From contig NZ_BPEV01000003.1 in NCBI RefSeq assembly GCF_019654955.1, forward strand, positions 1 to 64,000: a stretch of 64,000 bases of DNA, given 5' to 3'. The position numbers and the translations under genes are program-made. This document shows positions 1 to 64,000 of the stretch, piece by piece (the stretch's first letter is position 1; each line of letters starts with the position of its first letter). The notes beneath the pieces were generated by a model. That model saw nothing but the letters and a program-made list of their open reading frames with translations. It did not search any database and was not told where the DNA came from. The stretch comes from Shewanella sp. KT0246. GTDB lineage: Bacteria; Pseudomonadota; Gammaproteobacteria; Enterobacterales; Shewanellaceae.

Positions 1-116
1 TTATAGATAAAAAAATCGCCTTTTTATATTAAAAATTAAATAAAAATTGAAATAAGTTGTTGTTTAAGCAGGTTAATATTGGTTTTATTTTTTGTTAGCT
101 CTAAGGCGTTTTATGC

Positions 117-132
117 TGTGATCTAGCTCAAT
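117..132 (+). promoter_or_regulatory. CRP-like binding site upstream of sirA
   Basis: The sequence TGTGA-TCTAGC-TCAAT matches the CRP consensus TGTGA-N6-TCACA at 8 of 10 core positions. It lies about 120 bases before the sirA start codon. CRP is the known main activator of anaerobic respiration genes in Shewanella, so activation of sirA is a reasonable inference. No clear -35/-10 pair was assigned. The rest of bases 1-245 is AT-rich and shows no gene. Confidence 0.5.
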
Positions 133-245
133 AATTTCCATGTTTTTATCCTTAAACTAGGTCTTGCTCAAATTAATTATATCGTTCGCTGAACTGCCAG
201 GTTCGACGGCAAAAATATAAAGTAATGATGATTAGGAGTGGGACA

Positions 246-2270
246 ATGAAACAGGCTAAATACAAGATAGCTGCACTGAGTGTGCTAGTTTGTCTTGGCA
301 TTGTTGGCAATGCGAATGCCGCTGGTAAATATGATAGCGTACCAGCGATGGGGAAGACGGCTCAAAAAGTTATTGCTAATTCAAATGGCGATGAAGAATC
401 TAAAGGTGTTAAAACGCTTCAAGATTATATTGTTCAAGAAAAAGAACTTTTTGATTATTTATTCCAAAACCACCCTTTATTTAAATATCACGAAGAAGGT
501 AACTTAGTGGGTGATTACCACATCAGTGACCGTGGTGAAGAATATTTAGATACCGGTAATAGCCAAAAATACAGTAAACGTGTTGGACGCCCAAGCGCGG
601 TTCAATATCGTCTTGGTGCGAAATCAATTCTTGATTATCCAAACAAGTTTGTCGGACCTGAAAAATGTGGTGAGTGTCACGCGGTGCAATATGAAGCTTG
701 GAGCCGCTCTCGTCACGCTAAAACTATTCGTTTCCCTGGGGAGCACGAAGAAGTTGATAACGATTTAAACAAAACCATGTACAACACTAAAGATACTTCT
801 ATCTTAGCGGATGGTATTACCCCTGATGCGATTTATGCAACTGTTGGTACGCCTCGTACAAAATATGGTTTCATTGATGCGTGGATGGTACGTGGTACAT
901 ATCATATCCGCGATGGTTTACTAAAAGATGGCACTGGTAAAATGGTTGCTGGTGGTAACCAATTCTCTCGTGGTTGGGCTGAGTGGTTAACCCCTGAAAT
1001 GGCAGCCAAAATCAATGCTGTTATCCCAGATTTTCCTGCAACAAATGAAGGTAAAGCATTTGGTTTAAGTGGTTCTCATCAAGTGGGCATGAGCTCATAC
1101 GGCGCGAAATACGAAAAAGAAATGTTGTTCCAACCAGCTAGTTCTTACTGTGAAGTTTGTCATAGCTTTAAGTTTGACTTCCAGAGCAAAGATGAATACT
1201 TAGCTGCACTGGGCGATCCTGAAAAACTACGTGAACATACCATTTCTAAAGGTATTGCCTGTGAAGAGTGTCATGGCGCAGGTGGTCACTTAGACGGTGG
1301 TAATGGCGGCGGAATGCCATCTAACTGTGAACGTTGTCACCAACGTTTCAACTATGTTGATGAGTTAGCTGAAGCTGAAGAAGGCGAAGGCAAACTAGAG
1401 TATGCATTTAACGTGAAAATGAAGTCTGCATGTCCTTCTTGTGGTACCGAAGGTTCACAAATGTTTGCTTCTAAGCATTACGAAAAAGGCATGCGTTGTG
1501 CTACTTGTCATGATCCACATGAAGTAACAAGCAACGATTGGAAGTCTGGTTATACCAAACCGAAAATGAAGAAAGAGTGTACAGACTGTCATGCTGCGCA
1601 AGCAGAAATCGCAGCAAACACTAAAACACATAGCGACCAAAGTTGTTCAAGCTGTCATATGCCTAACATGGGTAGCTGTGAAAACTTCACCGCGATGCAG
1701 TTCCCTGACCAAGCTGGTTTCGATGCTGTTCGTAAGTCACACATGTGGAAAATCGAAGTAGACCCAACTCAGAAAACACTGAACCCACCAGAAGGTGAGC
1801 CACGTGAAGCAACAACGAAAGGTTGGACTGTTGCTAAGAACGCTGATGGAAACAACTACTTAGACTTAATGTGGTCATGTGCTCGTACTGCTATCTCTGA
1901 CGACAACGTTGTTAACGGTAAAGGTTGTCACAGTCAGTTCCAATCTGAACTTGACCCAAGCCTACACTACGAAGATCAACAAGAGATCTACGGTGAAGTC
2001 ATGAAGTTCCAGAAACCTATCAAAGAAACCTACGCTCAAGTAGTAGGTGCACTTGAAGCTATCGACCAACTACTAGAAGTGACTAAGTTATCTGTTGAAG
2101 ATAAATCACAAGTTCTTCTGTTAGCAGATAAAGCACAAGATGCAGTGACCTTACTTGAAAAAGATGGTTCTTGGGGTGTCCATGGTGCGCGTTATACCCA
2201 TAAACGTATTGATGCAGCATTAACTTACGTGACACAAGCTCAAGCCATTCTTAATGGTAAAAAAATGTAA
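246..2270 (+). CDS. sirA: SirA/MccA-type octahaem dissimilatory sulfite reductase
   Basis: Periplasmic terminal reductase converting sulfite to sulfide. I chose ATG 246 (674 aa) over ATG 225 because AGGAG lies 7 bases before it and translation then begins directly with a classic signal peptide ([12 protein letters not shown]..., cleavage near ANA-AG). Eight haem sites are visible: seven CXXCH (CGECH at Cys141, CEVCH, CEECH, CERCH, CATCH, CTDCH, CSSCH) and one special CX15CH (Cys545 to Cys561-His562). The CX15CH motif is diagnostic for Shewanella SirA; Wolinella MccA has the related CX17CH. A non-haem CPSC pair (Cys396/Cys399) may hold one ligand of the active-site Cu(I) known in MccA; this is inference. 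It is followed by a terminator and then by the accessory genes. A CRP-like box lies upstream. Confidence 0.95.
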
Positions 2271-2277
2271 AGCCCTG

Positions 2278-2310
2278 ATGGCTACTGGCATTTGCTAGTG
2301 GCCATTTTTT
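2278..2310 (+). terminator. Rho-independent terminator after sirA
   Basis: A 12-bp stem (2278-2289 with 2294-2305, including two G-U pairs), loop ATTT, followed by a run of T. It sits between sirA and the accessory genes, so it probably limits read-through and keeps sirA mRNA in excess. Confidence 0.8.
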
Positions 2311-2355
2311 AATAGCTCGGCATCAGCCGGTGCCGAGATATTTAGAGAGAAGAAC

Positions 2356-2787
2356 ATGAAAAAACTACTTAGCAAAATTTTGATTTCAGTATCGTTGTTT
2401 GTCGCAGTCCAAGCGCAAGTATTTGCGGGAGCGGGTGGAGACTTAATTCCTGTGCAAATAAATGACATTCAGCTAAATCCGATTTCAATGCGCGAAGCTG
2501 AGTCGTTAGTTGGCAATGAAGATGTTTATTTTTTTGATGTAAACACAATGGAATTATGGGCCGAAGGTTATATCCCTGGTGCTGTGTATTTCAATGTGAA
2601 GAACTGGAAAGAGTTACTTCCAAAAAATAAGGATGCCGTGATGGTTTTCTACTGTGCAAATACCTTGTGCACCTCAAGTGCGATGGCTGCACGAGAGACT
2701 GTAAAACTAGGTTACACAGGTGTTAGACATATGGCCGATGGAATTTACGGCTGGCGTTTGTCTGGCAGACCAACTGAACAACCATAA
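2356..2787 (+). CDS. Periplasmic rhodanese-like protein of the sir cluster
   Basis: A 143-aa protein with a signal peptide (MKKLLSKILISVSLFVAVQA, cleavage near VFA-GA) and a single rhodanese fold. The substrate loop is CANTLC with a candidate catalytic Cys in FYCANTLCTSS, and the fold continues to the usual C-terminal GIYGWRLSGRP motif. Rhodaneses move sulfane sulfur. Its place directly after sirA suggests a role in handling sulfur species in the periplasm or in protecting or maturing the reductase; that role is inferred. The RBS is AGAGAAGAAC before ATG. Gene order sirA, rhodanese, FKBP, TPR protein, sirC, sirD suggests one transcription unit. Confidence 0.85.
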   Translation: MKKLLSKILISVSLFVAVQAQVFAGAGGDLIPVQINDIQLNPISMREAESLVGNEDVYFFDVNTMELWAEGYIPGAVYFNVKNWKELLPKNKDAVMVFYCANTLCTSSAMAARETVKLGYTGVRHMADGIYGWRLSGRPTEQP

Positions 2788-2860
2788 CGATTTTATTACT
2801 GATTTAAAGCCTGAAGATGCGTCGTCTGCAGGTAACCCTTTTTAGAAGAGAGAGTGGCAA

Positions 2861-3634
2861 ATGAAACTATTAAAGAAAACTACCATAGCCGTTGCAACGT
2901 GCATGTCATTGGTCTTATCTGCTGGCAGTTTTGCTACAGAGAACTTTGACAATGATGTTGAAAAACAGTCTTACAGCATGGGTGCTTCTATTGGTAACTA
3001 CCTATCAAGTCAAATTTATAGCCAGTCAGAGTTAGGTGCTCAAATCGAAGTGCAGCAAGTCATTAATGGTGTCATTGATGCACTTAAGAATGAGCAAAAA
3101 ATGTCAGATGAAGAAGTACTGACATACCTTAATGAACGCAGTGAATTGCTGAATTTATTAAGCACTCAAAAAATGGAAAAAATTGCCCTTGAGAGTAAAA
3201 AAGCCAGTGAGGCTTATCTTGCTAAAAACAAGGATAAAGATGGTGTGACTACCACAGATAGTGGGCTTCAATACGAAGTTATTACTATGGGTGAAGGTGT
3301 AAAACCTAACGCTGAAGATGTGGTGACCGTGAAATACAAAGGTACCTTAGTGGATGGGACTGTTTTTGATGAAACTACAGATCCTGTTCGTTTTGCATTG
3401 CTTACCGCCATTTCTGGCTGGGAAGAAGGTTTGCGTTTAATGCCTGAAGGCTCAACGTTCCGTTTCACTATTCCATCAGATTTAGCTTATGGCGAAGATG
3501 GTGCGGGTGAGATCCCAGGTGACACAGCACTTATTTTTGAAGTCGAATTGGTCAAGTCTGAAAAGCCAAGTGAAAACGCTAAAGGCATGGGGCTTAGCGG
3601 TATGGGAATGGATGGCATGATGGGTGCTCACTAG
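2861..3634 (+). CDS. FKBP-type peptidyl-prolyl isomerase (MccB-like)
   Basis: A 257-aa periplasmic FKBP with a signal peptide (cleavage near SFA-TE), a Mip/FkpA-type N-terminal helical dimerisation domain (residues 25-120) and a C-terminal FKBP domain (about 130-235, with TVKYKGTLVDGTVFDET and the GWEEGLRLMPEGS motif). The Met/Gly-rich tail (GMGLSGMGMDGMMGAH) could bind copper, but that is speculation. Wolinella mccB, next to the orthologous sulfite reductase gene, is also a peptidyl-prolyl isomerase, so it probably helps fold SirA. The RBS is GAGAGAG. Confidence 0.88.
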   Translation: MKLLKKTTIAVATCMSLVLSAGSFATENFDNDVEKQSYSMGASIGNYLSSQIYSQSELGAQIEVQQVINGVIDALKNEQKMSDEEVLTYLNERSELLNLLSTQKMEKIALESKKASEAYLAKNKDKDGVTTTDSGLQYEVITMGEGVKPNAEDVVTVKYKGTLVDGTVFDETTDPVRFALLTAISGWEEGLRLMPEGSTFRFTIPSDLAYGEDGAGEIPGDTALIFEVELVKSEKPSENAKGMGLSGMGMDGMMGAH

Positions 3635-3720
3635 CACCTGGAACATTATTCATCATTGAGTGTTATCGCGATGAGTTTATTGATAGCGCTTAAAACAACT
3701 TTAAGAAGGAAGAGACACTT

Positions 3721-4452
3721 ATGAATATTCTGGCCTTAGGTATCGCAGTATGCCTGAGTATATTTATCGGACTCTTCTGGATTCATCACTGTACATATAA
3801 CCGTAATTTGAGCAGTGCAGTGATGAAAACAACCAATACAGTAGCTGAAACTGGTATGGCAATGCGTCCTCTTGAGTCTGATGAATTCAAGAATACGGAG
3901 TCTTACCAATATCCATTATGGATGTCAGTCGCTGTATTGATCTTTTCGTTATCTATATATGCCAGTGGAGGACATTTCCAAGGTTGGAATGAAGGTCAAG
4001 TAGATGAATCGGTAGATTACTTGATCGCAGCAAAAATTACTAAAGGCCGCGATCAAGTGGTTCAGCAACCACAAAATGAAATGGCATTAATGTCGCTAGC
4101 GCAGGCTTACGCAGAAGGAGGCTTATATGCTGACTCTGTGAACACGTTAGCTGAGCTAATTGAATTAGTTGGCGCTGATGCCGAGTTATTAGGCATGCAA
4201 GTTACATCAATGTACTACCGCGATGGTCGCAGGTTTTTACCTGAAACCCAGACGGTCATTGATACCGCGTTGAATTTGCAACGTGATGAGCTTAATACCC
4301 GAATGATACTGGCAACGGATGCTTACTTAAACGGTAAATATGCAACTGCGATAGATCATTGGCGCATTCTACTAACCAATCAAACACAACCTTTTAATAG
4401 ACAATCTATTAATAATGCAGTTATGAAAGCAGAATTTAAATTGGATGAGTGA
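3721..4452 (+). CDS. CcmI/CcmH-like TPR membrane protein
   Basis: A 243-aa protein with two predicted membrane segments (about residues 1-20 and 62-80) and a periplasmic C-terminal TPR region (100-240; for example NEMALMSLAQAYAEGGLYADS). This is the layout of CcmI and the C-terminal part of CcmH, which bind apocytochrome c and present it to the haem lyase. In this cluster it is likely dedicated to SirA, perhaps to the unusual CX15CH site; the latter is inference. It lacks the CcmH thioredoxin-like CXXC domain. Confidence 0.75.
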   Translation: MNILALGIAVCLSIFIGLFWIHHCTYNRNLSSAVMKTTNTVAETGMAMRPLESDEFKNTESYQYPLWMSVAVLIFSLSIYASGGHFQGWNEGQVDESVDYLIAAKITKGRDQVVQQPQNEMALMSLAQAYAEGGLYADSVNTLAELIELVGADAELLGMQVTSMYYRDGRRFLPETQTVIDTALNLQRDELNTRMILATDAYLNGKYATAIDHWRILLTNQTQPFNRQSINNAVMKAEFKLDE

Positions 4453-4527
4453 GTCGTTAATTCGTCATTTGAATTTGCAGCGAACCAAAAGAAACCAGTC
4501 AGCTAATGCTGAACTAGGGAGGATGTT

Positions 4528-5235
4528 GTGAGTGAAAATATAGAAAGACGGAGGTTTCTAAAAGGCATGGGAGCAGCGTCTTTAATATTGGGCCCTATGG
4601 GGTGTACCTCTGTTGAAGATGATAGTAAAAATGCCAACAAACCTCATTACGTCATGGTGTTTGATCAAAATAAATGTGTCGGTTGTGGTGAGTGTAAAGA
4701 GGCATGTAATGTCGCGAATAACTTACCTGACGGCAAATCTAAATTGTTGATGGAGCATCAATCGGGTGGTGTTGAAGGACTAGCTTGTCCGCATTGTGGT
4801 AAAGAGAAATGTAACTGCGAACGTAAGTTCGTGCGCGTTTCTTGTCAGCAATGTAAAAACGCCCCATGTGTCAGCGTATGCCCAACGGGTGCGGCACATA
4901 AAGATCCAGAAACAGGGATCGTTACCATGGATGCGAGTAAGTGTGCGGGTTGTAAATACTGTATTGGCGCTTGTCCATACAACGCACGTTTTATCAATGA
5001 AGAAACTGATGTAGCTGATAACTGTGATTTCTGTTTAAACACTAAGTTAGCAAAAGGTGAGTTACCAGCATGCGTACAACAGTGTAAATATGACGCATTG
5101 ATCTTTGGCGATGCCAATGATCCAACGTCATACGTTAATAAGTTATTAGCGGTAAAAGACTCTGTTCGCATGAAGCCGCAGTTTGGTACTGAGCCAAGCC
5201 TTCGTTACATTCCAGTTGTTAAGTTGGGGGTATAA
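4528..5235 (+). CDS. sirC: SirC, Tat-exported 4[4Fe-4S] ferredoxin
   Basis: A 235-aa electron-transfer subunit of the NrfC/DmsB/PsrB family. It has a Tat signal (RRRFLKG at residues 7-13) followed by a hydrophobic stretch. Cys groups for four cubane clusters are visible: CVGCGECKEAC, CQQCKNAPCVSVC, CAGCKYCIGAC and CDFC...CVQQC. It passes electrons from SirD to periplasmic SirA. The start is GTG, supported by AGGGAGG a few bases upstream. It ends one base before the sirD start, which indicates translational coupling. Confidence 0.92.
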   Translation: MSENIERRRFLKGMGAASLILGPMGCTSVEDDSKNANKPHYVMVFDQNKCVGCGECKEACNVANNLPDGKSKLLMEHQSGGVEGLACPHCGKEKCNCERKFVRVSCQQCKNAPCVSVCPTGAAHKDPETGIVTMDASKCAGCKYCIGACPYNARFINEETDVADNCDFCLNTKLAKGELPACVQQCKYDALIFGDANDPTSYVNKLLAVKDSVRMKPQFGTEPSLRYIPVVKLGV

Positions 5236-5236
5236 G

Positions 5237-6184
5237 ATGGACGGTTCAATGGAATTTACCATGGGCTTATCTGAAGGGGTTGCTTGGCCTTGGCCAATTG
5301 CTGTTTACCTTTTCTTAGCCGGTATTTCGGGTGGTTCTTTAGTGGTGGCGTTAGCTATTCGCTTTTTTAAAGGGCAAACCGCAAATACTCCGCTTTACAA
5401 AGCGGCGAGTTTAATCTCATTCGTGACGATTGCTTTGGGGATGTTATGTCTAGTATTAGATTTAACTAATCCATTGTTTTTCTGGCGTATTCTTGTGTTT
5501 TACAACTTCACATCAGTGATGTCTGTTGGGGTTATTGCACTGTGTGTGTATATCCCGCTAACCGCTGTACTGTGTTTGTATGCATTTGAAGATGAAATCA
5601 AATCGATTCCGGCGTTAAGCATCTTGTTGCCAATCATTAATATGCTAAAACCTGTTCGCAAACCTTGCGAAGTGACAGCATTAATTTTAGCAGCGGCTGT
5701 ATGTGCTTATACCGGTTTCTTGATATCTGCGTTAATCCGCTTCCCGTTAATTAATACAGCAGTATTACCTGCTTTATTTATTGCATCGGGTGTATCTGCG
5801 GGGGCTGCAGCGTCAAAAATGTTGTCAGTATTCTTGTTCAAAGAAGATATGCACAGCAGTGAACTTAAAATCCTTCATGGGGCTGAATGGCCAATCATGA
5901 TTGCGGAAATTTTGTTTATTTGCATGATTGCTATGTCACTTGCGACAGGTAATGCAGGCGCACAATCAGCGTTTGAAGCATTTACATCTGGCGTGTGGGC
6001 AAATCTATTCTGGATTGGTGTTGTAGGTGTTGGGTTCTTAGGCCCTATCTTACTTAACTTCGCCACAGGTAAAACCTTTAGTCATTCAGCTAAAGCTTTT
6101 TACTTATCAGGTGTTTGCGCCATTAGCGGCATGATGTGTTTACGTTTGTTTATCCTGTACGCAGGACAAACCTACGCGATTTAA
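5237..6184 (+). CDS. sirD: SirD, NrfD/PsrC-type menaquinol dehydrogenase subunit
   Basis: A 315-aa integral membrane protein with eight or nine hydrophobic segments, typical of NrfD/PsrC. The N-terminus (MEFTMGLSEGVAWPWPIAVYLFL) is the characteristic family beginning. An upstream TTG at 5183 would overlap sirC; ATG 5237 follows the sirC stop codon at once with GGGGG about 7 bases ahead, so I took it. The known role is oxidising menaquinol and feeding SirC and then SirA. Confidence 0.92.
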   Translation: MDGSMEFTMGLSEGVAWPWPIAVYLFLAGISGGSLVVALAIRFFKGQTANTPLYKAASLISFVTIALGMLCLVLDLTNPLFFWRILVFYNFTSVMSVGVIALCVYIPLTAVLCLYAFEDEIKSIPALSILLPIINMLKPVRKPCEVTALILAAAVCAYTGFLISALIRFPLINTAVLPALFIASGVSAGAAASKMLSVFLFKEDMHSSELKILHGAEWPIMIAEILFICMIAMSLATGNAGAQSAFEAFTSGVWANLFWIGVVGVGFLGPILLNFATGKTFSHSAKAFYLSGVCAISGMMCLRLFILYAGQTYAI

Positions 6185-6192
6185 TGTTTGCC

Positions 6193-6249
6193 AGAATCAC
6201 CCTTAAGCCACATGACTTCCCTTAGTTATTTTTAAGGGTGATTCTTTTT
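6193..6249 (+). terminator. Terminator after sirD
   Basis: A perfect 14-bp stem (6193-6206 with 6232-6245), a 25-base loop and five T. It separates the electron-transfer block from the nosL-like gene, so nosLDFY may have its own promoter or depend on read-through. Confidence 0.8.
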
Positions 6250-6289
6250 AAAGCTAACGTTTTATTCTGTGTTTTAGTTGGAAGTTGAA

Positions 6290-6793
6290 ATGAAAAAAAT
6301 ACTATCGATATTGTTATTCGCGCCATTGTTATTTGCTTGTAGTCCTGAAAATGTAGTGGCCGAGATTGATAGTCACGCCCATGGTATACATGAACATGAT
6401 CGCTGTCATATGTGTGGCATGATGATCACTAAATATCCAGGTCCTAAAGGTCAATTACAGTTAGGAAATTTAGAGAATAACCCATCTTTTTGCTCAACAA
6501 GAGATATGTTTAGTTTCTTGCTTCAGCCAGAAAATACACGCCAAGTTAACCAAGTCTGGGTGCATGATATGGCGGCTACCTCTTGGGAAAACCCTCAAGA
6601 TGAGCACTTCATTGATGGTAAGACCGCAACCTATGTTTACGGTACCAGTCGTCAAGCTGTTATGGGCCCAGCCGTAGCATCATTTAGCACAGTAGAAGCT
6701 GCTGAAAAGTTTGCTAATGAATATGGTGGCGCAGTTTTAGAATTTGATGACATCACCATTGAGTTATTGGGCGAAGGTATGGACCACAACTAA
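6290..6793 (+). CDS. nosL: NosL-like copper-binding lipoprotein
   Basis: A 167-aa protein. ATG 6290 is preferred to TTG 6278 because GGAAG lies 5 bases before it. It has a lipoprotein signal with lipobox LLFAC-S and, near residue 40, the motif CHMCGM within DRCHMCGMMITKYPG, as in NosL, a Cu(I) donor for nitrous oxide reductase. No nosZ is present; the partner here is presumably the copper-containing SirA. A histidine-rich stretch (HAHGIHEHD) precedes the motif. Confidence 0.88.
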   Translation: MKKILSILLFAPLLFACSPENVVAEIDSHAHGIHEHDRCHMCGMMITKYPGPKGQLQLGNLENNPSFCSTRDMFSFLLQPENTRQVNQVWVHDMAATSWENPQDEHFIDGKTATYVYGTSRQAVMGPAVASFSTVEAAEKFANEYGGAVLEFDDITIELLGEGMDHN

Positions 6794-6889
6794 AATATTG
6801 AGAATATGGATATACGCTCAAATTATTAGTTTTATCGTCACAGTTTTTTGAAAGTTAGCGTTATAGTTTGTTCGAAAGTGAGAAATGAG

Positions 6890-8257
6890 ATGAAAAAATT
6901 TGTTCTTCATTCTTGGCTAATGATGGGCGTTGCCTTAACGCCTTTTGCCTTTGCTGAGCAAATTTATACACATGATGGCACACAGCTTCAGTATCTGATT
7001 GATCAGGCCAAGCCCCGCGATACCTTAGTACTCGATAATCTGGTTTATCAGGGCAATGTCGTCATCAATAAACCCCTAACATTAATCGGTCAGACTGATA
7101 CTGTCATAGATGCTCAAGGCATTGGCAGTGCCATTACAGTTGCCAGCAGTCATGTCAATATTAAACAACTCTCGATTGTCAATTGGGGCGCAGATCAGTA
7201 TGAATTAAACGCTGGTGTCTTACTTAATGACGGCGTGACTCAAGTGTCTATATTGGATAATAACTTAACAGGTAATGGTTTTGGTGTGAGGGCTGATAAC
7301 TCTCATCACATTGAAATATCTCAAAACCGCATCCAAGGGAATCCACAAATGTTTGTGCTAGATAGGGGCGATGGCATCTATTTAAAACGCGTGGATCATG
7401 CCGTTATCAATGGCAATGTGATTAAAGATGTAAGAGATGGCGTTTATCTAGAGTCAGGTAAACATAGTTTAGTTACCAATAATCAATTTTCTAAGCAGCA
7501 ATACGGTATTCATTACATGTATACCGAAGATGATGAAGCCTTTAATAATGCAGCCACAAAAGTCGATGGTGGTTACGCATTAATGAACGCTAAGCGGATC
7601 AATCTGCATCATAATCAAGTTATTGGTGCAGCGACATTTGGTGTGTTGCTAAACATGACCAATGACTCAGACGTACATGCTAATCAAGTGAATAATATCG
7701 TTAATGCAACACCTAAAATGCCAACGGGCGATGAAGGTAAAAGCATGTTCATTTATGGCGCCCGTGATAACCGTGTTTATGACAATGAATTTGCCAATAG
7801 CGAAATAGGTATTTACATGGCGATGGGTGGCGAAGGTAATCAAATATACCGTAACCAGTTTATTAATAACCAAGCTCAGGTGAAGTACGTCGGCGATACG
7901 ATTGTTGAATGGAGTCATAAAGAACAAGGGAATTATTGGAGCGGTTTTATCGGCTGGGATCAGTCAGGTGATGGGATTAGCGAGCAAGCTTATCAGCCAA
8001 GCGATCATTTAGATCGTTTGTATTGGTTATATCCTGAAGCGCACTTTTTATTGAAAAGTCCGGTGGCTTCGTTACTGCGCTGGACTCAGCAGCAATTTCA
8101 AATAATGCCAGAGGCAGGTGTGATGGACAGTTATCCAATGATGAGTCCAATTGCAAATTCCAATATTGGTTATGCCGCTGAATTAGCAGATGACCCATCT
8201 GGTCATTCAAACATGGTTTCTACAACTCAGTCTTCTGAGCATTCGTTAAGTAAGTAG
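6890..8257 (+). CDS. nosD: NosD-like periplasmic right-handed beta-helix protein
   Basis: A 455-aa protein; an upstream in-frame TTG (6848) would add 14 unsuitable residues before the signal peptide, so ATG 6890 was chosen. The signal peptide ends near FAFA-EQ. Many parallel beta-helix repeats follow (for example VQVSILDNNLTGNGFGVRA-like rungs), then GNYWSGFIGWDQSGDG, typical of NosD. Known NosD works with the NosFY transporter to assemble copper sites. A serine-rich C-terminal tail of about 45 residues is less typical. Confidence 0.9.
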   Translation: MKKFVLHSWLMMGVALTPFAFAEQIYTHDGTQLQYLIDQAKPRDTLVLDNLVYQGNVVINKPLTLIGQTDTVIDAQGIGSAITVASSHVNIKQLSIVNWGADQYELNAGVLLNDGVTQVSILDNNLTGNGFGVRADNSHHIEISQNRIQGNPQMFVLDRGDGIYLKRVDHAVINGNVIKDVRDGVYLESGKHSLVTNNQFSKQQYGIHYMYTEDDEAFNNAATKVDGGYALMNAKRINLHHNQVIGAATFGVLLNMTNDSDVHANQVNNIVNATPKMPTGDEGKSMFIYGARDNRVYDNEFANSEIGIYMAMGGEGNQIYRNQFINNQAQVKYVGDTIVEWSHKEQGNYWSGFIGWDQSGDGISEQAYQPSDHLDRLYWLYPEAHFLLKSPVASLLRWTQQQFQIMPEAGVMDSYPMMSPIANSNIGYAAELADDPSGHSNMVSTTQSSEHSLSK

Positions 8258-8263
8258 GTTTTT

Positions 8264-9166
8264 ATGCCAAGCAATTTAGTTATTCAGGTTCAGAACCTCA
8301 TTAAGCAGTATGGTGAATTTACTGCAGTCGGCGATATTAGCTTGCAGGTGCATTCGGGGGAAACGCTAGCATTGCTGGGCCATAACGGCGCAGGTAAGTC
8401 TAGCCTGATAAAAATGCTGTTAGGCATAGTTAAACCAACATCAGGTCGTATTAGCATGATGGGTAAAACTGTTACGCACGAAAAAGATCGCCGTCAGATC
8501 AATCTAGGTTACCTGCCGGAAAATATCAGCTTATATGAAAAGTTAACTGGCAAAGAAGTGCTCAATTATTTTGCCGCGTTAAAGCGAATTGATAAATCTA
8601 AAGTGCTGCAAGTGCTCGAAGAATTCGGCCTTGGGCACGCACAAGATAAACCGGTTAAAAGCTACTCAAAAGGGATGAAGCAGCGTTTAGGTTTTGCCCA
8701 AGCAATATTGTCATCTCCTGACATTTTATTGCTCGATGAACCTACTGTGGGGCTTGATCCTCAGGCTTCATTATTTATGTATCAAAAGATTGATGAATTA
8801 AAACGCCAAGGGTGCGCCATTGTAGTGTGTACTCATGAGTTGGCCGTGGTTGAAGATAATATTGATCGTGCTTTTATCATGGCTGATGGCAAGGAGTTAG
8901 CCTCTGGGTGTTTAGAGACGTTGCGCCAATCAACCGACTTAAAAGTGTTGTTTAAAGGAGAGGAAATTAATCAAGCTATAGTCGCGGATGAGTTTTTAAA
9001 TACATTGGCTGTGAATAATCAATTATTGATTCATCAAGTAGATAAACCAAGAGTCATGAAGTATCTCACGCAGCATTGTGGCGTTTATAACTTCTCTATT
9101 GAAGAACCTGGCTTAAGTGATATTTACCATCACTGCATGAATAACCGTCAGCAAAACGCTGCTTAA
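8264..9166 (+). CDS. nosF: NosF-like ABC transporter ATPase
   Basis: A 300-aa cytoplasmic ATPase with Walker A GHNGAGKSS (about residues 39-47), signature SYSKGMKQRLGFAQA, Walker B ILLLDEPTVGLD and the switch His in VCTHELAVVED. The first 220 residues are the nucleotide-binding domain; the C-terminal 80 are the usual NosF extension. It starts six bases after nosD and pairs with nosY downstream. Confidence 0.92.
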   Translation: MPSNLVIQVQNLIKQYGEFTAVGDISLQVHSGETLALLGHNGAGKSSLIKMLLGIVKPTSGRISMMGKTVTHEKDRRQINLGYLPENISLYEKLTGKEVLNYFAALKRIDKSKVLQVLEEFGLGHAQDKPVKSYSKGMKQRLGFAQAILSSPDILLLDEPTVGLDPQASLFMYQKIDELKRQGCAIVVCTHELAVVEDNIDRAFIMADGKELASGCLETLRQSTDLKVLFKGEEINQAIVADEFLNTLAVNNQLLIHQVDKPRVMKYLTQHCGVYNFSIEEPGLSDIYHHCMNNRQQNAA

Positions 9167-9175
9167 GGTATTGTG

Positions 9176-9997
9176 ATGTTTACACCTATTTTGACCATCG
9201 CCAATAAAGAAATTAAGGACAACTTTCGAAATCGTTGGGTTGTGTTTATTGGTTTGATACTCACTAGTTTAGCGCTATTAATTACCTTTTCTGGCTCAGT
9301 TGTTAGCGGACAGTTAGTCATCCCCGAGCTACCCATGCTAATGGCAAGTTTAACCTCGATTGGGGTATTTATTTTACCTTTAACAGCGATATTGCTTAGC
9401 TATGACAGTTTTATCGGCGAAGAAGAGTCAGGCACTTTACTGTTGTTATTGTCTTATCCATTGAGTCGTAATCAGATTTTACTTGGTAAGTTGGTTGGGC
9501 ATATTGCAGTGCTGACATGCACTATCGTGTTCTCTTTTGGCTTAACTGCGGTGCTTATTCATTTGTTTACTGGTACGTCGGCTTTATTACTATTGTCGAT
9601 ATTTAGTCACTTAATTGTCAGTAGCATTTTACTGAGCATGTGTTTTGTTTTAATAGGCTATGTCGTGAGTTTACAAGTGGTCGAGAAAGCTAAAGCAATT
9701 GCGATTTTATTATTTATTTGGGTTGCCGTGGTGTTGGTTTACGACCTTATTTTGTTGACCTTAATGGTGGCAGAATCCGCAGGTATCTCTAATGAATTAC
9801 TGCAAGTGCTTATTTTACTTAACCCAAGCGACATTTTTCGTGGGGTTATGTTGGTGGCGGCGCCGCAATTAAATAATGCTGATAGCATAGCAGCGCTCAT
9901 TCAATGGCCATTATCAAGCCTTTATGGGGCACTAATCGCTTGGGTTGGCGCTATGATGTTATTTTCTATGTGGCTTTTTCAGCGTAAGCGCTTATAG
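9176..9997 (+). CDS. nosY: NosY-like ABC transporter permease
   Basis: A 273-aa membrane protein of the ABC-2 type with about six hydrophobic helices; the beginning (FTPILTIANKEIKDNFRNRW) and the EEESGTLLLLLSYP loop fit NosY. ATG 9176 has AAGG 7 bases ahead; GTG 9173 is an alternative. With NosF it forms the transporter that acts on NosD. The stop codon lies within a short AAGCGC/GCGCTT inverted repeat lacking a T run. Confidence 0.9.
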   Translation: MFTPILTIANKEIKDNFRNRWVVFIGLILTSLALLITFSGSVVSGQLVIPELPMLMASLTSIGVFILPLTAILLSYDSFIGEEESGTLLLLLSYPLSRNQILLGKLVGHIAVLTCTIVFSFGLTAVLIHLFTGTSALLLLSIFSHLIVSSILLSMCFVLIGYVVSLQVVEKAKAIAILLFIWVAVVLVYDLILLTLMVAESAGISNELLQVLILLNPSDIFRGVMLVAAPQLNNADSIAALIQWPLSSLYGALIAWVGAMMLFSMWLFQRKRL

Positions 9998-10084
9998 CGC
10001 TTGTCGGTATTAAAGGATAGGGATTCTGTGATTGTTTTCATTTATTCCGCGATTTTAGCCTAATAGCGGAGATAAATATTCCGT

Positions 10085-10100
10085 TGTTATCTAGGTCACA
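10085..10100 (+). promoter_or_regulatory. CRP-like binding site upstream of the ToxR-type regulator
   Basis: TGTTA-TCTAGG-TCACA matches the CRP consensus at 9 of 10 core positions and lies about 140 bases before the regulator gene. With the box ahead of sirA it suggests common CRP control. The start of the regulator transcript was not located. Confidence 0.5.
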
Positions 10101-10237
10101 ATCAAACTATCTAAGTAACTGTATTGTAAGATTTAAAATATACTAAGACTGAGTTGGTAATCACATATTTTTTGGACTAATTGTATTATGATCGCTCAGT
10201 GTAACATTCGTTCATAGTACAATTTTAGGTGCAGACA

Positions 10238-11527
10238 GTGCTAAAAATAACTTCATATCTAACACTTGATACTTCGGCCAAGCAACTGGTTAATCATCTT
10301 AGTGATGAGAAAATCCCACTGACTTTTTCTGAAAATGCTGTACTGATCAAACTGTTGGATGATAGCGAAGAAATTTGGACCAAAGAGCAATTACTTGCAG
10401 AAGGTTGGCCAGATAGAGTTGTCGCGCCTACATCATTAACCCAATGCATTAGTACATTACGCCGTAAGCTAGAACCTTTCTCAGAAATTCATTTAAAAGC
10501 CGTTGCAAGACGCGGTTACCAGTTGCACATTAATGAGCGTAGCCATGTAAAAATGGTATCGTTGACAGACAGTCACACTATACGTGCAGCATTTTTAGAT
10601 GTCAGCGTAATGGTAAAAATTGCTGGAGCGCTGATTGCTATTGGGTTACTTATCTTGGCTTGGTATCAGTGCGAATATCATAAGGTGTTAAAGCAAACTT
10701 CCCTTTGGAAAAGTGATAAGCAAGTTGAGCTGAACATTGGTGGTGTAAAAGAAAGTGCTATTTTGCTGTATAAAAACGATACAGATCAACTGCATGAATC
10801 AAAATGGCAAAAGCATCTTGCGCCTGAAAGTAATATTGTGACTGGCTTGAAAGGTTTCAGTGCTTTTGCGTTAACTAATGGCAGTAATTACTCTTTTGCG
10901 TCATGCCCTGGTTACTCGCTAGATGATTGTGATGGTAAAGGCATTATAAACATTAACTCACTATCACCAGAGCCTGCTGGTTTAAACATGCAGCAGTTTG
11001 TGCCACTCAGTAAAACCATGGAAGATCGCATTCGCTATAACAGAGTCCTTATTCCACAAACAAGTTTAGATAATAGCGATGGCAATATTACCGAGCATCA
11101 CTATCACGCCGATGTATATTTCCCTATTGCGGGGGAAAAACTGATCCGCGGCGATTTCAGTATTTCATTAGTCTACGAAGGAGATAAAAGTGGCCAAATC
11201 TATACCACCACCTGTATTACTGATGAAGACTGCATTACAACACCCATTAAATTGAAAACTCGCGGTAGATTTAATCAGTATCAGCAGCAAATTGGTGAGT
11301 ACGATGTTGATGTGTTTTATACCAAAATTGAGCAGAAAGAGTTTATAAAGCCAGATTTTGTTACGCCGTCAGCCATGCGCTTTTATCGTGAAATACGCCG
11401 AGTCGATATACAAGAGACGGAAATGGTGTTTTTTAGAGTCCATCAAACTGATAATACTGCGGTATGGATCTTCCCATTCATGGACGGACTAGTAGCTTGG
11501 TCTAAGTATGAGAAAGTGAATTTTTAG
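10238..11527 (+). CDS. ToxR/CadC-type membrane-anchored transcriptional regulator
   Basis: A 429-aa protein. Residues about 15-105 form an OmpR-type winged helix (WTKEQLLAEGWPDRVVAPTSLTQCI, then RRKLE and AVARRGYQL). One membrane segment follows (about 125-150, VKIAGALIAIGLLILAWYQC), then a periplasmic domain of about 280 residues with several Cys that I do not recognise. GTG 10238 is favoured over GTG 10229 because TAGG then sits at a normal 8-base distance. It likely senses a periplasmic signal; control of the adjacent sir genes is inference from position. Confidence 0.8.
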   Translation: MLKITSYLTLDTSAKQLVNHLSDEKIPLTFSENAVLIKLLDDSEEIWTKEQLLAEGWPDRVVAPTSLTQCISTLRRKLEPFSEIHLKAVARRGYQLHINERSHVKMVSLTDSHTIRAAFLDVSVMVKIAGALIAIGLLILAWYQCEYHKVLKQTSLWKSDKQVELNIGGVKESAILLYKNDTDQLHESKWQKHLAPESNIVTGLKGFSAFALTNGSNYSFASCPGYSLDDCDGKGIININSLSPEPAGLNMQQFVPLSKTMEDRIRYNRVLIPQTSLDNSDGNITEHHYHADVYFPIAGEKLIRGDFSISLVYEGDKSGQIYTTTCITDEDCITTPIKLKTRGRFNQYQQQIGEYDVDVFYTKIEQKEFIKPDFVTPSAMRFYREIRRVDIQETEMVFFRVHQTDNTAVWIFPFMDGLVAWSKYEKVNF

Positions 11528-11575
11528 AGATCAATTGATGATTGTATAACAGCAAAAATAATTAAATAAACAACA

Positions 11576-11603
11576 AAAAGCCGACTGTAAAAGTCGGCTT
11601 TTT
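11576..11603. terminator. Bidirectional terminator between the regulator and fre
   Basis: An 11-bp stem AAAAGCCGACT/AGTCGGCTTTT with a short loop, A run on one side and T run on the other. It can serve both the plus-strand regulator and the minus-strand ubiD-fre pair. Confidence 0.85.
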
Positions 11604-11652
11604 AGTGTTTTACGCTTGCATGTATTTGCTTAAAGTAAGTATTAGCTAATCG

Positions 11653-12351
11653 TTATTTGATAAATGCGAATGCATCACCAAATAAGTGTGCTTCATCTAC
11701 ACCCATTTCACGGAATACTTCACGCGCTGCACCGACCATATCAAAGCGGCCTGCAATGTAGATGTCATAACCCACTAAGCTGATATAGTCTTGCTTAATC
11801 TGCTCAAGTAGATTGGCTTGTTTGCCATTCCAGTCTGCTGGTGCTTCTTCAACAACGGGAATAAATTCAAGCCAGTTGTTATCGGCGTGCCATTGACGTG
11901 CAATGGCTTGATAGTACATAGCATCTTCAGTACGGCAACCCCAATAAAATTGGGTTGGAGTTGTTTGACCTAAAGCAATTTGTTGCTCAATGATACTTTT
12001 GATGTAAGAAAATCCTGTACCGCCTGCCACCATGATACGCGGACGTTTGCTGTCTGAACGTAAAAAAGCATTACCAGCCGGCGCTTCAATATCAATGAAC
12101 TCTTGTGTTGTTAAACGCTCAACCACTTGCATTGGGTAGCTTTCAGATACTGCGGCGCCAATATGTAGCTCAAGCAGTTCAGCATTTGGAGCCGATGCTA
12201 TTGAGAAAGGACGTTTGTCTTTCTCTCCCATCACGATCGATAAATATTGCCCAGCTTGAAACTCAAAAGTCACTTCAGGCTTAAGAAATACCTGAAAAAC
12301 AGCGTCATTAAACGCGGTGACTTTTTCTACTTTACAGCGAATGGTGTTCAT
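11653..12351 (-). CDS. fre: NAD(P)H-flavin reductase Fre
   Basis: A 232-aa flavin reductase of the ferredoxin-NADP+ reductase superfamily, close to the 233 aa of E. coli Fre. The flavin-binding RPFSIAS motif and the nucleotide-binding VAGGTGFSYIKSI and WGCRTEDAMY motifs are present, and the end GVDEAHLFGDAFAF is typical. It reduces free flavins with NAD(P)H, serving activation of flavin-dependent enzymes and iron reduction. The RBS AAGGA precedes the ATG. It follows ubiD on the same strand. Confidence 0.93.
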   Translation of the reverse strand: MNTIRCKVEKVTAFNDAVFQVFLKPEVTFEFQAGQYLSIVMGEKDKRPFSIASAPNAELLELHIGAAVSESYPMQVVERLTTQEFIDIEAPAGNAFLRSDSKRPRIMVAGGTGFSYIKSIIEQQIALGQTTPTQFYWGCRTEDAMYYQAIARQWHADNNWLEFIPVVEEAPADWNGKQANLLEQIKQDYISLVGYDIYIAGRFDMVGAAREVFREMGVDEAHLFGDAFAFIK

Positions 12352-12437
12352 CTAACGTCCTTTGTGACCCTTTCTTTGAAGGGTAATTTCTTTTTATATG
12401 TGGGTTCTAGGTCAAGCTAGTGTGATATAGATCACCA

Positions 12438-13919
12438 TTATAGCGTTGGAGTGTCATCAATACCTAATTCTTCCCAAATATGATCAATCTTTTCTTTCAC
12501 TTTAGGGTCCATCACTATTGGTGTACCCCATTCTCTGTCAGTTTCACCAGGCCACTTATTGGTAGCATCTAAGCCCATTTTTGAACCTAAGCCTGCCACA
12601 GGTGAGGCAAAGTCTAAATAATCAATGGGGGTATTATCCACCATGACAGTGTCACGAGTCGGATCCATACGGGTGGTTATGGCCCAAATAACATCTTGCC
12701 AATCGCGGCAATTGACATCTTCATCGACAATGATGATGAACTTGGTATACATAAACTGGCGTAAGAACGACCACGCTCCCATCATCACGCGTTTAGCATG
12801 ACCTGCGTATTGCTTACGAATTGAAATTACAGCCATACGGTACGAACAGCCTTCAGGCGGCAGGTAAAAGTCGATTATTTCAGGGTATTGCTTACGTAGA
12901 ATAGGCACAAAGACTTCGTTAAGTGCAACACCTAGCATGGCTGGCTCATCAGGTGGACGGCCAGTGTAGGTGCTGTGATATATGGCATCTTTACGCTGTG
13001 TCATGTGGGTAACGGTAAACACAGGGAACTTGTCTGTCTCGTTATAGTAACCAGTATGGTCACCATAAGGGCCTTCTTCTGCCATTTCTTCTGGGTCTAT
13101 ATAACCTTCTAAAATGATTTCGCTGGTGGCCGGAACTTCTAAATCACAGCTTAATGCTTTGCACACTTCAGTGCGTTCGCCGCGCAGTAGCCCTGCAAAT
13201 GCGTACTCACTCATAGAATCAGGAACAGGAGTGACCGCGCCTAAAATAGTGACTGGATCTGCGCCCAAAGCCACAACAACAGGGTAGCGTTCACCTGGAT
13301 GCTTCTCTTTAAAATCTTTAAAGTCTAATGCGCCGCCGCGGTGGTCAAGCCAGCGCATAATCAGCTTATTTTTACCCAGCAATTGCTGGCGATAAATGCC
13401 TAGGTTTTGACGTTTCTGGCGAGGACCTTTAGTGATGGTCAGTCCCCAAGTCACTAATGGTGCCACATCGCCAGGCCAGCAATGCTGGACAGGTAATTGG
13501 GTTAAATCAACATCATCACCGGTTATAACCACTTCCTGACAAGGTGGGTTACGCACGGTTTTAGGTGGCATATTCAAGGCTTGCTTGAATTTAGGGATTT
13601 TTGCGATAGCGTCTTTAAAACCACTTGGAGGCTCTGGCTCTTTAAGGAAGGCAAGCAATTCACCGACTTCACGCAGCGCTAATGGATCTTCTTTGCCCAG
13701 TGCCATAGCGACACGTTTAGGAGTACCAAATAGATTAACTAACACTGGCATGCTGTTATCTGTTGGGTTTTCAAAAAGTAGAGCTGGACCACCTGAGCGC
13801 AATACGCGATCGGCAATTTCAGTCATTTCCAGATTGGGATCAACAGGGTAACTAATACGTTTAAGTTCACCGTTAGTTTCGAGGTGATCGATGAAGCTAC
13901 GTAAATCCTTAAAACTCAT
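12438..13919 (-). CDS. ubiD: UbiD, prenylated-FMN-dependent 4-hydroxy-3-polyprenylbenzoate decarboxylase
   Basis: A 493-aa enzyme of ubiquinone synthesis, close in length to E. coli UbiD (497 aa). The N-terminus [21 protein letters not shown], the conserved [20 protein letters not shown] and [12 protein letters not shown] segments, and [14 protein letters not shown] near the C-terminus all fit. It removes the carboxyl group of the prenylated ring using the prFMN cofactor made by UbiX (not in this window). The ubiD-fre order is conserved in related bacteria. Confidence 0.95.
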
Positions 13920-14162
13920 GGCTTATTCACTCGTTTATTAATAGCGCTTTGAGGCGCACTATAGCATTTTTATAATATTGGGTTAAGCCAAGATTATTGG
14001 TTAAGCGCCTTTTTAAGGTAAACTGAAATGAATCAAGTTTGTTCATTGTTTTAGTCTTATTCTTTGGAGTATGGCTCAGGCATTACAAGGCTAATTAACT
14101 AGAATTCAGGTTAGTTAGGGACTTTAGCTTTATAGGTAAAGATACAGCCAAGGAGCGATTCT

Positions 14163-14879
14163 ATGACAACATTAGCTTATCGACATCCTTTTCAGCCTCA
14201 AATAATGCATGGTTTAATTGGCTGGTTTACGTCGAACTTTATCGAGGCCAGTAGAGCGGGCGTTGGCAGCCAATCTCGTCATCTTTATCAGGCATTATTT
14301 TTAATCCTAACTGTTGTGTTAACTGTTTACGCTACTGGGATCAACGCTGAGGTTTATAATACGCAGCAATTATCAAAGCTGACTGCTGAAGCTAACTCAG
14401 AGCATCAAGGTTCATATTCTACTGGTCGACATTCTAGCGATCGTTATTCTCGGCATTCAGGTTCATCGGTCAGGTGGGGCGTAGGTTATAACAATTATTG
14501 GGGGCCCAGTGTCGGCATTGGTTGGAGCAGTGGTTGGAACAATCGCTGGCATAACCGCTGGGGCTATAATGGTTGGGGGGGAAGATGGGGGAATGGCTGG
14601 CGTTATCCTTATCGATACGACTATTATGATCGTCACTATCGCAATCAATATATGAATAATTCAGCGCCAAGATCTAATTATGTTGAGCCTGTGACCCAAA
14701 TTGAGCCACCTAAAAGAACGACGACCAGTATTCAATATGCTAAAGGGTTAACCCATTTACCTGAAAACGCCCGTGTTATTCAGCGTGATGGCCAAACTTT
14801 TTATGAGTGGGATGGTAAAGAATATTACTTTGATTGGTCTACAGAGCGTTATGTAGTGTTGGAAACACAGCGACAGTAA
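14163..14879 (+). CDS. Hypothetical protein with a Trp/Gly/Asn/Tyr-rich central region
   Basis: A 238-aa protein I do not recognise. A hydrophobic segment (about residues 42-60, LYQALFLILTVVLTVYATG) could be a late signal peptide or an anchor; cleavage near NAE is possible. Residues about 95-165 are low-complexity and rich in W, G, N, R and Y. The C-terminal 50 residues end in repeated aromatic motifs (DGQTFYEWDGKEYYFDWSTERYVVLE), which recall the YYxxDGVYY-type repeats of small surface proteins such as DUF6515; this is only a resemblance. A strong terminator follows. Position next to a repeat-rich pocket suggests accessory DNA. Confidence 0.6.
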   Translation: MTTLAYRHPFQPQIMHGLIGWFTSNFIEASRAGVGSQSRHLYQALFLILTVVLTVYATGINAEVYNTQQLSKLTAEANSEHQGSYSTGRHSSDRYSRHSGSSVRWGVGYNNYWGPSVGIGWSSGWNNRWHNRWGYNGWGGRWGNGWRYPYRYDYYDRHYRNQYMNNSAPRSNYVEPVTQIEPPKRTTTSIQYAKGLTHLPENARVIQRDGQTFYEWDGKEYYFDWSTERYVVLETQRQ

Positions 14880-14960
14880 TTGAATCGAACTAAGATTATT
14901 GTAGATTATCTTTGATTTCTTTAATAACCATCAGATTAACAAACACTTGTCTAGAAAGGT

Positions 14961-14998
14961 AAAAGCCCTAATGAATCCATTTCATTAGGGCTTTTGTG
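14961..14998 (+). terminator. Terminator downstream of the W/G-rich protein gene
   Basis: A perfect 15-bp stem (14961-14975 with 14981-14995), a 5-base loop and a short T-rich tail. Confidence 0.8.
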
Positions 14999-15070
14999 TT
15001 GCATTGTCTTGCGACATTTTATCGTTACATATTGTTGTTTTTATTCCCTGTAACGTACTTCAAAATAGCC

Positions 15071-15098
15071 GCTGTTGTTTTATGGGGGTAACAACAGC
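15071..15098. other. Perfect hairpin 1 of the non-coding region
   Basis: Inverted repeat GCTGTTGTT/AACAACAGC (9 bp) with a 10-base loop containing GGGGG. It is not followed by a T run, so it is not a terminator on the plus strand. Confidence 0.5.
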
Positions 15099-15116
15099 AA
15101 TTATTAAGAATGAACT

Positions 15117-15194
15117 GACAAACTTACTTGTAATTATATTTTTATTATCCCTTCCCAAACGCTTTGCACCGATGAGAAGTTAAGTAAGTTTGTC
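15117..15194. other. Perfect hairpin 2: 13-bp inverted repeat with 52-base loop
   Basis: GACAAACTTACTT at 15117-15129 is the exact reverse complement of 15182-15194. The enclosed 52 bases contain no reading frame. It lies directly before the tandem units and could be their structured leader or a remnant of a mobile element's ends. Confidence 0.5.
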
Positions 15195-15211
15195 GTAACA
15201 CGTTAAGCATG

Positions 15212-15237
15212 AACTTAATGCCTATACCATTAAGTTC
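15212..15237. other. Perfect hairpin 3 (10-bp stem, 6-7 base loop)
   Basis: The repeat AACTTAATG/CATTAAGTT, extended by an outer G-C pair, encloses CCTATAC. It is the last of three perfect inverted repeats in series and ends where the tandem array begins. Confidence 0.5.
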
Positions 15238-15870
15238 AGCTTAATAAGTTGACAAGAAGAGTTGTGATTTCATTAATTTTCGCTGGGGACCGAAAATTAA
15301 TATCAAAACAACCTATCTTGCCGAAACTGCTAATGACTTTTAAACCAACTCGCTTAACTTAGTGGTCAAATGTCACTGTAAAATTGACAAGAAAAATGAC
15401 TGTATCTATCTAACTGTCGCTGGGGGACGAGAGTCAAAGCCACTTATCTTGCCTGAACCGCTAATGATGACTCGAGGCAAACTAATCAAACAATTTGCTC
15501 GAGCTGTCACTGTAAAATTGACAAGAAAAATGACTGTATCTATCTAACTGTCGCTGGGGGACGAGAGTCAAAGCCACTTATCTTGCCTGAACCGCTAATG
15601 ATGACTCGAGGCAAATTGATCAAATAATTTGCTCGAGCTGTCACTATAAAATTGACAAGAAAAGTAACTGTATCTATCTAACTGTCGCTGGGGGACGAAA
15701 GTTAAAGCCACTTATCTTGCCTGAACTGCTAATGATGTTCAGAGGCAAATTGATCAAACAATCTGCTCGAACTGTCACTATAAAATTGACAAGAAAAGTA
15801 ACTGTATCTATCTAACTGTCGCTGGGGGACGAAAGTCAAAGCCACTTATCTTGCCTGAACCGCTAATGAA
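15238..15870. repeat. Tandem array of about five 134-bp structured units
   Basis: Four close copies begin at 15371, 15505, 15639 and 15773 (exact period 134; the last is cut at about 15870), preceded by one diverged copy from about 15238 with a 135-base offset. Each unit has a TTGACA box (15249, 15384, 15518, 15652, 15786), a hairpin with conserved loop CTGGGGGA/CTGGGGAC, the conserved block TATCTTGCC and GCTAATGA, and, in the full recent copies, a second hairpin (CTCGAGGCAAATT/AATTTGCTCGAG type). The period is not a multiple of three and no shared reading frame exists, so it is non-coding. Units are directly adjacent without spacers. Confidence 0.85.
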
Positions 15871-15904
15871 CCAATATGCTAATTATATTCATCGTTTAAA
15901 CAAG

Positions 15905-16162
15905 TTAATTGCCATTAATTGCAACTAGCTGTTGATTTAGTTGCGTTAGCTTACGTTGTAAGTTTGCAATTTCAGCTGTAATGGCACTTTTTTTCATATT
16001 CGATACAAGTTTATTATCTTTTTTTCTTACCCACTGGTAGATGGTTTTAGCTGACACACTGTATTGCTTTGCTACATCCGAAATTAATCGATTATGTTGC
16101 TGAACTTCTACGATCACTTGTTGTTTAAGCTCGTTTGAATAGATTCTATTTAATGTTGTCAT
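15905..16162 (-). CDS. Orphan IS3-type OrfA / HTH transposase protein
   Basis: An 85-aa protein with an N-terminal transposase-type helix-turn-helix (SNELKQQVIVEVQQH, then ISDVAKQYSVSAKTIYQWVRK, residues 9-48) and a C-terminal leucine-zipper-like stretch (IANLQRKLTQLNQQL). This is the layout of IS3-family OrfA. No OrfB integrase with a DDE motif follows; the tandem array lies where it would be. It is therefore probably a remnant of an insertion sequence, or a domesticated DNA-binding protein. Terminal inverted repeats were not identified with certainty. Confidence 0.7.
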   Translation of the reverse strand: MTTLNRIYSNELKQQVIVEVQQHNRLISDVAKQYSVSAKTIYQWVRKKDNKLVSNMKKSAITAEIANLQRKLTQLNQQLVAINGN

Positions 16163-16262
16163 AACGCTACCTACTGCTCTAACTTGTCGATGCTATTGTC
16201 TGTTCCACTTTCTTAACCGAATTCACCAATCTAGGTGGATAAATTAATCTGTTCGCTAAGTG

Positions 16263-16370
16263 CTATTTATTGTTGATGTTGTTTTCAACATCCCAGCAGC
16301 TAAAACCTAGGTGATTGAAGAAGTTCCATTGATACTGGCATTGCTCGAAAATAGCTTTTAAATGATCCAT
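16263..16370 (-). CDS. Small ORF encoding a 35-residue protein
   Basis: A reading frame of 35 codons starting MDHLKAIFEQCQYQWNFFNH and ending DVENNINNK. A strong Shine-Dalgarno sequence (AAAGGAG, 6 bases before the ATG) makes it more than a chance frame. It has two Cys and several aromatic residues but no signal or membrane segment. I do not recognise it. It lies 100 bases upstream of the OrfA-like gene on the same strand, so the two may be co-transcribed. Confidence 0.45.
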   Translation of the reverse strand: MDHLKAIFEQCQYQWNFFNHLGFSCWDVENNINNK

Positions 16371-16939
16371 GTTGTTCTCCTTTATATTTCTCTATGTTCT
16401 AAAGTTGCTGTTATAAAATGAGTCCTACTTACGCAAAATTGGTCAATTATCAACCTACCTCTTAGGTGGTATATATCTATATGGAATACTTGTGCCAATT
16501 TTAAATTAAATATTTATTCGTTTAAAAACAAGTGTTTATATTTTTAAAGTGTTAACTCTAAAATGTGGTTATGCTCCAAGGTGGTGCGATAGTTCTTTTT
16601 TGGTGCAAAGTTAAGATTAATTGGTAAAGTAAATTAACCATAGATTTGGGCTATGATAGTAACCTAACTTTGTGTCAGAAATTTGAACCTGAATATAGGC
16701 ATGAAAGTATTATAAAGCTGAGAGCTGAGAGCTGAGAGCTGAGAGCTGAGAGTGGAATATCATGAATTGTATTCGCTGGTTATTAATATCTATTCAATAG
16801 GGTTAAATGCTTGAACTGTGGACACAAAAAATCCATGCCCCTTTAGCTACACTTAGAGTTGCTTAAGTTACATGGATTTAATTTAGTGCTATGTATTCAA
16901 TATTTTTGTTTTAACTATGTAATATCAACGGCTACATAA
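16371..16939. other. Intergenic region between the small ORF and mgtE
   Basis: 569 bases, AT-rich, without a supported gene. It holds the GCTGAGA microsatellite (16717-16751) and a 9-bp inverted repeat AAATCCATG/CATGGATTT (16829-16837 and 16871-16879). The latter may be the end of the mgtE message but no T run follows on the minus strand. Nothing else was recognised. Confidence 0.5.
16717..16751. repeat. Heptanucleotide microsatellite (GCTGAGA)x5
   Basis: Five exact tandem copies of GCTGAGA. It is outside any gene. Such tracts vary in copy number by replication slippage. Confidence 0.9.
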
Positions 16940-18301
16940 TTACATTAAGAATATTGTTGCCAATCCTAAGAATGCGAATAAGCCAATGACATCTGTGACT
17001 GTGGTAAGTACCATTCCGCCAGCGAGTGCTGGGTCAATGTTTAGCTTTTTAAGAAACAATGGAATACTCGCCCCAGCTAAGCCTGCTACGGTCATGTTGA
17101 TTAGCATCGCGCCACCAATCAAGCCGCCTAAAGCAATGTCATCTTTCCAAAGCCATACCGCGAAAAATACCAGTACTGACCACATGATCCCATTTAGGAA
17201 GCCAATGGCTAATTCTTTACCAATAAGCCAGCGAGAGTTACTTTGACCAATATGACCTAATGCGATACCACGGATAACCAATGCGAGAGTTTGGTTACCT
17301 GCCACACCGCCCATACTGGGCACAATAGTCATTAAGATCGCAATCGTAGCAAACTGCTCTAATGTGCCTTCAAACATGTTGCTGACTGATGCAGCAAGTA
17401 ATGCGGCAAATAAGTTGATGGTGAGCCATAGAGAGCGTCTTAAGGTGCTTTTCATGACGGGGCCGAAGGTATCTTCATCATCATCCATACCTGCCATCCC
17501 CATCATGGAGTGTTCGGCATCTTCACGAATAACATCGACGACATCATCAATGGTGATACGACCTAGCAGCTTTTGTTCTTCATCTACGACAGGAGCTGAG
17601 ATCCAATCATGACGTTCGAATAACTGAGCGACTTCATTGTCAGGCATATCAACCGGGATACTTTCAAGCTCCGGATCCATGATGGTCCGGATAGTTTCAC
17701 TTGGGTTACAGGTGAGTAAATCTGCTAGCCGAACGCCACCAAGTACATGATCGTTTCTATCAACCACATACAAGGTGTCCGTTGTATCGGGTAAGTTGCC
17801 ACGTTGACGAAGGTAGCGCAGTACCACATCAATATTGACGTCAGGGCGTAACGTGACGGTATCTGTGTTCATGATACTGCCAGCAGTATCATCTGGGTAA
17901 GATAATGCTTGTTCGACACGATGGCGATCTTGACTGCTCATTGATTGCAGTACTTTTTTATAAACGGCGTCAGGGAGACTTCTTAAAATGTAGGCTAGAT
18001 CATCGGTATCCATGCCCGAAGTTGCTTGAGCCACTTTTTCAGGTGACATACCACTGATCAAGGAATCTTTAAGTTCTTCACCTAATTCTTCAAGGATCTC
18101 ACCCGCTTGCTCTTGGTCAATGAGTTGCCATAGGACTTGGCGAGTTTTGGGGGGTGAAGATTCAAGAATGAGGGCGACATCGGACGCTGCCATATCATGG
18201 AGCATATTTCTAACGTGGACAAACATGCCGCTGCCCAAAGCTTGAGTCAGCTGATTTAGGCGCTGTTCAGTAAGCTCGCTGTCGATTACTTCGATACCCA
18301 T
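16940..18301 (-). CDS. mgtE: MgtE magnesium transporter
   Basis: A 453-aa Mg2+ channel/transporter. The N-terminal superhelical MgtE domain (about residues 30-135) is followed by two CBS domains (about 135-260) and five C-terminal membrane helices (about 285-453), which include the family pore segment (VPSMGGVAGNQTLALVIRG). Known family members gate closed when the CBS and N domains bind Mg2+. It is monocistronic here, with about 380 bases before the next gene upstream. Confidence 0.94.
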   Translation of the reverse strand: MGIEVIDSELTEQRLNQLTQALGSGMFVHVRNMLHDMAASDVALILESSPPKTRQVLWQLIDQEQAGEILEELGEELKDSLISGMSPEKVAQATSGMDTDDLAYILRSLPDAVYKKVLQSMSSQDRHRVEQALSYPDDTAGSIMNTDTVTLRPDVNIDVVLRYLRQRGNLPDTTDTLYVVDRNDHVLGGVRLADLLTCNPSETIRTIMDPELESIPVDMPDNEVAQLFERHDWISAPVVDEEQKLLGRITIDDVVDVIREDAEHSMMGMAGMDDDEDTFGPVMKSTLRRSLWLTINLFAALLAASVSNMFEGTLEQFATIAILMTIVPSMGGVAGNQTLALVIRGIALGHIGQSNSRWLIGKELAIGFLNGIMWSVLVFFAVWLWKDDIALGGLIGGAMLINMTVAGLAGASIPLFLKKLNIDPALAGGMVLTTVTDVIGLFAFLGLATIFLM

Positions 18302-18683
18302 TCGCCACTCCTCAAAATTTCGATTGCCAATATTAACTTAACAGGGTGGAAAGGGAGAAGCAGTTTCTATTTCTAGCTAAGTTACTGCATAAAAATTAAG
18401 CGCTTTATTGATTTTTGTTAGACTTTAATGAGTATAGCGAACAAAACAAATATAAAGAGAATTAACTGCTAAAGTCGTCGTATTGCTGGAGTTATTTGTT
18501 AGTTTTTTATGTTGCTTTATTGATAACAGAACCTATTTAAGCGAAAGGTTCAGAGGGGAGTTGGCACTATTAACCTAGTAACCAAGCCAAAGGTACTCGC
18601 TTATCATAAAGTTGGTTAAAAATCTGAGTGTGAAAGAAGAGCTTAGTAGTTAGGTTGAACTATGGGGTTTAGAGTGAGAAAAC
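18302..18683. other. Intergenic region between mgtE and ptsO
   Basis: 382 bases, between two minus-strand genes. It should hold the mgtE promoter and the end of the ptsO transcript. I saw no convincing terminator, RNA element or reading frame; an Mg2+-responsive leader could not be recognised by eye. Confidence 0.4.
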
Positions 18684-18956
18684 TTAGCTTTCTTCGTCAA
18701 ACTTATCATTAATCAATTTGCACACCGCATCTAAGGCTTGCTGCGCATCAATACCTGTTGCCTCAACGGTTATGATCTTACCAATGCCACTTTCTAGCAT
18801 TAATAGCCCTAACACACTGGCTGCGCTGGCTTGTTTTTCGCCTTGGATAAGCGTGATGCTCGCTTCAAACTCGGTGGCTAAAATAGCCAGCTTGGTGGCT
18901 GCTCTAGCATGGAGCCCGAGTTTGTTACTGATTGTAATTTCTTTTGAAATACTCAT
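18684..18956 (-). CDS. ptsO: NPr, HPr-like phosphocarrier of the nitrogen PTS
   Basis: A 90-aa HPr-family protein with the phosphorylation site in KLGLHARAATKLA and the regulatory-Ser region KQASAASVLGLLMLESGIGK. It accepts phosphate from EI-Ntr and passes it to PtsN. ATG 18956 gives 90 aa, the length of E. coli NPr; an in-frame GTG at 18968 overlaps the rapZ stop (GTGA) and would add four residues, so either start is possible. Coupled with rapZ. Confidence 0.92.
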   Translation of the reverse strand: MSISKEITISNKLGLHARAATKLAILATEFEASITLIQGEKQASAASVLGLLMLESGIGKIITVEATGIDAQQALDAVCKLINDKFDEES

Positions 18957-18964
18957 TGTGGTTG

Positions 18965-19810
18965 TCACAAGTCGAGCTCTCTGTGACGGGCGCTGACTTG
19001 GTGCTTACTATTACTAAAGCGCTTTGTTAGTTGGTCGGCAATGTAGACCGAGCGGTGTTGACCGCCTGTGCAACCGATGGCTATGGTTAAGTAGCTGCGA
19101 TTATTGCGTTCAAGGTGCGGCATCCACGTTTCAAATAGGTTTTCAATTTGCCAAATGAATTTATTGACTAAAGGTTGTCTGCCTAAAAATTCTTGTACTG
19201 GCTGGTCTAAGCCAGTTAGCGGTCTTAGCTCTGTTTCCCAATGCGGATTGGGTAAGAAGCGCACATCAAACATAAAGTCTGCTTCAGCTGGCATACCATG
19301 CTTGAAGCCAAATGACTCAAAATGAATCACTAACTCTTTATCGATACTGCCCATTAATATTTGTCTGACTTGATCGCTGAGATCATAAATGGTCAATTGA
19401 GAGGTATCAATGTAGTGATCGACCATTTTAGCAATCGGTTCGAGTAAACGACCTTCTAGCTGAATAGCTTCTTGTAGCGAAATTTGGTTTTTAGATAGAG
19501 GATGTAATCGACGGGTTTCACTGTAGCGTTTAAGTAGAACCTGATCATTTGAGTTTAGAAATAAACTAATGATAGTCGTATCATCAGATAATAAGGCTAT
19601 TTGCTCTTCTAGAACCTTGCCTTGCTCTTCAATATTTCGAACATCGACACTGATGGCGACAAGTTCGTTATTTCCCTTGAGCTGCTCAAGCAAACTGCCA
19701 ATAAGTGGTAGAGGCAGGTTATCAACACAGTAATAACCTAAATCTTCTAATACCCTAAGTGCAACTGATTTACCTGAGCCTGATCGTCCTGATACGATGA
19801 CAAGTTTCAT
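18965..19810 (-). CDS. rapZ: RapZ, RNase adapter and nucleotide-binding protein
   Basis: A 281-aa protein with N-terminal Walker A GRSGSGKS (residues 8-15) and the conserved C-terminal region [15 protein letters not shown]. In E. coli RapZ presents the sRNA GlmZ to RNase E and so controls glucosamine-6-phosphate synthesis. The start codon overlaps the end of ptsN by four bases (ATGA). The gene order rpoN-hpf-ptsN-rapZ-ptsO matches enterics. Confidence 0.95.
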
Positions 19811-20250
19811 GCAGTTATAACCTGATATAGTTCTGTAGCGTCATGACTCTTTCGAAGTCGCTTAAGGATTAATTTATCACTCAGTTTTTCAGCCATGGTA
19901 GACAGCGTACTTAAATGCTGTTGGCATTGATCTGAAGGAACTAGCAGTGCAAATAATATATCCACGGGTTTCTTGTCGATAGCATCAAACTCAATGCCTT
20001 CTTCACACTTGATCAAAATGGCTATCGGGTGTTCGATATCATTTAATCGACCATGGGGAATAGCTATGCCATTTCCAATACCTGTACTACCCATTTTTTC
20101 ACGTGCTATTAAACTTTCAAAAATAGCCTGTGATGATAGGGTTGGGTACTGGGCAGCCATTAAATCGCTGATGAGTTCCAGTACTTTTTTCTTACTGCCC
20201 GGCGTGGCGCAGGTGGTGCACGCCGGTTGCAGAATGGTGCGAAGTTCCAT
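19807..20250 (-). CDS. ptsN: PtsN, EIIA component of the nitrogen PTS
   Basis: A 147-aa EIIA-Ntr protein. The phosphorylated His lies in [13 protein letters not shown]. Unlike many homologues the first 25 residues contain [12 protein letters not shown], an unusual Cys-rich stretch (two Cys plus one nearby) before the domain proper. It receives phosphate from NPr and controls potassium uptake and other processes. It starts two bases after the hpf stop codon. Confidence 0.94.
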
Positions 20251-20252
20251 TG

Positions 20253-20540
20253 TTAGTGTTTAATTAACTTCTCTTTATGTTTAATTACCTGACGGTCTAA
20301 TTTGTCTATCAGGGCGTCAATTGCGACATACATATCTGCGTTTTGAGATACGGCAAAAACTTCACCTCCTTTGAGGTGTAATTTTGCTTCAGCAATTTGT
20401 TGCAGCTTCTGAACATTGAGCACAACGTGAACATTATTGATCTGTTCGAAGTGTCGTTCAAGCTTTGAAAACTTAGTTTGTACATACTCACGTAAAGATT
20501 GCGTGATTTCTACATGGTGCCCAGTCAGATTAATTTGCAT
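20253..20540 (-). CDS. hpf: Ribosome hibernation promoting factor (short form)
   Basis: A 95-aa HPF/YfiA-family protein (MQINLTGHHVEITQSLREYV, then FSKLERHFEQINNVHVVL). It is the short gammaproteobacterial form, without the C-terminal dimerisation domain of long HPF. It binds the 30S decoding centre and promotes 100S dimers in stationary phase. It lies 23 bases downstream of rpoN. Confidence 0.94.
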   Translation of the reverse strand: MQINLTGHHVEITQSLREYVQTKFSKLERHFEQINNVHVVLNVQKLQQIAEAKLHLKGGEVFAVSQNADMYVAIDALIDKLDRQVIKHKEKLIKH

Positions 20541-20563
20541 AGATCATCCTCCATTACAAAGGC

Positions 20564-22048
20564 TTATAAGCTCTTGCGTTGGTTTGAGGGAGGGATGAGC
20601 ATTGCTTCACGATATTTGGCGATCGTACGCCGAGCAACATTAATCCCTTGTTCAGCCAATAGCGTCGCCATTTTACTATCGCTAAGTGGCTTTTTCTGGT
20701 TTTCCGCTGCAACAAGCTTCTTAATAAAGGCACGAATTGCAGTAGAAGAACATTCTCCGCCATCATCAGTACTAACGTGGCTAGAGAAGAAATATTTTAG
20801 TTCAAAAAGTCCGCGAGGGGTGTGCATATATTTTTGAGTCGTCACACGAGAAATCGTCGACTCATGCATTTCAACTGCTTCAGCAATATCATTAAGCACC
20901 ATCGGTTTCATGGCTTCTTCACCAAACTCAAAAAATCCTTGCTGAAATTGCACAATACAATTGGCCACTTTTAACAGGGTTTCATTGCGACTCTCAATAC
21001 TCTTGATAAACCATTTTGCTTCTTGTAAGTGACCACGAATAAATTGGCTATCAGACTGACTTGCAGACCCTTTTGCCATGGCTGCGTATTGCTGATTCAC
21101 ACCAATTTTGGGCATGTTATCTGGATTGAGCTCTACGACCCAGCGGCCACTTTTCTTAAATACAGTCACATCAGGTATGACATATTCGTCTTTAATCGGT
21201 GTTATTTGTAAACCTGGACGCGGATTCAAGGTTTGAATAAATTGAATCGCTTCGCGTAAATCATCTTCTTTAAGCTTGGTTTTACGCATTAATAAGCGAA
21301 AGTCGCGGCCAGCAATTAAATCAAGGTGTTCACTAATGAGCAATTTTACATTGTCGATGCAGGGGATTTCATCTGGATATTGACCAAGTTGAATCATGAG
21401 ACATTCACTTAAGTCTCTCGCTGCCACTCCTACAGGGTCAAAATGTTGCACGCGTTTAAGTACAGCTTCAACTTCGTCGAGTTCTATATCTTCAAGACCT
21501 AAGGCCTGCAATATGTCCTCAGTTGATTGGGTTAAGTAACCGCGTTCATCAACGGCGTCGATAATAGCTGTGGCAATAACAAGATCGTTTTCAGAAAAAG
21601 GAGTCAGGTTTTTTTGCCACTCAAGGTGTTCATATAAGCCTTCGGTGGTTTCACCTTGAAAAGGCATATCGTCATCACGAGCGACGGCCCCAGAGCCTGA
21701 ACTAGGCGATGCGGTATAGACTTCATCCCATGTAGTATCCATCGGGAGATCTTCTGGCATCGACTCTTTGGTTAATGATTCCGTGGTATCAACGGTAGAG
21801 GTGTCTTTTTCAACGGTAACTTGGCTATTATCGCTAAAATCAGTGTCGGTTTGCTGGGCGTTTTCTTTTACGGGTTCTTTGGCTTTAGCAAACTCATCTT
21901 CGAGCTCAAGGAGAGGGTTTGAGTCAAGTGCTTGTTGAATTTCTTGCTGTAGCTCCAATGAGGAAAGTTGCAATAAGCGTATGGCTTGTTGCAACTGAGG
22001 GGTCATCGTCAGGTGTTGACCCATTTTGAGTTGGAGTGAGGCTTTCAT
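20564..22048 (-). CDS. rpoN: RNA polymerase sigma-54 factor RpoN
   Basis: A 494-aa sigma-54. Region I is Gln/Leu-rich ([20 protein letters not shown]), an acidic variable linker follows (about 55-130), then the core-binding region, the helix-turn-helix and the RpoN box [10 protein letters not shown] close to the C-terminus. It recognises GG/GC (-24/-12) promoters and needs AAA+ activators. One such promoter lies in this window at 57606-57622. Confidence 0.96.
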
Positions 22049-22102
22049 TTACCGCTTATCCCTAATTGAATTTCATCATCGCGACTAACAATTGTGTGGG
22101 TC

Positions 22103-22206
22103 TAGCACCTTTTTATCGTTTTCTAGACTGACGTTAAACAATGCTTTGGTTAAGCATTTAGTTCAACGATAAGTTGAGTCTAGAACATAGCACTAAAAAG
22201 TGGGAC
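22103..22206. other. Large imperfect palindrome between lptB and rpoN
   Basis: Nested inverted repeats: TTCTAGACT (22121-22129) pairs exactly with 22177-22185, inside it AATGCTT (22140-22146) pairs with 22152-22158, and outside it CACCTTTTT pairs with AAAAAGTGG with one mismatch. The element fills most of the 203-base gap upstream of rpoN and would form a long stem-loop in the minus-strand transcript. Confidence 0.5.
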
Positions 22207-22251
22207 TGATACTGGTCGCGAAATGCCATATTGTGCACTAAAGAATGCTAA

Positions 22252-22983
22252 CTATAGCTTGAATTGCTCACCTAAGTATACTGACCTGACTTGCTGATTG
22301 TCTAAGATTTCAGCAGGCGTGCCTTCTGCAATTAAATCACCGTGGCTGACAATATACGCGCGCTCACACACATCAAGTGTTTCACGAACATTATGGTCTG
22401 TAATTAACACACCTAAACCACGACTTTTTAATTGTTGAATAATTTTCTTGATATCTATCACAGAGATAGGATCAACACCTGCGAAAGGCTCATCCAATAA
22501 AATGAACTTAGGATTGGCTGCCAATGCGCGTGCGATTTCTACCCGGCGACGTTCACCACCCGATAATGCCATGCCTTGGCTATCGCGAATATGAGTGATA
22601 TTGAACTCTTCTAATAAGTGTTCTAATTCTTCAATGCGCTGCTCTGTGGTTAAACTCTTGCGGGTTTGTAACACAGCCATAATGTTATCGTGTACGGTCA
22701 GCTTTCGAAAAATACTGGCTTCTTGTGGTAAATAACCAATGCCTTTGCGAGCGCGGAGATGCATTGGATCTGCAGTGAGATCGTCAGAATCAATTAATAT
22801 CCGGCCTTTATCGCTTTTAACTAAACCAACCACCATATAAAAGGTGGTGGTTTTACCTGCGCCATTTGGCCCTAATAGCCCCACAATTTGCCCAGTTTTA
22901 ACTGTCAGGCTGACATTTTTAACTACTTGGCGGCTTTTGTAACTTTTCGCCAAGTTTTCAGCTGTTAACGTTATTTGTGTCAT
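22252..22983 (-). CDS. lptB: LptB, LPS export ABC ATPase
   Basis: A 243-aa ATPase with Walker [10 protein letters not shown], signature [14 protein letters not shown], Walker [12 protein letters not shown] and the switch His in ITDHNVRE. It powers the LptB2FG extractor that moves lipopolysaccharide from the inner membrane to the LptC-LptA bridge. Its start codon overlaps the lptA stop by one base. Confidence 0.96.
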
Positions 22984-23828
22984 TATTGAGTTTGCTCTAG
23001 CGCTGGTGCTTCAGGTAATGAATCTGTATTTGGCTTATCTTTAACTTGTTGGCCTTCAATTGAAGTCTCTATATTTGCTTCAGGTACTTCGATGACGGGC
23101 ATTGCCGATTCAGAACTATTCTTGTGAGTATCAGTTTCTTCAGTAGTTGTTATGTCTGTAGAAGTTATTTCAGCATTATTGGCTTCTGTTTTCTCTTCAC
23201 TGATAGATGTAGCTTGATTCTCAATGAGCTTTTCTGACTCTTCTGCTTTTGGTGATTCTAATTCAGGCGGCTCTGAATTATCTGTTGAGTCATTTAAATC
23301 TGGATAGTTCTCTGGTTGGAAAATCGTAATAACGCGATCTTTACCATCACCAGTACTTTCAGCAATCAATTGTTGCTTATCAATATTATAGCTAATCAAG
23401 TTACCAGTAACTTGGCTGCCAGCTTGATCAAGTTTAGCGTTGCCTTTTAGGGTCAAAATACTAGTAGCGAGTTCATATTTGATTTCATTCGCACTTGCAG
23501 TACCAATACGACCGTCATCTAATTCTTGGGAAAAGGTTGCTGGGTTACCTGTGGCGATCATGGTTTTTTTGCCACCGGTTTCAGCACTGAATGCCCGTAA
23601 TTCATCGGCATTAATGTTTATTGTACCTTGGGTGACTGTGACAGGACCAAAGAAAATAACTTGGTTATTTTTAATGTCGGCTTTCTGGCTCACTGCAGCG
23701 ACTTTTAGTTCTTGCTGTAAGTCACCTTCTTTAGCGCTTACGCTAGTGGCCCCAACTAGGCTTATTCCAACTAGACTCATCTTTACAAAATTATGCATTG
23801 AGACAGTAAGGTTTTTACTTTGCTTCAT
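22983..23828 (-). CDS. lptA: LptA, periplasmic LPS bridge protein with a long acidic tail
   Basis: A 281-aa protein. The first 25-30 residues are a signal peptide (cleavage near VSA-KE); residues about 40-170 form the OstA/LptA beta-jellyroll ([23 protein letters not shown], then [20 protein letters not shown]). E. coli LptA is 185 aa; here an extra stretch of about 110 residues, rich in E, T, S, N and P, follows. The first ATG is supported by AAGGA just upstream within lptC. It overlaps lptC by 14 bases and lptB by one. Confidence 0.93.
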
Positions 23829-24375
23829 ACGTTCCTTCTACTTGACTTAAAAGCTCTAATTCTTCGGCATTTAAATCAGCGTAAAGGCCTAAGCCTTGTA
23901 TATTAAAGTCTTGGCCTGAGACATAAATTTGTCGATCAGACGTCATGATCATGGTGTTCAAATCCAACGCCAACATACTCGTTGTCAGCGATTGTACTGG
24001 TTCATTGATGTTTATTGCATCAATAATAACATTATTTTGTAGGACTACTTTGCCAGTCTCTTTATTAAGCTTGCCTAAATCAGCAGTTAATTGCCACTCA
24101 GCTTCACCATTTTCTGGATATACAAGATAAACAGGTTCAGTGAACAAGGTTTCATTTGTCTGCTGAAAATGTTCCATGTGTTTAGCTGAAACGCGACTTT
24201 GGACTAAGCCTTGCTCGTTAAATTCAGTACTGCGTAAATCGTTAGCGATAAATTCTGGACGAGCAGGATCTGGCAGCTTAGTGGCTTCCATGGCACTGCG
24301 TTTTACTTGGACTTGCCAATATAAAATTAGTGCAGCGCCAAAAAAGGCTAGTATGGCCAGTGTGGTGCGGCTCAT
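23815..24375 (-). CDS. lptC: LptC, inner-membrane-anchored LPS transport protein
   Basis: A 186-aa bitopic protein with an N-terminal membrane anchor (residues about 4-22) and a periplasmic OstA-like domain; length agrees with E. coli LptC (191 aa). It passes lipopolysaccharide from LptB2FG to LptA. The start overlaps the kdsC stop (ATGA). Confidence 0.93.
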   Translation of the reverse strand: MSRTTLAILAFFGAALILYWQVQVKRSAMEATKLPDPARPEFIANDLRSTEFNEQGLVQSRVSAKHMEHFQQTNETLFTEPVYLVYPENGEAEWQLTADLGKLNKETGKVVLQNNVIIDAININEPVQSLTTSMLALDLNTMIMTSDRQIYVSGQDFNIQGLGLYADLNAEELELLSQVEGTYEAK

Positions 24376-24935
24376 ATACTCATTCCATGGGCAGTTTCGA
24401 ATTTATCTTGGCTCACTAACAGTAAATCGGTTAATTCTCGTAGTGCTCCGTTACCACCATTGATACTAGTAATCATTTGGCAATGACGTTTTACATATGG
24501 GTGTCCATCAGCCACACATACCGCTAATCCGACTTCTTTCATGACAGGTAAGTCGACCATGTCGTCACCGATATAAGCGACCTCGTCAGGTTTAACATTA
24601 TAAATACTCAGTAAGTCTTTAAACGGAGTGAGTTTATCGTCGACACCTTGATAAATGTGGCTGACACCTAAAGCAGTCATGCGATTTTCAACAATGGCCG
24701 ATTTACGCCCCGTAATAACGGCAACATTAATGCCACTGGTTAAAATTGAACGAACGCCATAACCATCGCGAGTATGAAAAGCTTTGAGTTCTTCACCGGC
24801 ATTACTTAAATAAATTCGGCCGTCGGAAAATACACCATCAACATCGCAGATGAGTAGTTTGATTTTTTTAGCGCGTTGCCAAATGTCATCACTAACAGGG
24901 CCATATAAACCTTGATGAACTTGTGTCTCTGACAT
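24372..24935 (-). CDS. kdsC: KdsC, 3-deoxy-D-manno-octulosonate-8-phosphate phosphatase
   Basis: A 187-aa HAD-family phosphatase. The catalytic DxD lies in LLICDVDGVFSDG, and AYIGDDMVDLPVMK supplies the metal-binding Asp pair. It removes phosphate from KDO-8-phosphate in the pathway to the inner core of LPS. It ends or begins within a few bases of kdsD and lptC, indicating a single operon. Confidence 0.95.
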   Translation of the reverse strand: MSETQVHQGLYGPVSDDIWQRAKKIKLLICDVDGVFSDGRIYLSNAGEELKAFHTRDGYGVRSILTSGINVAVITGRKSAIVENRMTALGVSHIYQGVDDKLTPFKDLLSIYNVKPDEVAYIGDDMVDLPVMKEVGLAVCVADGHPYVKRHCQMITSINGGNGALRELTDLLLVSQDKFETAHGMSI

Positions 24936-24936
24936 A

Positions 24937-25914
24937 TTAAATGACTCCTGCTTTGACCATGTCTAGCATGTTAAGTGCGCCGACAGGGTGCTGATTGCTG
25001 TCAACAACGATTAAGCCGTTTATGCTTTTTTCATCCATTACCTGTAGGGCTTGCGCTGCTAAAATATCTGCACTAATTGTAATGCAGTTTGGCGTCATAA
25101 CGTCGGCAATGGCGGTTGTACGTAAATTCTTTTCTGCATCAATCACTCGGCGTAAATCTCCGTCAGTAAAAATACCCACAAGTTTACCGTCATCATCGGT
25201 GACAGCTGTCATGCCTAAACCTTTATTTGAGATTTCGTATAAAGATTCAGTGATACACACATGACTGTTAACTTGAGGAACATCATTACCTTGATGCATG
25301 ACATCTGACACTTTCAACAGCAGTTTTCGCCCTAAAGAACCACCTGGGTGCGATAAAGCAAAGTCGTCACGGGTAAACCCTTTAGCTTGCAGTAATGCGA
25401 CCGCTAACGCATCGCCCATAACTAATGTTGCAGTAGTGCTTGATGTAGGTGCAAGCCCAAGTGGACAAGCCTCTTCCGGTACTTCAATACAAAGGTGCAG
25501 TTTTGATAAACGCGCCATATTCGAATCTGGTTTACCGGTTATTGCAATAACCGGTACGCCCATACGTTGAATAACAGGCAGTAAAGTGAGGATCTCACTT
25601 GATTCGCCAGAGTTTGAGATGGCGAGAATAATATCGTTTTTAGCGAGAGCGCCTAAATCACCATGGCTTGCTTCACCTGGGTGAACAAAAAACGCAGGAG
25701 TGCCAGTACTGGCAAGAGTCGCTGAAATCTTATTGCCGATATGGCCAGATTTGCCCATACCCATAACAATAACTTTGCCTTTGCACTGCAAAATTAGTTC
25801 ACAAGCTTGTCCAAAAGCATCGGAATCAACGTACTGATATAGATTATCTAAAGCCGTTTTCTCGATATCGATGACCTGACGGCCCCATTGACGCAATTGT
25901 TTCTGATCTATCAT
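24937..25914 (-). CDS. kdsD: KdsD, arabinose-5-phosphate isomerase
   Basis: A 325-aa enzyme with an N-terminal SIS domain (GMGKSGHIGNKISATLASTG, SHPGGSLGR) and two C-terminal CBS domains. It converts ribulose-5-phosphate to arabinose-5-phosphate, the first step to KDO. ATG 25914 is preferred to TTG 25935, which would prepend seven residues; 325 aa fits E. coli KdsD (328 aa). Confidence 0.94.
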   Translation of the reverse strand: MIDQKQLRQWGRQVIDIEKTALDNLYQYVDSDAFGQACELILQCKGKVIVMGMGKSGHIGNKISATLASTGTPAFFVHPGEASHGDLGALAKNDIILAISNSGESSEILTLLPVIQRMGVPVIAITGKPDSNMARLSKLHLCIEVPEEACPLGLAPTSSTTATLVMGDALAVALLQAKGFTRDDFALSHPGGSLGRKLLLKVSDVMHQGNDVPQVNSHVCITESLYEISNKGLGMTAVTDDDGKLVGIFTDGDLRRVIDAEKNLRTTAIADVMTPNCITISADILAAQALQVMDEKSINGLIVVDSNQHPVGALNMLDMVKAGVI

Positions 25915-25982
25915 AGGTCTCTCGCTCTGTTCCAATGCTAATCGAACATTAGCATTGGTGAGATAAAAATCTTTATGCCCCG

Positions 25983-26945
25983 TTATTGAGATTGAAATAA
26001 GACAATCTGGTACGCAATAAAGACGACTAATAAAATGGCGCCATGCCAGCGAGTAAGCTGCTTTTTGGCGCCACTGGATAAAACTAGAACAGCTAATGCG
26101 GTACTGGTACCCAGCACCATATAAAAATCTCGGCTGCTGGCATGAGCATCAATTTCACCAGGTGCGATAAGTCCTGGTATTGCCAATACTGCTAAAATAT
26201 TAAATAAGTTTGACCCAACAATATTACCTATTGCTAAATCATCTTCTTTTTTAAGTACCCCAGCTATACATGCAGCAAGTTCAGGCAAGCTAGTGCCGAC
26301 AGCAATAATGGTTAAACCAATGACTAAATCCGACAATCCAAATGTTTTGGCAATGCCGACAGCGCCAGTCACCATCCAGTCAGCTGAAAGCGGTAACAGT
26401 ATCATGCCTACAATTATCCAGATAATAGCATGTAATGTGGGTACATTTTTAGGGATCTCTGCATCAGATTCGTCAGATAATGGATCAATTTGTTTATTTC
26501 TCATGGCTTGCCAAATGAAATAGCCCATTAAGGCGAAAAAGGCGACCAATAATATCCCGCCTTCTAATCGCGTTAACATGCCGTCATGGATGAGATAGCC
26601 AGCTAAAACGGTTGCTGCCAACATTAATGGTATTTCGCGTTTTAGGGTCTGCGAACTAACAGATATGGCGCCAAGTAATGCAGTAATACCAAGAATAAGA
26701 GTGATGTTAGCAACGTTAGAGCCAAGGACATTACCAACTGCGGTATTGCTCATGCCTTCCATTGATGCTGTTGCAGCAACAAACATTTCGGGAGCAGAGC
26801 TTCCCATTGCCACAATTGTTAAACCAATTAGCATTGGCGGCAAACCAAGGTTTCGAGCAAACGCGGCAGCGCCATATACGAAGCGGTCAGCGCTCCAAAC
26901 TAAAACGCCTAAACCAGCGATTAGCATCAAGATATTAAAAAGCAT
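25983..26945 (-). CDS. yrbG: YrbG-type calcium/sodium antiporter
   Basis: A 320-aa cation/Ca2+ exchanger with about ten membrane helices and the two duplicated alpha-repeats (MGSSAPEMFVAATAS and VGTSLPELAACIAG, each followed by GNVLGSN/GNIVGSN). The frame stays open upstream to 27068, but ATG 26945 begins directly with the first helix and has GGA ahead, so it was chosen. The yrbG-kdsD-kdsC-lptCAB order matches E. coli. It diverges from mlaF. Confidence 0.92.
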   Translation of the reverse strand: MLFNILMLIAGLGVLVWSADRFVYGAAAFARNLGLPPMLIGLTIVAMGSSAPEMFVAATASMEGMSNTAVGNVLGSNVANITLILGITALLGAISVSSQTLKREIPLMLAATVLAGYLIHDGMLTRLEGGILLVAFFALMGYFIWQAMRNKQIDPLSDESDAEIPKNVPTLHAIIWIIVGMILLPLSADWMVTGAVGIAKTFGLSDLVIGLTIIAVGTSLPELAACIAGVLKKEDDLAIGNIVGSNLFNILAVLAIPGLIAPGEIDAHASSRDFYMVLGTSTALAVLVLSSGAKKQLTRWHGAILLVVFIAYQIVLFQSQ

Positions 26946-27122
26946 GTTTTTCCAAAAAATGTGTTGATAGCGATATTTAAGTAGAATTTTAACAAAAATA
27001 TGAGCTGATGCGATAATTGTTGTGGATTGTAACTCATGGTGATTGATTTGTTGTAGGTTCTTACACAATTTCGTACAATTCAGATCTACATCTAACGGGC
27101 CAGGAAGGCTATTATTTCCTCT

Positions 27123-27950
27123 ATGTCAGATCCTAGTTTATTAAACATATCTCCACCTTTGGTTGAAATTCGTCATATGAAATTCAGTCGTGGTTCACGT
27201 GTCATTTTTGATGATATTTGCTTGAGCATTCCCAAAGGGAAAGTGACCGCAATTATGGGCCCTAGTGGTATCGGTAAAACGACTCTGCTTAAGTTGATTG
27301 GCGGCCAATTAACACCGGACAGTGGTGAAGTGTTATTTAGTGGTGAAAATATTCACCAACTCAAACGTCAGCAATTATTTGAGCTGCGTAAACGCATGAG
27401 CATGTTATTTCAAAGCGGCGCTTTATTCACTGATATGGATGTGTTTGATAACGTTGCATTTGCGCTGCGAGAACACTCAGGTTTATCTGAAAGCATTATT
27501 CGTAAAGTGGTGATGATGAAGCTGCAAGCGGTTGGTTTGCGAGGCGCTGCTCACATGAACCCCAATGAATTATCTGGTGGCATGCAAAGGCGAGCTGCAT
27601 TAGCCCGTGCTATAGCTCTTGAGCCAGAAATGATTCTTTATGATGAACCCTTTGCCGGTCAAGACCCGATTTCAATGGGCATGTTGGTTAAACTCATCAG
27701 CGAGCTTTCTAGTACCTTAAAATTAACCTCTGTAGTGGTTTCCCATGACGTAGATGCGGTACTCAGCATTGCCGATTACGTTTATGTCATCGCTGAAAAG
27801 AAAGTGATTGCCTCAGGAACGCCAGATGAGTTACGTGGATCAAATAACCCACAAATTGAACAGTTTATAAATGGTCGACCAGATGGCCCAGTTCCATTTC
27901 ATTTCCCAGCTGAAGACTATCAACAGGAGATGCTAAGTGGGAATCGTTAA
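27123..27950 (+). CDS. mlaF: MlaF, phospholipid transport ABC ATPase
   Basis: A 275-aa ATPase with Walker [10 protein letters not shown], signature [14 protein letters not shown], Walker [13 protein letters not shown] and switch His in VSHDVDAV. With MlaE, MlaD and MlaB it forms the inner-membrane complex of the Mla pathway, which keeps outer-membrane lipid asymmetry. It overlaps mlaE by 14 bases. Confidence 0.95.
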
Positions 27951-28722
27951 TAATATTGCCAATATTGGTCGTTATGCACTAGATGTTATAGCTGGATTAG
28001 GTCGTGCGGGTTTGATGCTTTGGGGCGCGATTATGAATGTGCCTAATATCGCCAAAGGCTTGCCGTTACTGACTAAGCAAATGTATGTGCTTGGTGTCCG
28101 TTCGATGGTGATTATTATTGTGTCGGGTCTTTTTATCGGCATGGTATTGGCGCTTCAAGGTTATACGGTATTAGCAGATTTCGGCACAGTTGAAAGCTTA
28201 GGGCCTATGGTCGCGCTAAGCTTGTTGCGGGAATTAGGCCCAGTGGTCACTGCATTGTTGTTTGCAGGGCGGGCTGGTTCAGCGCTGACTGCAGAAATAG
28301 GTTTGATGAAATCAACCGAGCAATTGTCTAGCTTAGAAATGATGGCAGTTGATCCTTTAAGACAAGTGATTGCTCCGCGCTTTTGGGCAGGAGTGATAAG
28401 TGTTCCTTTACTTACCATGATGTTTTGTCTGGTAGGAATATTGGGTGGGCATCTAGTGGGCGTTGAATGGAAAGGCATCGATAGCGGGTCTTTTTGGTCA
28501 ATCCTACAAGCGTCTATTGAGTGGCGCCAAGATATTGTGAATTGTTTAATCAAAAGTGTCCTATTTGGTGTGGTTGTGACTTGGATTGCCTTATATCGAG
28601 GTTATGAAGTTGCCCCAAACCCAGAAGGGATTAGTAAAGCGACAACTTCGACAGTTGTTCAAGCAAGCTTAGCTGTACTCGCACTCGACTTTTTGCTGAC
28701 AGCAATTATGTTTGGTCAGTAA
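27937..28722 (+). CDS. mlaE: MlaE, phospholipid transport permease
   Basis: A 261-aa permease of the MlaE/TTG2B family (about five membrane helices; conserved [27 protein letters not shown] region, split here across the motif). The start is GTG, inside the end of mlaF with AGGAG upstream. It forms the channel with MlaF below and the MlaD ring above. Confidence 0.95.
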
Positions 28723-28759
28723 GGTTTTTTCGCATTCATTAATTAAGTGGTTGAAGCGT

Positions 28760-29230
28760 ATGTTGACAAGGAAAGTAGAATTATTAGTTGGGTTGTTTTT
28801 GCTATCGGGTTTGGTAGCTTTTTGTGTGCTGGTGTTTAACGTTGCCAATGTTGAGCTCAAACCCAATCAAGCGACCTATACTTTAAGAGCTGAGTTTAAC
28901 AATATCGGCGGATTAAAAGTTCGCTCGCCTGTTAAGGTGGGAGGCGTTGTTGTTGGTCGAGTTACAGATATTACCTTAGACACCAAAAAGTTAGTACCTG
29001 TGGTCACGTTGACGATGAATAAGCGATATGATCAATTTCCTGAAACCAGCAGTTTATCGATTTTGACTTCAGGTTTATTGGGTGAGCAATTTTTAGGGCT
29101 GACGCCTGGTTTTATGGATGATGACATTGAAATGCTCAGTGACGGTGACAGGGTGCATGACACACGTTCAGCTCTTATTTTAGAGGATTTGATTGGGCAG
29201 TTACTTTATAGCGTTTCTTCAAAGGATTAG
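28760..29230 (+). CDS. mlaD: MlaD, MCE-domain lipid-binding protein
   Basis: A 156-aa protein with an N-terminal membrane anchor and one MCE domain (FNNIGGLKVRSPVKVGGVVVG). The open frame begins at TTG 28712 within mlaE, but ATG 28760 gives the usual family start (MLTRKVELLVGLF). It forms the periplasmic hexamer that shuttles phospholipids to MlaC. It is shorter than E. coli MlaD (183 aa), lacking part of the C-terminal tail. Confidence 0.93.
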   Translation: MLTRKVELLVGLFLLSGLVAFCVLVFNVANVELKPNQATYTLRAEFNNIGGLKVRSPVKVGGVVVGRVTDITLDTKKLVPVVTLTMNKRYDQFPETSSLSILTSGLLGEQFLGLTPGFMDDDIEMLSDGDRVHDTRSALILEDLIGQLLYSVSSKD

Positions 29231-29242
29231 TAGGAGAGTCAA

Positions 29243-29908
29243 ATGAGCCAATTATTAAAACCGTTTATACGAAGTGTTATTTTTATCTCTGCAAGTCTAT
29301 TTGCTTTGGTTGCAGTGGCGGCTGAAGAGATTGATACTCATGATCCTTTTAAACTTGTTCAGCAAGTCTCTAATAAAACCTTCGATCGTTTTACCGCGGA
29401 TAAAGCCTTGATTGATGCCGATTTAGGTTATTTAAAAGTCATTGTTCGCGAAGAGCTAATGCCTTATGTCGATTATAAATATGCAGCATATAAGGTGATG
29501 GGGCAGTATTTACGTGATACTACCCCAGAGCAGCGAAAACGTTTTGTTGAAGCTTTCGAAGGATACCTCGTTGCAACATATGCCCAAGCCTTTACCGAAT
29601 ATACCAATCAAAAAGTCCAATTTTCGCCGCCCAGTGATTTCACTGATGAAAAATTTGTAGATGTAAATGTGCAAATTATCGAAGAAGGTCGCCCACCAAT
29701 TAAAGTGATGTTTAAAGCAAGACGCCTTAAAGATGACAGTTGGAAAGCTTTCGATTTAGTGGCTGAAGGAGTTAGTTTGTTAGCGTCAAAGCAATCAGAA
29801 ATCTCGAACTTGATTCGCCAACAAGGAGTGGATTCAGTGATTGATTTGTTGATTGAGCGAACCCAGCAAGAAATCAATTACAAACAGGATAAGGAAAATG
29901 CTGCGTGA
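29243..29908 (+). CDS. mlaC: MlaC, periplasmic phospholipid shuttle
   Basis: A 221-aa periplasmic protein with a signal peptide (cleavage near VAA-EE) and the MlaC/Ttg2D fold (FDRFTADKALI, then YVDYKYAAYKVMGQYLR). It carries phospholipid between MlaFEDB and the outer-membrane MlaA complex. The mlaA gene is not in this window. It overlaps mlaB by four bases. Confidence 0.94.
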   Translation: MSQLLKPFIRSVIFISASLFALVAVAAEEIDTHDPFKLVQQVSNKTFDRFTADKALIDADLGYLKVIVREELMPYVDYKYAAYKVMGQYLRDTTPEQRKRFVEAFEGYLVATYAQAFTEYTNQKVQFSPPSDFTDEKFVDVNVQIIEEGRPPIKVMFKARRLKDDSWKAFDLVAEGVSLLASKQSEISNLIRQQGVDSVIDLLIERTQQEINYKQDKENAA

Positions 29909-30201
29909 TTGAGTTTTTACAACAAGGTGACACTTGTGAAATTAAAGGGCAATTAAGGCAAACAGAGGTCATCGATTTATGGCCAAAACGACAACAGTTG
30001 TTTACTGATAGCACCCAAGTGTTAGACTTGTCTGCTTTAGAGTATGCCGACAGCGCAGGCGTCGCATTTTTACTTGAGCTAATATGCTTAGGTAATTGCA
30101 GTAAAAGCACCACTCAGCCAAGGACATTGGCAAATCCGAGTCAACATCTAAAAAGACTCATTGAGTTATATGATTTAGAATCCTTTTTTCTAGAAAACTA
30201 G
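29905..30201 (+). CDS. mlaB: MlaB, STAS-domain subunit
   Basis: A 98-aa cytoplasmic STAS protein (LDLSALEYADSAGVAFLLEL), binding MlaF and stabilising the complex. It starts with GTG overlapping the mlaC stop (GTGA), typical translational coupling. Confidence 0.92.
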   Translation: MIEFLQQGDTCEIKGQLRQTEVIDLWPKRQQLFTDSTQVLDLSALEYADSAGVAFLLELICLGNCSKSTTQPRTLANPSQHLKRLIELYDLESFFLEN

Positions 30202-30226
30202 CATTGAATTTAAGGTAGCAAATTCC

Positions 30227-31752
<1,526 letters not shown>

Positions 31753-31776
31753 ACTGAGGCTTAATGACCAATTTAT

Positions 31777-31806
31777 AAAGCCGTGCTTTTTAGCACGGCT
31801 TTTTTA
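31777..31806 (+). terminator. Terminator after murA
   Basis: An 11-bp stem AAAGCCGTGCT/AGCACGGCTTT with a short T loop and a following T run. Confidence 0.88.
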
Positions 31807-31908
31807 TGTTTGAAGTTGCTCAAAAGTTCACAATAAATTATGTCTTAGGCTCATTCTATTGCCAGCCTGATCACTTATTCTGTTTGGTATAACTGCTACT
31901 GTGCTGTC

Positions 31909-33312
31909 ATGGCAACATTTATCACTTTTAATATTTACCTCTTTTACGGTCTCGTATTTTTTGCGATTGGCTGCGTAGTGGTATTTCGTCATTTTAAATA
32001 TAGCCAGTTGTCAATTTCTTCAACACTTTGGGCTTTAGCCTTGTTTGGTTTTTCTCATGCCTTCCATGAGTGGTCTGAACTTTATGTCATTTTGTTTCAG
32101 GATGATTTACCCGCTCAATACCAATATATTGTGCAATGGTTGAGGCTGATAAAATTATCCCTGTCTTTTGCTGGTTTAATGATCTTTGCTTGGTTGTTAT
32201 TTCGAATTATTCCTAAACCTTATTCAAAGTTCGGTCAGCTACTTATTGGGTTAATAGTCATTACATACACACTGGTCATGCTGTTCTTTTACCAAGGAAC
32301 ATCAATACTTGCAGATACCTTTTCAGAAGTCGCCAGTTATACAAGAGTACTGCTAGGCTTTGGAAGCGCCACTCTCGCAGGTATTGGTATTGCAATTTAC
32401 GGCTATCAATTACGTCAAGACAACCACGAATATGGGCAATATTTTATTGCTACTGGCTTTGGCTTATTTCTTTACGGTGTTCTTGCAGGACTTATTCCTA
32501 CAAGTTTTCATTCAAGTGTACCCATATTTAGAACAATAGCAGCAGGCCTTGTGTTAGTGACTTTGTATAAAGCACTTAAAATTTTTGATATTGAAAAAGA
32601 AGCTGCCACAGAGGCGAAATTAAAACGCGCTATAGAAGCTGATAAATATAAAGCTATCGGTCATTTAGCAATGGGGGTAGCGCATGAAATTAATAACCCA
32701 TTAGCTTCATCGATGTTGGCGCTAGATTTACTTGAAAGAAAAATGCCTCAGCCACAATCAGATTTATCTGATTACATCCAACGGGCTCGACTAGGTATTG
32801 ATAGAGCATCAATCATTAGTAAAGAACTACTGACTTATGCTCGTTCAGATTTAACTGATACTCGTAAGGTTTTTATTTGTGATGTGATTACAGGTGCGAA
32901 ACAGTTATTGAGCCACAAACTGTCAGGTTACTCGTTGTCGGTTCATTGTGATTCAAAAGCAGTGGTTATTGGCCAGAAAGTAAAATTAGAAGAGTTACTT
33001 ATAAACTTGCTGAATAACGCGATGGACGCGAGCGGGCATTCTGGAAGCATCGATATTAGGGTCGTGGCTGACGAGTCTGGAGTCGTTATAGAAGTCAGAG
33101 ACTATGGTGAAGGAATGGATGAATCTACGTTGAAAAGAGCGACTGAACTCTTTTATTCAACAAAGCCCATAGGTAAAGGAACCGGACTTGGCTTGGCCAT
33201 TTGTGAGCAAATTGTGAATAACCACCATGGCTGGATGAAGTTTATGAGTGCTAAAGACGTCGGCACAAGAGTGCTAATAGAGTTTCCTTCAAGGAGTAAC
33301 ACCAATGATTAG
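31909..33312 (+). CDS. Membrane-bound sensor histidine kinase
   Basis: A 467-aa kinase. The N-terminal half has about seven hydrophobic helices (residues 5-225) without a recognisable extracellular domain. HisKA (phospho-acceptor His in MGVAHEINNPLASS) and HATPase domains follow, with N box NNAMDAS, G1 DYGEGMD and G2 GKGTGLGLAICEQI. The signal is unknown; such multi-helix inputs often sense the membrane or small molecules. It overlaps the response regulator gene by eight bases, so they form one operon. Confidence 0.9.
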   Translation: MATFITFNIYLFYGLVFFAIGCVVVFRHFKYSQLSISSTLWALALFGFSHAFHEWSELYVILFQDDLPAQYQYIVQWLRLIKLSLSFAGLMIFAWLLFRIIPKPYSKFGQLLIGLIVITYTLVMLFFYQGTSILADTFSEVASYTRVLLGFGSATLAGIGIAIYGYQLRQDNHEYGQYFIATGFGLFLYGVLAGLIPTSFHSSVPIFRTIAAGLVLVTLYKALKIFDIEKEAATEAKLKRAIEADKYKAIGHLAMGVAHEINNPLASSMLALDLLERKMPQPQSDLSDYIQRARLGIDRASIISKELLTYARSDLTDTRKVFICDVITGAKQLLSHKLSGYSLSVHCDSKAVVIGQKVKLEELLINLLNNAMDASGHSGSIDIRVVADESGVVIEVRDYGEGMDESTLKRATELFYSTKPIGKGTGLGLAICEQIVNNHHGWMKFMSAKDVGTRVLIEFPSRSNTND

Positions 33313-33937
33313 AATACTGATTGCTGAAGACGATCATGAACTTCGTAGAAATATGGTGGATATTCTTGAGTTTGAAGGTTATCAAGTCACAGATGTCGAC
33401 AGCGCTGAAGCTGCCATTATTGCCTGTGAGCAGCAAAGCTATGATATTGCGCTACTGGACTTAGTGATGTCAGGCATGACGGGTGTTGAGGCGATATCTA
33501 ATTTACGTCAGTTAAATGCTTTTATGGCTGTTGTTATCGTGACAGCGTATGCCACTGTCGATACTGCAGTTGATGCGATGAAAAAAGGTGCCGATAGCGT
33601 TATAACCAAACCGTTTAATAGTGTGGAATTGGTCGTCACTATCAAGCGAAGTATTCAAGAAAAGCAATTGCTTAAAAGCACCAGTGATATTGATCCCGAC
33701 AGTGTGTATTCAGCACTAGCAAACAGCCTAAGAAGAGAGACATTAAAGCAGCTTGGGAGCCATAAAAAACTTAAGTTTATGGATTTGTGTCGTTTGGTCG
33801 GAGTTGAAGATCATACTAAATTTAATTTTCATTTACGGCAGCTAAAAAAGGCGGGTTTGGTTACACAAAATGAGAACAAGGTCTACATTTTGACAAATAC
33901 AGGTCAGTTTGTTCTACAAAATCACAACTTATCTTAA
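33305..33937 (+). CDS. Response regulator with receiver and ArsR-like winged-helix output
   Basis: A 210-aa protein. The receiver (residues 1-120) has acidic residues EDD near the N-terminus, phospho-acceptor Asp in ALLDLVMSG, Thr in VTAYAT and Lys in TKPFNS. The C-terminal 75 residues (RRETLKQLGSHKKLKFMDLC, then NFHLRQLKKAGLVTQ) resemble an ArsR/MarR winged helix rather than an OmpR, NarL or Fis-type domain. Cognate to the kinase gene upstream; its targets are unknown, perhaps including the cytochrome gene downstream. Confidence 0.85.
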   Translation: MIRILIAEDDHELRRNMVDILEFEGYQVTDVDSAEAAIIACEQQSYDIALLDLVMSGMTGVEAISNLRQLNAFMAVVIVTAYATVDTAVDAMKKGADSVITKPFNSVELVVTIKRSIQEKQLLKSTSDIDPDSVYSALANSLRRETLKQLGSHKKLKFMDLCRLVGVEDHTKFNFHLRQLKKAGLVTQNENKVYILTNTGQFVLQNHNLS

Positions 33938-34037
33938 CTGTTTATAAGTTAATAAATTCATAGTGTTAATTTATTTTTGATAATAAAAGTTCACAAGAAT
34001 GATGTGCCTGTGAAATTCAGTTATCTATCCCTTTATG

Positions 34038-34054
34038 AGTATTAAGCGAATACT
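34038..34054. promoter_or_regulatory. Inverted repeat upstream of the octahaem lipoprotein gene
   Basis: AGTATT-N5-AATACT, about 75-90 bases before the start codon. It could be an operator for the adjacent response regulator; only symmetry and position support this. Confidence 0.3.
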
Positions 34055-34128
34055 TCGCGTATGTCCAAAGAGACATATCAATTGCAGCTCTATGCGACGC
34101 AATCGAGATACCATTTAGAGGATGAATA

Positions 34129-35772
34129 ATGAATACACATATTCCAAGTAAAACACTGTTGCTAGCAAGCATGGTTACCATGCTATGTGCTTGTGGTAGT
34201 GACGATTCAGATGATAAACCTGTCACACCACCCAATAATACTCCGCCAGTAGCAGAAAATGCACTGCGAATTACAGATGCTAACCGTACGTTGATCATTA
34301 ATCCTATGCTACATGCCTCTGATGCAGATGAAGGGGATGTACTTAGTTTGGTATCTGCGATCGCGGATAAAGGAGAACTCAGCTTACTCGATGACAACTT
34401 GATTCAAATTAATCCTGAGTTTCAAGCGGGTGAGATTACTATTACCTATACCGTGACAGATGGCATTGATGAAGCCACTGCCGAAATCATCGTTACTGCT
34501 AACGAGGCGATGTATGTAGGTACTCAACGTTGTTTAGATTGTCATGGTGAAGGCAGTCCATTTAATGATATTTCTAGTCATCAACTTCATGGCCATAACT
34601 TTAAGATAAGTAAAATTGCTAATGATGAAACGCCTGCCTTCCCATACTCTAGTGTTGATGGTGCCATTGATAAACTGCTCGCTTCTTCTGAGTCAACTGA
34701 TAATACGTTAGGTAAACCTGAATCCTATGCCGATGTCACATACACCTCAGGTGGTTTTGCTTGGAAGTATCGTTGGTTAGACAAAGATGGCTATATTCTA
34801 ACTGGTAGTGAAGCACAATTTAATATTCATGCGGAGGACTTAGGGTTAGATGATCAAGTCATGGTCAACTATAACGGTGGCTCAGTTGATAAACCCTATA
34901 CCTGTGGTAATTGTCATAACACAGGTTGGAAACCATATTCAGAAGGTTTATATGCGCAAAAGCAGGATGATTTACCAGGAGTACATGGCACATTCTTTGA
35001 GGCCGGGGTTCAATGTGAAGCTTGTCATGGTGCAGGTTTAACTCATTCAAATACTGGTAACCCAAGTGATATCGTTCGTAAAGCGACACCGCGAACAACC
35101 GCTTCATTAAAGTCTGACACTATGGGTTATGGTGAAGCCATGCACTGTGCTGAGTGTCATACCCGTGATGGCGACCGAAATGCAGGTAATGATTACACTA
35201 GTGGATTTAATAAAGCATTTCCTGAAGGCCCAGAGTTTGGTGCTAGAGTTGCTGTAAGAAGTGGCTTACCACGTCATCACCAAGGCCATGATGAGTTTAT
35301 GGGAATAGATCCAGATAATGGTGACATTATGAGTGCTAAATATAATGCAGGTATGACTTGTAGTACCTGTCATGACAGCCATAAATCAGCTGTTTATCAA
35401 GATGAACCTGAGCACATGGGGGCGATAAAAATGGACTGTGCTACTTGTCATGCTGATAAAGTAGAAATGAATGCCGGACATGGCCCTGATGGTTACTTTG
35501 CTAAAGAGTGTATCGACTGTCATATGCCTGATGTAGTGAAAAATGCGGTGTCATTTACAAATGATCAAGGAAACAAAGTAGGCGACATTCGGATTCATAC
35601 TTTCGCTATCGACTTGTATAACGAGAAAGGCCAATTCCAAGATGCTGAAGCTAAAGACACCTTTATGTACCCTTATCTTCAAGATGGTTTTGCATGTGGA
35701 GAGTGTCATACACAAGGTTCTAAGTTAGACAGTTTACAAAATAACTATGGTGGCAAAATGCATAAAAACTAG
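34129..35772 (+). CDS. Octahaem c-type cytochrome lipoprotein with Ig/cadherin-like domain
   Basis: A 547-aa protein. A lipoprotein signal ends at lipobox MLCAC-GS, followed by an acidic, Pro/Thr-rich linker. Residues about 40-125 form an Ig/cadherin-like beta domain (ADEGDVLSLVSAIADKGEL, then EITITYTVTDG). Eight CXXCH motifs follow (CLDCH at 135, CGNCH, CEACH, CAECH, CSTCH, CATCH, CIDCH and CGECH near 523). It probably resides in the outer membrane or periplasm and takes part in electron transfer; the partner is unknown. It does not look like MtrC/OmcA (ten haems) and lacks the CXXCK of the octahaem tetrathionate reductase. GAGG gives a good RBS. Confidence 0.85.
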   Translation: MNTHIPSKTLLLASMVTMLCACGSDDSDDKPVTPPNNTPPVAENALRITDANRTLIINPMLHASDADEGDVLSLVSAIADKGELSLLDDNLIQINPEFQAGEITITYTVTDGIDEATAEIIVTANEAMYVGTQRCLDCHGEGSPFNDISSHQLHGHNFKISKIANDETPAFPYSSVDGAIDKLLASSESTDNTLGKPESYADVTYTSGGFAWKYRWLDKDGYILTGSEAQFNIHAEDLGLDDQVMVNYNGGSVDKPYTCGNCHNTGWKPYSEGLYAQKQDDLPGVHGTFFEAGVQCEACHGAGLTHSNTGNPSDIVRKATPRTTASLKSDTMGYGEAMHCAECHTRDGDRNAGNDYTSGFNKAFPEGPEFGARVAVRSGLPRHHQGHDEFMGIDPDNGDIMSAKYNAGMTCSTCHDSHKSAVYQDEPEHMGAIKMDCATCHADKVEMNAGHGPDGYFAKECIDCHMPDVVKNAVSFTNDQGNKVGDIRIHTFAIDLYNEKGQFQDAEAKDTFMYPYLQDGFACGECHTQGSKLDSLQNNYGGKMHKN

Positions 35773-35823
35773 TTAGTTCATATCGCATTAACTTTACTAT
35801 AGAACATGACTCCAACTCCCCGT

Positions 35824-35852
35824 AAAGCCCTACCCTGTAGGGCTTTTTTTGT
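35824..35852 (+). terminator. Terminator after the octahaem lipoprotein gene
   Basis: A 10-bp stem AAAGCCCTAC/GTAGGGCTTT with a 3-base loop and seven T. Confidence 0.88.
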
Positions 35853-36123
35853 TTTAGATATAGCTATTACTTCTATCTGCTATGCAGTTCATTTTATTAA
35901 AGGTATTCACTTGAGCTATGAGTAAACAGTTTGTGCTAAGGCTCTTGTTGCCATCATAGAACCACTATTGATGGTTACATCATGTGGTCGAGGTTTTAGT
36001 TTATTAGCTTAGAAGTGAAGGTTTAGCTTTAGGAGATAAGGTTGGGTAAGTACGATTTGATTCATTCAGCTTGTCGCTAATAGAGTGATAATAGGTTTAG
36101 GCTCTTGCTTAAGGTAGTTTACA

Positions 36124-36149
36124 GCGACTTCATTCTTGAGTGAAGTCGC
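36124..36149 (-). terminator. Hairpin just after degS, possible weak terminator
   Basis: A perfect 9-bp stem GCGACTTCA/TGAAGTCGC a few bases beyond the degS stop codon. On the minus strand it is not followed by a T run, so termination would be weak or Rho-assisted. Confidence 0.35.
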
Positions 36150-36155
36150 CTCTAT

Positions 36156-37238
36156 TTAGATATTTTCTGGTAGCTTTTCGCCGATAACTACCGGAAGTTC
36201 AATGGGTTTACCTTCACGAATAATAGTGATATTTACTTTGTTACCAGGAGTCGTTTCAGCGATTCTATCCATCAACATTTCAACGCCAGGTACGCTTTCT
36301 TCAGCATATTGAATAATTACATCTCGAGGGCGCAGTGTCGCTTTAGAAGCTGGACCATTAGGATCAACTCCTGTGACTAACACACCTTTAAGATCGGGCA
36401 GGTTTAAGATCTGCGCCATAACAGGGCTGAGCGGCTCACCCGAAATACCTAGGGCACCGCGGATAACGCGGCCATTAGTAATTAATTTACCCATAATGCT
36501 ATGGGCAAGTTTGATTGGAATGGCAAAGTTAATTCCGTGACCACCACCTTCAGCACCAATTTGGAAAGCTGCGGTATTAATACCAATAAGCTCTCCACCT
36601 GTATCAATTAAGGCGCCGCCTGAGTTACCCGCATTAATAGCAGCATCGGTTTGTAAAAAGTCGAGATAACCTGAACTTAAACCATTACGGCCTGTAGCAC
36701 TAATGATGCCTTGGGTAATGGTTTGGCCTAAATTATATGGGTTGCCAATCGCTAACACGACATCACCTACTTGGGCTGGGTTATTTAGGTTTATTGGTAC
36801 AATAGGGACATTATCCCCATCAATCTCGATTTTAAGTACGGCTAAATCGGTGATTTGATCTGAACCGACAACTTCTGAGGTAAACTTTCTACCATCTTGC
36901 AAAGCGATAACAATTTCATCAGCTTTTTTGATCACATGGTAGTTGGTTAAAATGTAGCCCTCTTTACTCATAATAACCCCAGAGCCAAGGCCTTGAAGTG
37001 AGCTTGAGTTAAGTGGAGAATTTTGATCTAAACTAAGACTGTAAATATTCACAACAGCAGGTGCTGCTCGTCTAACAGCACTAGCAAATGACAACTCGTT
37101 GTTATGTTGAGTGGTAGTGAGGCTATTATTGAAACTATTGTTGTTAGTGATTGAATTAACGAATAAGAATGCCGCAGCCATCACCAAACCAAATACCACA
37201 GCCTTACTTAGATAGAGAATAGTGTCTTTGAGATTCAT
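36156..37238 (-). CDS. degS: DegS, periplasmic site-1 protease of the sigma-E pathway
   Basis: A 360-aa serine protease with one N-terminal membrane anchor (about residues 10-28), a trypsin-like domain with His in TNYHVI, Asp in TDLAVLKI and Ser in GNSGGALI, and one C-terminal PDZ domain. Known DegS cuts the anti-sigma factor RseA when outer-membrane protein tails bind the PDZ domain. It lies 118 bases downstream of degQ, with a terminator between. Confidence 0.95.
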   Translation of the reverse strand: MNLKDTILYLSKAVVFGLVMAAAFLFVNSITNNNSFNNSLTTTQHNNELSFASAVRRAAPAVVNIYSLSLDQNSPLNSSSLQGLGSGVIMSKEGYILTNYHVIKKADEIVIALQDGRKFTSEVVGSDQITDLAVLKIEIDGDNVPIVPINLNNPAQVGDVVLAIGNPYNLGQTITQGIISATGRNGLSSGYLDFLQTDAAINAGNSGGALIDTGGELIGINTAAFQIGAEGGGHGINFAIPIKLAHSIMGKLITNGRVIRGALGISGEPLSPVMAQILNLPDLKGVLVTGVDPNGPASKATLRPRDVIIQYAEESVPGVEMLMDRIAETTPGNKVNITIIREGKPIELPVVIGEKLPENI

Positions 37239-37283
37239 GGGTCGACTACATTAGGAAAGTTAATCAAATATATTATCATGATT

Positions 37284-37323
37284 AAAAAAATTAAGCATCG
37301 TGGCTACACACCACGATGCTTAA
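37284..37323 (-). terminator. Terminator after degQ
   Basis: A perfect 13-bp stem (37291-37303 with 37311-37323). On the minus strand it is followed by seven T, so it ends the degQ transcript and separates it from degS. Confidence 0.88.
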
Positions 37324-37356
37324 TTACAGTTTGATAACTAGAGGGTTATTAGCGTG

Positions 37357-38709
37357 TTATCTCAGTACTAAGTACATCAGTTTGTTATCACGCAACACCT
37401 TTAACGCCACAGCGCCCTGTGGGTTCTTAAGTGCTTCTTTTAATGTTTTTAGACTTTTCACTTTACTGCGGTTTAAACCGACGATTAAATCGCCTTTCTC
37501 AAGTCCATTTCTTGCTGCTGGAGAACCCTGAGCAACGTCAGTAATTTCGATTCCTTTACGGGTATCGTTAAGCTTCGCACCTTCAAGCATTGGATGAAGC
37601 GCATCGTCACCTGCGCCGCTACTAGAGGTTGATTCCCCCAATACTACGTTAGCGGTCTCTTCATCACCGTCACGGATGATGCCTATTTTAACTTTTGCTC
37701 CAGCGCCCATCGTGGCAACTTTTGCTCTGAGCTCTTGGAAGTTTTTAATCTTTTTACCATTAACGCTTACAATAATGTCGCCAGCTTCGATACCTGCTTT
37801 ATCTGCAGCGCTATCTGGCATGACTTCACTGATAAAGCCACCGTGTTGGGTTTCTAAACCAAATGCCTTTGCGAGTTCATTATCTAAATCACGTCCAGTT
37901 ACTCCTAATACACCGCGTTTAACTTCACCGTGCTCAATAATTTGATTAATCAGGTTATTGACCATATTGGCAGGAATAGCAAAACCAATCCCGACGTTAC
38001 CGCCACTTGGAGCAACGATTGCAGTATTGATACCTATAAGCTCACCATTTAAATTAACGAGTGCGCCACCAGAATTACCACTATTAATCGCAGCGTCGGT
38101 TTGAATAAAGTTTTCCAGCATTTCAATGCCAAGGCCGCTGCGACCTAGTGCACTAACAATTCCTGAAGTTACGGTTTGTCCAAGGCCAAATGGGTTGCCA
38201 ATAGCCACAGCAAAGTCACCCACTCGAATATCATCTGAGTTAGTTTGTTTAATTGCCGTCAGGTTTTTTGCTTCGATTTGTAATAAAGCAATATCAGATT
38301 CAGGATCAGAACCAATCAATTTGGCTTCGATTTCACGGCCGTCATGTAAGCCAATCTTGATTTCGTCAGCACCATTAATGACGTGATTATTGGTAACGAT
38401 ATACCCTTCTTTAGCGTCAATAATCACCCCTGATCCTAAACCGCGAAATGGACGCTCTTGCACTTGCTCTTGCGGTGCATTGGGACCAAAAAAATACTTA
38501 AATACGTCTGGGATTTGTTGCTTAGAAACTTGGGTGCCACTCACTGCTACTGACACGACTGCAGGAGTGGTTCTTTCAAGCATAGGTGCAAGGCTTGGTA
38601 ATGCTTGCCCGTCAACAGCATGGGGAATAGCTGCTTGAGATAAAGCCGGCATTAAAGAGAGTGAGGCTGATAAAATAGCTGCTGAGAGTAATGTTAATTT
38701 TGGTTTCAT
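37357..38709 (-). CDS. degQ: DegQ/DegP-type periplasmic serine protease
   Basis: A 450-aa HtrA protein with a signal peptide (cleavage near SQA-AI), catalytic His in TNNHVI, Asp in SDIALLQI and Ser in GNSGGALV, followed by two PDZ domains. Length and the adjacent degS favour degQ over degP (474 aa, with a longer LA loop in E. coli). It acts as quality-control protease and chaperone in the periplasm. Confidence 0.93.
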   Translation of the reverse strand: MKPKLTLLSAAILSASLSLMPALSQAAIPHAVDGQALPSLAPMLERTTPAVVSVAVSGTQVSKQQIPDVFKYFFGPNAPQEQVQERPFRGLGSGVIIDAKEGYIVTNNHVINGADEIKIGLHDGREIEAKLIGSDPESDIALLQIEAKNLTAIKQTNSDDIRVGDFAVAIGNPFGLGQTVTSGIVSALGRSGLGIEMLENFIQTDAAINSGNSGGALVNLNGELIGINTAIVAPSGGNVGIGFAIPANMVNNLINQIIEHGEVKRGVLGVTGRDLDNELAKAFGLETQHGGFISEVMPDSAADKAGIEAGDIIVSVNGKKIKNFQELRAKVATMGAGAKVKIGIIRDGDEETANVVLGESTSSSGAGDDALHPMLEGAKLNDTRKGIEITDVAQGSPAARNGLEKGDLIVGLNRSKVKSLKTLKEALKNPQGAVALKVLRDNKLMYLVLR

Positions 38710-38809
38710 TAATTCTTGCTCCTTGAAAATTAACTCATATCTCTGGCAATACGCTTGAACGGCCGCCTTAGATGAGATTAATCAAATAAACTTACACTAA
38801 ATATATAAC

Positions 38810-38838
38810 CTCGGAGTCGATGAAGTTTCAATAAGTTC
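38810..38838 (-). promoter_or_regulatory. Possible sigma-E promoter upstream of degQ
   Basis: On the minus strand GAACTT (38838-38833) is followed after 17 bases by TCCGAG (38815-38810), resembling the sigma-E consensus GGAACTT and TCTGA. It lies about 100 bases ahead of the start codon. The -10 match is partial. Confidence 0.35.
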
Positions 38839-38945
38839 AGCGTTTATTAACAAAGGTTAATTTTTTGTGGTTATAAGCGTTACCTCTATTGTAGCTGCAT
38901 GCTATGATTGCATCGAATTTTCAGCAGTATAAGAGAGTCGAATCC

Positions 38946-40058
38946 GTGTCGCAGTTAAGCCCTTGGCAGCATTATCAACAAGATTTAACCCGTGATGGTT
39001 TTTCTCACGACTTGGCTCAAGAGCAAGCAGTAAAATCACTACAACGTGTATATGAAGAAATCATAGCTGCTGATATTCAGCCTACTGGTTTTAACAAATT
39101 TCTTGGCGCGGTAGGCTTTAAAAAATCGACATCGACAGTGCAAGGTTTGTATTTGTGGGGCGGAGTAGGGCGCGGTAAAACCTATCTCATGGACACCTTT
39201 TATGATGCGCTGCCTACAGATAAAAAATTACGTGCCCACTTTCATCGTTTTATGCATCAACTGCATCATGACCTCGGGGAAATGGAAGGGGTTCAAGACC
39301 CTTTAATCAGTATTGCTAAGAAAATGGCACAGCAATATAAAATTATCTGTTTTGATGAGTTTTTTGTCTCTGATATCACTGATGCGATGTTACTGGGTAC
39401 CTTGTTCCAGTACTTATTTAAAGAAGGCGTTGCTTTAGTCGCGACTTCAAACATCATCCCTGACGATTTATATAAAAATGGTCTACAGCGAGCCCGTTTT
39501 TTACCTGCCATTAAATTAATCAATGAAAACTGTGAAATTCTAAATGTCGATTCAGGCATTGATTATCGTTTGCGCACACTTGAGCAAGCCGAGATTTATC
39601 ATTTTCCTTTAGATGAACAGGCAGATACTAATCTACTGACTTACTTTGGCCAATTAGCGCCAGAGTCAGAGGTATTAACCAGCTCTATTGAGATAGAAGG
39701 GCGTGAAATCGGCATTCGTCAGCAATCTCAAGGGGTATTGTTAGCTAATTTTAGGGATCTATGCGATGGGCCGCGCTCACAACGTGACTATATGGAAGTG
39801 GCTAGGTTATACCACACTGTATTAGTTAGCGGGCTTGAACAAATGGGGTCTTCTACTACAGGTGATGATATTGCGAGACGTTTTCTGGCAATGGTTGATG
39901 AGTTTTACGAGCGTAACGTTAAACTGATTATCTCAGCCGAAGTATCGCTGGAAGATATATATACCGATGGTTTATTAAATTTTGAATTCAGGCGTTGTCG
40001 TTCAAGGTTGATTGAAATGCAGTCCCATGATTATTTAACCTTAGAGCATTTACCTTAA
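38946..40058 (+). CDS. zapE: ZapE, AFG1-family divisome ATPase
   Basis: A 370-aa ATPase with Walker A GGVGRGKT and Walker B ICFDEFFV, and the family end (RCRSRLIEMQSHDYL). The frame is open from ATG 38904, but GTG 38946 (MSQLSPWQHYQQDL) has AGAGAG at a sensible distance and gives the usual family start; the first 14 codons of the longer frame look non-conserved. In E. coli ZapE acts on FtsZ under stress. The zapE-rplM-rpsI order is conserved in gammaproteobacteria. Confidence 0.9.
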   Translation: MSQLSPWQHYQQDLTRDGFSHDLAQEQAVKSLQRVYEEIIAADIQPTGFNKFLGAVGFKKSTSTVQGLYLWGGVGRGKTYLMDTFYDALPTDKKLRAHFHRFMHQLHHDLGEMEGVQDPLISIAKKMAQQYKIICFDEFFVSDITDAMLLGTLFQYLFKEGVALVATSNIIPDDLYKNGLQRARFLPAIKLINENCEILNVDSGIDYRLRTLEQAEIYHFPLDEQADTNLLTYFGQLAPESEVLTSSIEIEGREIGIRQQSQGVLLANFRDLCDGPRSQRDYMEVARLYHTVLVSGLEQMGSSTTGDDIARRFLAMVDEFYERNVKLIISAEVSLEDIYTDGLLNFEFRRCRSRLIEMQSHDYLTLEHLP

Positions 40059-40190
40059 AGGATGGGCTTAACGTCCTTATAAAAAACGCTTGTACATATA
40101 TAAGGTAGATATAACGCTTGGTAAATTAAGCTGAATATTTTCTAATCAACTTGTACTTATATATGAGTCTAAAATCAGCGATAAATAAAC

Positions 40191-40217
40191 AAATCACCCG
40201 CAGAGGTGATTTTTTTA
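40191..40217 (+). terminator. Terminator upstream of the rplM promoter
   Basis: AAATCACC/GGTGATTT stem with a 6-base loop and T run, 130 bases after zapE. Confidence 0.8.
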
Positions 40218-40258
40218 TAATAATGAAAAAATTAGGTGATTTTTAACTCAGCTTTGTC

Positions 40259-40264
40259 TATAAT
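40259..40264 (+). promoter_or_regulatory. Probable -10 box of the rplM-rpsI operon
   Basis: A perfect TATAAT, about 145 bases before rplM, just after the terminator. The -35 region (about 40236, GTGATT) is weak. This places a long structured leader on the mRNA. Confidence 0.55.
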
Positions 40265-40269
40265 CCGCC

Positions 40270-40400
40270 ACCTGCCCTCGTTACTCCACCGAATTTGGGT
40301 GGACGATTTAAACCAATTTCAGCTCGAAGGGGCTTTGAAATGGTCATTGTGTTGATTGCATGTGCAGTCAGCATTGAGACAGAATTTTAAACATTGGGTT
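40270..40400 (+). promoter_or_regulatory. Structured leader of rplM-rpsI, candidate L13 autoregulatory region
   Basis: Two stem-loops are visible: TCCACC/GGTGGA (40285-40303) and a long one pairing ACCAATTTCAGCTC (40312-40325) with GGGCTTTGAAATGGT (40330-40344, one bulge). L13 is known to regulate its own operon in E. coli; that this leader is the site is inference. Confidence 0.45.
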
Positions 40401-40408
40401 TTTGTAAA

Positions 40409-40840
40409 ATGAAGACTACATTTACTGCTACACCAGAAACAGTCACACGTGACTGGTTCGTCGTTGACGCCGAAGGTAAGACTTTAGGTCGTATCGCTAC
40501 TGAAATTGCTACTCGTTTACGCGGTAAGCATAAGCCAGAGTATACTCCTCATGTTGATACTGGCGACTACATCATCGTTATTAACGCTGAAAAAGTTGCT
40601 GTGACTGGTAACAAAGCTAAAGGCAAAGTTTACTACTCACATTCAGGTTTCATCGGTGGTATTAAGCAGATTACTTTTGAGAAGCTGCAAGATCATAAGC
40701 CTGAAATGATTATCGAGAAAGCAGTTAAAGGTATGTTGCCAAAAGGTCCTTTGGGCCGTGCTATGTTCCGTAAACTTAAAGTTTACGCTGGCACTGAACA
40801 TAACCATGCTGCACAACAACCTCAAGTTCTTGATATCTAA
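40409..40840 (+). CDS. rplM: 50S ribosomal protein L13
   Basis: A 143-aa protein, one residue longer than E. coli L13. The start [28 protein letters not shown] is standard; the frame is open to 40394 but ATG 40409 is the family start. It is an early-assembling large-subunit protein. Sixteen bases before rpsI. Confidence 0.97.
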
Positions 40841-40855
40841 TACGGGAGTAAGCTA

Positions 40856-41248
40856 ATGTCTGCAACTCAGTACTACGGCACTGGCCGTCGTAAAACATCA
40901 ACTGCTCGCGTATTCGCTAAAGCAGGTAGTGGCCAAATCGTTGTTAACCAACGTCCACTTGATGTATATTTTGGTCGTGAAACTGCTCGTATGGTTGTTC
41001 GTCAACCACTAGAGCTTGTTGAAATGACTGACAAACTTGACATCTATGTAACTGTTAAAGGCGGTGGAACCACTGGCCAAGCAGGTGCAATTCGTCACGG
41101 TATTACTCGTGCATTGCTTCAGTTAGACGAAGCTCTACGTCCTTCTTTACGCGGCGCTGGTTTCGTTACCCGTGATGCTCGTAAAGTTGAGCGTAAGAAA
41201 GTTGGTCTACGTAAAGCACGTCGTAAGCCACAATTCTCAAAACGTTAA
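40856..41248 (+). CDS. rpsI: 30S ribosomal protein S9
   Basis: A 130-aa protein with the conserved [15 protein letters not shown] start and the basic C-terminal tail ending FSKR that reaches the P-site tRNA. GGGAGT precedes the ATG. A terminator follows. Confidence 0.97.
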
Positions 41249-41263
41249 TTCGTTTTCAGAGTT

Positions 41264-41292
41264 CAAAAAACCCAGCTATATGCTGGGTTTTT
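41264..41292 (+). terminator. Terminator after rpsI
   Basis: A 12-bp stem AAAAAACCCAGC/GCTGGGTTTTTT with loop TATAT. Confidence 0.9.
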
Positions 41293-41405
41293 TATTGCCT
41301 TTTTTTTATCAAATACAGCTATGATACAAAATGATAACGGTGTTGTTTTTGTTGGGTGGCATCATTGTTCTGTTGTTGAGCTAATACAAAATTGTGGGAT
41401 GAATG

Positions 41406-42957
<1,552 letters not shown>

Positions 42958-42964
42958 CACAATT

Positions 42965-42990
42965 AAGGCCGCTAACTTAGCGGCCTTTTT
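42965..42990 (+). terminator. Terminator after purA
   Basis: AAGGCCGCTAA/TTAGCGGCCTT stem with almost no loop, followed by T run. The next 190 bases hold only the motX promoter region. Confidence 0.88.
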
Positions 42991-43196
42991 ATTGTGTAGT
43001 TAAACCGTTTTCAGATTGAAAATTTAAATCGAACATTCACTGCTTTCCTCCAGTTACCTTCGTCATTTTTCTCCTATCTAATACGTATGCCAGCATTTTC
43101 TATTGTGTTGATTAATTGCAGTTTGTGCAGTTAATACTCAAGAATTGAGCTATAATGCCGATGCATTGAGTAACTAAAGTGTCATTGAGAATCGTT

Positions 43197-43808
43197 ATGC
43201 TGCGTTTAAGTTTATTAGTATTGTGCTTTATCCCCTATGTTGCTGTAGCTGAAATGGCTTCAGTAGACATTTATAATGATGAGCAGTTACTTAAATTGAT
43301 CCGAACGAATCAATATTTACAACAAGTTAAAACCGATGACTGCCAGCTAGTGCAAGATATCGAAGCAAGAGCTGAAGTGTTAAAGCAGCCCATGTATCAG
43401 TTTTTATGGGGTGAAATGCTTAACCATGGTGTTTGTGTGCCTCAGCACGCATCAAGAGGCATGAAACAAGTACAAATTGCTGCAGAGCAAGGTAGCGCCG
43501 AGGCGATGCTAAAACTGGCCGAATATTACTACCACGGCAATTTGGTGGTCAAAGATAAGAATCGTGCAGTGCAGTATGTGATGCCTGCTGCTGCTAATGG
43601 TGATGTACCGGCGCGATTAATGTTAGTTCGTCTTTTTGGCGAAGGTTATGGTAGCCCTGTAGATTACAAATTAGGTTACCATTGGTTATATAACAGCGTA
43701 TTTAATGATGAAGCAACACAGAAAAAAGCGACTTCATTATTGCAGAAATTAGCCGCTAAGATGCCCGCAAGTATTGTCGCGCGAGCACAACAGCCGCAGC
43801 TGCACTAA
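43197..43808 (+). CDS. motX: MotX-like component of the sodium-driven flagellar motor
   Basis: A 203-aa protein with a signal peptide (cleavage near AVA-EM) and Sel1/TPR-like repeats (GSAEAMLKLAEYYYHGNLVVKD; NGDVPARLMLVRLFGEGYGS). From memory it agrees with Vibrio MotX over the whole length, including IYNDEQLLKLI, VKTDDCQLVQDI, GSPVDYKLGYHWLYNSV and the ending IVARAQ. MotX forms the T ring with MotY around PomAB stators. GTG 43179 is an alternative start. A TATAAT box lies at 43151-43156. It precedes rnr as in Vibrio. Confidence 0.85.
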   Translation: MLRLSLLVLCFIPYVAVAEMASVDIYNDEQLLKLIRTNQYLQQVKTDDCQLVQDIEARAEVLKQPMYQFLWGEMLNHGVCVPQHASRGMKQVQIAAEQGSAEAMLKLAEYYYHGNLVVKDKNRAVQYVMPAAANGDVPARLMLVRLFGEGYGSPVDYKLGYHWLYNSVFNDEATQKKATSLLQKLAAKMPASIVARAQQPQLH

Positions 43809-43850
43809 GCGCTAATACTCCGACATTGGAGTAAATTATTTGGAAATTGA

Positions 43851-46346
43851 ATGATCAACGATCCTCATTTTGAGAGAGAGCAAGACAAGTACGAAAACCC
43901 AATCCCTAGCCGTGAATATATCTTAGAGTATTTACGCGCTCAGAAATCACCTGTCACCAGAGAACACATTGCAACAGCATTAAAAATGGTCGATGAAGAT
44001 CATCTTGAGGCGTTAAGAAGACGTTTGCGTGCAATGGAACGTGATGGACAACTGGTTTATACCCGCGGCCATAGCTATGGCTTACCTGAAAAGATGGATT
44101 TACTTTCAGGTAGCGTGATTGGTCACCGTGACGGATTCGGATTTTTTAAATCTGACGAAGGTGGTGACGATTTATTTATCAATAACCGTGATATGCAGAT
44201 GTATTTTCATGGAGACAAAGTCTTAGCACAAAAAGCGGGCTCAGATCGTCGTGGTCGTCGTGAAGCGCGTATTGTCAGATTAGTGCAGCAACGAGCAGCC
44301 CCATTAGTTGGCCGCTATCATGTTGATGCGGGTATGGCTTTTGTCATTGCTGACGATAGACGTATTACCCAAGAAATATTAATTGCGAAAGAAGATGCTA
44401 ATGGCGCTCGCGCTGGTGATGTGGTGGTGGTTGAGTTAACTCGTAGGCCTGGCCGTTTTGTTAAGGCTGCCGCTAAAGTGACAGAAGTGCTTGGTAAAAC
44501 AATGGCACCTGGCATGGAAATCGAAATTGCACTTCGCAATTACGATTTACCGCATAAATGGTCTTCAGTGATTGAGAAAAAACTTAAACGTATACCTGAT
44601 GAAGTACCCGAGTCAGATAAGCAAGGCCGAGTAGATTTAAGGCACTTACCTTTGGTAACCATTGATGGCGAAGATGCCCGAGATTTTGATGACGCTGTAT
44701 ATGCAGAAACAAAACCAAGTGGTGGCTGGCGTTTATGGGTGGCTATTGCTGATGTGAGCCATTATGTTCGCACCGATTCTGCTTTAGATGAAGAAGCGCG
44801 CGCTCGAGGTAACTCGGTGTACTTTCCATCGCAAGTTATCCCAATGCTGCCTGAGAAAATTTCGAACGGCTTATGTTCGTTAAACCCGCATGTTGACCGT
44901 TTATGTATGGTGGCGGAAATGACGATTTCAGCAGCGGGTAAATTATCTGGTTATAAGTTTTACCCTGCGGTGATGCATTCACATGCTAGGTTTACCTATA
45001 CCCAAGTCGCAGCAATGCTTGAAGGTGGCGAAATCGCTGCTGAACATGAAAACTTATTTCCGCATCTTCAATGTTTACAATCTTTGTATTTAACTTTGAA
45101 CGAGCGCCGAGCCGAGCGTGGTGCAATTGCATTTGAAACTGTTGAAACACAGTTCATTTTTAATGAGCAGCGAAAGATTGAAGCTATTGTGCCAAGAAGT
45201 CGTAATCAAGCCCATAAAATCATTGAAGAGTGCATGATTTTAGCAAACGTAGCTTCGGCTAAATTTGTTAAAAAGCATAAAGGTGAAGTGCTGTATCGAG
45301 TTCATGAAGCCCCATCAGAAACCAAACTAGCTAACTTTAAAGAGTTTTTAGCTGAACGTGGTTTATCAATGAATGGCGGTGATGAACCGACTCCATCAGA
45401 CTACCAAGATGTCATGCTGAAAATTGCTGACAGACCTGATGCAGAGCTGATTCAAATCATGTTGCTGCGTTCAATGCGTCAAGCGGTTTATAGCCCTGAT
45501 GATGATGGTCACTTTGGTTTAGCATTAACCGAGTATTCGCATTTCACATCGCCAATTCGCCGCTATCCTGACTTGGTATTGCACCGTGTGATCCGCTATT
45601 TATTAGCAGCGCAAGAGGGCAATATTAAGGATAAATGGACCCCAGAAGGTGGTTATCACTACGACCTTGAAGAGTTGGATAAGTTAGGCGAAGAGTGTTC
45701 AACTACTGAGCGCCGCGCCGATGAAGCCACTCGTGATGTAGCAGACTGGCTTAAATGTGAATACATGCAAGATCATGTTGGTGACGACTTTGAAGCCGTT
45801 ATTGCCTCTGTTACCAGCTTTGGTTTGTTTGTGAGATTAAAAGATCTTTACATCGATGGCTTAGTACACATTTCAAGTCTAGTCAGTGACTACTATCAAT
45901 TTGACCCGATGCGTCAGCGTTTGATTGGTGAAAACACTAAGAATATTTATCAAGTTGGTGACGAAGTTAGCGTTAAAGTTGCTGCGGTTAATTTGGACGA
46001 TCGTCAAATAGATCTTATTATGCTGGGCGATCACGGTAAGAGTCGTAAAAAGCCGAATCGTAAGCCTTTGACTGCTCGTGAACGAGCTAATCTTGAAGGC
46101 GCCAAAGCAGGTGCAAGCAAGTCTGGTGATAAGAATCAATCAAGTGGTGATAGTAAAGATGAAAAAGGCGGTGCTAATTCAGGCTTAAAACGCTCAGCTG
46201 CTAAGCGTGGCTCTAGTAGTAAAAAGCCTCGCTCAAAAACCAGTGCTAAGAAAAAGAGCACGAGTAAGTCATCTAAAAAACCAGTAAAAAGTTCAGCAGC
46301 AACTGCTGCAAACAAACCATCTAAAGCAAAGCGTAAGAGAAAATAA
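43851..46346 (+). CDS. rnr: Ribonuclease R
   Basis: An 831-aa 3'-5' exoribonuclease. An N-terminal winged helix (about 20-90), two cold-shock domains, the RNB catalytic domain ([17 protein letters not shown], Asp cluster; [17 protein letters not shown]) and an S1 domain (about 650-730) are followed by a Lys/Ser-rich basic tail of about 95 residues. RNase R degrades structured RNA and acts in trans-translation and cold growth. It overlaps neither neighbour; rlmB begins four bases later. Confidence 0.96.
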
Positions 46347-46350
46347 GTAA

Positions 46351-47097
46351 ATGAAAAAACAAGATATCATTTTTGGCATCCATGCTGTTGAAGCTTTGCT
46401 ACGAAATTCACCTGAGCGTGTGATTGAGTTATGGGTAGTACAGGGGCGTGAAGATGAACGTGTATTGCCATTAATCAATACTGCCAACCAATACGGCGTT
46501 TCAGTGCAGCGCTCAGGCCGTAAAGTTCTTGATGACAAATCAGCAAGTAGCCAACATCAAGGTATTGTGGCACGAGTGAAACCAGCCAAAGTACTGACTG
46601 AAAATGATTTAGACGTCTTGCTTGAAAAAACAGAGCAGCCGTTTCTGCTTATTCTTGATGGCGTGACAGATCCCCATAATTTAGGCGCATGCTTACGTAA
46701 TGCTGATGCCGCAGGTGTTCAAGGGATTATCGTACCAAAAGATAACTCTGTTGGATTAACCGCAACTGTTAGTAAAGTTGCTTGCGGCGCTGCAGAAAGC
46801 ATTCCATTGTTTCAAGTAACAAACCTTGCACGTACTATGCGTCACATTCAGCAAAAAGGTGTGTGGATAATTGGTGCAGCGGGTGAAGCTGATTGTGAGC
46901 TATATCAGGCAGACTTAAAAGGGCCACTTGCGATAGCAATGGGCGCAGAAGACAAAGGTTTACGCCGTTTAACCCGCGAAAGCTGCGATTCAATCGTATC
47001 TATCCCAATGGCAGGTAGTGTTTCAAGTTTAAACGTATCAGTTGCGACTGGTATTTGTTTGTTCGAAGCGGTTCGTCAGCGCCAGGTTAAAGCCTAA
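46351..47097 (+). CDS. rlmB: RlmB, 23S rRNA Gm2251 2'-O-methyltransferase
   Basis: A 248-aa SPOUT methyltransferase. The N-terminal L30e-like domain ([15 protein letters not shown]) precedes the SpoU domain with [33 protein letters not shown] and [19 protein letters not shown] forming the knot. It modifies the P loop of 23S rRNA. Co-directional with rnr as in E. coli. Confidence 0.96.
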
Positions 47098-47135
47098 AGT
47101 GTAATGCGATATTAAATAGGTATTTTATCTATATT

Positions 47136-47161
47136 AAAAACGGGCCTAGAGCCCGTTTTTT
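47136..47161. terminator. Bidirectional terminator between rlmB and the YdiY-like gene
   Basis: AAAAACGGGC/GCCCGTTTTT with loop CTAGA; serves both convergent genes. Confidence 0.88.
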
Positions 47162-47187
47162 GTTTTATGAGGTTTGAAAACTAATGA

Positions 47188-47931
47188 TTACTGGAAGGTA
47201 TAAAGTAAATTAAAGGTAGTAATCGTATCGGTTTTAAAACTGTCCTCTGGCACTACGGCGGTATACTTAACATTAACGCCAATTTTAAATGCCCAATCTT
47301 GCAAGAAGGTATTTTTGTAGCTTAAATCCAATGTCAGGGTGTTGTTGTCTTCACCGACTTCAGAGGTTAAGTCCGCATTTAGTGTAGTGTATTCTTGCAG
47401 CTTGACGGAATACTTGGCAGCTGTACGTAGGATGATATCTTGGTTAGCGTCAGGGTTTAAATCTGAGTCCGTCGCTTTCGGTAAGTCATAACGATAACCG
47501 GGGCCGACTTCCAAACTGAGCTTAGTTTGGTAGTTAGAAATGATATCGAAACCATAACCAGTAGATAAAGTAGATAATTTGGTATAACTACCAAAGTCAT
47601 CCCAAGTGAATTCCCCACGGCCAAAAATGTAGCCACTTTCAAGCTTGTAACTAGACTGAGCATAGACATCGTACTTTTCAGCGGTTGTCGACTCATCATC
47701 AGCGGCATAGTAAACCTTAAAGGTAAACTCTTGCACTGCTTTGTCGGTATCGTACTTTAAATATGTACGGCCATTGAAGTTTTGCGATTGGTTGTTACCG
47801 GTATTGAGTTGCATACCAGCTTCAATTTCAGCATTAAAGTCACTTGGAGGCTCTTTGTAGTCTGGTGGCACTAATGCCCATGCAGAAGATGAGGCGAGCA
47901 AAGTAGAAGTAAAAATGATGACTTTTTTCAT
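47188..47931 (-). CDS. YdiY-like outer-membrane protein (DUF481)
   Basis: A 247-aa beta-barrel protein with a signal peptide (cleavage near AWA-LV). DUF481 features: an N-terminal FNAEIEAGMQLNTGNN, alternating strands and a C-terminal aromatic residue region (FNLLYTFQ) suiting barrel assembly. The substrate or role is unknown. It is monocistronic and diverges from rpsF. Confidence 0.85.
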   Translation of the reverse strand: MKKVIIFTSTLLASSSAWALVPPDYKEPPSDFNAEIEAGMQLNTGNNQSQNFNGRTYLKYDTDKAVQEFTFKVYYAADDESTTAEKYDVYAQSSYKLESGYIFGRGEFTWDDFGSYTKLSTLSTGYGFDIISNYQTKLSLEVGPGYRYDLPKATDSDLNPDANQDIILRTAAKYSVKLQEYTTLNADLTSEVGEDNNTLTLDLSYKNTFLQDWAFKIGVNVKYTAVVPEDSFKTDTITTFNLLYTFQ

Positions 47932-48209
47932 TACGCTTTTCTATGAATTGTTATGAGGAACGCCTGAAATACGGATGAAGCGACATAATACCTGTATTCG
48001 AGTTTGCTGCAAAGCAAAGCATCATTAAATCCCTTGGTGTAAGCCTTAAGGCGTTCACTTTTATAGTGTATTTTTGCGCTGTTAATTTAAAAGGCATATG
48101 AAGAGTCAGGGGATTAATAACTAATAAGCTTGTGGGTAAAGTATTACTTGAGTTTGGTGTTGTGTTTATGTACTATGTCGCGCTCAAATCAGTCATTTAA
48201 TTTCGTTCC
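47932..48209. other. Divergent intergenic region upstream of rpsF
   Basis: About 280 bases that should contain the promoters of the YdiY-like gene (minus) and of rpsF (plus). I saw no clear consensus pair and no reading frame. Confidence 0.4.
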
Positions 48210-48267
48210 TTGCCTCCAACTTGGTCTGACTGAGCCACACGTGAGGCTAATTAACCGTAAGGAGCAA
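48210..48267 (+). promoter_or_regulatory. Candidate S6:S18 autoregulatory leader of rpsF
   Basis: TTGCCTCC (48210-48217) can pair with GGAGCAA (48261-48267), which holds the Shine-Dalgarno sequence; inside, AGCC/GGCT (48233-48236 and 48245-48248) forms a second stem and an unpaired CCG (48255-48257) follows. These elements agree with what I recall of the S6:S18 leader motif of rpsF operons. A covariance-model search would decide. Confidence 0.5.
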
Positions 48268-48270
48268 TAA

Positions 48271-48675
48271 ATGCGTCATTATGAAATCGTATTTATGGTT
48301 CACCCAGATCAAAGTGAACAAGTCCCAGGTATGATCGAGCGTTACAGCAGTCTAATCACTGATGCTAACGGTACTATCAGCCGTCTAGAAGATTGGGGTC
48401 GTCGTCAATTGGCTTACCCAATTCAAGACCTACATAAAGCTCACTATGTTCTTATGAACGTAGAAGCAACTGCAGAGTCTATCGAAGAGTTAGAAACAGC
48501 TTTCCGTTTCAATGACGCTGTTCTGCGTAACATGGTAATGCGCACTAAAACTGCTGTTACTGAAGCTTCTCCAATGGCTAAAGCAAAAGATGAGCGTGAT
48601 TCACGTCGTGCTCCTACTGCTGCACCAGCTGCTGAAAAAGAAGTTGAAGCAAGCGCTGAAGAATCTGCTGAATAA
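48271..48675 (+). CDS. rpsF: 30S ribosomal protein S6
   Basis: A 134-aa protein ([18 protein letters not shown], then [20 protein letters not shown]) with the acidic, Ala-rich C-terminal tail ending EASAEESAE; in E. coli this tail receives added glutamates. AAGGAG gives a strong RBS. First gene of rpsF-priB-rpsR-rplI. Confidence 0.97.
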
Positions 48676-48682
48676 TTAATCT

Positions 48683-48985
48683 GTGGTTAATCACTTAGTA
48701 TTGTCGGGAACGATAACTCGTTCTAAGCGGTTTGATAGTCCGAGCGGGATTCCACATAAGGTAATCACGTTAGAGCACAAAGCGCAGCGATATGAAGGCC
48801 AGATGTTGAGAAACGTTTATTGCCTCATCCAAGTCATATTAAGTGGCCAACGTTTTAATAGCGTTACAGAAGAATTAAAAGCAGGCGTGCAGGTCCAAGT
48901 TGAAGGGTTTATCTCTATGCAGCAAGGACGAAATGGCCAAAATAAATTGGTTATGCATGCCGAAAATGTCGAATTGAAAACTTAG
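48683..48985 (+). CDS. priB: PriB, primosomal replication protein N
   Basis: A 100-aa OB-fold protein related to SSB (NHLVLSGTITRSKRFDSPSG). It links PriA and DnaT during replication restart. The start is GTG, seven bases after rpsF. Slightly shorter than E. coli PriB (104 aa). Confidence 0.94.
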   Translation: MVNHLVLSGTITRSKRFDSPSGIPHKVITLEHKAQRYEGQMLRNVYCLIQVILSGQRFNSVTEELKAGVQVQVEGFISMQQGRNGQNKLVMHAENVELKT

Positions 48986-49225
<240 letters not shown>

Positions 49226-49253
49226 TCGCAGTATTAATCAGAGGAATTAGATA

Positions 49254-49706
49254 ATGAACGTTATTCTGCTTGATAAAATCGCTAACCTTGGAAACCTAGG
49301 TGACCAAGTTTCAGTTAAAGCCGGTTACGCACGTAACTTCCTTTTGCCACAAGGCAAAGCTGTTGTTGCTAATGACGAAAACGTTAAAGTTTTCGAAGCA
49401 CGTCGCGCTGAATTAGAAGCTAAATTAGCTGCTGAATTAGGTGTTTGTGCTGCACGAGCTGAAAAGCTTGCTGCATTAGACGCAGTTGTTATCGCTTCTA
49501 AAGCTGGTGACGAAGGTAAACTATTCGGTTCAGTTGGTACTCGCGACATCGCTGATGCAGTTACTGCTGCTGGCGTTGAGCTTGCTAAAGCTGAAGTACG
49601 TCTACCTTTAGGTGCTTTACGCACTTTAGGTGACTTCGAAGTTGAAGTTCAGCTTCACACTGAAGTTAAAGCTGTTGTTAAAGTTTCTGTTGTTGCAGAA
49701 GACTAA
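49254..49706 (+). CDS. rplI: 50S ribosomal protein L9
   Basis: A 150-aa protein: N-terminal RNA-binding domain ([22 protein letters not shown]), long connecting helix and C-terminal domain. Ends the ribosomal operon and is followed by a strong terminator. Confidence 0.97.
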
Positions 49707-49726
49707 TAGCAAATTGCTTTAAAGAA

Positions 49727-49753
49727 AACACCGCCAATTGGCGGTGTTTTTTT
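49727..49753 (+). terminator. Terminator after rplI
   Basis: AACACCGCC/GGCGGTGTT palindrome with AATT centre and seven or eight T. It is nearly the same as the terminator at 61534-61560. Confidence 0.9.
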
Positions 49754-49792
49754 ATGCCTGAAATTTATGTCTGGTATTAAAGATTCAAACAT

Positions 49793-49825
49793 AAAAAAGC
49801 CCCGATTAACCACTTAATCGAGGCT
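49793..49825 (-). terminator. Terminator after the S46 peptidase gene
   Basis: AGCC(T/C)CGATTAA stem around loop GTGG, followed on the minus strand by six T. Confidence 0.82.
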
Positions 49826-49849
49826 GTTGAACTGTGTATTAGCGAGTTA

Positions 49850-52048
49850 TTAGTTTCTTACTAAATCCAACTCTTGGATTAAATTATCTGCATGGTCTAC
49901 TTTATCCATCATCCACAGAATGTAGCGGAAGTCGACATGAACTGCACGGGTAATGGTTGGATTAAAGAACCAGTCTTTGGTAATTGCTTCGTAAGTTGAG
50001 TCGAAATTCAAACCAACCAATTCACCTTTTCCATTAAATACTGGAGAGCCAGAGTTACCGCCAGTCGTGTCTACGCTTGATAAAAAATTAACTGGTACAG
50101 AGTTAAACTCTTCAGGTTTGTCTAAGCATGAGAATAAGCTGCAAATCCATGAGCGTGGGTCTTGATAAACAGAAGCAACCGTATGTTTGCCATAGTCTTT
50201 AGTCGCGATAGCATCTAACAGCTTCTTAGGGGCATTATATGGTTCTTCACCCGTATGCTTACCTACAATTCCTTCAAGGCGAGTGAATGGTTGTTTGTAA
50301 AGCGCATCACGAGATTGATATCCATCTACCATGCCGTAAGTAATGCGTAAGGTGCGGTTAGCGTCCGGGTATACAGGCCAGTCGTTTGCTTTGTAATAAG
50401 CAATAATGGCTTTCATATACTCTGGACGCGCTGTTGAAAGCTGTCCTTTTAAAGATTTTTCCGTTTTCTCTTGCGCCATATTGGTATCGTGCAGGGCAAC
50501 GGCTAAACGAATAAACGGATCTGAACTGGTTTCAAATGCTTGGGCATCTTTATCCATCCAAGCTAAACGCTGTTCTTTATCGGTTAGGTTGGTTAACGCA
50601 TAATACCCATCAAGTTTTGCAGATAAAGCCTCAGCGTCTGAAATTTTATTGAGTGCTTCATCTAAAATAGCCACTCGCTGATTTTGCGCCATGTAAGCAT
50701 TCAAGTCTTGAAGCCACAAGGTTTTATCCACTGATACATCAAAGCTGCGCTCTAAGCGTTTAAGGTTAGCCGCAAACATCTTCATGTCGCGTTCTTGGAA
50801 ACCTTGCTCACGTTTAGCGTCAGGTAATTGCTTCTCTTTAGCTAAGCGATACAGTTTTTTCGCAGCAGAAAGTAGCGAACTAGATTGGGCGTTATTAAAA
50901 AAGTAATCCGTTTGAATTTGATTTTGCTGCTTAGCAAGTAGCGCTTCAAGTTCAGTGATTAAGTTTTGATTCGCTTGAGTATCTTTTTTAAGCCAAGCTA
51001 AGAAATCATTCTCGCGTGCTTGTTTGATACCCACAATGTCAGTGGCTTTAAAACCGTCTAATAATCCATTGAGCTTTTTCATGCGGTTAGCCATTGACGC
51101 TAAGCTGCCAGCATATTTAATCGCAATAGTATTATTGTCGGCGGCCATTTGATTGATGGTGTCGATTTGCAGTTGGTAGCGTTTGGCGTAAGTTGGGTAC
51201 ATCCAATCACTGGCAAACTCTAATTCACTGGTGAGACGATAACGGCTTGTTGAACCAGGGTAGCCTGCGGCAAATACACCGTCGCCAGCTTTAACACCAT
51301 CGGCATTAATTTTTAAGTAACTTTTAGGCTCGAAAGGGACATTATCTTCAGCGTATCCAGCAGGTTTTCCATCTTTGCCAACATAAGCGCGTAGGAAGGT
51401 AAAATCGCCTGAATGACGTGGATATTCATAATTATCAATATCACCACCAAAAGCACCTACGCTTTCTGGTGGTGCATACACTAAACGTACATCACGAATA
51501 ATAAGCTGCTTAATTAAGTAATACTCTAAACCGTTGTGAAAGCTACTCACTGAACAGCGGTAGTTGTCATCGGTTTCACATTCTTTAATTAATGCTTTGC
51601 GATTCGATTGGATATCTTCATAACGTGCCAATGGTTCTTCGCTTAAATTGGCATTAACGCTTTTAGTTACATCAGTAACAGCTTCAGTGATGTATAATCG
51701 CTCGTTAGGGCCGGCTGAAGGTTCTTCAGCTTTGGTATTAGCAAGAAAGCCTTCTTCTAGGTAATTATGCTCAGTTTTGCTGTTATATTGTATTGCTCGA
51801 TAGGCACAATGATGATTGGTAACAACTAGCCCTTGGGGCGAAACGAAACTGGCGGTACAATAGCCGAGACCGACAACAGCATTCATTGGATATTGGGTTA
51901 AGTCTGCAAGTTGTTTTGCAGGAATTTCGATGCCGCGTTGTGCTAATTTATCTGCGATAGAAGGCATTTGATAGGGTTGCCATTGGCCTTCATCGGCTTG
52001 GGCTAGCCCGGAAGACAGCACAAGGGCTGCAACGAGTGCAATACGCAT
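49850..52048 (-). CDS. S46-family dipeptidyl-peptidase (DPP7/DPP11-like)
   Basis: A 732-aa periplasmic peptidase with a signal peptide (cleavage near AQA-DE). The chymotrypsin-like triad is visible: His in VTNHHCAYR, Asp in GGDIDNYEYPRHSGDF, Ser in TGGNSGSPVFNGKGE; an alpha-helical domain lies between. S46 enzymes release dipeptides from the N-terminus of peptides and support growth on proteins. Whether specificity is DPP7-like (hydrophobic) or DPP11-like (acidic) cannot be decided by eye. The RBS is AAGGAAAG. Divergent from dnaB. Confidence 0.92.
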   Translation of the reverse strand: MRIALVAALVLSSGLAQADEGQWQPYQMPSIADKLAQRGIEIPAKQLADLTQYPMNAVVGLGYCTASFVSPQGLVVTNHHCAYRAIQYNSKTEHNYLEEGFLANTKAEEPSAGPNERLYITEAVTDVTKSVNANLSEEPLARYEDIQSNRKALIKECETDDNYRCSVSSFHNGLEYYLIKQLIIRDVRLVYAPPESVGAFGGDIDNYEYPRHSGDFTFLRAYVGKDGKPAGYAEDNVPFEPKSYLKINADGVKAGDGVFAAGYPGSTSRYRLTSELEFASDWMYPTYAKRYQLQIDTINQMAADNNTIAIKYAGSLASMANRMKKLNGLLDGFKATDIVGIKQARENDFLAWLKKDTQANQNLITELEALLAKQQNQIQTDYFFNNAQSSSLLSAAKKLYRLAKEKQLPDAKREQGFQERDMKMFAANLKRLERSFDVSVDKTLWLQDLNAYMAQNQRVAILDEALNKISDAEALSAKLDGYYALTNLTDKEQRLAWMDKDAQAFETSSDPFIRLAVALHDTNMAQEKTEKSLKGQLSTARPEYMKAIIAYYKANDWPVYPDANRTLRITYGMVDGYQSRDALYKQPFTRLEGIVGKHTGEEPYNAPKKLLDAIATKDYGKHTVASVYQDPRSWICSLFSCLDKPEEFNSVPVNFLSSVDTTGGNSGSPVFNGKGELVGLNFDSTYEAITKDWFFNPTITRAVHVDFRYILWMMDKVDHADNLIQELDLVRN

Positions 52049-52178
52049 GTTCTTTCCTTAAATATTATTATTGTTAGTCCGCATCAGCGGTTAATGTTGC
52101 GCCATTTGTTGCGCAACATGTTTGCATGACCACGTGTTATACCATATTTTACAAACAGGTTGGGAATTGGGAGTTTTA

Positions 52179-53588
52179 ATGTCACAAAAAGGTGTTTTTA
52201 AGGCAAAGGAAAGGTTAAAAGACGCTCAAGTCGATGCGCTTAAATTACCGCCTCATTCTATTGAAGCTGAGCAATCTGTTTTAGGTGGCTTGATGCTTGA
52301 TGCTGAAGCTTGGGACAGAGTTTCTGAAGCTATCGTGGCAGATGACTTCTATTCTCGTTCACACCGAATGATTTATGCCGCCATGAGCCGTTTAGTCGAA
52401 ACGGGGCAACCGATCGATTTGATCACCGTATCTGAACGCTTAGAAGTTGAAGATCAGCTTGAAGATGCCGGTGGATTTGCTTATTTAGGGGAAATTGCTA
52501 AAAACACCCCAAGCGCGGGTAACATTTTATCTTATGCCGACATTGTACGTGAGCGCGCTGTTGTTCGCGACATGATTGGTGTGGCACATGAAATTGCCGA
52601 TGCAGGTTATAACCCTGAAGGGCGAAACTCGGGTGACTTACTCGATTTAGCCGAAACCAAAGTGTTTAAAATTGCTGAATCCCGTGCCAATGCCAACGAA
52701 GGCCCTGAAGGAATTAAATCAATTCTCGAAAAAACCGTCGATAAAATCGAGCAGTTATATAATAACCCTCATAACGGTGTTACTGGGGTATCCAGCGGAT
52801 TTAGTGATTTAGATAAAATGACTGCAGGTTTTCAGTCTGGCGATTTAGTCATTGTGGCCGCTCGTCCATCAATGGGTAAAACCACCTTTGCGATGAACTT
52901 GTGTGAACAAGCCGCCATGAATGAAGACAAGCCAGTGCTTATTTTCAGCTTGGAGATGCCGTCAGAACAAATCATGATGCGTATGCTGGCCTCTCTTGGC
53001 CGAGTGGATCAAACTAAGATCCGTACGGGTCAATTAGATGATGAAGATTGGGCGCGTGTTTCATCGACTATGGGTATTATGCTTGAACAAGGCAAGATGT
53101 ACATTGATGATGGCTCAGGATTAACCCCGACGGAAGTTCGAAGTCGTGCTCGACGTATTGCGCGTGAGTATGGTGGTTTGTCTATGATTATGATCGATTA
53201 CTTGCAGTTAATGCAGGTACCATCGTTAAAAGATAACCGTACCTTAGAAATTGCAGAAATTTCACGCTCACTTAAATCGTTAGCTAAAGAGCTAGAAATC
53301 CCAGTTATCGCATTGTCACAGCTTAACCGATCGCTAGAGCAACGTGCTGATAAACGTCCTGTTAACTCGGATTTGCGTGAATCTGGTTCGATTGAGCAAG
53401 ATGCCGATTTGATCATGTTTATTTATCGTGATGAAGTGTATAACGATGATTCTGAACAAAAAGGTGTGGCAGAGATTATTATTGGTAAACAGCGTAACGG
53501 CCCAATTGGTCGTGTGCCGTTAACCTTCCAGGGGCAATTCTCTCGCTTTGATAATTATTCTGGTACGCAAATATTTGATGAAGATTAA
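52179..53588 (+). CDS. dnaB: DnaB, replicative DNA helicase
   Basis: A 469-aa helicase close to E. coli DnaB (471 aa). N-terminal domain LKLPPHSIEAEQSVLGGLML; RecA-like domain with Walker A ARPSMGKTT, Walker B MIMIDYLQLM and the Arg finger/QRNGPIG region. The frame is open from TTG 52122 but ATG 52179 has GGGAG at 4-5 bases and gives the expected length. No intein is present. Confidence 0.96.
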   Translation: MSQKGVFKAKERLKDAQVDALKLPPHSIEAEQSVLGGLMLDAEAWDRVSEAIVADDFYSRSHRMIYAAMSRLVETGQPIDLITVSERLEVEDQLEDAGGFAYLGEIAKNTPSAGNILSYADIVRERAVVRDMIGVAHEIADAGYNPEGRNSGDLLDLAETKVFKIAESRANANEGPEGIKSILEKTVDKIEQLYNNPHNGVTGVSSGFSDLDKMTAGFQSGDLVIVAARPSMGKTTFAMNLCEQAAMNEDKPVLIFSLEMPSEQIMMRMLASLGRVDQTKIRTGQLDDEDWARVSSTMGIMLEQGKMYIDDGSGLTPTEVRSRARRIAREYGGLSMIMIDYLQLMQVPSLKDNRTLEIAEISRSLKSLAKELEIPVIALSQLNRSLEQRADKRPVNSDLRESGSIEQDADLIMFIYRDEVYNDDSEQKGVAEIIIGKQRNGPIGRVPLTFQGQFSRFDNYSGTQIFDED

Positions 53589-53638
53589 TCCTGCTTCACA
53601 AAGCTAAAATGCGTCAGTAAGTTGCTATGATCAAAACA

Positions 53639-53670
53639 AGCCTCTGTTGTTAAAACAGAGGCTCATTTTT
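53639..53670 (+). terminator. Terminator between dnaB and alr
   Basis: AGCCTCTGTT/AACAGAGGCT stem with short loop and a T run. Confidence 0.85.
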
Positions 53671-53722
53671 TAGTCTTTCAGGTGATACTACCTGAGTTAG
53701 TTTGCCAAATAAGGTCAATTAT

Positions 53723-54802
53723 TTGAAACCATTTCCCCGTGCTGAAATTAGTCGTCAAGCCCTGCAAGATAACCTTACAAGGCTTAGAGAGATTGCACCT
53801 AATAGTAAAGTGATGGCTGTGGTTAAAGCTAATGGTTACGGCCATGGTTTACTCAATGTAGCTCAATGTGTGGACAATGCCGACGGGTTTGGATTAGCAA
53901 GACTAGAAGAAGCATTACAGCTCCGTGAAGGCGGAGTGACGGCAAAGTTATTGCTACTTGAAGGCTGTTTTCGTCAATCTGATTTACCTTTGTTGGTACA
54001 ACATCAAATCGATACTGTCGTCCATCATGAGTCTCAGCTCGAAATGCTTGAGCTGTCTAATTTAACTGCGCCAATCACTGTTTGGCTTAAAGTCGATTCA
54101 GGTATGCATCGACTGGGCTTTGGGATTGAGCAATTCCAAAATGTCTATCAACGTTTAAAATCATGTCCGAATGTAAAGCAGCCTATTCATTTAATGACTC
54201 ACTTTGCTTGTGCTGATGAACCTGACAATAGCCTTACTCTGCAGCAGATGGATGCTTTTAATCAACTGATTGAAGATCTTCCTGGCGATCGTACTTTAGC
54301 TAACTCTGCGGGTACATTGTTTTGGCCTCAAAGCCAATGTGACTGGATAAGGCCGGGTATTGCACTTTATGGTGTTTCGCCTGTTTATGGAGATAAAGGC
54401 ACTCATCACGGTTTAGTTCCTGCAATGGAGTTAGTATCTAATTTAATTGCCGTACGCGAACACAAGGCGGGTCAAAGCGTTGGGTATGGGGCGCATTGGA
54501 CTGCAACAAAAGATACTAAGCTTGGTGTCGTGGCTATTGGTTATGGTGATGGTTACCCGCGCAATGCACCAGAAGGCACACCAGTTTGGTTAAATGGACG
54601 TCGAGTTCCTGTAGTTGGTCGTGTGTCGATGGATATGTTAACTGTCGATTTAGGCGCTCAAGCTACAGACAAAGTGGGCGATCTCGTTCAGCTATGGGGC
54701 AAAGCATTAGCGGTAGAAGAAGTAGCAGAACACATAGGTACAATTGCCTATGAGTTGGTGACTAAGCTAACCCCAAGAGTAGTCGTCGATCTACAAGAAT
54801 GA
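53723..54802 (+). CDS. alr: Alanine racemase
   Basis: A 359-aa PLP enzyme that makes D-alanine for peptidoglycan. PLP-binding Lys lies in [12 protein letters not shown]; the second catalytic base region ([28 protein letters not shown]) and [11 protein letters not shown] are intact. No ATG is available: TTG 53723 is preceded by AAGG at 8 bases and gives (L/M)[13 protein letters not shown], which I favour over TTG 53702. The dnaB-alr order is found in E. coli too. Confidence 0.93.
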
Positions 54803-54840
54803 CATTGTCATTTGCTAAGAAATGTTAAAAGGAACCTTAG

Positions 54841-56166
54841 GTGCAGTTGTATAAATCAGTCGTAATGATTTATTGCGTGTTATTCAGTTTAGACAGTCTT
54901 GCTCAGACAAATACCATTCAACAAATTGCTACAGAAGGCACTGCTGTTTCAGTAGAACTGCCAGTGGAAGAATCGGCAGATCCAAGCCAAAAGCTATCAG
55001 GCGATAATACTGATGAAGCCGATTCGAAAGCGATGCCACAATATGATGCCGAATTTGTTGCCGTACCCATTGTTTTTTCAACGGAAACGCTGAGTACTAC
55101 TTTTGGCGGCGCTGGCTTGATTAAACATGCTGGCCAGGCTCAAGCCGTGGCGCTAGGGATAGGGCTATATTCGGCGAATGATAGCTGGTTAACCTACGCA
55201 GGCTTTTATAATTATCAACTCCCTACATTAGATCAATGGCTGTTTAGTGCTGAATTATTTCGTGGTCATTATGAGCAAGGGATTTATTATTTACCTCAGT
55301 CAGTAAAGGATCAACAAACTGACCGAATTATCAGTGTCGGTGACGAAGGCTTTTCAAAACTGCATATCAAATATGTACTGCCAATTGGCGGCGGTGCCAA
55401 TGGCGCTGCAGCATCACTTGCTCGCAAGAAAAATGCAGTTAACTGGAACCCATTAGAGTCCGGTGTAACCTCTGTGACGCTTACGCCATTTAATAAATAC
55501 CGTGAATTAGAAGCGTTAGACTACTTGCCAGACGAAGCTAGGGGCTTTGAGTTTGCGCTTGATTGGGATAATCGAGACTCTGCCAATAATACGACTCAAG
55601 GTGGTCAGACGAATCTGACATTAACCCGCGGAAGTGAAATTAACGATGACCCCAATTGGTTCATGTGGGAATTCGAGCAAAGTGCATTTTTATCTTTAGG
55701 TAGTAATGCATGGTTTGAAGAGCAAGTATTAGCAGCAAATGTTTATATAGCTGATACCCCTAGCTGGGATAGTTTTGATGGTGACGCCCAAGATTATAAG
55801 CGTCCGCCAAGCTTTGCGGGGGTATCTCTAGGTGGCTTTGATCGTTTAAGAGGTTATGACTCGAAGCAGTTTACTGGCCGAAGCGCAGTTAATTACGCCT
55901 TAGAGTACCGTGTTACCCCTCGCTGGCAGCCATTACAAAATCTGCCAGTATTCAATCTCTATGATGTACCTTGGTGGCAATGGGCATTATTGCTCGAGGC
56001 TGGTAATGTCAGTGATGAGTTTAGTATGAGTGCTTTGCATCAAGACATGAAAACCTCATATGGCGCTAGTGTACGCTTTGAAGTTGAAGATATCGTTATT
56101 CGTGGTGACTTTGTCACAGGCGGCGATGAAAGTCAGTTTTGGGTGATGGTTAATCAACCTTTTTAA
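54841..56166 (+). CDS. Omp85-like outer-membrane beta-barrel without POTRA domains
   Basis: A 441-aa protein with a signal peptide (cleavage near SLA-QT), a Glu/Asp-rich linker of about 50 residues, then a barrel of about 370 residues. The motif GGFDRLRGYDSKQFTGR is that of the conserved loop 6 (V/L)RG(F/Y) of Omp85 proteins; the final residue is Phe, as for BAM substrates. No POTRA repeat fits before the barrel. The start is GTG with AAGGA upstream. Its function is unknown; lipid or protein insertion are possible by family. Confidence 0.75.
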   Translation: MQLYKSVVMIYCVLFSLDSLAQTNTIQQIATEGTAVSVELPVEESADPSQKLSGDNTDEADSKAMPQYDAEFVAVPIVFSTETLSTTFGGAGLIKHAGQAQAVALGIGLYSANDSWLTYAGFYNYQLPTLDQWLFSAELFRGHYEQGIYYLPQSVKDQQTDRIISVGDEGFSKLHIKYVLPIGGGANGAAASLARKKNAVNWNPLESGVTSVTLTPFNKYRELEALDYLPDEARGFEFALDWDNRDSANNTTQGGQTNLTLTRGSEINDDPNWFMWEFEQSAFLSLGSNAWFEEQVLAANVYIADTPSWDSFDGDAQDYKRPPSFAGVSLGGFDRLRGYDSKQFTGRSAVNYALEYRVTPRWQPLQNLPVFNLYDVPWWQWALLLEAGNVSDEFSMSALHQDMKTSYGASVRFEVEDIVIRGDFVTGGDESQFWVMVNQPF

Positions 56167-56334
56167 CCTGTTTTGTTTTTCCGCTGAAGATTAGAAATTA
56201 ATCATAAACAATATTTATTAAAAGCTGCATAGTGATATAATGTGCGGCTGCAATTTTGACTGGCAATTTTAATTAATTGTCAGTGCAAGTTAAGTTCATT
56301 AAGTCGCTGATTATCATCGATAAGGTAAATTTTT

Positions 56335-57354
56335 TTGGCTTCAACAACACTGAATAGAGCGCTTTCCATCGCCCCAATGCTTGATTGGACTGATAGACAT
56401 TATCGCTATTTTGCGAGATTAATGTCGGCAAATACTGTGCTGTATACCGAAATGGTCACCACAGGTGCAATTATTCATGGGCAAGGCGATTATCTAGCTT
56501 ATAACCAAGAAGAGCATCCTGTCGCGCTTCAATTGGGCGGTTCAAATCCAAAAGACTTAGCTATGTGCGCCAAGTTAGCGTTTGAGCGCGGCTATGATGA
56601 GATTAACCTCAATGTGGGTTGTCCATCTGATCGAGTGCAAAATGGCCGTTTTGGTGCCTGTTTAATGGGCGAGCCACAACTTGTGGCTGAGTGTGTTGAT
56701 GCGATGAAGCAAGTTGCTGATATCCCTGTAACGGTTAAAACTCGAATCGGTATCGATGAGCAAGACAGTTATCAATTTTTAACGGATTTTGTTGATACGG
56801 TAAAAGCAGTTGGCTGTGATACCTTTATTGTGCATGCCAGAAAAGCGTGGCTTCAAGGGTTAAGCCCGAAAGAGAACCGTGAAATACCTGAGCTTAATTA
56901 TGAGCGTGTGTACCAGTTAAAGCGTGATTATGCCGATTTGAATATCAGTATTAACGGCGGTGTAAAAACCTTAGAAGATTCGTTAACGCACCTAGAGCAA
57001 ATAGATGGTGTGATGATTGGGCGTGAGGCTTACCAGAATCCATATCTGTTAGCGAAAGTGGATCAATTGATATATAAGGAAGACAAGCCCGTTATCACTC
57101 GTGAGCAAGTGATTGAGCAAATGATGCCGTATATTGAACTACATTTAAAAGACGGTGGCAGACTAAACCATATAACTCGTCACATGATTGGATTATTCCA
57201 AGGATTACCAGGTTCAAGAGGTTGGCGTAGACATTTAAGTGAGAACGCCCATAAAGCTGGAGCGGGTGTTTCAGTTATTTGGGATGCGGTTGCGAGAATG
57301 GAGCAGAGTCGCCCGCCAGCTGATGTCACTTTTTACCCCAATAATAATGTTTAA
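56335..57354 (+). CDS. dusA: DusA, tRNA-dihydrouridine synthase
   Basis: A 339-aa FMN-dependent enzyme reducing U20/U20a in tRNA D loops. Visible: N-terminal [16 protein letters not shown], catalytic Cys in [19 protein letters not shown], and [12 protein letters not shown]. No ATG lies at the right place, so TTG 56335 with AAGG upstream is proposed; an internal ATG would cut the FMN-binding start. In E. coli dusA is followed by the phage-shock gene pspG; here by the sigma-54 Psp-like operon. Confidence 0.94.
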
Positions 57355-57417
57355 TTAATTAAACTAACGTGGTCTAACAGTGTAACGATACTAATTACTG
57401 GATGATTTTTTAGTTTT

Positions 57418-57447
57418 AAAAAGCGCCTTTTGATGGCGCTTTTTTTG
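57418..57447 (+). terminator. Terminator after dusA
   Basis: AAAAGCGCC/GGCGCTTTT stem, 7-base loop, seven T. Confidence 0.88.
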
Positions 57448-57472
57448 TGGGTTTTATTTGGCTAATTAAGTT

Positions 57473-57510
57473 TTAGCTAAATTCACTATTTTAGTGGTTA
57501 AAAATGCTAA
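57473..57510 (+). promoter_or_regulatory. Candidate activator sites (PspF-like UAS) of the sigma-54 operon
   Basis: Two elements of the form TAGTG-N-GCTAA: one on the minus strand (57473-57488) and one on the plus strand (57491-57510). They lie 95-135 bases before the sigma-54 promoter, a usual distance for enhancer-binding proteins. I recall E. coli PspF sites as having a similar TAGTG...GCTAA core, so PspF is the suspected activator; no psp activator gene is in this window. Confidence 0.4.
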
Positions 57511-57605
57511 TAGTTTAAAAATCACTCAATATGGTTTTGTGGTTGAAAAATGTTGTTTGCCGAAAAAACTCTTTAAATTCAGTGTTTAAAAACATTTTTT
57601 AAAAC

Positions 57606-57622
57606 TTGGCACGTAGCTTGTA
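57606..57622 (+). promoter_or_regulatory. Sigma-54 (-24/-12) promoter
   Basis: TTGGCACG-TAGC-TTGTA matches the consensus YTGGCACGrNNNTTGCW at all but two positions (purine at T57614, C at T57621). The GG and GT elements are at the right 12-base spacing. It lies 40 bases before the first gene of the Psp-like operon. rpoN is encoded in this same window. Confidence 0.75.
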
Positions 57623-57661
57623 ATAACCATGGTGTACCCAATAATTGAAAAGGAAGACATC

Positions 57662-58009
57662 ATGTTTAACTCAACAACTAATACAACTGGTTTAATTTCT
57701 ACTACTAACACTAACGCAAATTCATCAGCTAAAAGTGTATTGAAAAAAGTGGCTTTAGTCGCATTATTTGCAACAGCAAGTATGGGCGCTCAAGCAAATG
57801 ACTTAAATAGTGCCGATATGATTGATGTGTTAGAAACACGCATTAGTGAAACTGCAACTGAAATGCTGCAAACAGCAAAACAAGAAATTGTCCTGTCGCT
57901 GCATAGCCAAATTGCAGAGCAAGTGTTTGAGTTAAACAACTCACTGGAGTTAGCTGAAACGAAGCAAGAAGCAACAACTGATTCTGTTTTAGCCAGCAAT
58001 GAGGACTAA
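57662..58009 (+). CDS. Small exported or anchored protein, first gene of the sigma-54 operon
   Basis: A 115-aa protein. ATG 57662 has AAGGAAG 6 bases ahead; an earlier frame start at 57629 would add 11 residues without support. A Thr/Asn-rich leader of about 27 residues precedes a hydrophobic stretch (KVALVALFATASMGAQA) that looks like a late signal peptide. The mature part (about 65 residues) is helical and Glu/Gln-rich (DVLETRISETATEML...HSQIAEQVFELNNSLELAE), probably a coiled coil. I do not recognise it as a named family. Confidence 0.65.
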   Translation: MFNSTTNTTGLISTTNTNANSSAKSVLKKVALVALFATASMGAQANDLNSADMIDVLETRISETATEMLQTAKQEIVLSLHSQIAEQVFELNNSLELAETKQEATTDSVLASNED

Positions 58010-58012
58010 TTC

Positions 58013-58192
58013 ATGGATTTAATGATGATACTTCATTTAGCAGATCCATTAATTTCATTACTTCTGCTTCCCGTTGTTAGCTTTATTGTTTGTTCATTAC
58101 TGATATGCGGGTTGCAGTGGTACCAATTTAAAAGTGTTGATGCGATTTCTAAAGAGATGACAAGTTTAGATTTCGCTGGAGAAAGAAAATGA
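58013..58192 (+). CDS. 59-residue single-pass membrane protein
   Basis: A reading frame of 59 codons (MDLMMILHLADPLISLLLLP at the start, ending SLDFAGERK). GAGG overlapping the upstream stop lies 8 bases before the ATG, and the stop overlaps the next start (ATGA). One membrane helix (about residues 12-36) is followed by a short charged cytoplasmic tail. Size and layout recall PspB, but sequence likeness is not evident. It falls below common length cut-offs and is probably missed by automatic annotation. Confidence 0.65.
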   Translation: MDLMMILHLADPLISLLLLPVVSFIVCSLLICGLQWYQFKSVDAISKEMTSLDFAGERK

Positions 58193-58395
58193 ACATGTCT
58201 GATGTGGAAAAGTTTTTAAAAGCTGATAAAAGCATTATATGCGGCGCAACTAACTCAGTATCAAAACAGTTTGGCTGGTCAGTTATGTGGACACGAGTAT
58301 TATCGTTATTAGCTATTTGTTTAAACCCAACTATGGGGTTGATTGCTTATTTTGTAACTGCAATCGTTGTGAGCCAGCAAAAAACAAAATACTGA
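58189..58395 (+). CDS. PspC-domain protein
   Basis: A 68-aa protein with the PspC domain: a Gly/Ala segment (SIICGATNSVSKQFGWSVMWTRVLSLL) then a second hydrophobic stretch (GLIAYFVTAIVV). Full PspC has an added C-terminal region, absent here. PspC-domain proteins sense envelope stress in the phage-shock response. Third gene of the sigma-54 operon, four-base overlap with the previous one. Confidence 0.8.
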   Translation: MNMSDVEKFLKADKSIICGATNSVSKQFGWSVMWTRVLSLLAICLNPTMGLIAYFVTAIVVSQQKTKY

Positions 58396-58532
58396 TGTTA
58401 GGGTGTAAATAAACTTCCCCCTAACATCATGGATACGTAAAGCAGAGTGTATTACCGCCTTTAAGCAATATTAATAAACTAAATTTTCAAAGCGTTATTA
58501 ATCAGCCTCTTTACTCGCTTTTGCTGAGACTA

Positions 58533-59270
58533 TTATCTTTTTAAAAAGGCCTGGAAGCGTGCTTTAGCTTCATCACTTTTTAGCCTTTCGCCAAACACCT
58601 CTAATTCAGCCAGCATTTGTGCCTTAACCTCTGCTTGGTTATAACGTAGTAACTTTTTAGATGCTTGTAGTGCAAGTGGCGGCTGAGCTGCCAGCTTTTT
58701 GGCTTGGCTAAGAACAAATGCATCAAGTTCAGATTGCTCAATGACGTTATTGATAATGTTAAGTTCGCAAGCTGTTTCCGCGTTAAAGCTTTCGGCTAGA
58801 AGTATTAATTCAGCGGCTTTTTGTTGGCCGACTATAAGTGGTAATAGTAAACTTGAGGCCGCTTCTGGTACTAATGCTAGGTTAACGAAGGGCAGCTGAA
58901 ATTTAGCGCTGTTATCTGCATAAACTAAGTCACAGTGCAGCAGCATTGTGGTACCGATGCCCACGGCGGCACCAGATACAGCAGCAACGATCGGCTTTTT
59001 GAGGTTAAGCAAACAATGAAGAAATTGTACCGTTGGGTGAGTGTCGTTTAACTCACCACTGGCAAGGAAGTCTGCGATATCGTTACCTGAAGTGAAGCAG
59101 TTATCTTCACCTCGTAACATAAAGGTACGAATGTCGTTGTCGGCTTCACCTTGGATCAGGTATTCTGTAACCTGTTGGTACATTTTAAGATTAAATGCAT
59201 TGCGTTTTTCAGGACGATTAAAACTGATAATACGTACGCCTTGATCATCCTTAACCTGAATCTGACTCAT
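58533..59270 (-). CDS. Enoyl-CoA hydratase/isomerase family protein
   Basis: A 245-aa crotonase-fold protein. Oxyanion-hole regions are FTSGNDIADFL and AAVSGAAVGIGTTMLLHCD; the catalytic Glu position is held in VPEAASSLLLP. The pattern is closer to enoyl-CoA isomerases (ECI/PaaG-like) than to the hydratases with two Glu. The substrate is unknown. No fatty-acid oxidation genes are beside it. Confidence 0.85.
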   Translation of the reverse strand: MSQIQVKDDQGVRIISFNRPEKRNAFNLKMYQQVTEYLIQGEADNDIRTFMLRGEDNCFTSGNDIADFLASGELNDTHPTVQFLHCLLNLKKPIVAAVSGAAVGIGTTMLLHCDLVYADNSAKFQLPFVNLALVPEAASSLLLPLIVGQQKAAELILLAESFNAETACELNIINNVIEQSELDAFVLSQAKKLAAQPPLALQASKKLLRYNQAEVKAQMLAELEVFGERLKSDEAKARFQAFLKR

Positions 59271-59305
59271 TCGTTGTTTTCCTTATGGACACGAGTAGGG
59301 TGTAA

Positions 59306-59791
59306 ATGGAGTTTATGACATTGAAAGCAATATTCAAACAACTGTTTAGTTTTTTAGCATTAAGCATATTTTCTTTTTCTGCTTCAGCCGGAATAATGCT
59401 GAGTGAAGGACATGTACGAGCAATGCCTGCGAGCGTGCCAAACACCGCAGCTTATTTAACCTTGATGAATCATTCTGATGAGGATGTGACTTTAGTTTCT
59501 GTGACTACGCCAGCAGCTAAAGAAGCGCAATTACATACCTTGGTTGAAGAAAATGGCATGGTTAAAATGCGTCAAGTTGAAGGTTTTGATATTCCATCTC
59601 ATAGCACGTTAACGCTGCAGCCCTCAGGTGATCATATTATGCTGCTATCATTAACTGCACCACTAACGATGGGTGATACTGTCCCATTGGTTTTGACATT
59701 CAAAGATGGCAAAACACTCACTATTGAATTGGCTGTTGAGAAAAGATCGACTAACGAAACTCAAGAGAGCCATCACCACCATCATCATTAA
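59306..59791 (+). CDS. PCuAC-family periplasmic copper chaperone with natural His6 tail
   Basis: A 161-aa protein with a signal peptide (cleavage near ASA-GI) and the PCuAC (DUF461) domain: VRAMPASVPNTAAYLTL, His in EAQLHTLV, Met in GMVKM and the HIM motif in SGDHIMLLSL form the known Cu(I) site. The protein ends ESHHHHHH. Family members deliver copper to cytochrome c oxidase. ATG 59306 is preceded by TAGGG. DUF2333 and an outer-membrane protein follow closely on the same strand. Confidence 0.9.
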   Translation: MEFMTLKAIFKQLFSFLALSIFSFSASAGIMLSEGHVRAMPASVPNTAAYLTLMNHSDEDVTLVSVTTPAAKEAQLHTLVEENGMVKMRQVEGFDIPSHSTLTLQPSGDHIMLLSLTAPLTMGDTVPLVLTFKDGKTLTIELAVEKRSTNETQESHHHHHH

Positions 59792-59803
59792 GGAGTTGTA
59801 TTG

Positions 59804-60775
59804 ATGCAAATGACAAGGAATAAAGTATTTGGCGTCGTAGGAATAATCTTATTAATTGGTTATTTCATTGCGGTTTGGTGGAGTATTGAGCCTGATATTC
59901 TCGAGCCTGAAGTACTGCAAAATGAAAGTGGCGAGAACATTGTAGGTTATGCGACCACATCTTCACTTATTTCAACCATGGAAACCCTATTGGACAAACC
60001 AGGTGGGTGGTTATCAAATGATATTATGCCACCATCAGTGATGATGGATAATATGCCGGCATTTGAATTTGGTGCACTTGAGCAATCTCGTGACTTAGCC
60101 TTGATAATGCGTAAGGAGTTCAGTCGCTCGCAATCGCAATCAACCGCCGATGGCGATTTACTTGCCGCGCATTCAAAGTTAAATATTGAACATACCAGTT
60201 GGTTAGTACCAAGTGCAGAGGGCGAGTACCGCGAAGCAATCAAATTGCTGAAATTATATCGCGCAAAAATTAGCGATACTAATAACAGCAATGCCCAGTT
60301 TTATGCCCGTGCAGATAACTTGAATGAATGGCTAAAAGAAGTTCAAAAACGTTTAGGTAGCATGTCTCAACGTTTATCGGCCAGTGTTGGTCAAGACAGG
60401 TTAAACACTGATTTAGCAGGTGATTCAACAGCAAGGCAGTCAACCCCTTCACTTGCCAGTGCTGAAATTAAGACGAGTTGGTGGAAAATTGATGATGTAC
60501 TTTATGAAAGCCGAGGTTCTGCTTGGGCGTTATTGAATTTCATGAAAGCCATCGAAGTTGATTTTGCCGACGTGTTAGAAAAGAAAAATGCTGAAGTCAG
60601 TTTACGTCAAATCATTCGTGAACTTGAAGCGACTCAGCAAACCGTTTGGAGCCCAATGGTTCTTAACGGAGATGGATTTGGATTAGTCGCTAATCACTCA
60701 TTGGTGATGGCTAACTATATATCCCGCGCGAATGCCGCGGTGATTGATTTAACTAACTTACTCTCTCAGGGATAA
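59804..60775 (+). CDS. DUF2333 family membrane-anchored protein
   Basis: A 323-aa protein with one N-terminal membrane anchor (about residues 7-27) and a periplasmic part that includes conserved GGWLSNDIMPPSVMMDNMP and W-rich WWKIDDVLYESRGSAWALLNF segments. AAGGAG lies 8 bases before ATG 59804. Function unknown. Its stop codon overlaps the next start (TAATG). Confidence 0.85.
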   Translation: MQMTRNKVFGVVGIILLIGYFIAVWWSIEPDILEPEVLQNESGENIVGYATTSSLISTMETLLDKPGGWLSNDIMPPSVMMDNMPAFEFGALEQSRDLALIMRKEFSRSQSQSTADGDLLAAHSKLNIEHTSWLVPSAEGEYREAIKLLKLYRAKISDTNNSNAQFYARADNLNEWLKEVQKRLGSMSQRLSASVGQDRLNTDLAGDSTARQSTPSLASAEIKTSWWKIDDVLYESRGSAWALLNFMKAIEVDFADVLEKKNAEVSLRQIIRELEATQQTVWSPMVLNGDGFGLVANHSLVMANYISRANAAVIDLTNLLSQG

Positions 60776-61515
60776 TGATGAAAAAGACACTTCTTGCCAC
60801 TGCCTTATTAGGTATGTTGAGCGTTTCTTCTGCTCATGCAGCTACTGTTGTTGGTTTTAAAGTTGGTGGTGATTACTGGGATGCAGATACCAGTGGTTCA
60901 TTCAACAGCGATGATGGTGTAGCACAAACTTATAACTACGAGTCTAAATCTCAAGGTAGCTTATGGATTGCCATTGAACATCCAATTCCATTAGTGCCAA
61001 ACATTAAAATTCGTGAAAACCGCTTAGAAGGTAAGGGCAGTCAAGTTGGCTCAAACTTTATGTTCAATGGTCATCAGTTTGAATCTGACACAACTGTATA
61101 TAACGACCTAAGTAATACTGACTTTGTTCTATATTACGAAATTCTAGATAACGATTTAGTGGCATTGGACTTAGGTGCGGCTTACAAGCAAATGCACGGT
61201 TCTCTACGTGTTCAAGATCCTGGTCACCCAGAAGAAGTTGACGTAGATAGCGGTATTGTTATGGTTTACGCCAGTGCAGAAGTAGGTGTACCTGGTTTAG
61301 GTTTATATGCATTTGCTGACGTGATGTTAGGTGTAGATGAAACTAGTGTATACGACTACAACGCGGGCCTTGGTTGGAAGTTTGATGGCACAGCTTTAGA
61401 TACGGCAGTTCGCGTTGGTTATCGTGAATTCAACTTTGACGTTGATGACTTCTCTAGCACTACGCAGAATATGACCTTTAAAGGCGCATTTGCTGGTGTT
61501 GAACTGACTTTCTAA
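60775..61515 (+). CDS. Outer-membrane beta-barrel protein (TIGR04219-like)
   Basis: A 246-aa protein with a signal peptide (cleavage near AHA-AT), a typical barrel alternation and a terminal Phe (GVELTF). The start VVGFKVGGDYWDADTSGSF and the internal NIKIRENRLEGKGS segment agree with the TIGR04219 family as I remember it. The protein is acidic (many D and E). Translation is coupled to the DUF2333 gene. Confidence 0.8.
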   Translation: MMKKTLLATALLGMLSVSSAHAATVVGFKVGGDYWDADTSGSFNSDDGVAQTYNYESKSQGSLWIAIEHPIPLVPNIKIRENRLEGKGSQVGSNFMFNGHQFESDTTVYNDLSNTDFVLYYEILDNDLVALDLGAAYKQMHGSLRVQDPGHPEEVDVDSGIVMVYASAEVGVPGLGLYAFADVMLGVDETSVYDYNAGLGWKFDGTALDTAVRVGYREFNFDVDDFSSTTQNMTFKGAFAGVELTF

Positions 61516-61533
61516 TCAGTAAGTTATCGACAT

Positions 61534-61560
61534 AAAAAACCGCCAATTGGCGGTTTTTTT
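61534..61560. terminator. Bidirectional terminator between the OMP gene and tolC
   Basis: AAAAAACCGCC/GGCGGTTTTTT around AATT. Good in both directions, so it ends the OMP gene (plus) and tolC (minus). Confidence 0.9.
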
Positions 61561-61611
61561 ATGTCTTACTTTCAGCTATCTGCCGACTTAATCAGCCTAA
61601 CATTAGCAGAC

Positions 61612-62919
61612 TTACTGGGCAATTAAGCCATTATTGATTGAGATGATGTCATCTTCACTCAAGGTGCCAGCAGCTTGCTTAAGCGCTAGGATTGAGTTGA
61701 TGTAACCATAACGTGCATCTGATAACTGACGCTTTGAATCATATAAGTCACGTGTACGGTTTAGTACGTCAACGATAGTACGAGTACCGACTTCAAAACC
61801 TGCTTGAGTGGCTTTTAACGCACTTTCTGAAGAAACCACTGATTGTTCATATGCGCGGATTGAACTGATTGATGCGCCTACGTTGTTAAAGTTATTACGT
61901 ACATCTTTAACAACACCACGATGAACTTGTTCAAGTTTTTCACTTGCTTCAACATACTGGAACTGAGCTTGTTTAACTTGCGAGGTGACTTTGAAACCTT
62001 CGAATAAAGGTACACTCAATGTCACTGCAATGTTGGCATTGTCATAGTCAGCGCCAGGGCTTTGGTCAAAACCTTTAGTGTAACCAGCACCTAAGTTAAG
62101 CGAAGGCATGTGGCCAGCTTTGTAAAGTGTGATGGTTTCGCTGGCGATATCACGACCAATACGTTGCGTCATTAAATCGATGCTATTGGTTTCAGCAATT
62201 TTTAACCATTCAGATGAAGTGGTTGGGCTAGGCGCACCAGCTGAGAAGCGGTTAGTATCGAGTGTATTAATGGTTTTATGATCAATACCTGTGATTTCAC
62301 GTAATGCTTCATAGCTGTTTGCTAATGTGTTTTCAGCAAGAATCTCTGTTGCTGACGCTAAATCGTATTGTGCTTGCGCTTCATGAACATCGGTAATTGC
62401 CGTTAGACCTACAGCGAATCGTTGTTTAGTTTGCTCTAACTGACGTTCAATAGCGCGTTTTTCTGCGCCTTGGAATTCAAAGTTATCTTTTGCGGTTAAT
62501 ACATCAAAGTAAGCAGTAGTTACACGAATGATAAGTGCTTGCAGGGCAGATGCATAAGCTGAGTCTGCTTGAGACGCTGCCATTTCAGCAAGGTCTAGTC
62601 CAACCCATGCACTATGGTCATAAATAACTTGGTTTAAGCTTAAGCCACCAGTAAAGCCTTCAGGTTTTTCTGTCGGAGAACCTTCAGAATCATTCCATGC
62701 TTTTGAATAACCGACATTTGCACTAATAGTTGGCAGTAGGGGAGCACGGTTTTCTTCAATCGTTTCGTATAATGCATCACGTTGAGACTGAGCTTGAAGG
62801 ACAATGGTGTCACTAGTCAGTGCTTGCTGATAAATTTGCAATAAATCGTCAGCGTTAGCTGCAGGTGCAGCAACAGCTAGTGTTAGTGCTGCGTATAAAG
62901 AACGTATTTTAAATTTCAT
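61612..62919 (-). CDS. tolC: TolC, outer-membrane efflux channel
   Basis: A 435-aa protein with a signal peptide (cleavage near ANA-DD) and two OEP repeats (DLLQIYQQALTSD; then LKQAAGTLSEDDI at the end). It forms the trimeric exit duct for RND/ABC/MFS pumps and type I secretion. E. coli TolC is 493 aa; the shorter form lacks the long C-terminal tail. Divergent from nudF, as in enterics. Confidence 0.93.
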   Translation of the reverse strand: MKFKIRSLYAALTLAVAAPAANADDLLQIYQQALTSDTIVLQAQSQRDALYETIEENRAPLLPTISANVGYSKAWNDSEGSPTEKPEGFTGGLSLNQVIYDHSAWVGLDLAEMAASQADSAYASALQALIIRVTTAYFDVLTAKDNFEFQGAEKRAIERQLEQTKQRFAVGLTAITDVHEAQAQYDLASATEILAENTLANSYEALREITGIDHKTINTLDTNRFSAGAPSPTTSSEWLKIAETNSIDLMTQRIGRDIASETITLYKAGHMPSLNLGAGYTKGFDQSPGADYDNANIAVTLSVPLFEGFKVTSQVKQAQFQYVEASEKLEQVHRGVVKDVRNNFNNVGASISSIRAYEQSVVSSESALKATQAGFEVGTRTIVDVLNRTRDLYDSKRQLSDARYGYINSILALKQAAGTLSEDDIISINNGLIAQ

Positions 62920-63202
62920 TTGCTGCCCTTTTAGACATAGTCTCCACTTGGGAGGTAAGATAATCTTGTTTGTTCACGATTTAAATTTATAAGCAAGATC
63001 GCTTTAGCATTATTGTGAACCCGCTAAAACTTTCTGCAATCCCGCTATGTATCTAGTGTGTATGATAAAAAGACTATCATCTTTAAGCTAAATATCAACT
63101 TTCAAGTTGTAACAGACTTTTTTAAACACTCATGCTTAAATGCTTAGCTAATATAATAATGCATTAAATATTTCAAAGGGCTTACAAACTGTAAGAAAAA
63201 AT

Positions 63203-63829
63203 ATGAAAGATAGTGAATTAATAGAACAATTTAACGCGATAAGCGATGTTGAGGTCATTTCTACTAAAACCCTATATAAAGGTTTCTTTCAATTAGACGA
63301 ATATAAATTCAAGCATAAGTTATTTTCTGGTGGTTGGAGTGAGGTTGTCACACGTGAAGTGTTTGAGCGGGGAAATGCAGTGGTCGTATTGCCTTATGAT
63401 CCGGCGACACATCAAGTGGTTTTGATTGAGCAAATTAGACTACCTGCATTAGCAACCACTAATTCTGTTTGGCTTCTTGAACTTGTGGCAGGTATGATTG
63501 CTAACGATGAAGTGCCTGCTGAAGTGGCAGAACGTGAATTATTGGAAGAAACTGGCTTGATTGCCAGTGAAGTGCACTTTGTTAATAGTTATTTAGCTAC
63601 ACCGGGTGGTTCTTCTGAGCGTTTTCATTTTTATTGGGCAAAAGTTGATGCCCGCAAAGCTGAAGGTATTCACGGCTTAGATTATGAACATGAAGATATT
63701 AAAGTGCATGTTGTTGGTTTTGATGCTGCAATGGAAATGGTTAACTCAGGTCGAATAGACAACGCATCAACCATTATGGGCTTACAATGGTTAGCGCTTA
63801 ACTTAGCTAAAGTTAGACATGGTAAGTAG
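63203..63829 (+). CDS. nudF: NudF, ADP-ribose pyrophosphatase
   Basis: A 208-aa Nudix hydrolase. The Nudix box GX5EX7REUXEEXGU is seen as GMIANDEVPAEVAERELLEETGLI (split after residue 20 of the motif in this description: GMIANDE then VAERELLEETGL). The following TPGGSSERFHFYWAKVD is specific for ADP-ribose pyrophosphatases. It hydrolyses ADP-ribose to AMP and ribose-5-phosphate. In E. coli it is followed by a DUF1249 gene and cpdA. Confidence 0.93.
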   Translation: MKDSELIEQFNAISDVEVISTKTLYKGFFQLDEYKFKHKLFSGGWSEVVTREVFERGNAVVVLPYDPATHQVVLIEQIRLPALATTNSVWLLELVAGMIANDEVPAEVAERELLEETGLIASEVHFVNSYLATPGGSSERFHFYWAKVDARKAEGIHGLDYEHEDIKVHVVGFDAAMEMVNSGRIDNASTIMGLQWLALNLAKVRHGK

Positions 63830-63951
63830 AGTTGACTATTGCTATTGAGAAACGACTAACATTGAGCTACATCTAGCGGTGATTTAGCCAGAAATAACAA
63901 TCAATAATTCAATCAATAGTTCAATTACAGAAGTATGCAAGTGAGACAATT

Positions 63952-64000
63952 GTGAAGCAATCAAGTTTGAAGCAACCAAACACTAAAGATAAATACCAAC
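63952..64000 (+). CDS. Start of the next gene (possible DUF1249/YqiB), cut by the window end
   Basis: A frame from GTG 63952 (MKQSSLKQPNTKDKYQ...) that runs off the end, with GAGAC before the start. Synteny (tolC, nudF, then yqiB) suggests DUF1249, and a KYQPDL-like beginning would fit, but only 16 residues are available. Confidence 0.35.
   Translation, partial: MKQSSLKQPNTKDKYQ

Follow-up and report, generated by a model that had tools for sequence, protein, structure and literature searches.

A tandem array of CCCC-loop hairpins beside a conserved HTH_Tnp_1 gene in many Shewanella: a possible undescribed regulatory RNA with a sigma-54-like promoter

Results

Organization of the locus

The window (the whole stretch of 64,000 nt from Shewanella sp. 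KT0246 that was analysed) contains on its minus strand, near rapZ and mgtE, what is, judging from its sequence, a compact locus composed of an activator half-site, a promoter, a micropeptide gene, an HTH_Tnp_1 gene, hairpins and a terminator (Table 1). The ORFs upstream of the locus are taken here to be mgtE and rapZ, and the translations of the cluster at 16940-22048 presumably represent mgtE, npr/ptsH-like, rapZ, ptsN, hpf and rpoN; since the locus adjoins this cluster, its RpoN-type promoter would lie near rpoN itself. A perfect 7-bp tandem repeat (AGCTGAG, 5.3 copies) occupies 16716-16752 between mgtE and the promoter, and 13/26-bp repeats were found in the comparable stretch of TC10 (L069 3178-3371) and S. 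olleyana (L070 3265-3367).

Table 1. Features of the locus in the window, in order of position.
Feature	Position	Strand	Basis
Terminator-like hairpin AAAAGCCCTAATGAA/TTCATTAGGGCTTTT, potentially for both strands	14961..14995	-	15-nt arms, 100% complementary
Hairpin with A-rich loop GGGAAUAAAAACAACAAUA, a run of ARN triplets	15023..15055	-	folding (L039)
Hairpin GCUGUUGUU-ACCCCCAUAA-AACAACAGC, sixth CCCC loop, beyond the tandem array	15071..15098	-	folding (L039)
RNA unit 1, diverged, distal; loop GUCCCCAG on a long stem	15247..15336	-	unit pattern, fold, covariance model
Spacer, units 1/2	15337..15381	-	sequence
RNA unit 2, loop UCCCCCAG	15382..15467	-	unit pattern, fold, covariance model
Spacer, units 2/3, potential hairpin (CTCGAG/CTCGAG)	15468..15515	-	pairing by eye, unscored; core plus spacer folded
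RNA unit 3, loop UCCCCCAG, core equal to unit 2 core	15516..15601	-	unit pattern, fold, covariance model
Spacer, units 3/4, potential hairpin	15602..15649	-	pairing by eye, unscored
RNA unit 4, loop UCCCCCAG	15650..15735	-	unit pattern, fold, covariance model
Spacer, units 4/5, potential hairpin	15736..15783	-	pairing by eye, unscored
RNA unit 5, nearest the gene, loop UCCCCCAG	15784..15869	-	unit pattern, fold, covariance model
85-aa HTH_Tnp_1 (IS3 OrfA-like) protein	15905..16162	-	PF01527, E 1.5e-9
35-aa micropeptide MDHLKAIFEQCQYQWNFFNHLGFSCWDVENNINNK, Shine-Dalgarno-like AAGGAGAA in front	16263..16370	-	coordinates
Sigma-54-like promoter TTGGCAC-N5-TTCCATA	16480..16498	-	motif conservation
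Activator half-sites: TTTGCACCA (16601-16609) and GCACCA within CGCACCACCTTGGAGCA (16572-16588)	16582..16609	-	conservation

The tandem 134-bp units described in the sequence-only reading, four near-identical and one diverged, were recovered by TRF (period of 134 bp, 3.7 copies, 95% matches at 15371-15869) and number five, four of them recent. Repeat searches of the window revealed five copies each of a 27-nt stem-loop block and of a 34-nt block (TATCTTGCC...GCTAATGA), the latter being the constant block said to follow the hairpin; the stem ascribed to the old unit is also present, as a perfect 11-bp stem in the diverged unit W_1. The extent originally given, 15238-15870, holds for the units but not for the feature as a whole, which continues on the minus strand past 15238 into two more hairpins and then a terminator-like hairpin reaching 14961. 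The first of these hairpins displays a CCCCC loop, and the ARN-triplet run in the loop of the second is presumably of the Hfq distal-face type. The terminator-like hairpin is also present in the genomes G031, G028, G079 and G107. In the window it lies between the array and a 238-aa ORF on the opposite strand, past the array end (14163-14879), which is rich in Tyr, Trp, Gly and Arg and gave no Pfam match at E 0.001. A coding repeat was considered and rejected: core-plus-spacer lengths range over 127-147 nt with no fixed multiple of 3, so the repeat is non-coding, and array ORFs do not exceed 61 aa.

Conservation of the two small genes

The 85-aa protein scored 38.4 bits against HTH_Tnp_1 (gathering score 24.1) and is related to parts of IS3/IS66 transposases; no OrfB-like ORF of at least 80 aa lies beside its gene in the window. 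AlphaFold predicted a helix-turn-helix followed by a long C-terminal helix (mean pLDDT 82.6), and a Foldseek search with this model returned no matches at E <= 0.001, the weak matches including HTH proteins such as TnpE (2rn7, E 0.19). Of 129 Shewanella genomes, 78 had a match to the protein at E <= 1e-6, the weakest of these matches (1e-6 to 1e-8) being of doubtful orthology, and 58 had one at E <= 1e-10; part of the 78 genomes was examined closely. Each genome held a single match in 77 of the 78 cases, G052 holding two. An order-wide profile search matched 39 of 394 genomes, including 16 outside Shewanella with weak matches (best E 1.9e-14, most between 1e-9 and 1e-12).

The HTH frame was sought in 76 loci, 8 of which gave no motif match, and the remaining 68 were reduced to 40 distinct loci, of which 36 with at least 600 nt downstream entered the hairpin analyses. 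All 26 named loci belong to Shewanella, and the first residues of the ORFs upstream of them match window mgtE, window rapZ or a similar protein. The laboratory strain ANA-3 also has the locus (L088). Against the three nearest orthologues, dN/dS of the HTH_Tnp_1 gene was 0.03-0.06, with dS (1.3-1.8) close to saturation. Of 703 pairs drawn from 38 of the 40 loci, 80 had a usable dS, and their median dN/dS was 0.09; at the sequence level, these values show purifying selection on the protein. Related micropeptides were recognized by a strict pattern in 29 of the 40 loci, with a median dN/dS of 0.19 over 107 of 406 pairs, and six micropeptides searched against Pfam gave zero matches at the cut-off.

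Conserved promoter motif

The motif TTGGCAC occurs upstream in 37 of the 40 loci. In the window it begins 336 nt before the HTH start codon (16498 versus 16162), and across loci the distance is 249-423 nt when measured from a position 90 nt into the open frame. Two peaks of information content stand out, one at TTGGCAC and the other at TT.CATA, the latter starting twelve bases after the first base of TTGGCAC, a spacing that we take to be that of a sigma-54 -24/-12 promoter; the -24 element fits the consensus, and the -12 element is without the usual G of GC. A TGCACC/GCACCA half-site lies 88-90 bp upstream of TTGGCAC in 33 of these 37 loci, while in the other four it was found at -101 to -122 (two loci) or was missing (two loci). 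Such a conserved upstream half-site fits an enhancer-binding activator. The half-site resembles NtrC sites. A palindrome search of the own genome with up to 2 mismatches gave 21 places versus 8 for the reversed pattern, one of the places being 16572-16588; NtrC as the activator is suggested, but only suggested, by this sequence match.

The structured strand and its covariation

Folding of the four recent units revealed a weak structure on the plus strand (-10.7 to -11.5 kcal/mol) and a much stronger one on the minus strand (-24.3 to -24.5 kcal/mol), because A.C mismatches on the plus strand turn into G.U pairs on the other. RNAalifold of an alignment (A1) of 25 distinct units from four genomes, in which the identical W_3, the contig-end copies of G079 and incomplete units at the contig breaks of G028 and at the end of C58 were left out, gave 22 pairs at -18.56 kcal/mol on the minus strand versus 4 pairs at -1.57 kcal/mol on the other, and the minus strand was the more stable in 25 of 25 units. 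The consensus structure contains 93 G.U cells versus 5 A.C cells, a count to which the comparison of energies is to be preferred as the fairer one because the structure was derived on the minus strand. The G-rich loop on the plus strand proposed in the sequence-only reading is therefore replaced by a C-rich constant loop, CCCC(C)A, on the minus strand (UCCCCCAG-like in the window), which is also the strand of the adjacent HTH_Tnp_1 gene. The hairpin noticed there is real, but it makes up just the inner arm of the fold, enclosed by a second covarying helix and by a closing stem on the outside (GGCAAGA/UCUUGUC); some units carry a side hairpin.

Comparison with shuffled alignments revealed covariation above expectation on three of five measures: the covariation score (0.263 versus 0.186 +/- 0.008, with 0 of 500 shuffles as high and slid controls at 0.03-0.11), the fraction of paired cells (96.9% versus 92.8%, reached in 0 of 500) and the number of cells changed on both sides (22 versus 6.1, reached in 0 of 500). 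No clear excess was seen in the number of pairs with both sides changed (5 versus 3.0, reached in 28 of 500) or in extra pair types (18 versus 18.0, reached in 318 of 500), and the significance of all shuffle comparisons is overstated because the unit sequences are related. Column pair 27-90, for example, appears as CG, GC, UA and GU. The evidence for covariation is good for helices 2 and 3, and the outer helix is silent on the question because it hardly varies. Selection on a folded nucleic acid, as originally proposed, is thus supported at the level of sequence by the covariation and, in the wider genus, by the constant CCCC loop on differing stems, although on the opposite strand from the one first assigned.

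Outside the window clade, the strand cannot be assigned as clearly. The sense strand was the more stable in only 12 of 36 loci. Within a further clade, represented by 13 loci, it was the more stable in 13 of the 21 units and in 5 of the 11 first modules; alifold energies of that clade favoured the sense strand for both units (-20.1 versus -14.3) and first modules (-31.9 versus -25.6), with few compensatory changes (1 of 26 and 3 of 29 pairs). By energy, therefore, strandedness outside the window clade is ambiguous.

Spread and evolution of the array

In the own genome the units are confined to this locus, the search giving otherwise two matches of 16 and 21 nt (E 0.56). A search with one unit in 97 Shewanella genomes returned four positives (the own genome, G028, G031 and G079), always as arrays, and a covariance model of the unit returned 5 of 129 genomes, adding only G107; since it finds the window clade and G107 only, this model is unfit for the whole genus. 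The unit sequence is thus clade-specific, and the architecture, as judged from the loops described below, is widespread in the genus.

Unit counts by pattern were five in the window, seven in G031, eight in the main array of G079 and at least six in G028, where the array is split across two contigs. Comparison of 14 pairs of units revealed that the distal unit of the window is 94% identical to that of G031 and 64% identical to its own neighbour, unit 2; the distal units of G028 and G079 are 96% identical. Inner pairs within one array reached 97-98% identity (W_2/W_5 and G079_4/G079_7), G079_2 shared 95% identity with G028a_2 and 75% with the adjacent G079_3, and G031_7 shared 81% with G031_2. 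These sequence comparisons look like homogenization of inner units with conservation of the array edges.

Array units also occur at the ends of two further G079 contigs, C83 and C58 (L036 1-420; L037 5170-5220), near frames that we take to be integrase-like (beside the copy on C83) and acyltransferase-like (containing the copy on C58). They probably arose as assembly joins, since C83, N aside, duplicates units 4-6 of the main array; they may be a second, mobile copy.

CCCC and A-rich loops across the genus

In the 800 nt downstream of the gene at 36 loci, 116 of 170 CCCC runs fell in hairpin loops, versus 3-12 of 68-81 in ten dinucleotide shuffles. Folding of 1200 nt with a pairing span of 160 gave 139 CCCC loops, spread over 32 of the 36 loci and compared with 7-14 in shuffles, and no GGGG loop in the 36 loci, the shuffles likewise giving just 0-2. 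Perfect-stem CCCC hairpins numbered 46 in 17 of 36 loci versus a shuffle mean of 6.0, and those with GGGG numbered 5. Controls were low: 14 CCCC loops among 120 pieces of 1200 nt drawn at random from the own genome and 2 in 26 pieces upstream of the gene at the named loci, with a maximum of one per piece in both. Four divergent loci (L091, L092, L105 and L112) lacked a CCCC hairpin loop. Stems vary among clades (for example UUUAGCUUUCG, CAACU, GUGUUUUAGC and GCAUCA) and the loop core is mostly CCCC(C)A; an RCAAG...CUUGYC pair 60-330 nt apart was present in 30 of 36 loci, a count made without a shuffled control.

A second motif, AMAAUAAUAA, was found in 32 copies in 20 of 36 loci within 1000 nt (shuffle mean 0.42); 29 of the 32 copies were mostly unpaired and 25 lay in hairpin loops. 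Loops with four consecutive ARN triplets numbered 29 in 20 of 36 loci, versus 0-1 in shuffles and 2 in 146 control pieces; no ARN loop was detected in the other 16 loci.

Comparison with known systems

At the gathering score, none of 4227 Rfam families matched the window or any of eight named loci, and ten sub-threshold matches in 14880-16200 were judged to be chance. Among the papers listed for Shewanella sRNAs, none described the locus in its title or the opening of its abstract. The main text of the S. piezotolerans sRNA paper (PMC5471319) mentions no mgtE, magnesium, tandem, rpoN, sigma or transposase, and passages from two papers dealing with sibling and sponge sRNAs (PMC12559287, PMC4211561) contain no such locus. 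The statement that no described Shewanella element has this layout thus stood within these sources.

The nearest counterparts lie elsewhere. CcsR/cuckoo RNAs carry a C-rich anti-Shine-Dalgarno loop motif, CUCCUCCC. According to passages of PMC10253847, a small protein gene and a cluster of homologous CcsR RNAs share one transcript that ends in a terminator. The Shewanella locus is similar to CcsR1-4/cuckoo (CIN1, alphaproteobacteria) in that a small protein gene, an RNA cluster and a terminator follow each other by sequence, and in its C-rich loops on tandem hairpins, which here are recognized by sequence and predicted fold. It differs in its loops, which read CCCC(C)A and do not contain CUCCUCCC, in its promoter, which is sigma-54-like instead of RpoHI/RpoHII, and in the extra HTH_Tnp_1 gene. 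Membership of DUF1127 was rejected: PF06568 was found in 0 of 40 Shewanella genomes with a positive E. coli control, and none of the six micropeptides gave a credible Pfam match.

CrcZ/CrcY of Pseudomonas and Azotobacter, in the excerpted text of PMC5429807, have an RpoN promoter, upstream activator sites and several AAnAAnAA loop motifs, and Hfq binds A-rich motifs of this kind in the RpoN-dependent CrcZ. By sequence, the Shewanella locus resembles CrcZ in its conserved -24-like element and half-site, the -12 element being off at one position, and in predicted A-rich loops at 20 of 36 loci; unlike CrcZ, it has repeated CCCC-loop units and a protein-coding 5' half, and no ARN loops were detected in 16 of 36 loci. 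The sponges CsrB and RsmZ carry one loop motif in many copies per RNA, but their loop core is GGA, whereas that of the Shewanella units is CCCC(C)A on the RNA strand. The predicted protein resembles IS3 OrfA in its HTH_Tnp_1 domain and long C-terminal helix; unlike OrfA, it has one match per genome (77 of 78), evolves under purifying selection and is without an OrfB-like neighbour in the window.

Discussion

The anatomy of the locus, the structured strand in the window clade, the covariation, the constancy of the loop, the promoter motif and the purifying selection can be read from the sequences themselves. Our own reading is that of a trans-acting regulatory RNA array that would work like the CcsR/cuckoo sRNAs and CrcZ while being neither. 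The locus would be an operon of the sigma-54 type, with a regulatory RNA of several modules as its 3' half. Driven by an enhancer-binding activator, what is presumably a single transcript of ~1.5 kb would carry, in order, the micropeptide, the HTH_Tnp_1 protein and the array of hairpin modules. Each module would consist of a closing stem (often RCAAG...CUUGYC) around an arm with a CCCC(C)A loop, joined in many loci by an additional arm with a AACAAUAAUAA-type loop. The A-rich loops would bind Hfq, the C-rich loops would pair with G-rich stretches of a few putative target RNAs, and the copy number of the array would set the dose. We consider such action in trans, with base-pairing by the C-rich loops and Hfq on the A-rich loops, quite possible, and put it forward tentatively.

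TGGGG, the complement of the loop core, showed no enrichment within 30 nt upstream of predicted starts (3 of 328, ~4 expected from mononucleotide shuffles), a count that depends on crudely predicted starts (328 in 464 kb). The C-rich loops are therefore unlikely to act as general anti-Shine-Dalgarno elements and may still have a few specific targets. TGGGGG occurs within -50 to +30 at 2 of the 328 predicted starts, one of them that of the window gene starting MEFTMGLSEGVAWPWPIAVYLFLAGISGGS, where it lies at -24 and is conceivably a target of a C-rich loop.

The absence of enriched pairing partners at start codons would suit a protein sponge, in which the loops sequester Hfq (A-rich loops) or a binder of the CCCC loop, possibly the HTH_Tnp_1 protein. 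To our knowledge, however, the most constant loop, CCCC, is no Hfq motif, and HTH_Tnp_1 domains are DNA-binding, which counts against an RNA-sponge role of the predicted protein; the A-rich loops, moreover, were detected in only 20 of 36 loci. The presence of one short loop in many copies per RNA and the display of A-rich motifs in loops, as in the excerpted account of the RpoN-dependent CrcZ (PMC5429807), speak for a sponge, which we nevertheless regard as somewhat unlikely.

The position of the array directly downstream of the gene on the same strand, in a hairpin scan that covered the downstream side and, as a control, upstream pieces, and the conservation of that gene, nearly always in single copy, might instead reflect a cis role of the hairpins, which as a 3' UTR would protect the micropeptide/HTH_Tnp_1 mRNA or serve its autoregulation. 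Protection needs neither an invariant loop on changing stems nor an expansion to eight units, and a role of this kind seems distinctly unlikely to us. Much the same holds for a bolder proposal, which we think improbable, namely that a domesticated transposase-type protein (the HTH_Tnp_1 protein), the micropeptide and the fast-evolving tandem RNA from the same sigma-54 transcript would form a new ribonucleoprotein regulator, with the CCCC loop recognized by the HTH protein or another factor and the copy number serving as an evolving dosage dial.

The kinship of HTH_Tnp_1 to IS3/IS66 transposase parts, the tandem and partly homogenized repeats and the G079 units at two further contig ends could also indicate a DNA element, that is, an IS3-like remnant with HTH_Tnp_1 binding or transposition sites, perhaps as folded single-stranded DNA. 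This is made very unlikely by the good folding of one strand alone in the window clade, by the restriction of the own-genome units to this locus, by the purifying selection on the gene without an OrfB-like neighbour in the window and by the conserved promoter motif. Least probable, and barely credible to us, is a cluster of independent sRNAs with one promoter per unit (TTGACA on the plus strand; TTGACA...TATCTA with 17-nt spacing by eye in the recent window units), since the plus strand folds poorly and TTGACAAG holds one side of the closing stem; a promoter scan gave 2 sites in all (5.3 expected) and none at the TTGACA of the units, which does not count against such a cluster because its rule for the last base of the -10 element would exclude TATCTA.

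Shewanella is a model genus for extracellular respiration in which regulatory RNAs are little known. Judged by its sequence, the locus seems to encode, in many Shewanella, a regulatory RNA that has not been described before and that is preceded by a sigma-54-like promoter. Across much of the genus it stays beside the same genes and retains its loop, while the stems are replaced and the number of units changes; it thus offers a clear and testable case of selection for the display of a loop over sequence. If it is a regulator, it would link an RpoN-type signal with post-transcriptional control in bacteria other than Pseudomonas and the alphaproteobacteria, and the HTH_Tnp_1 gene suggests that the DNA-binding domain of a transposase has been put to a second use.
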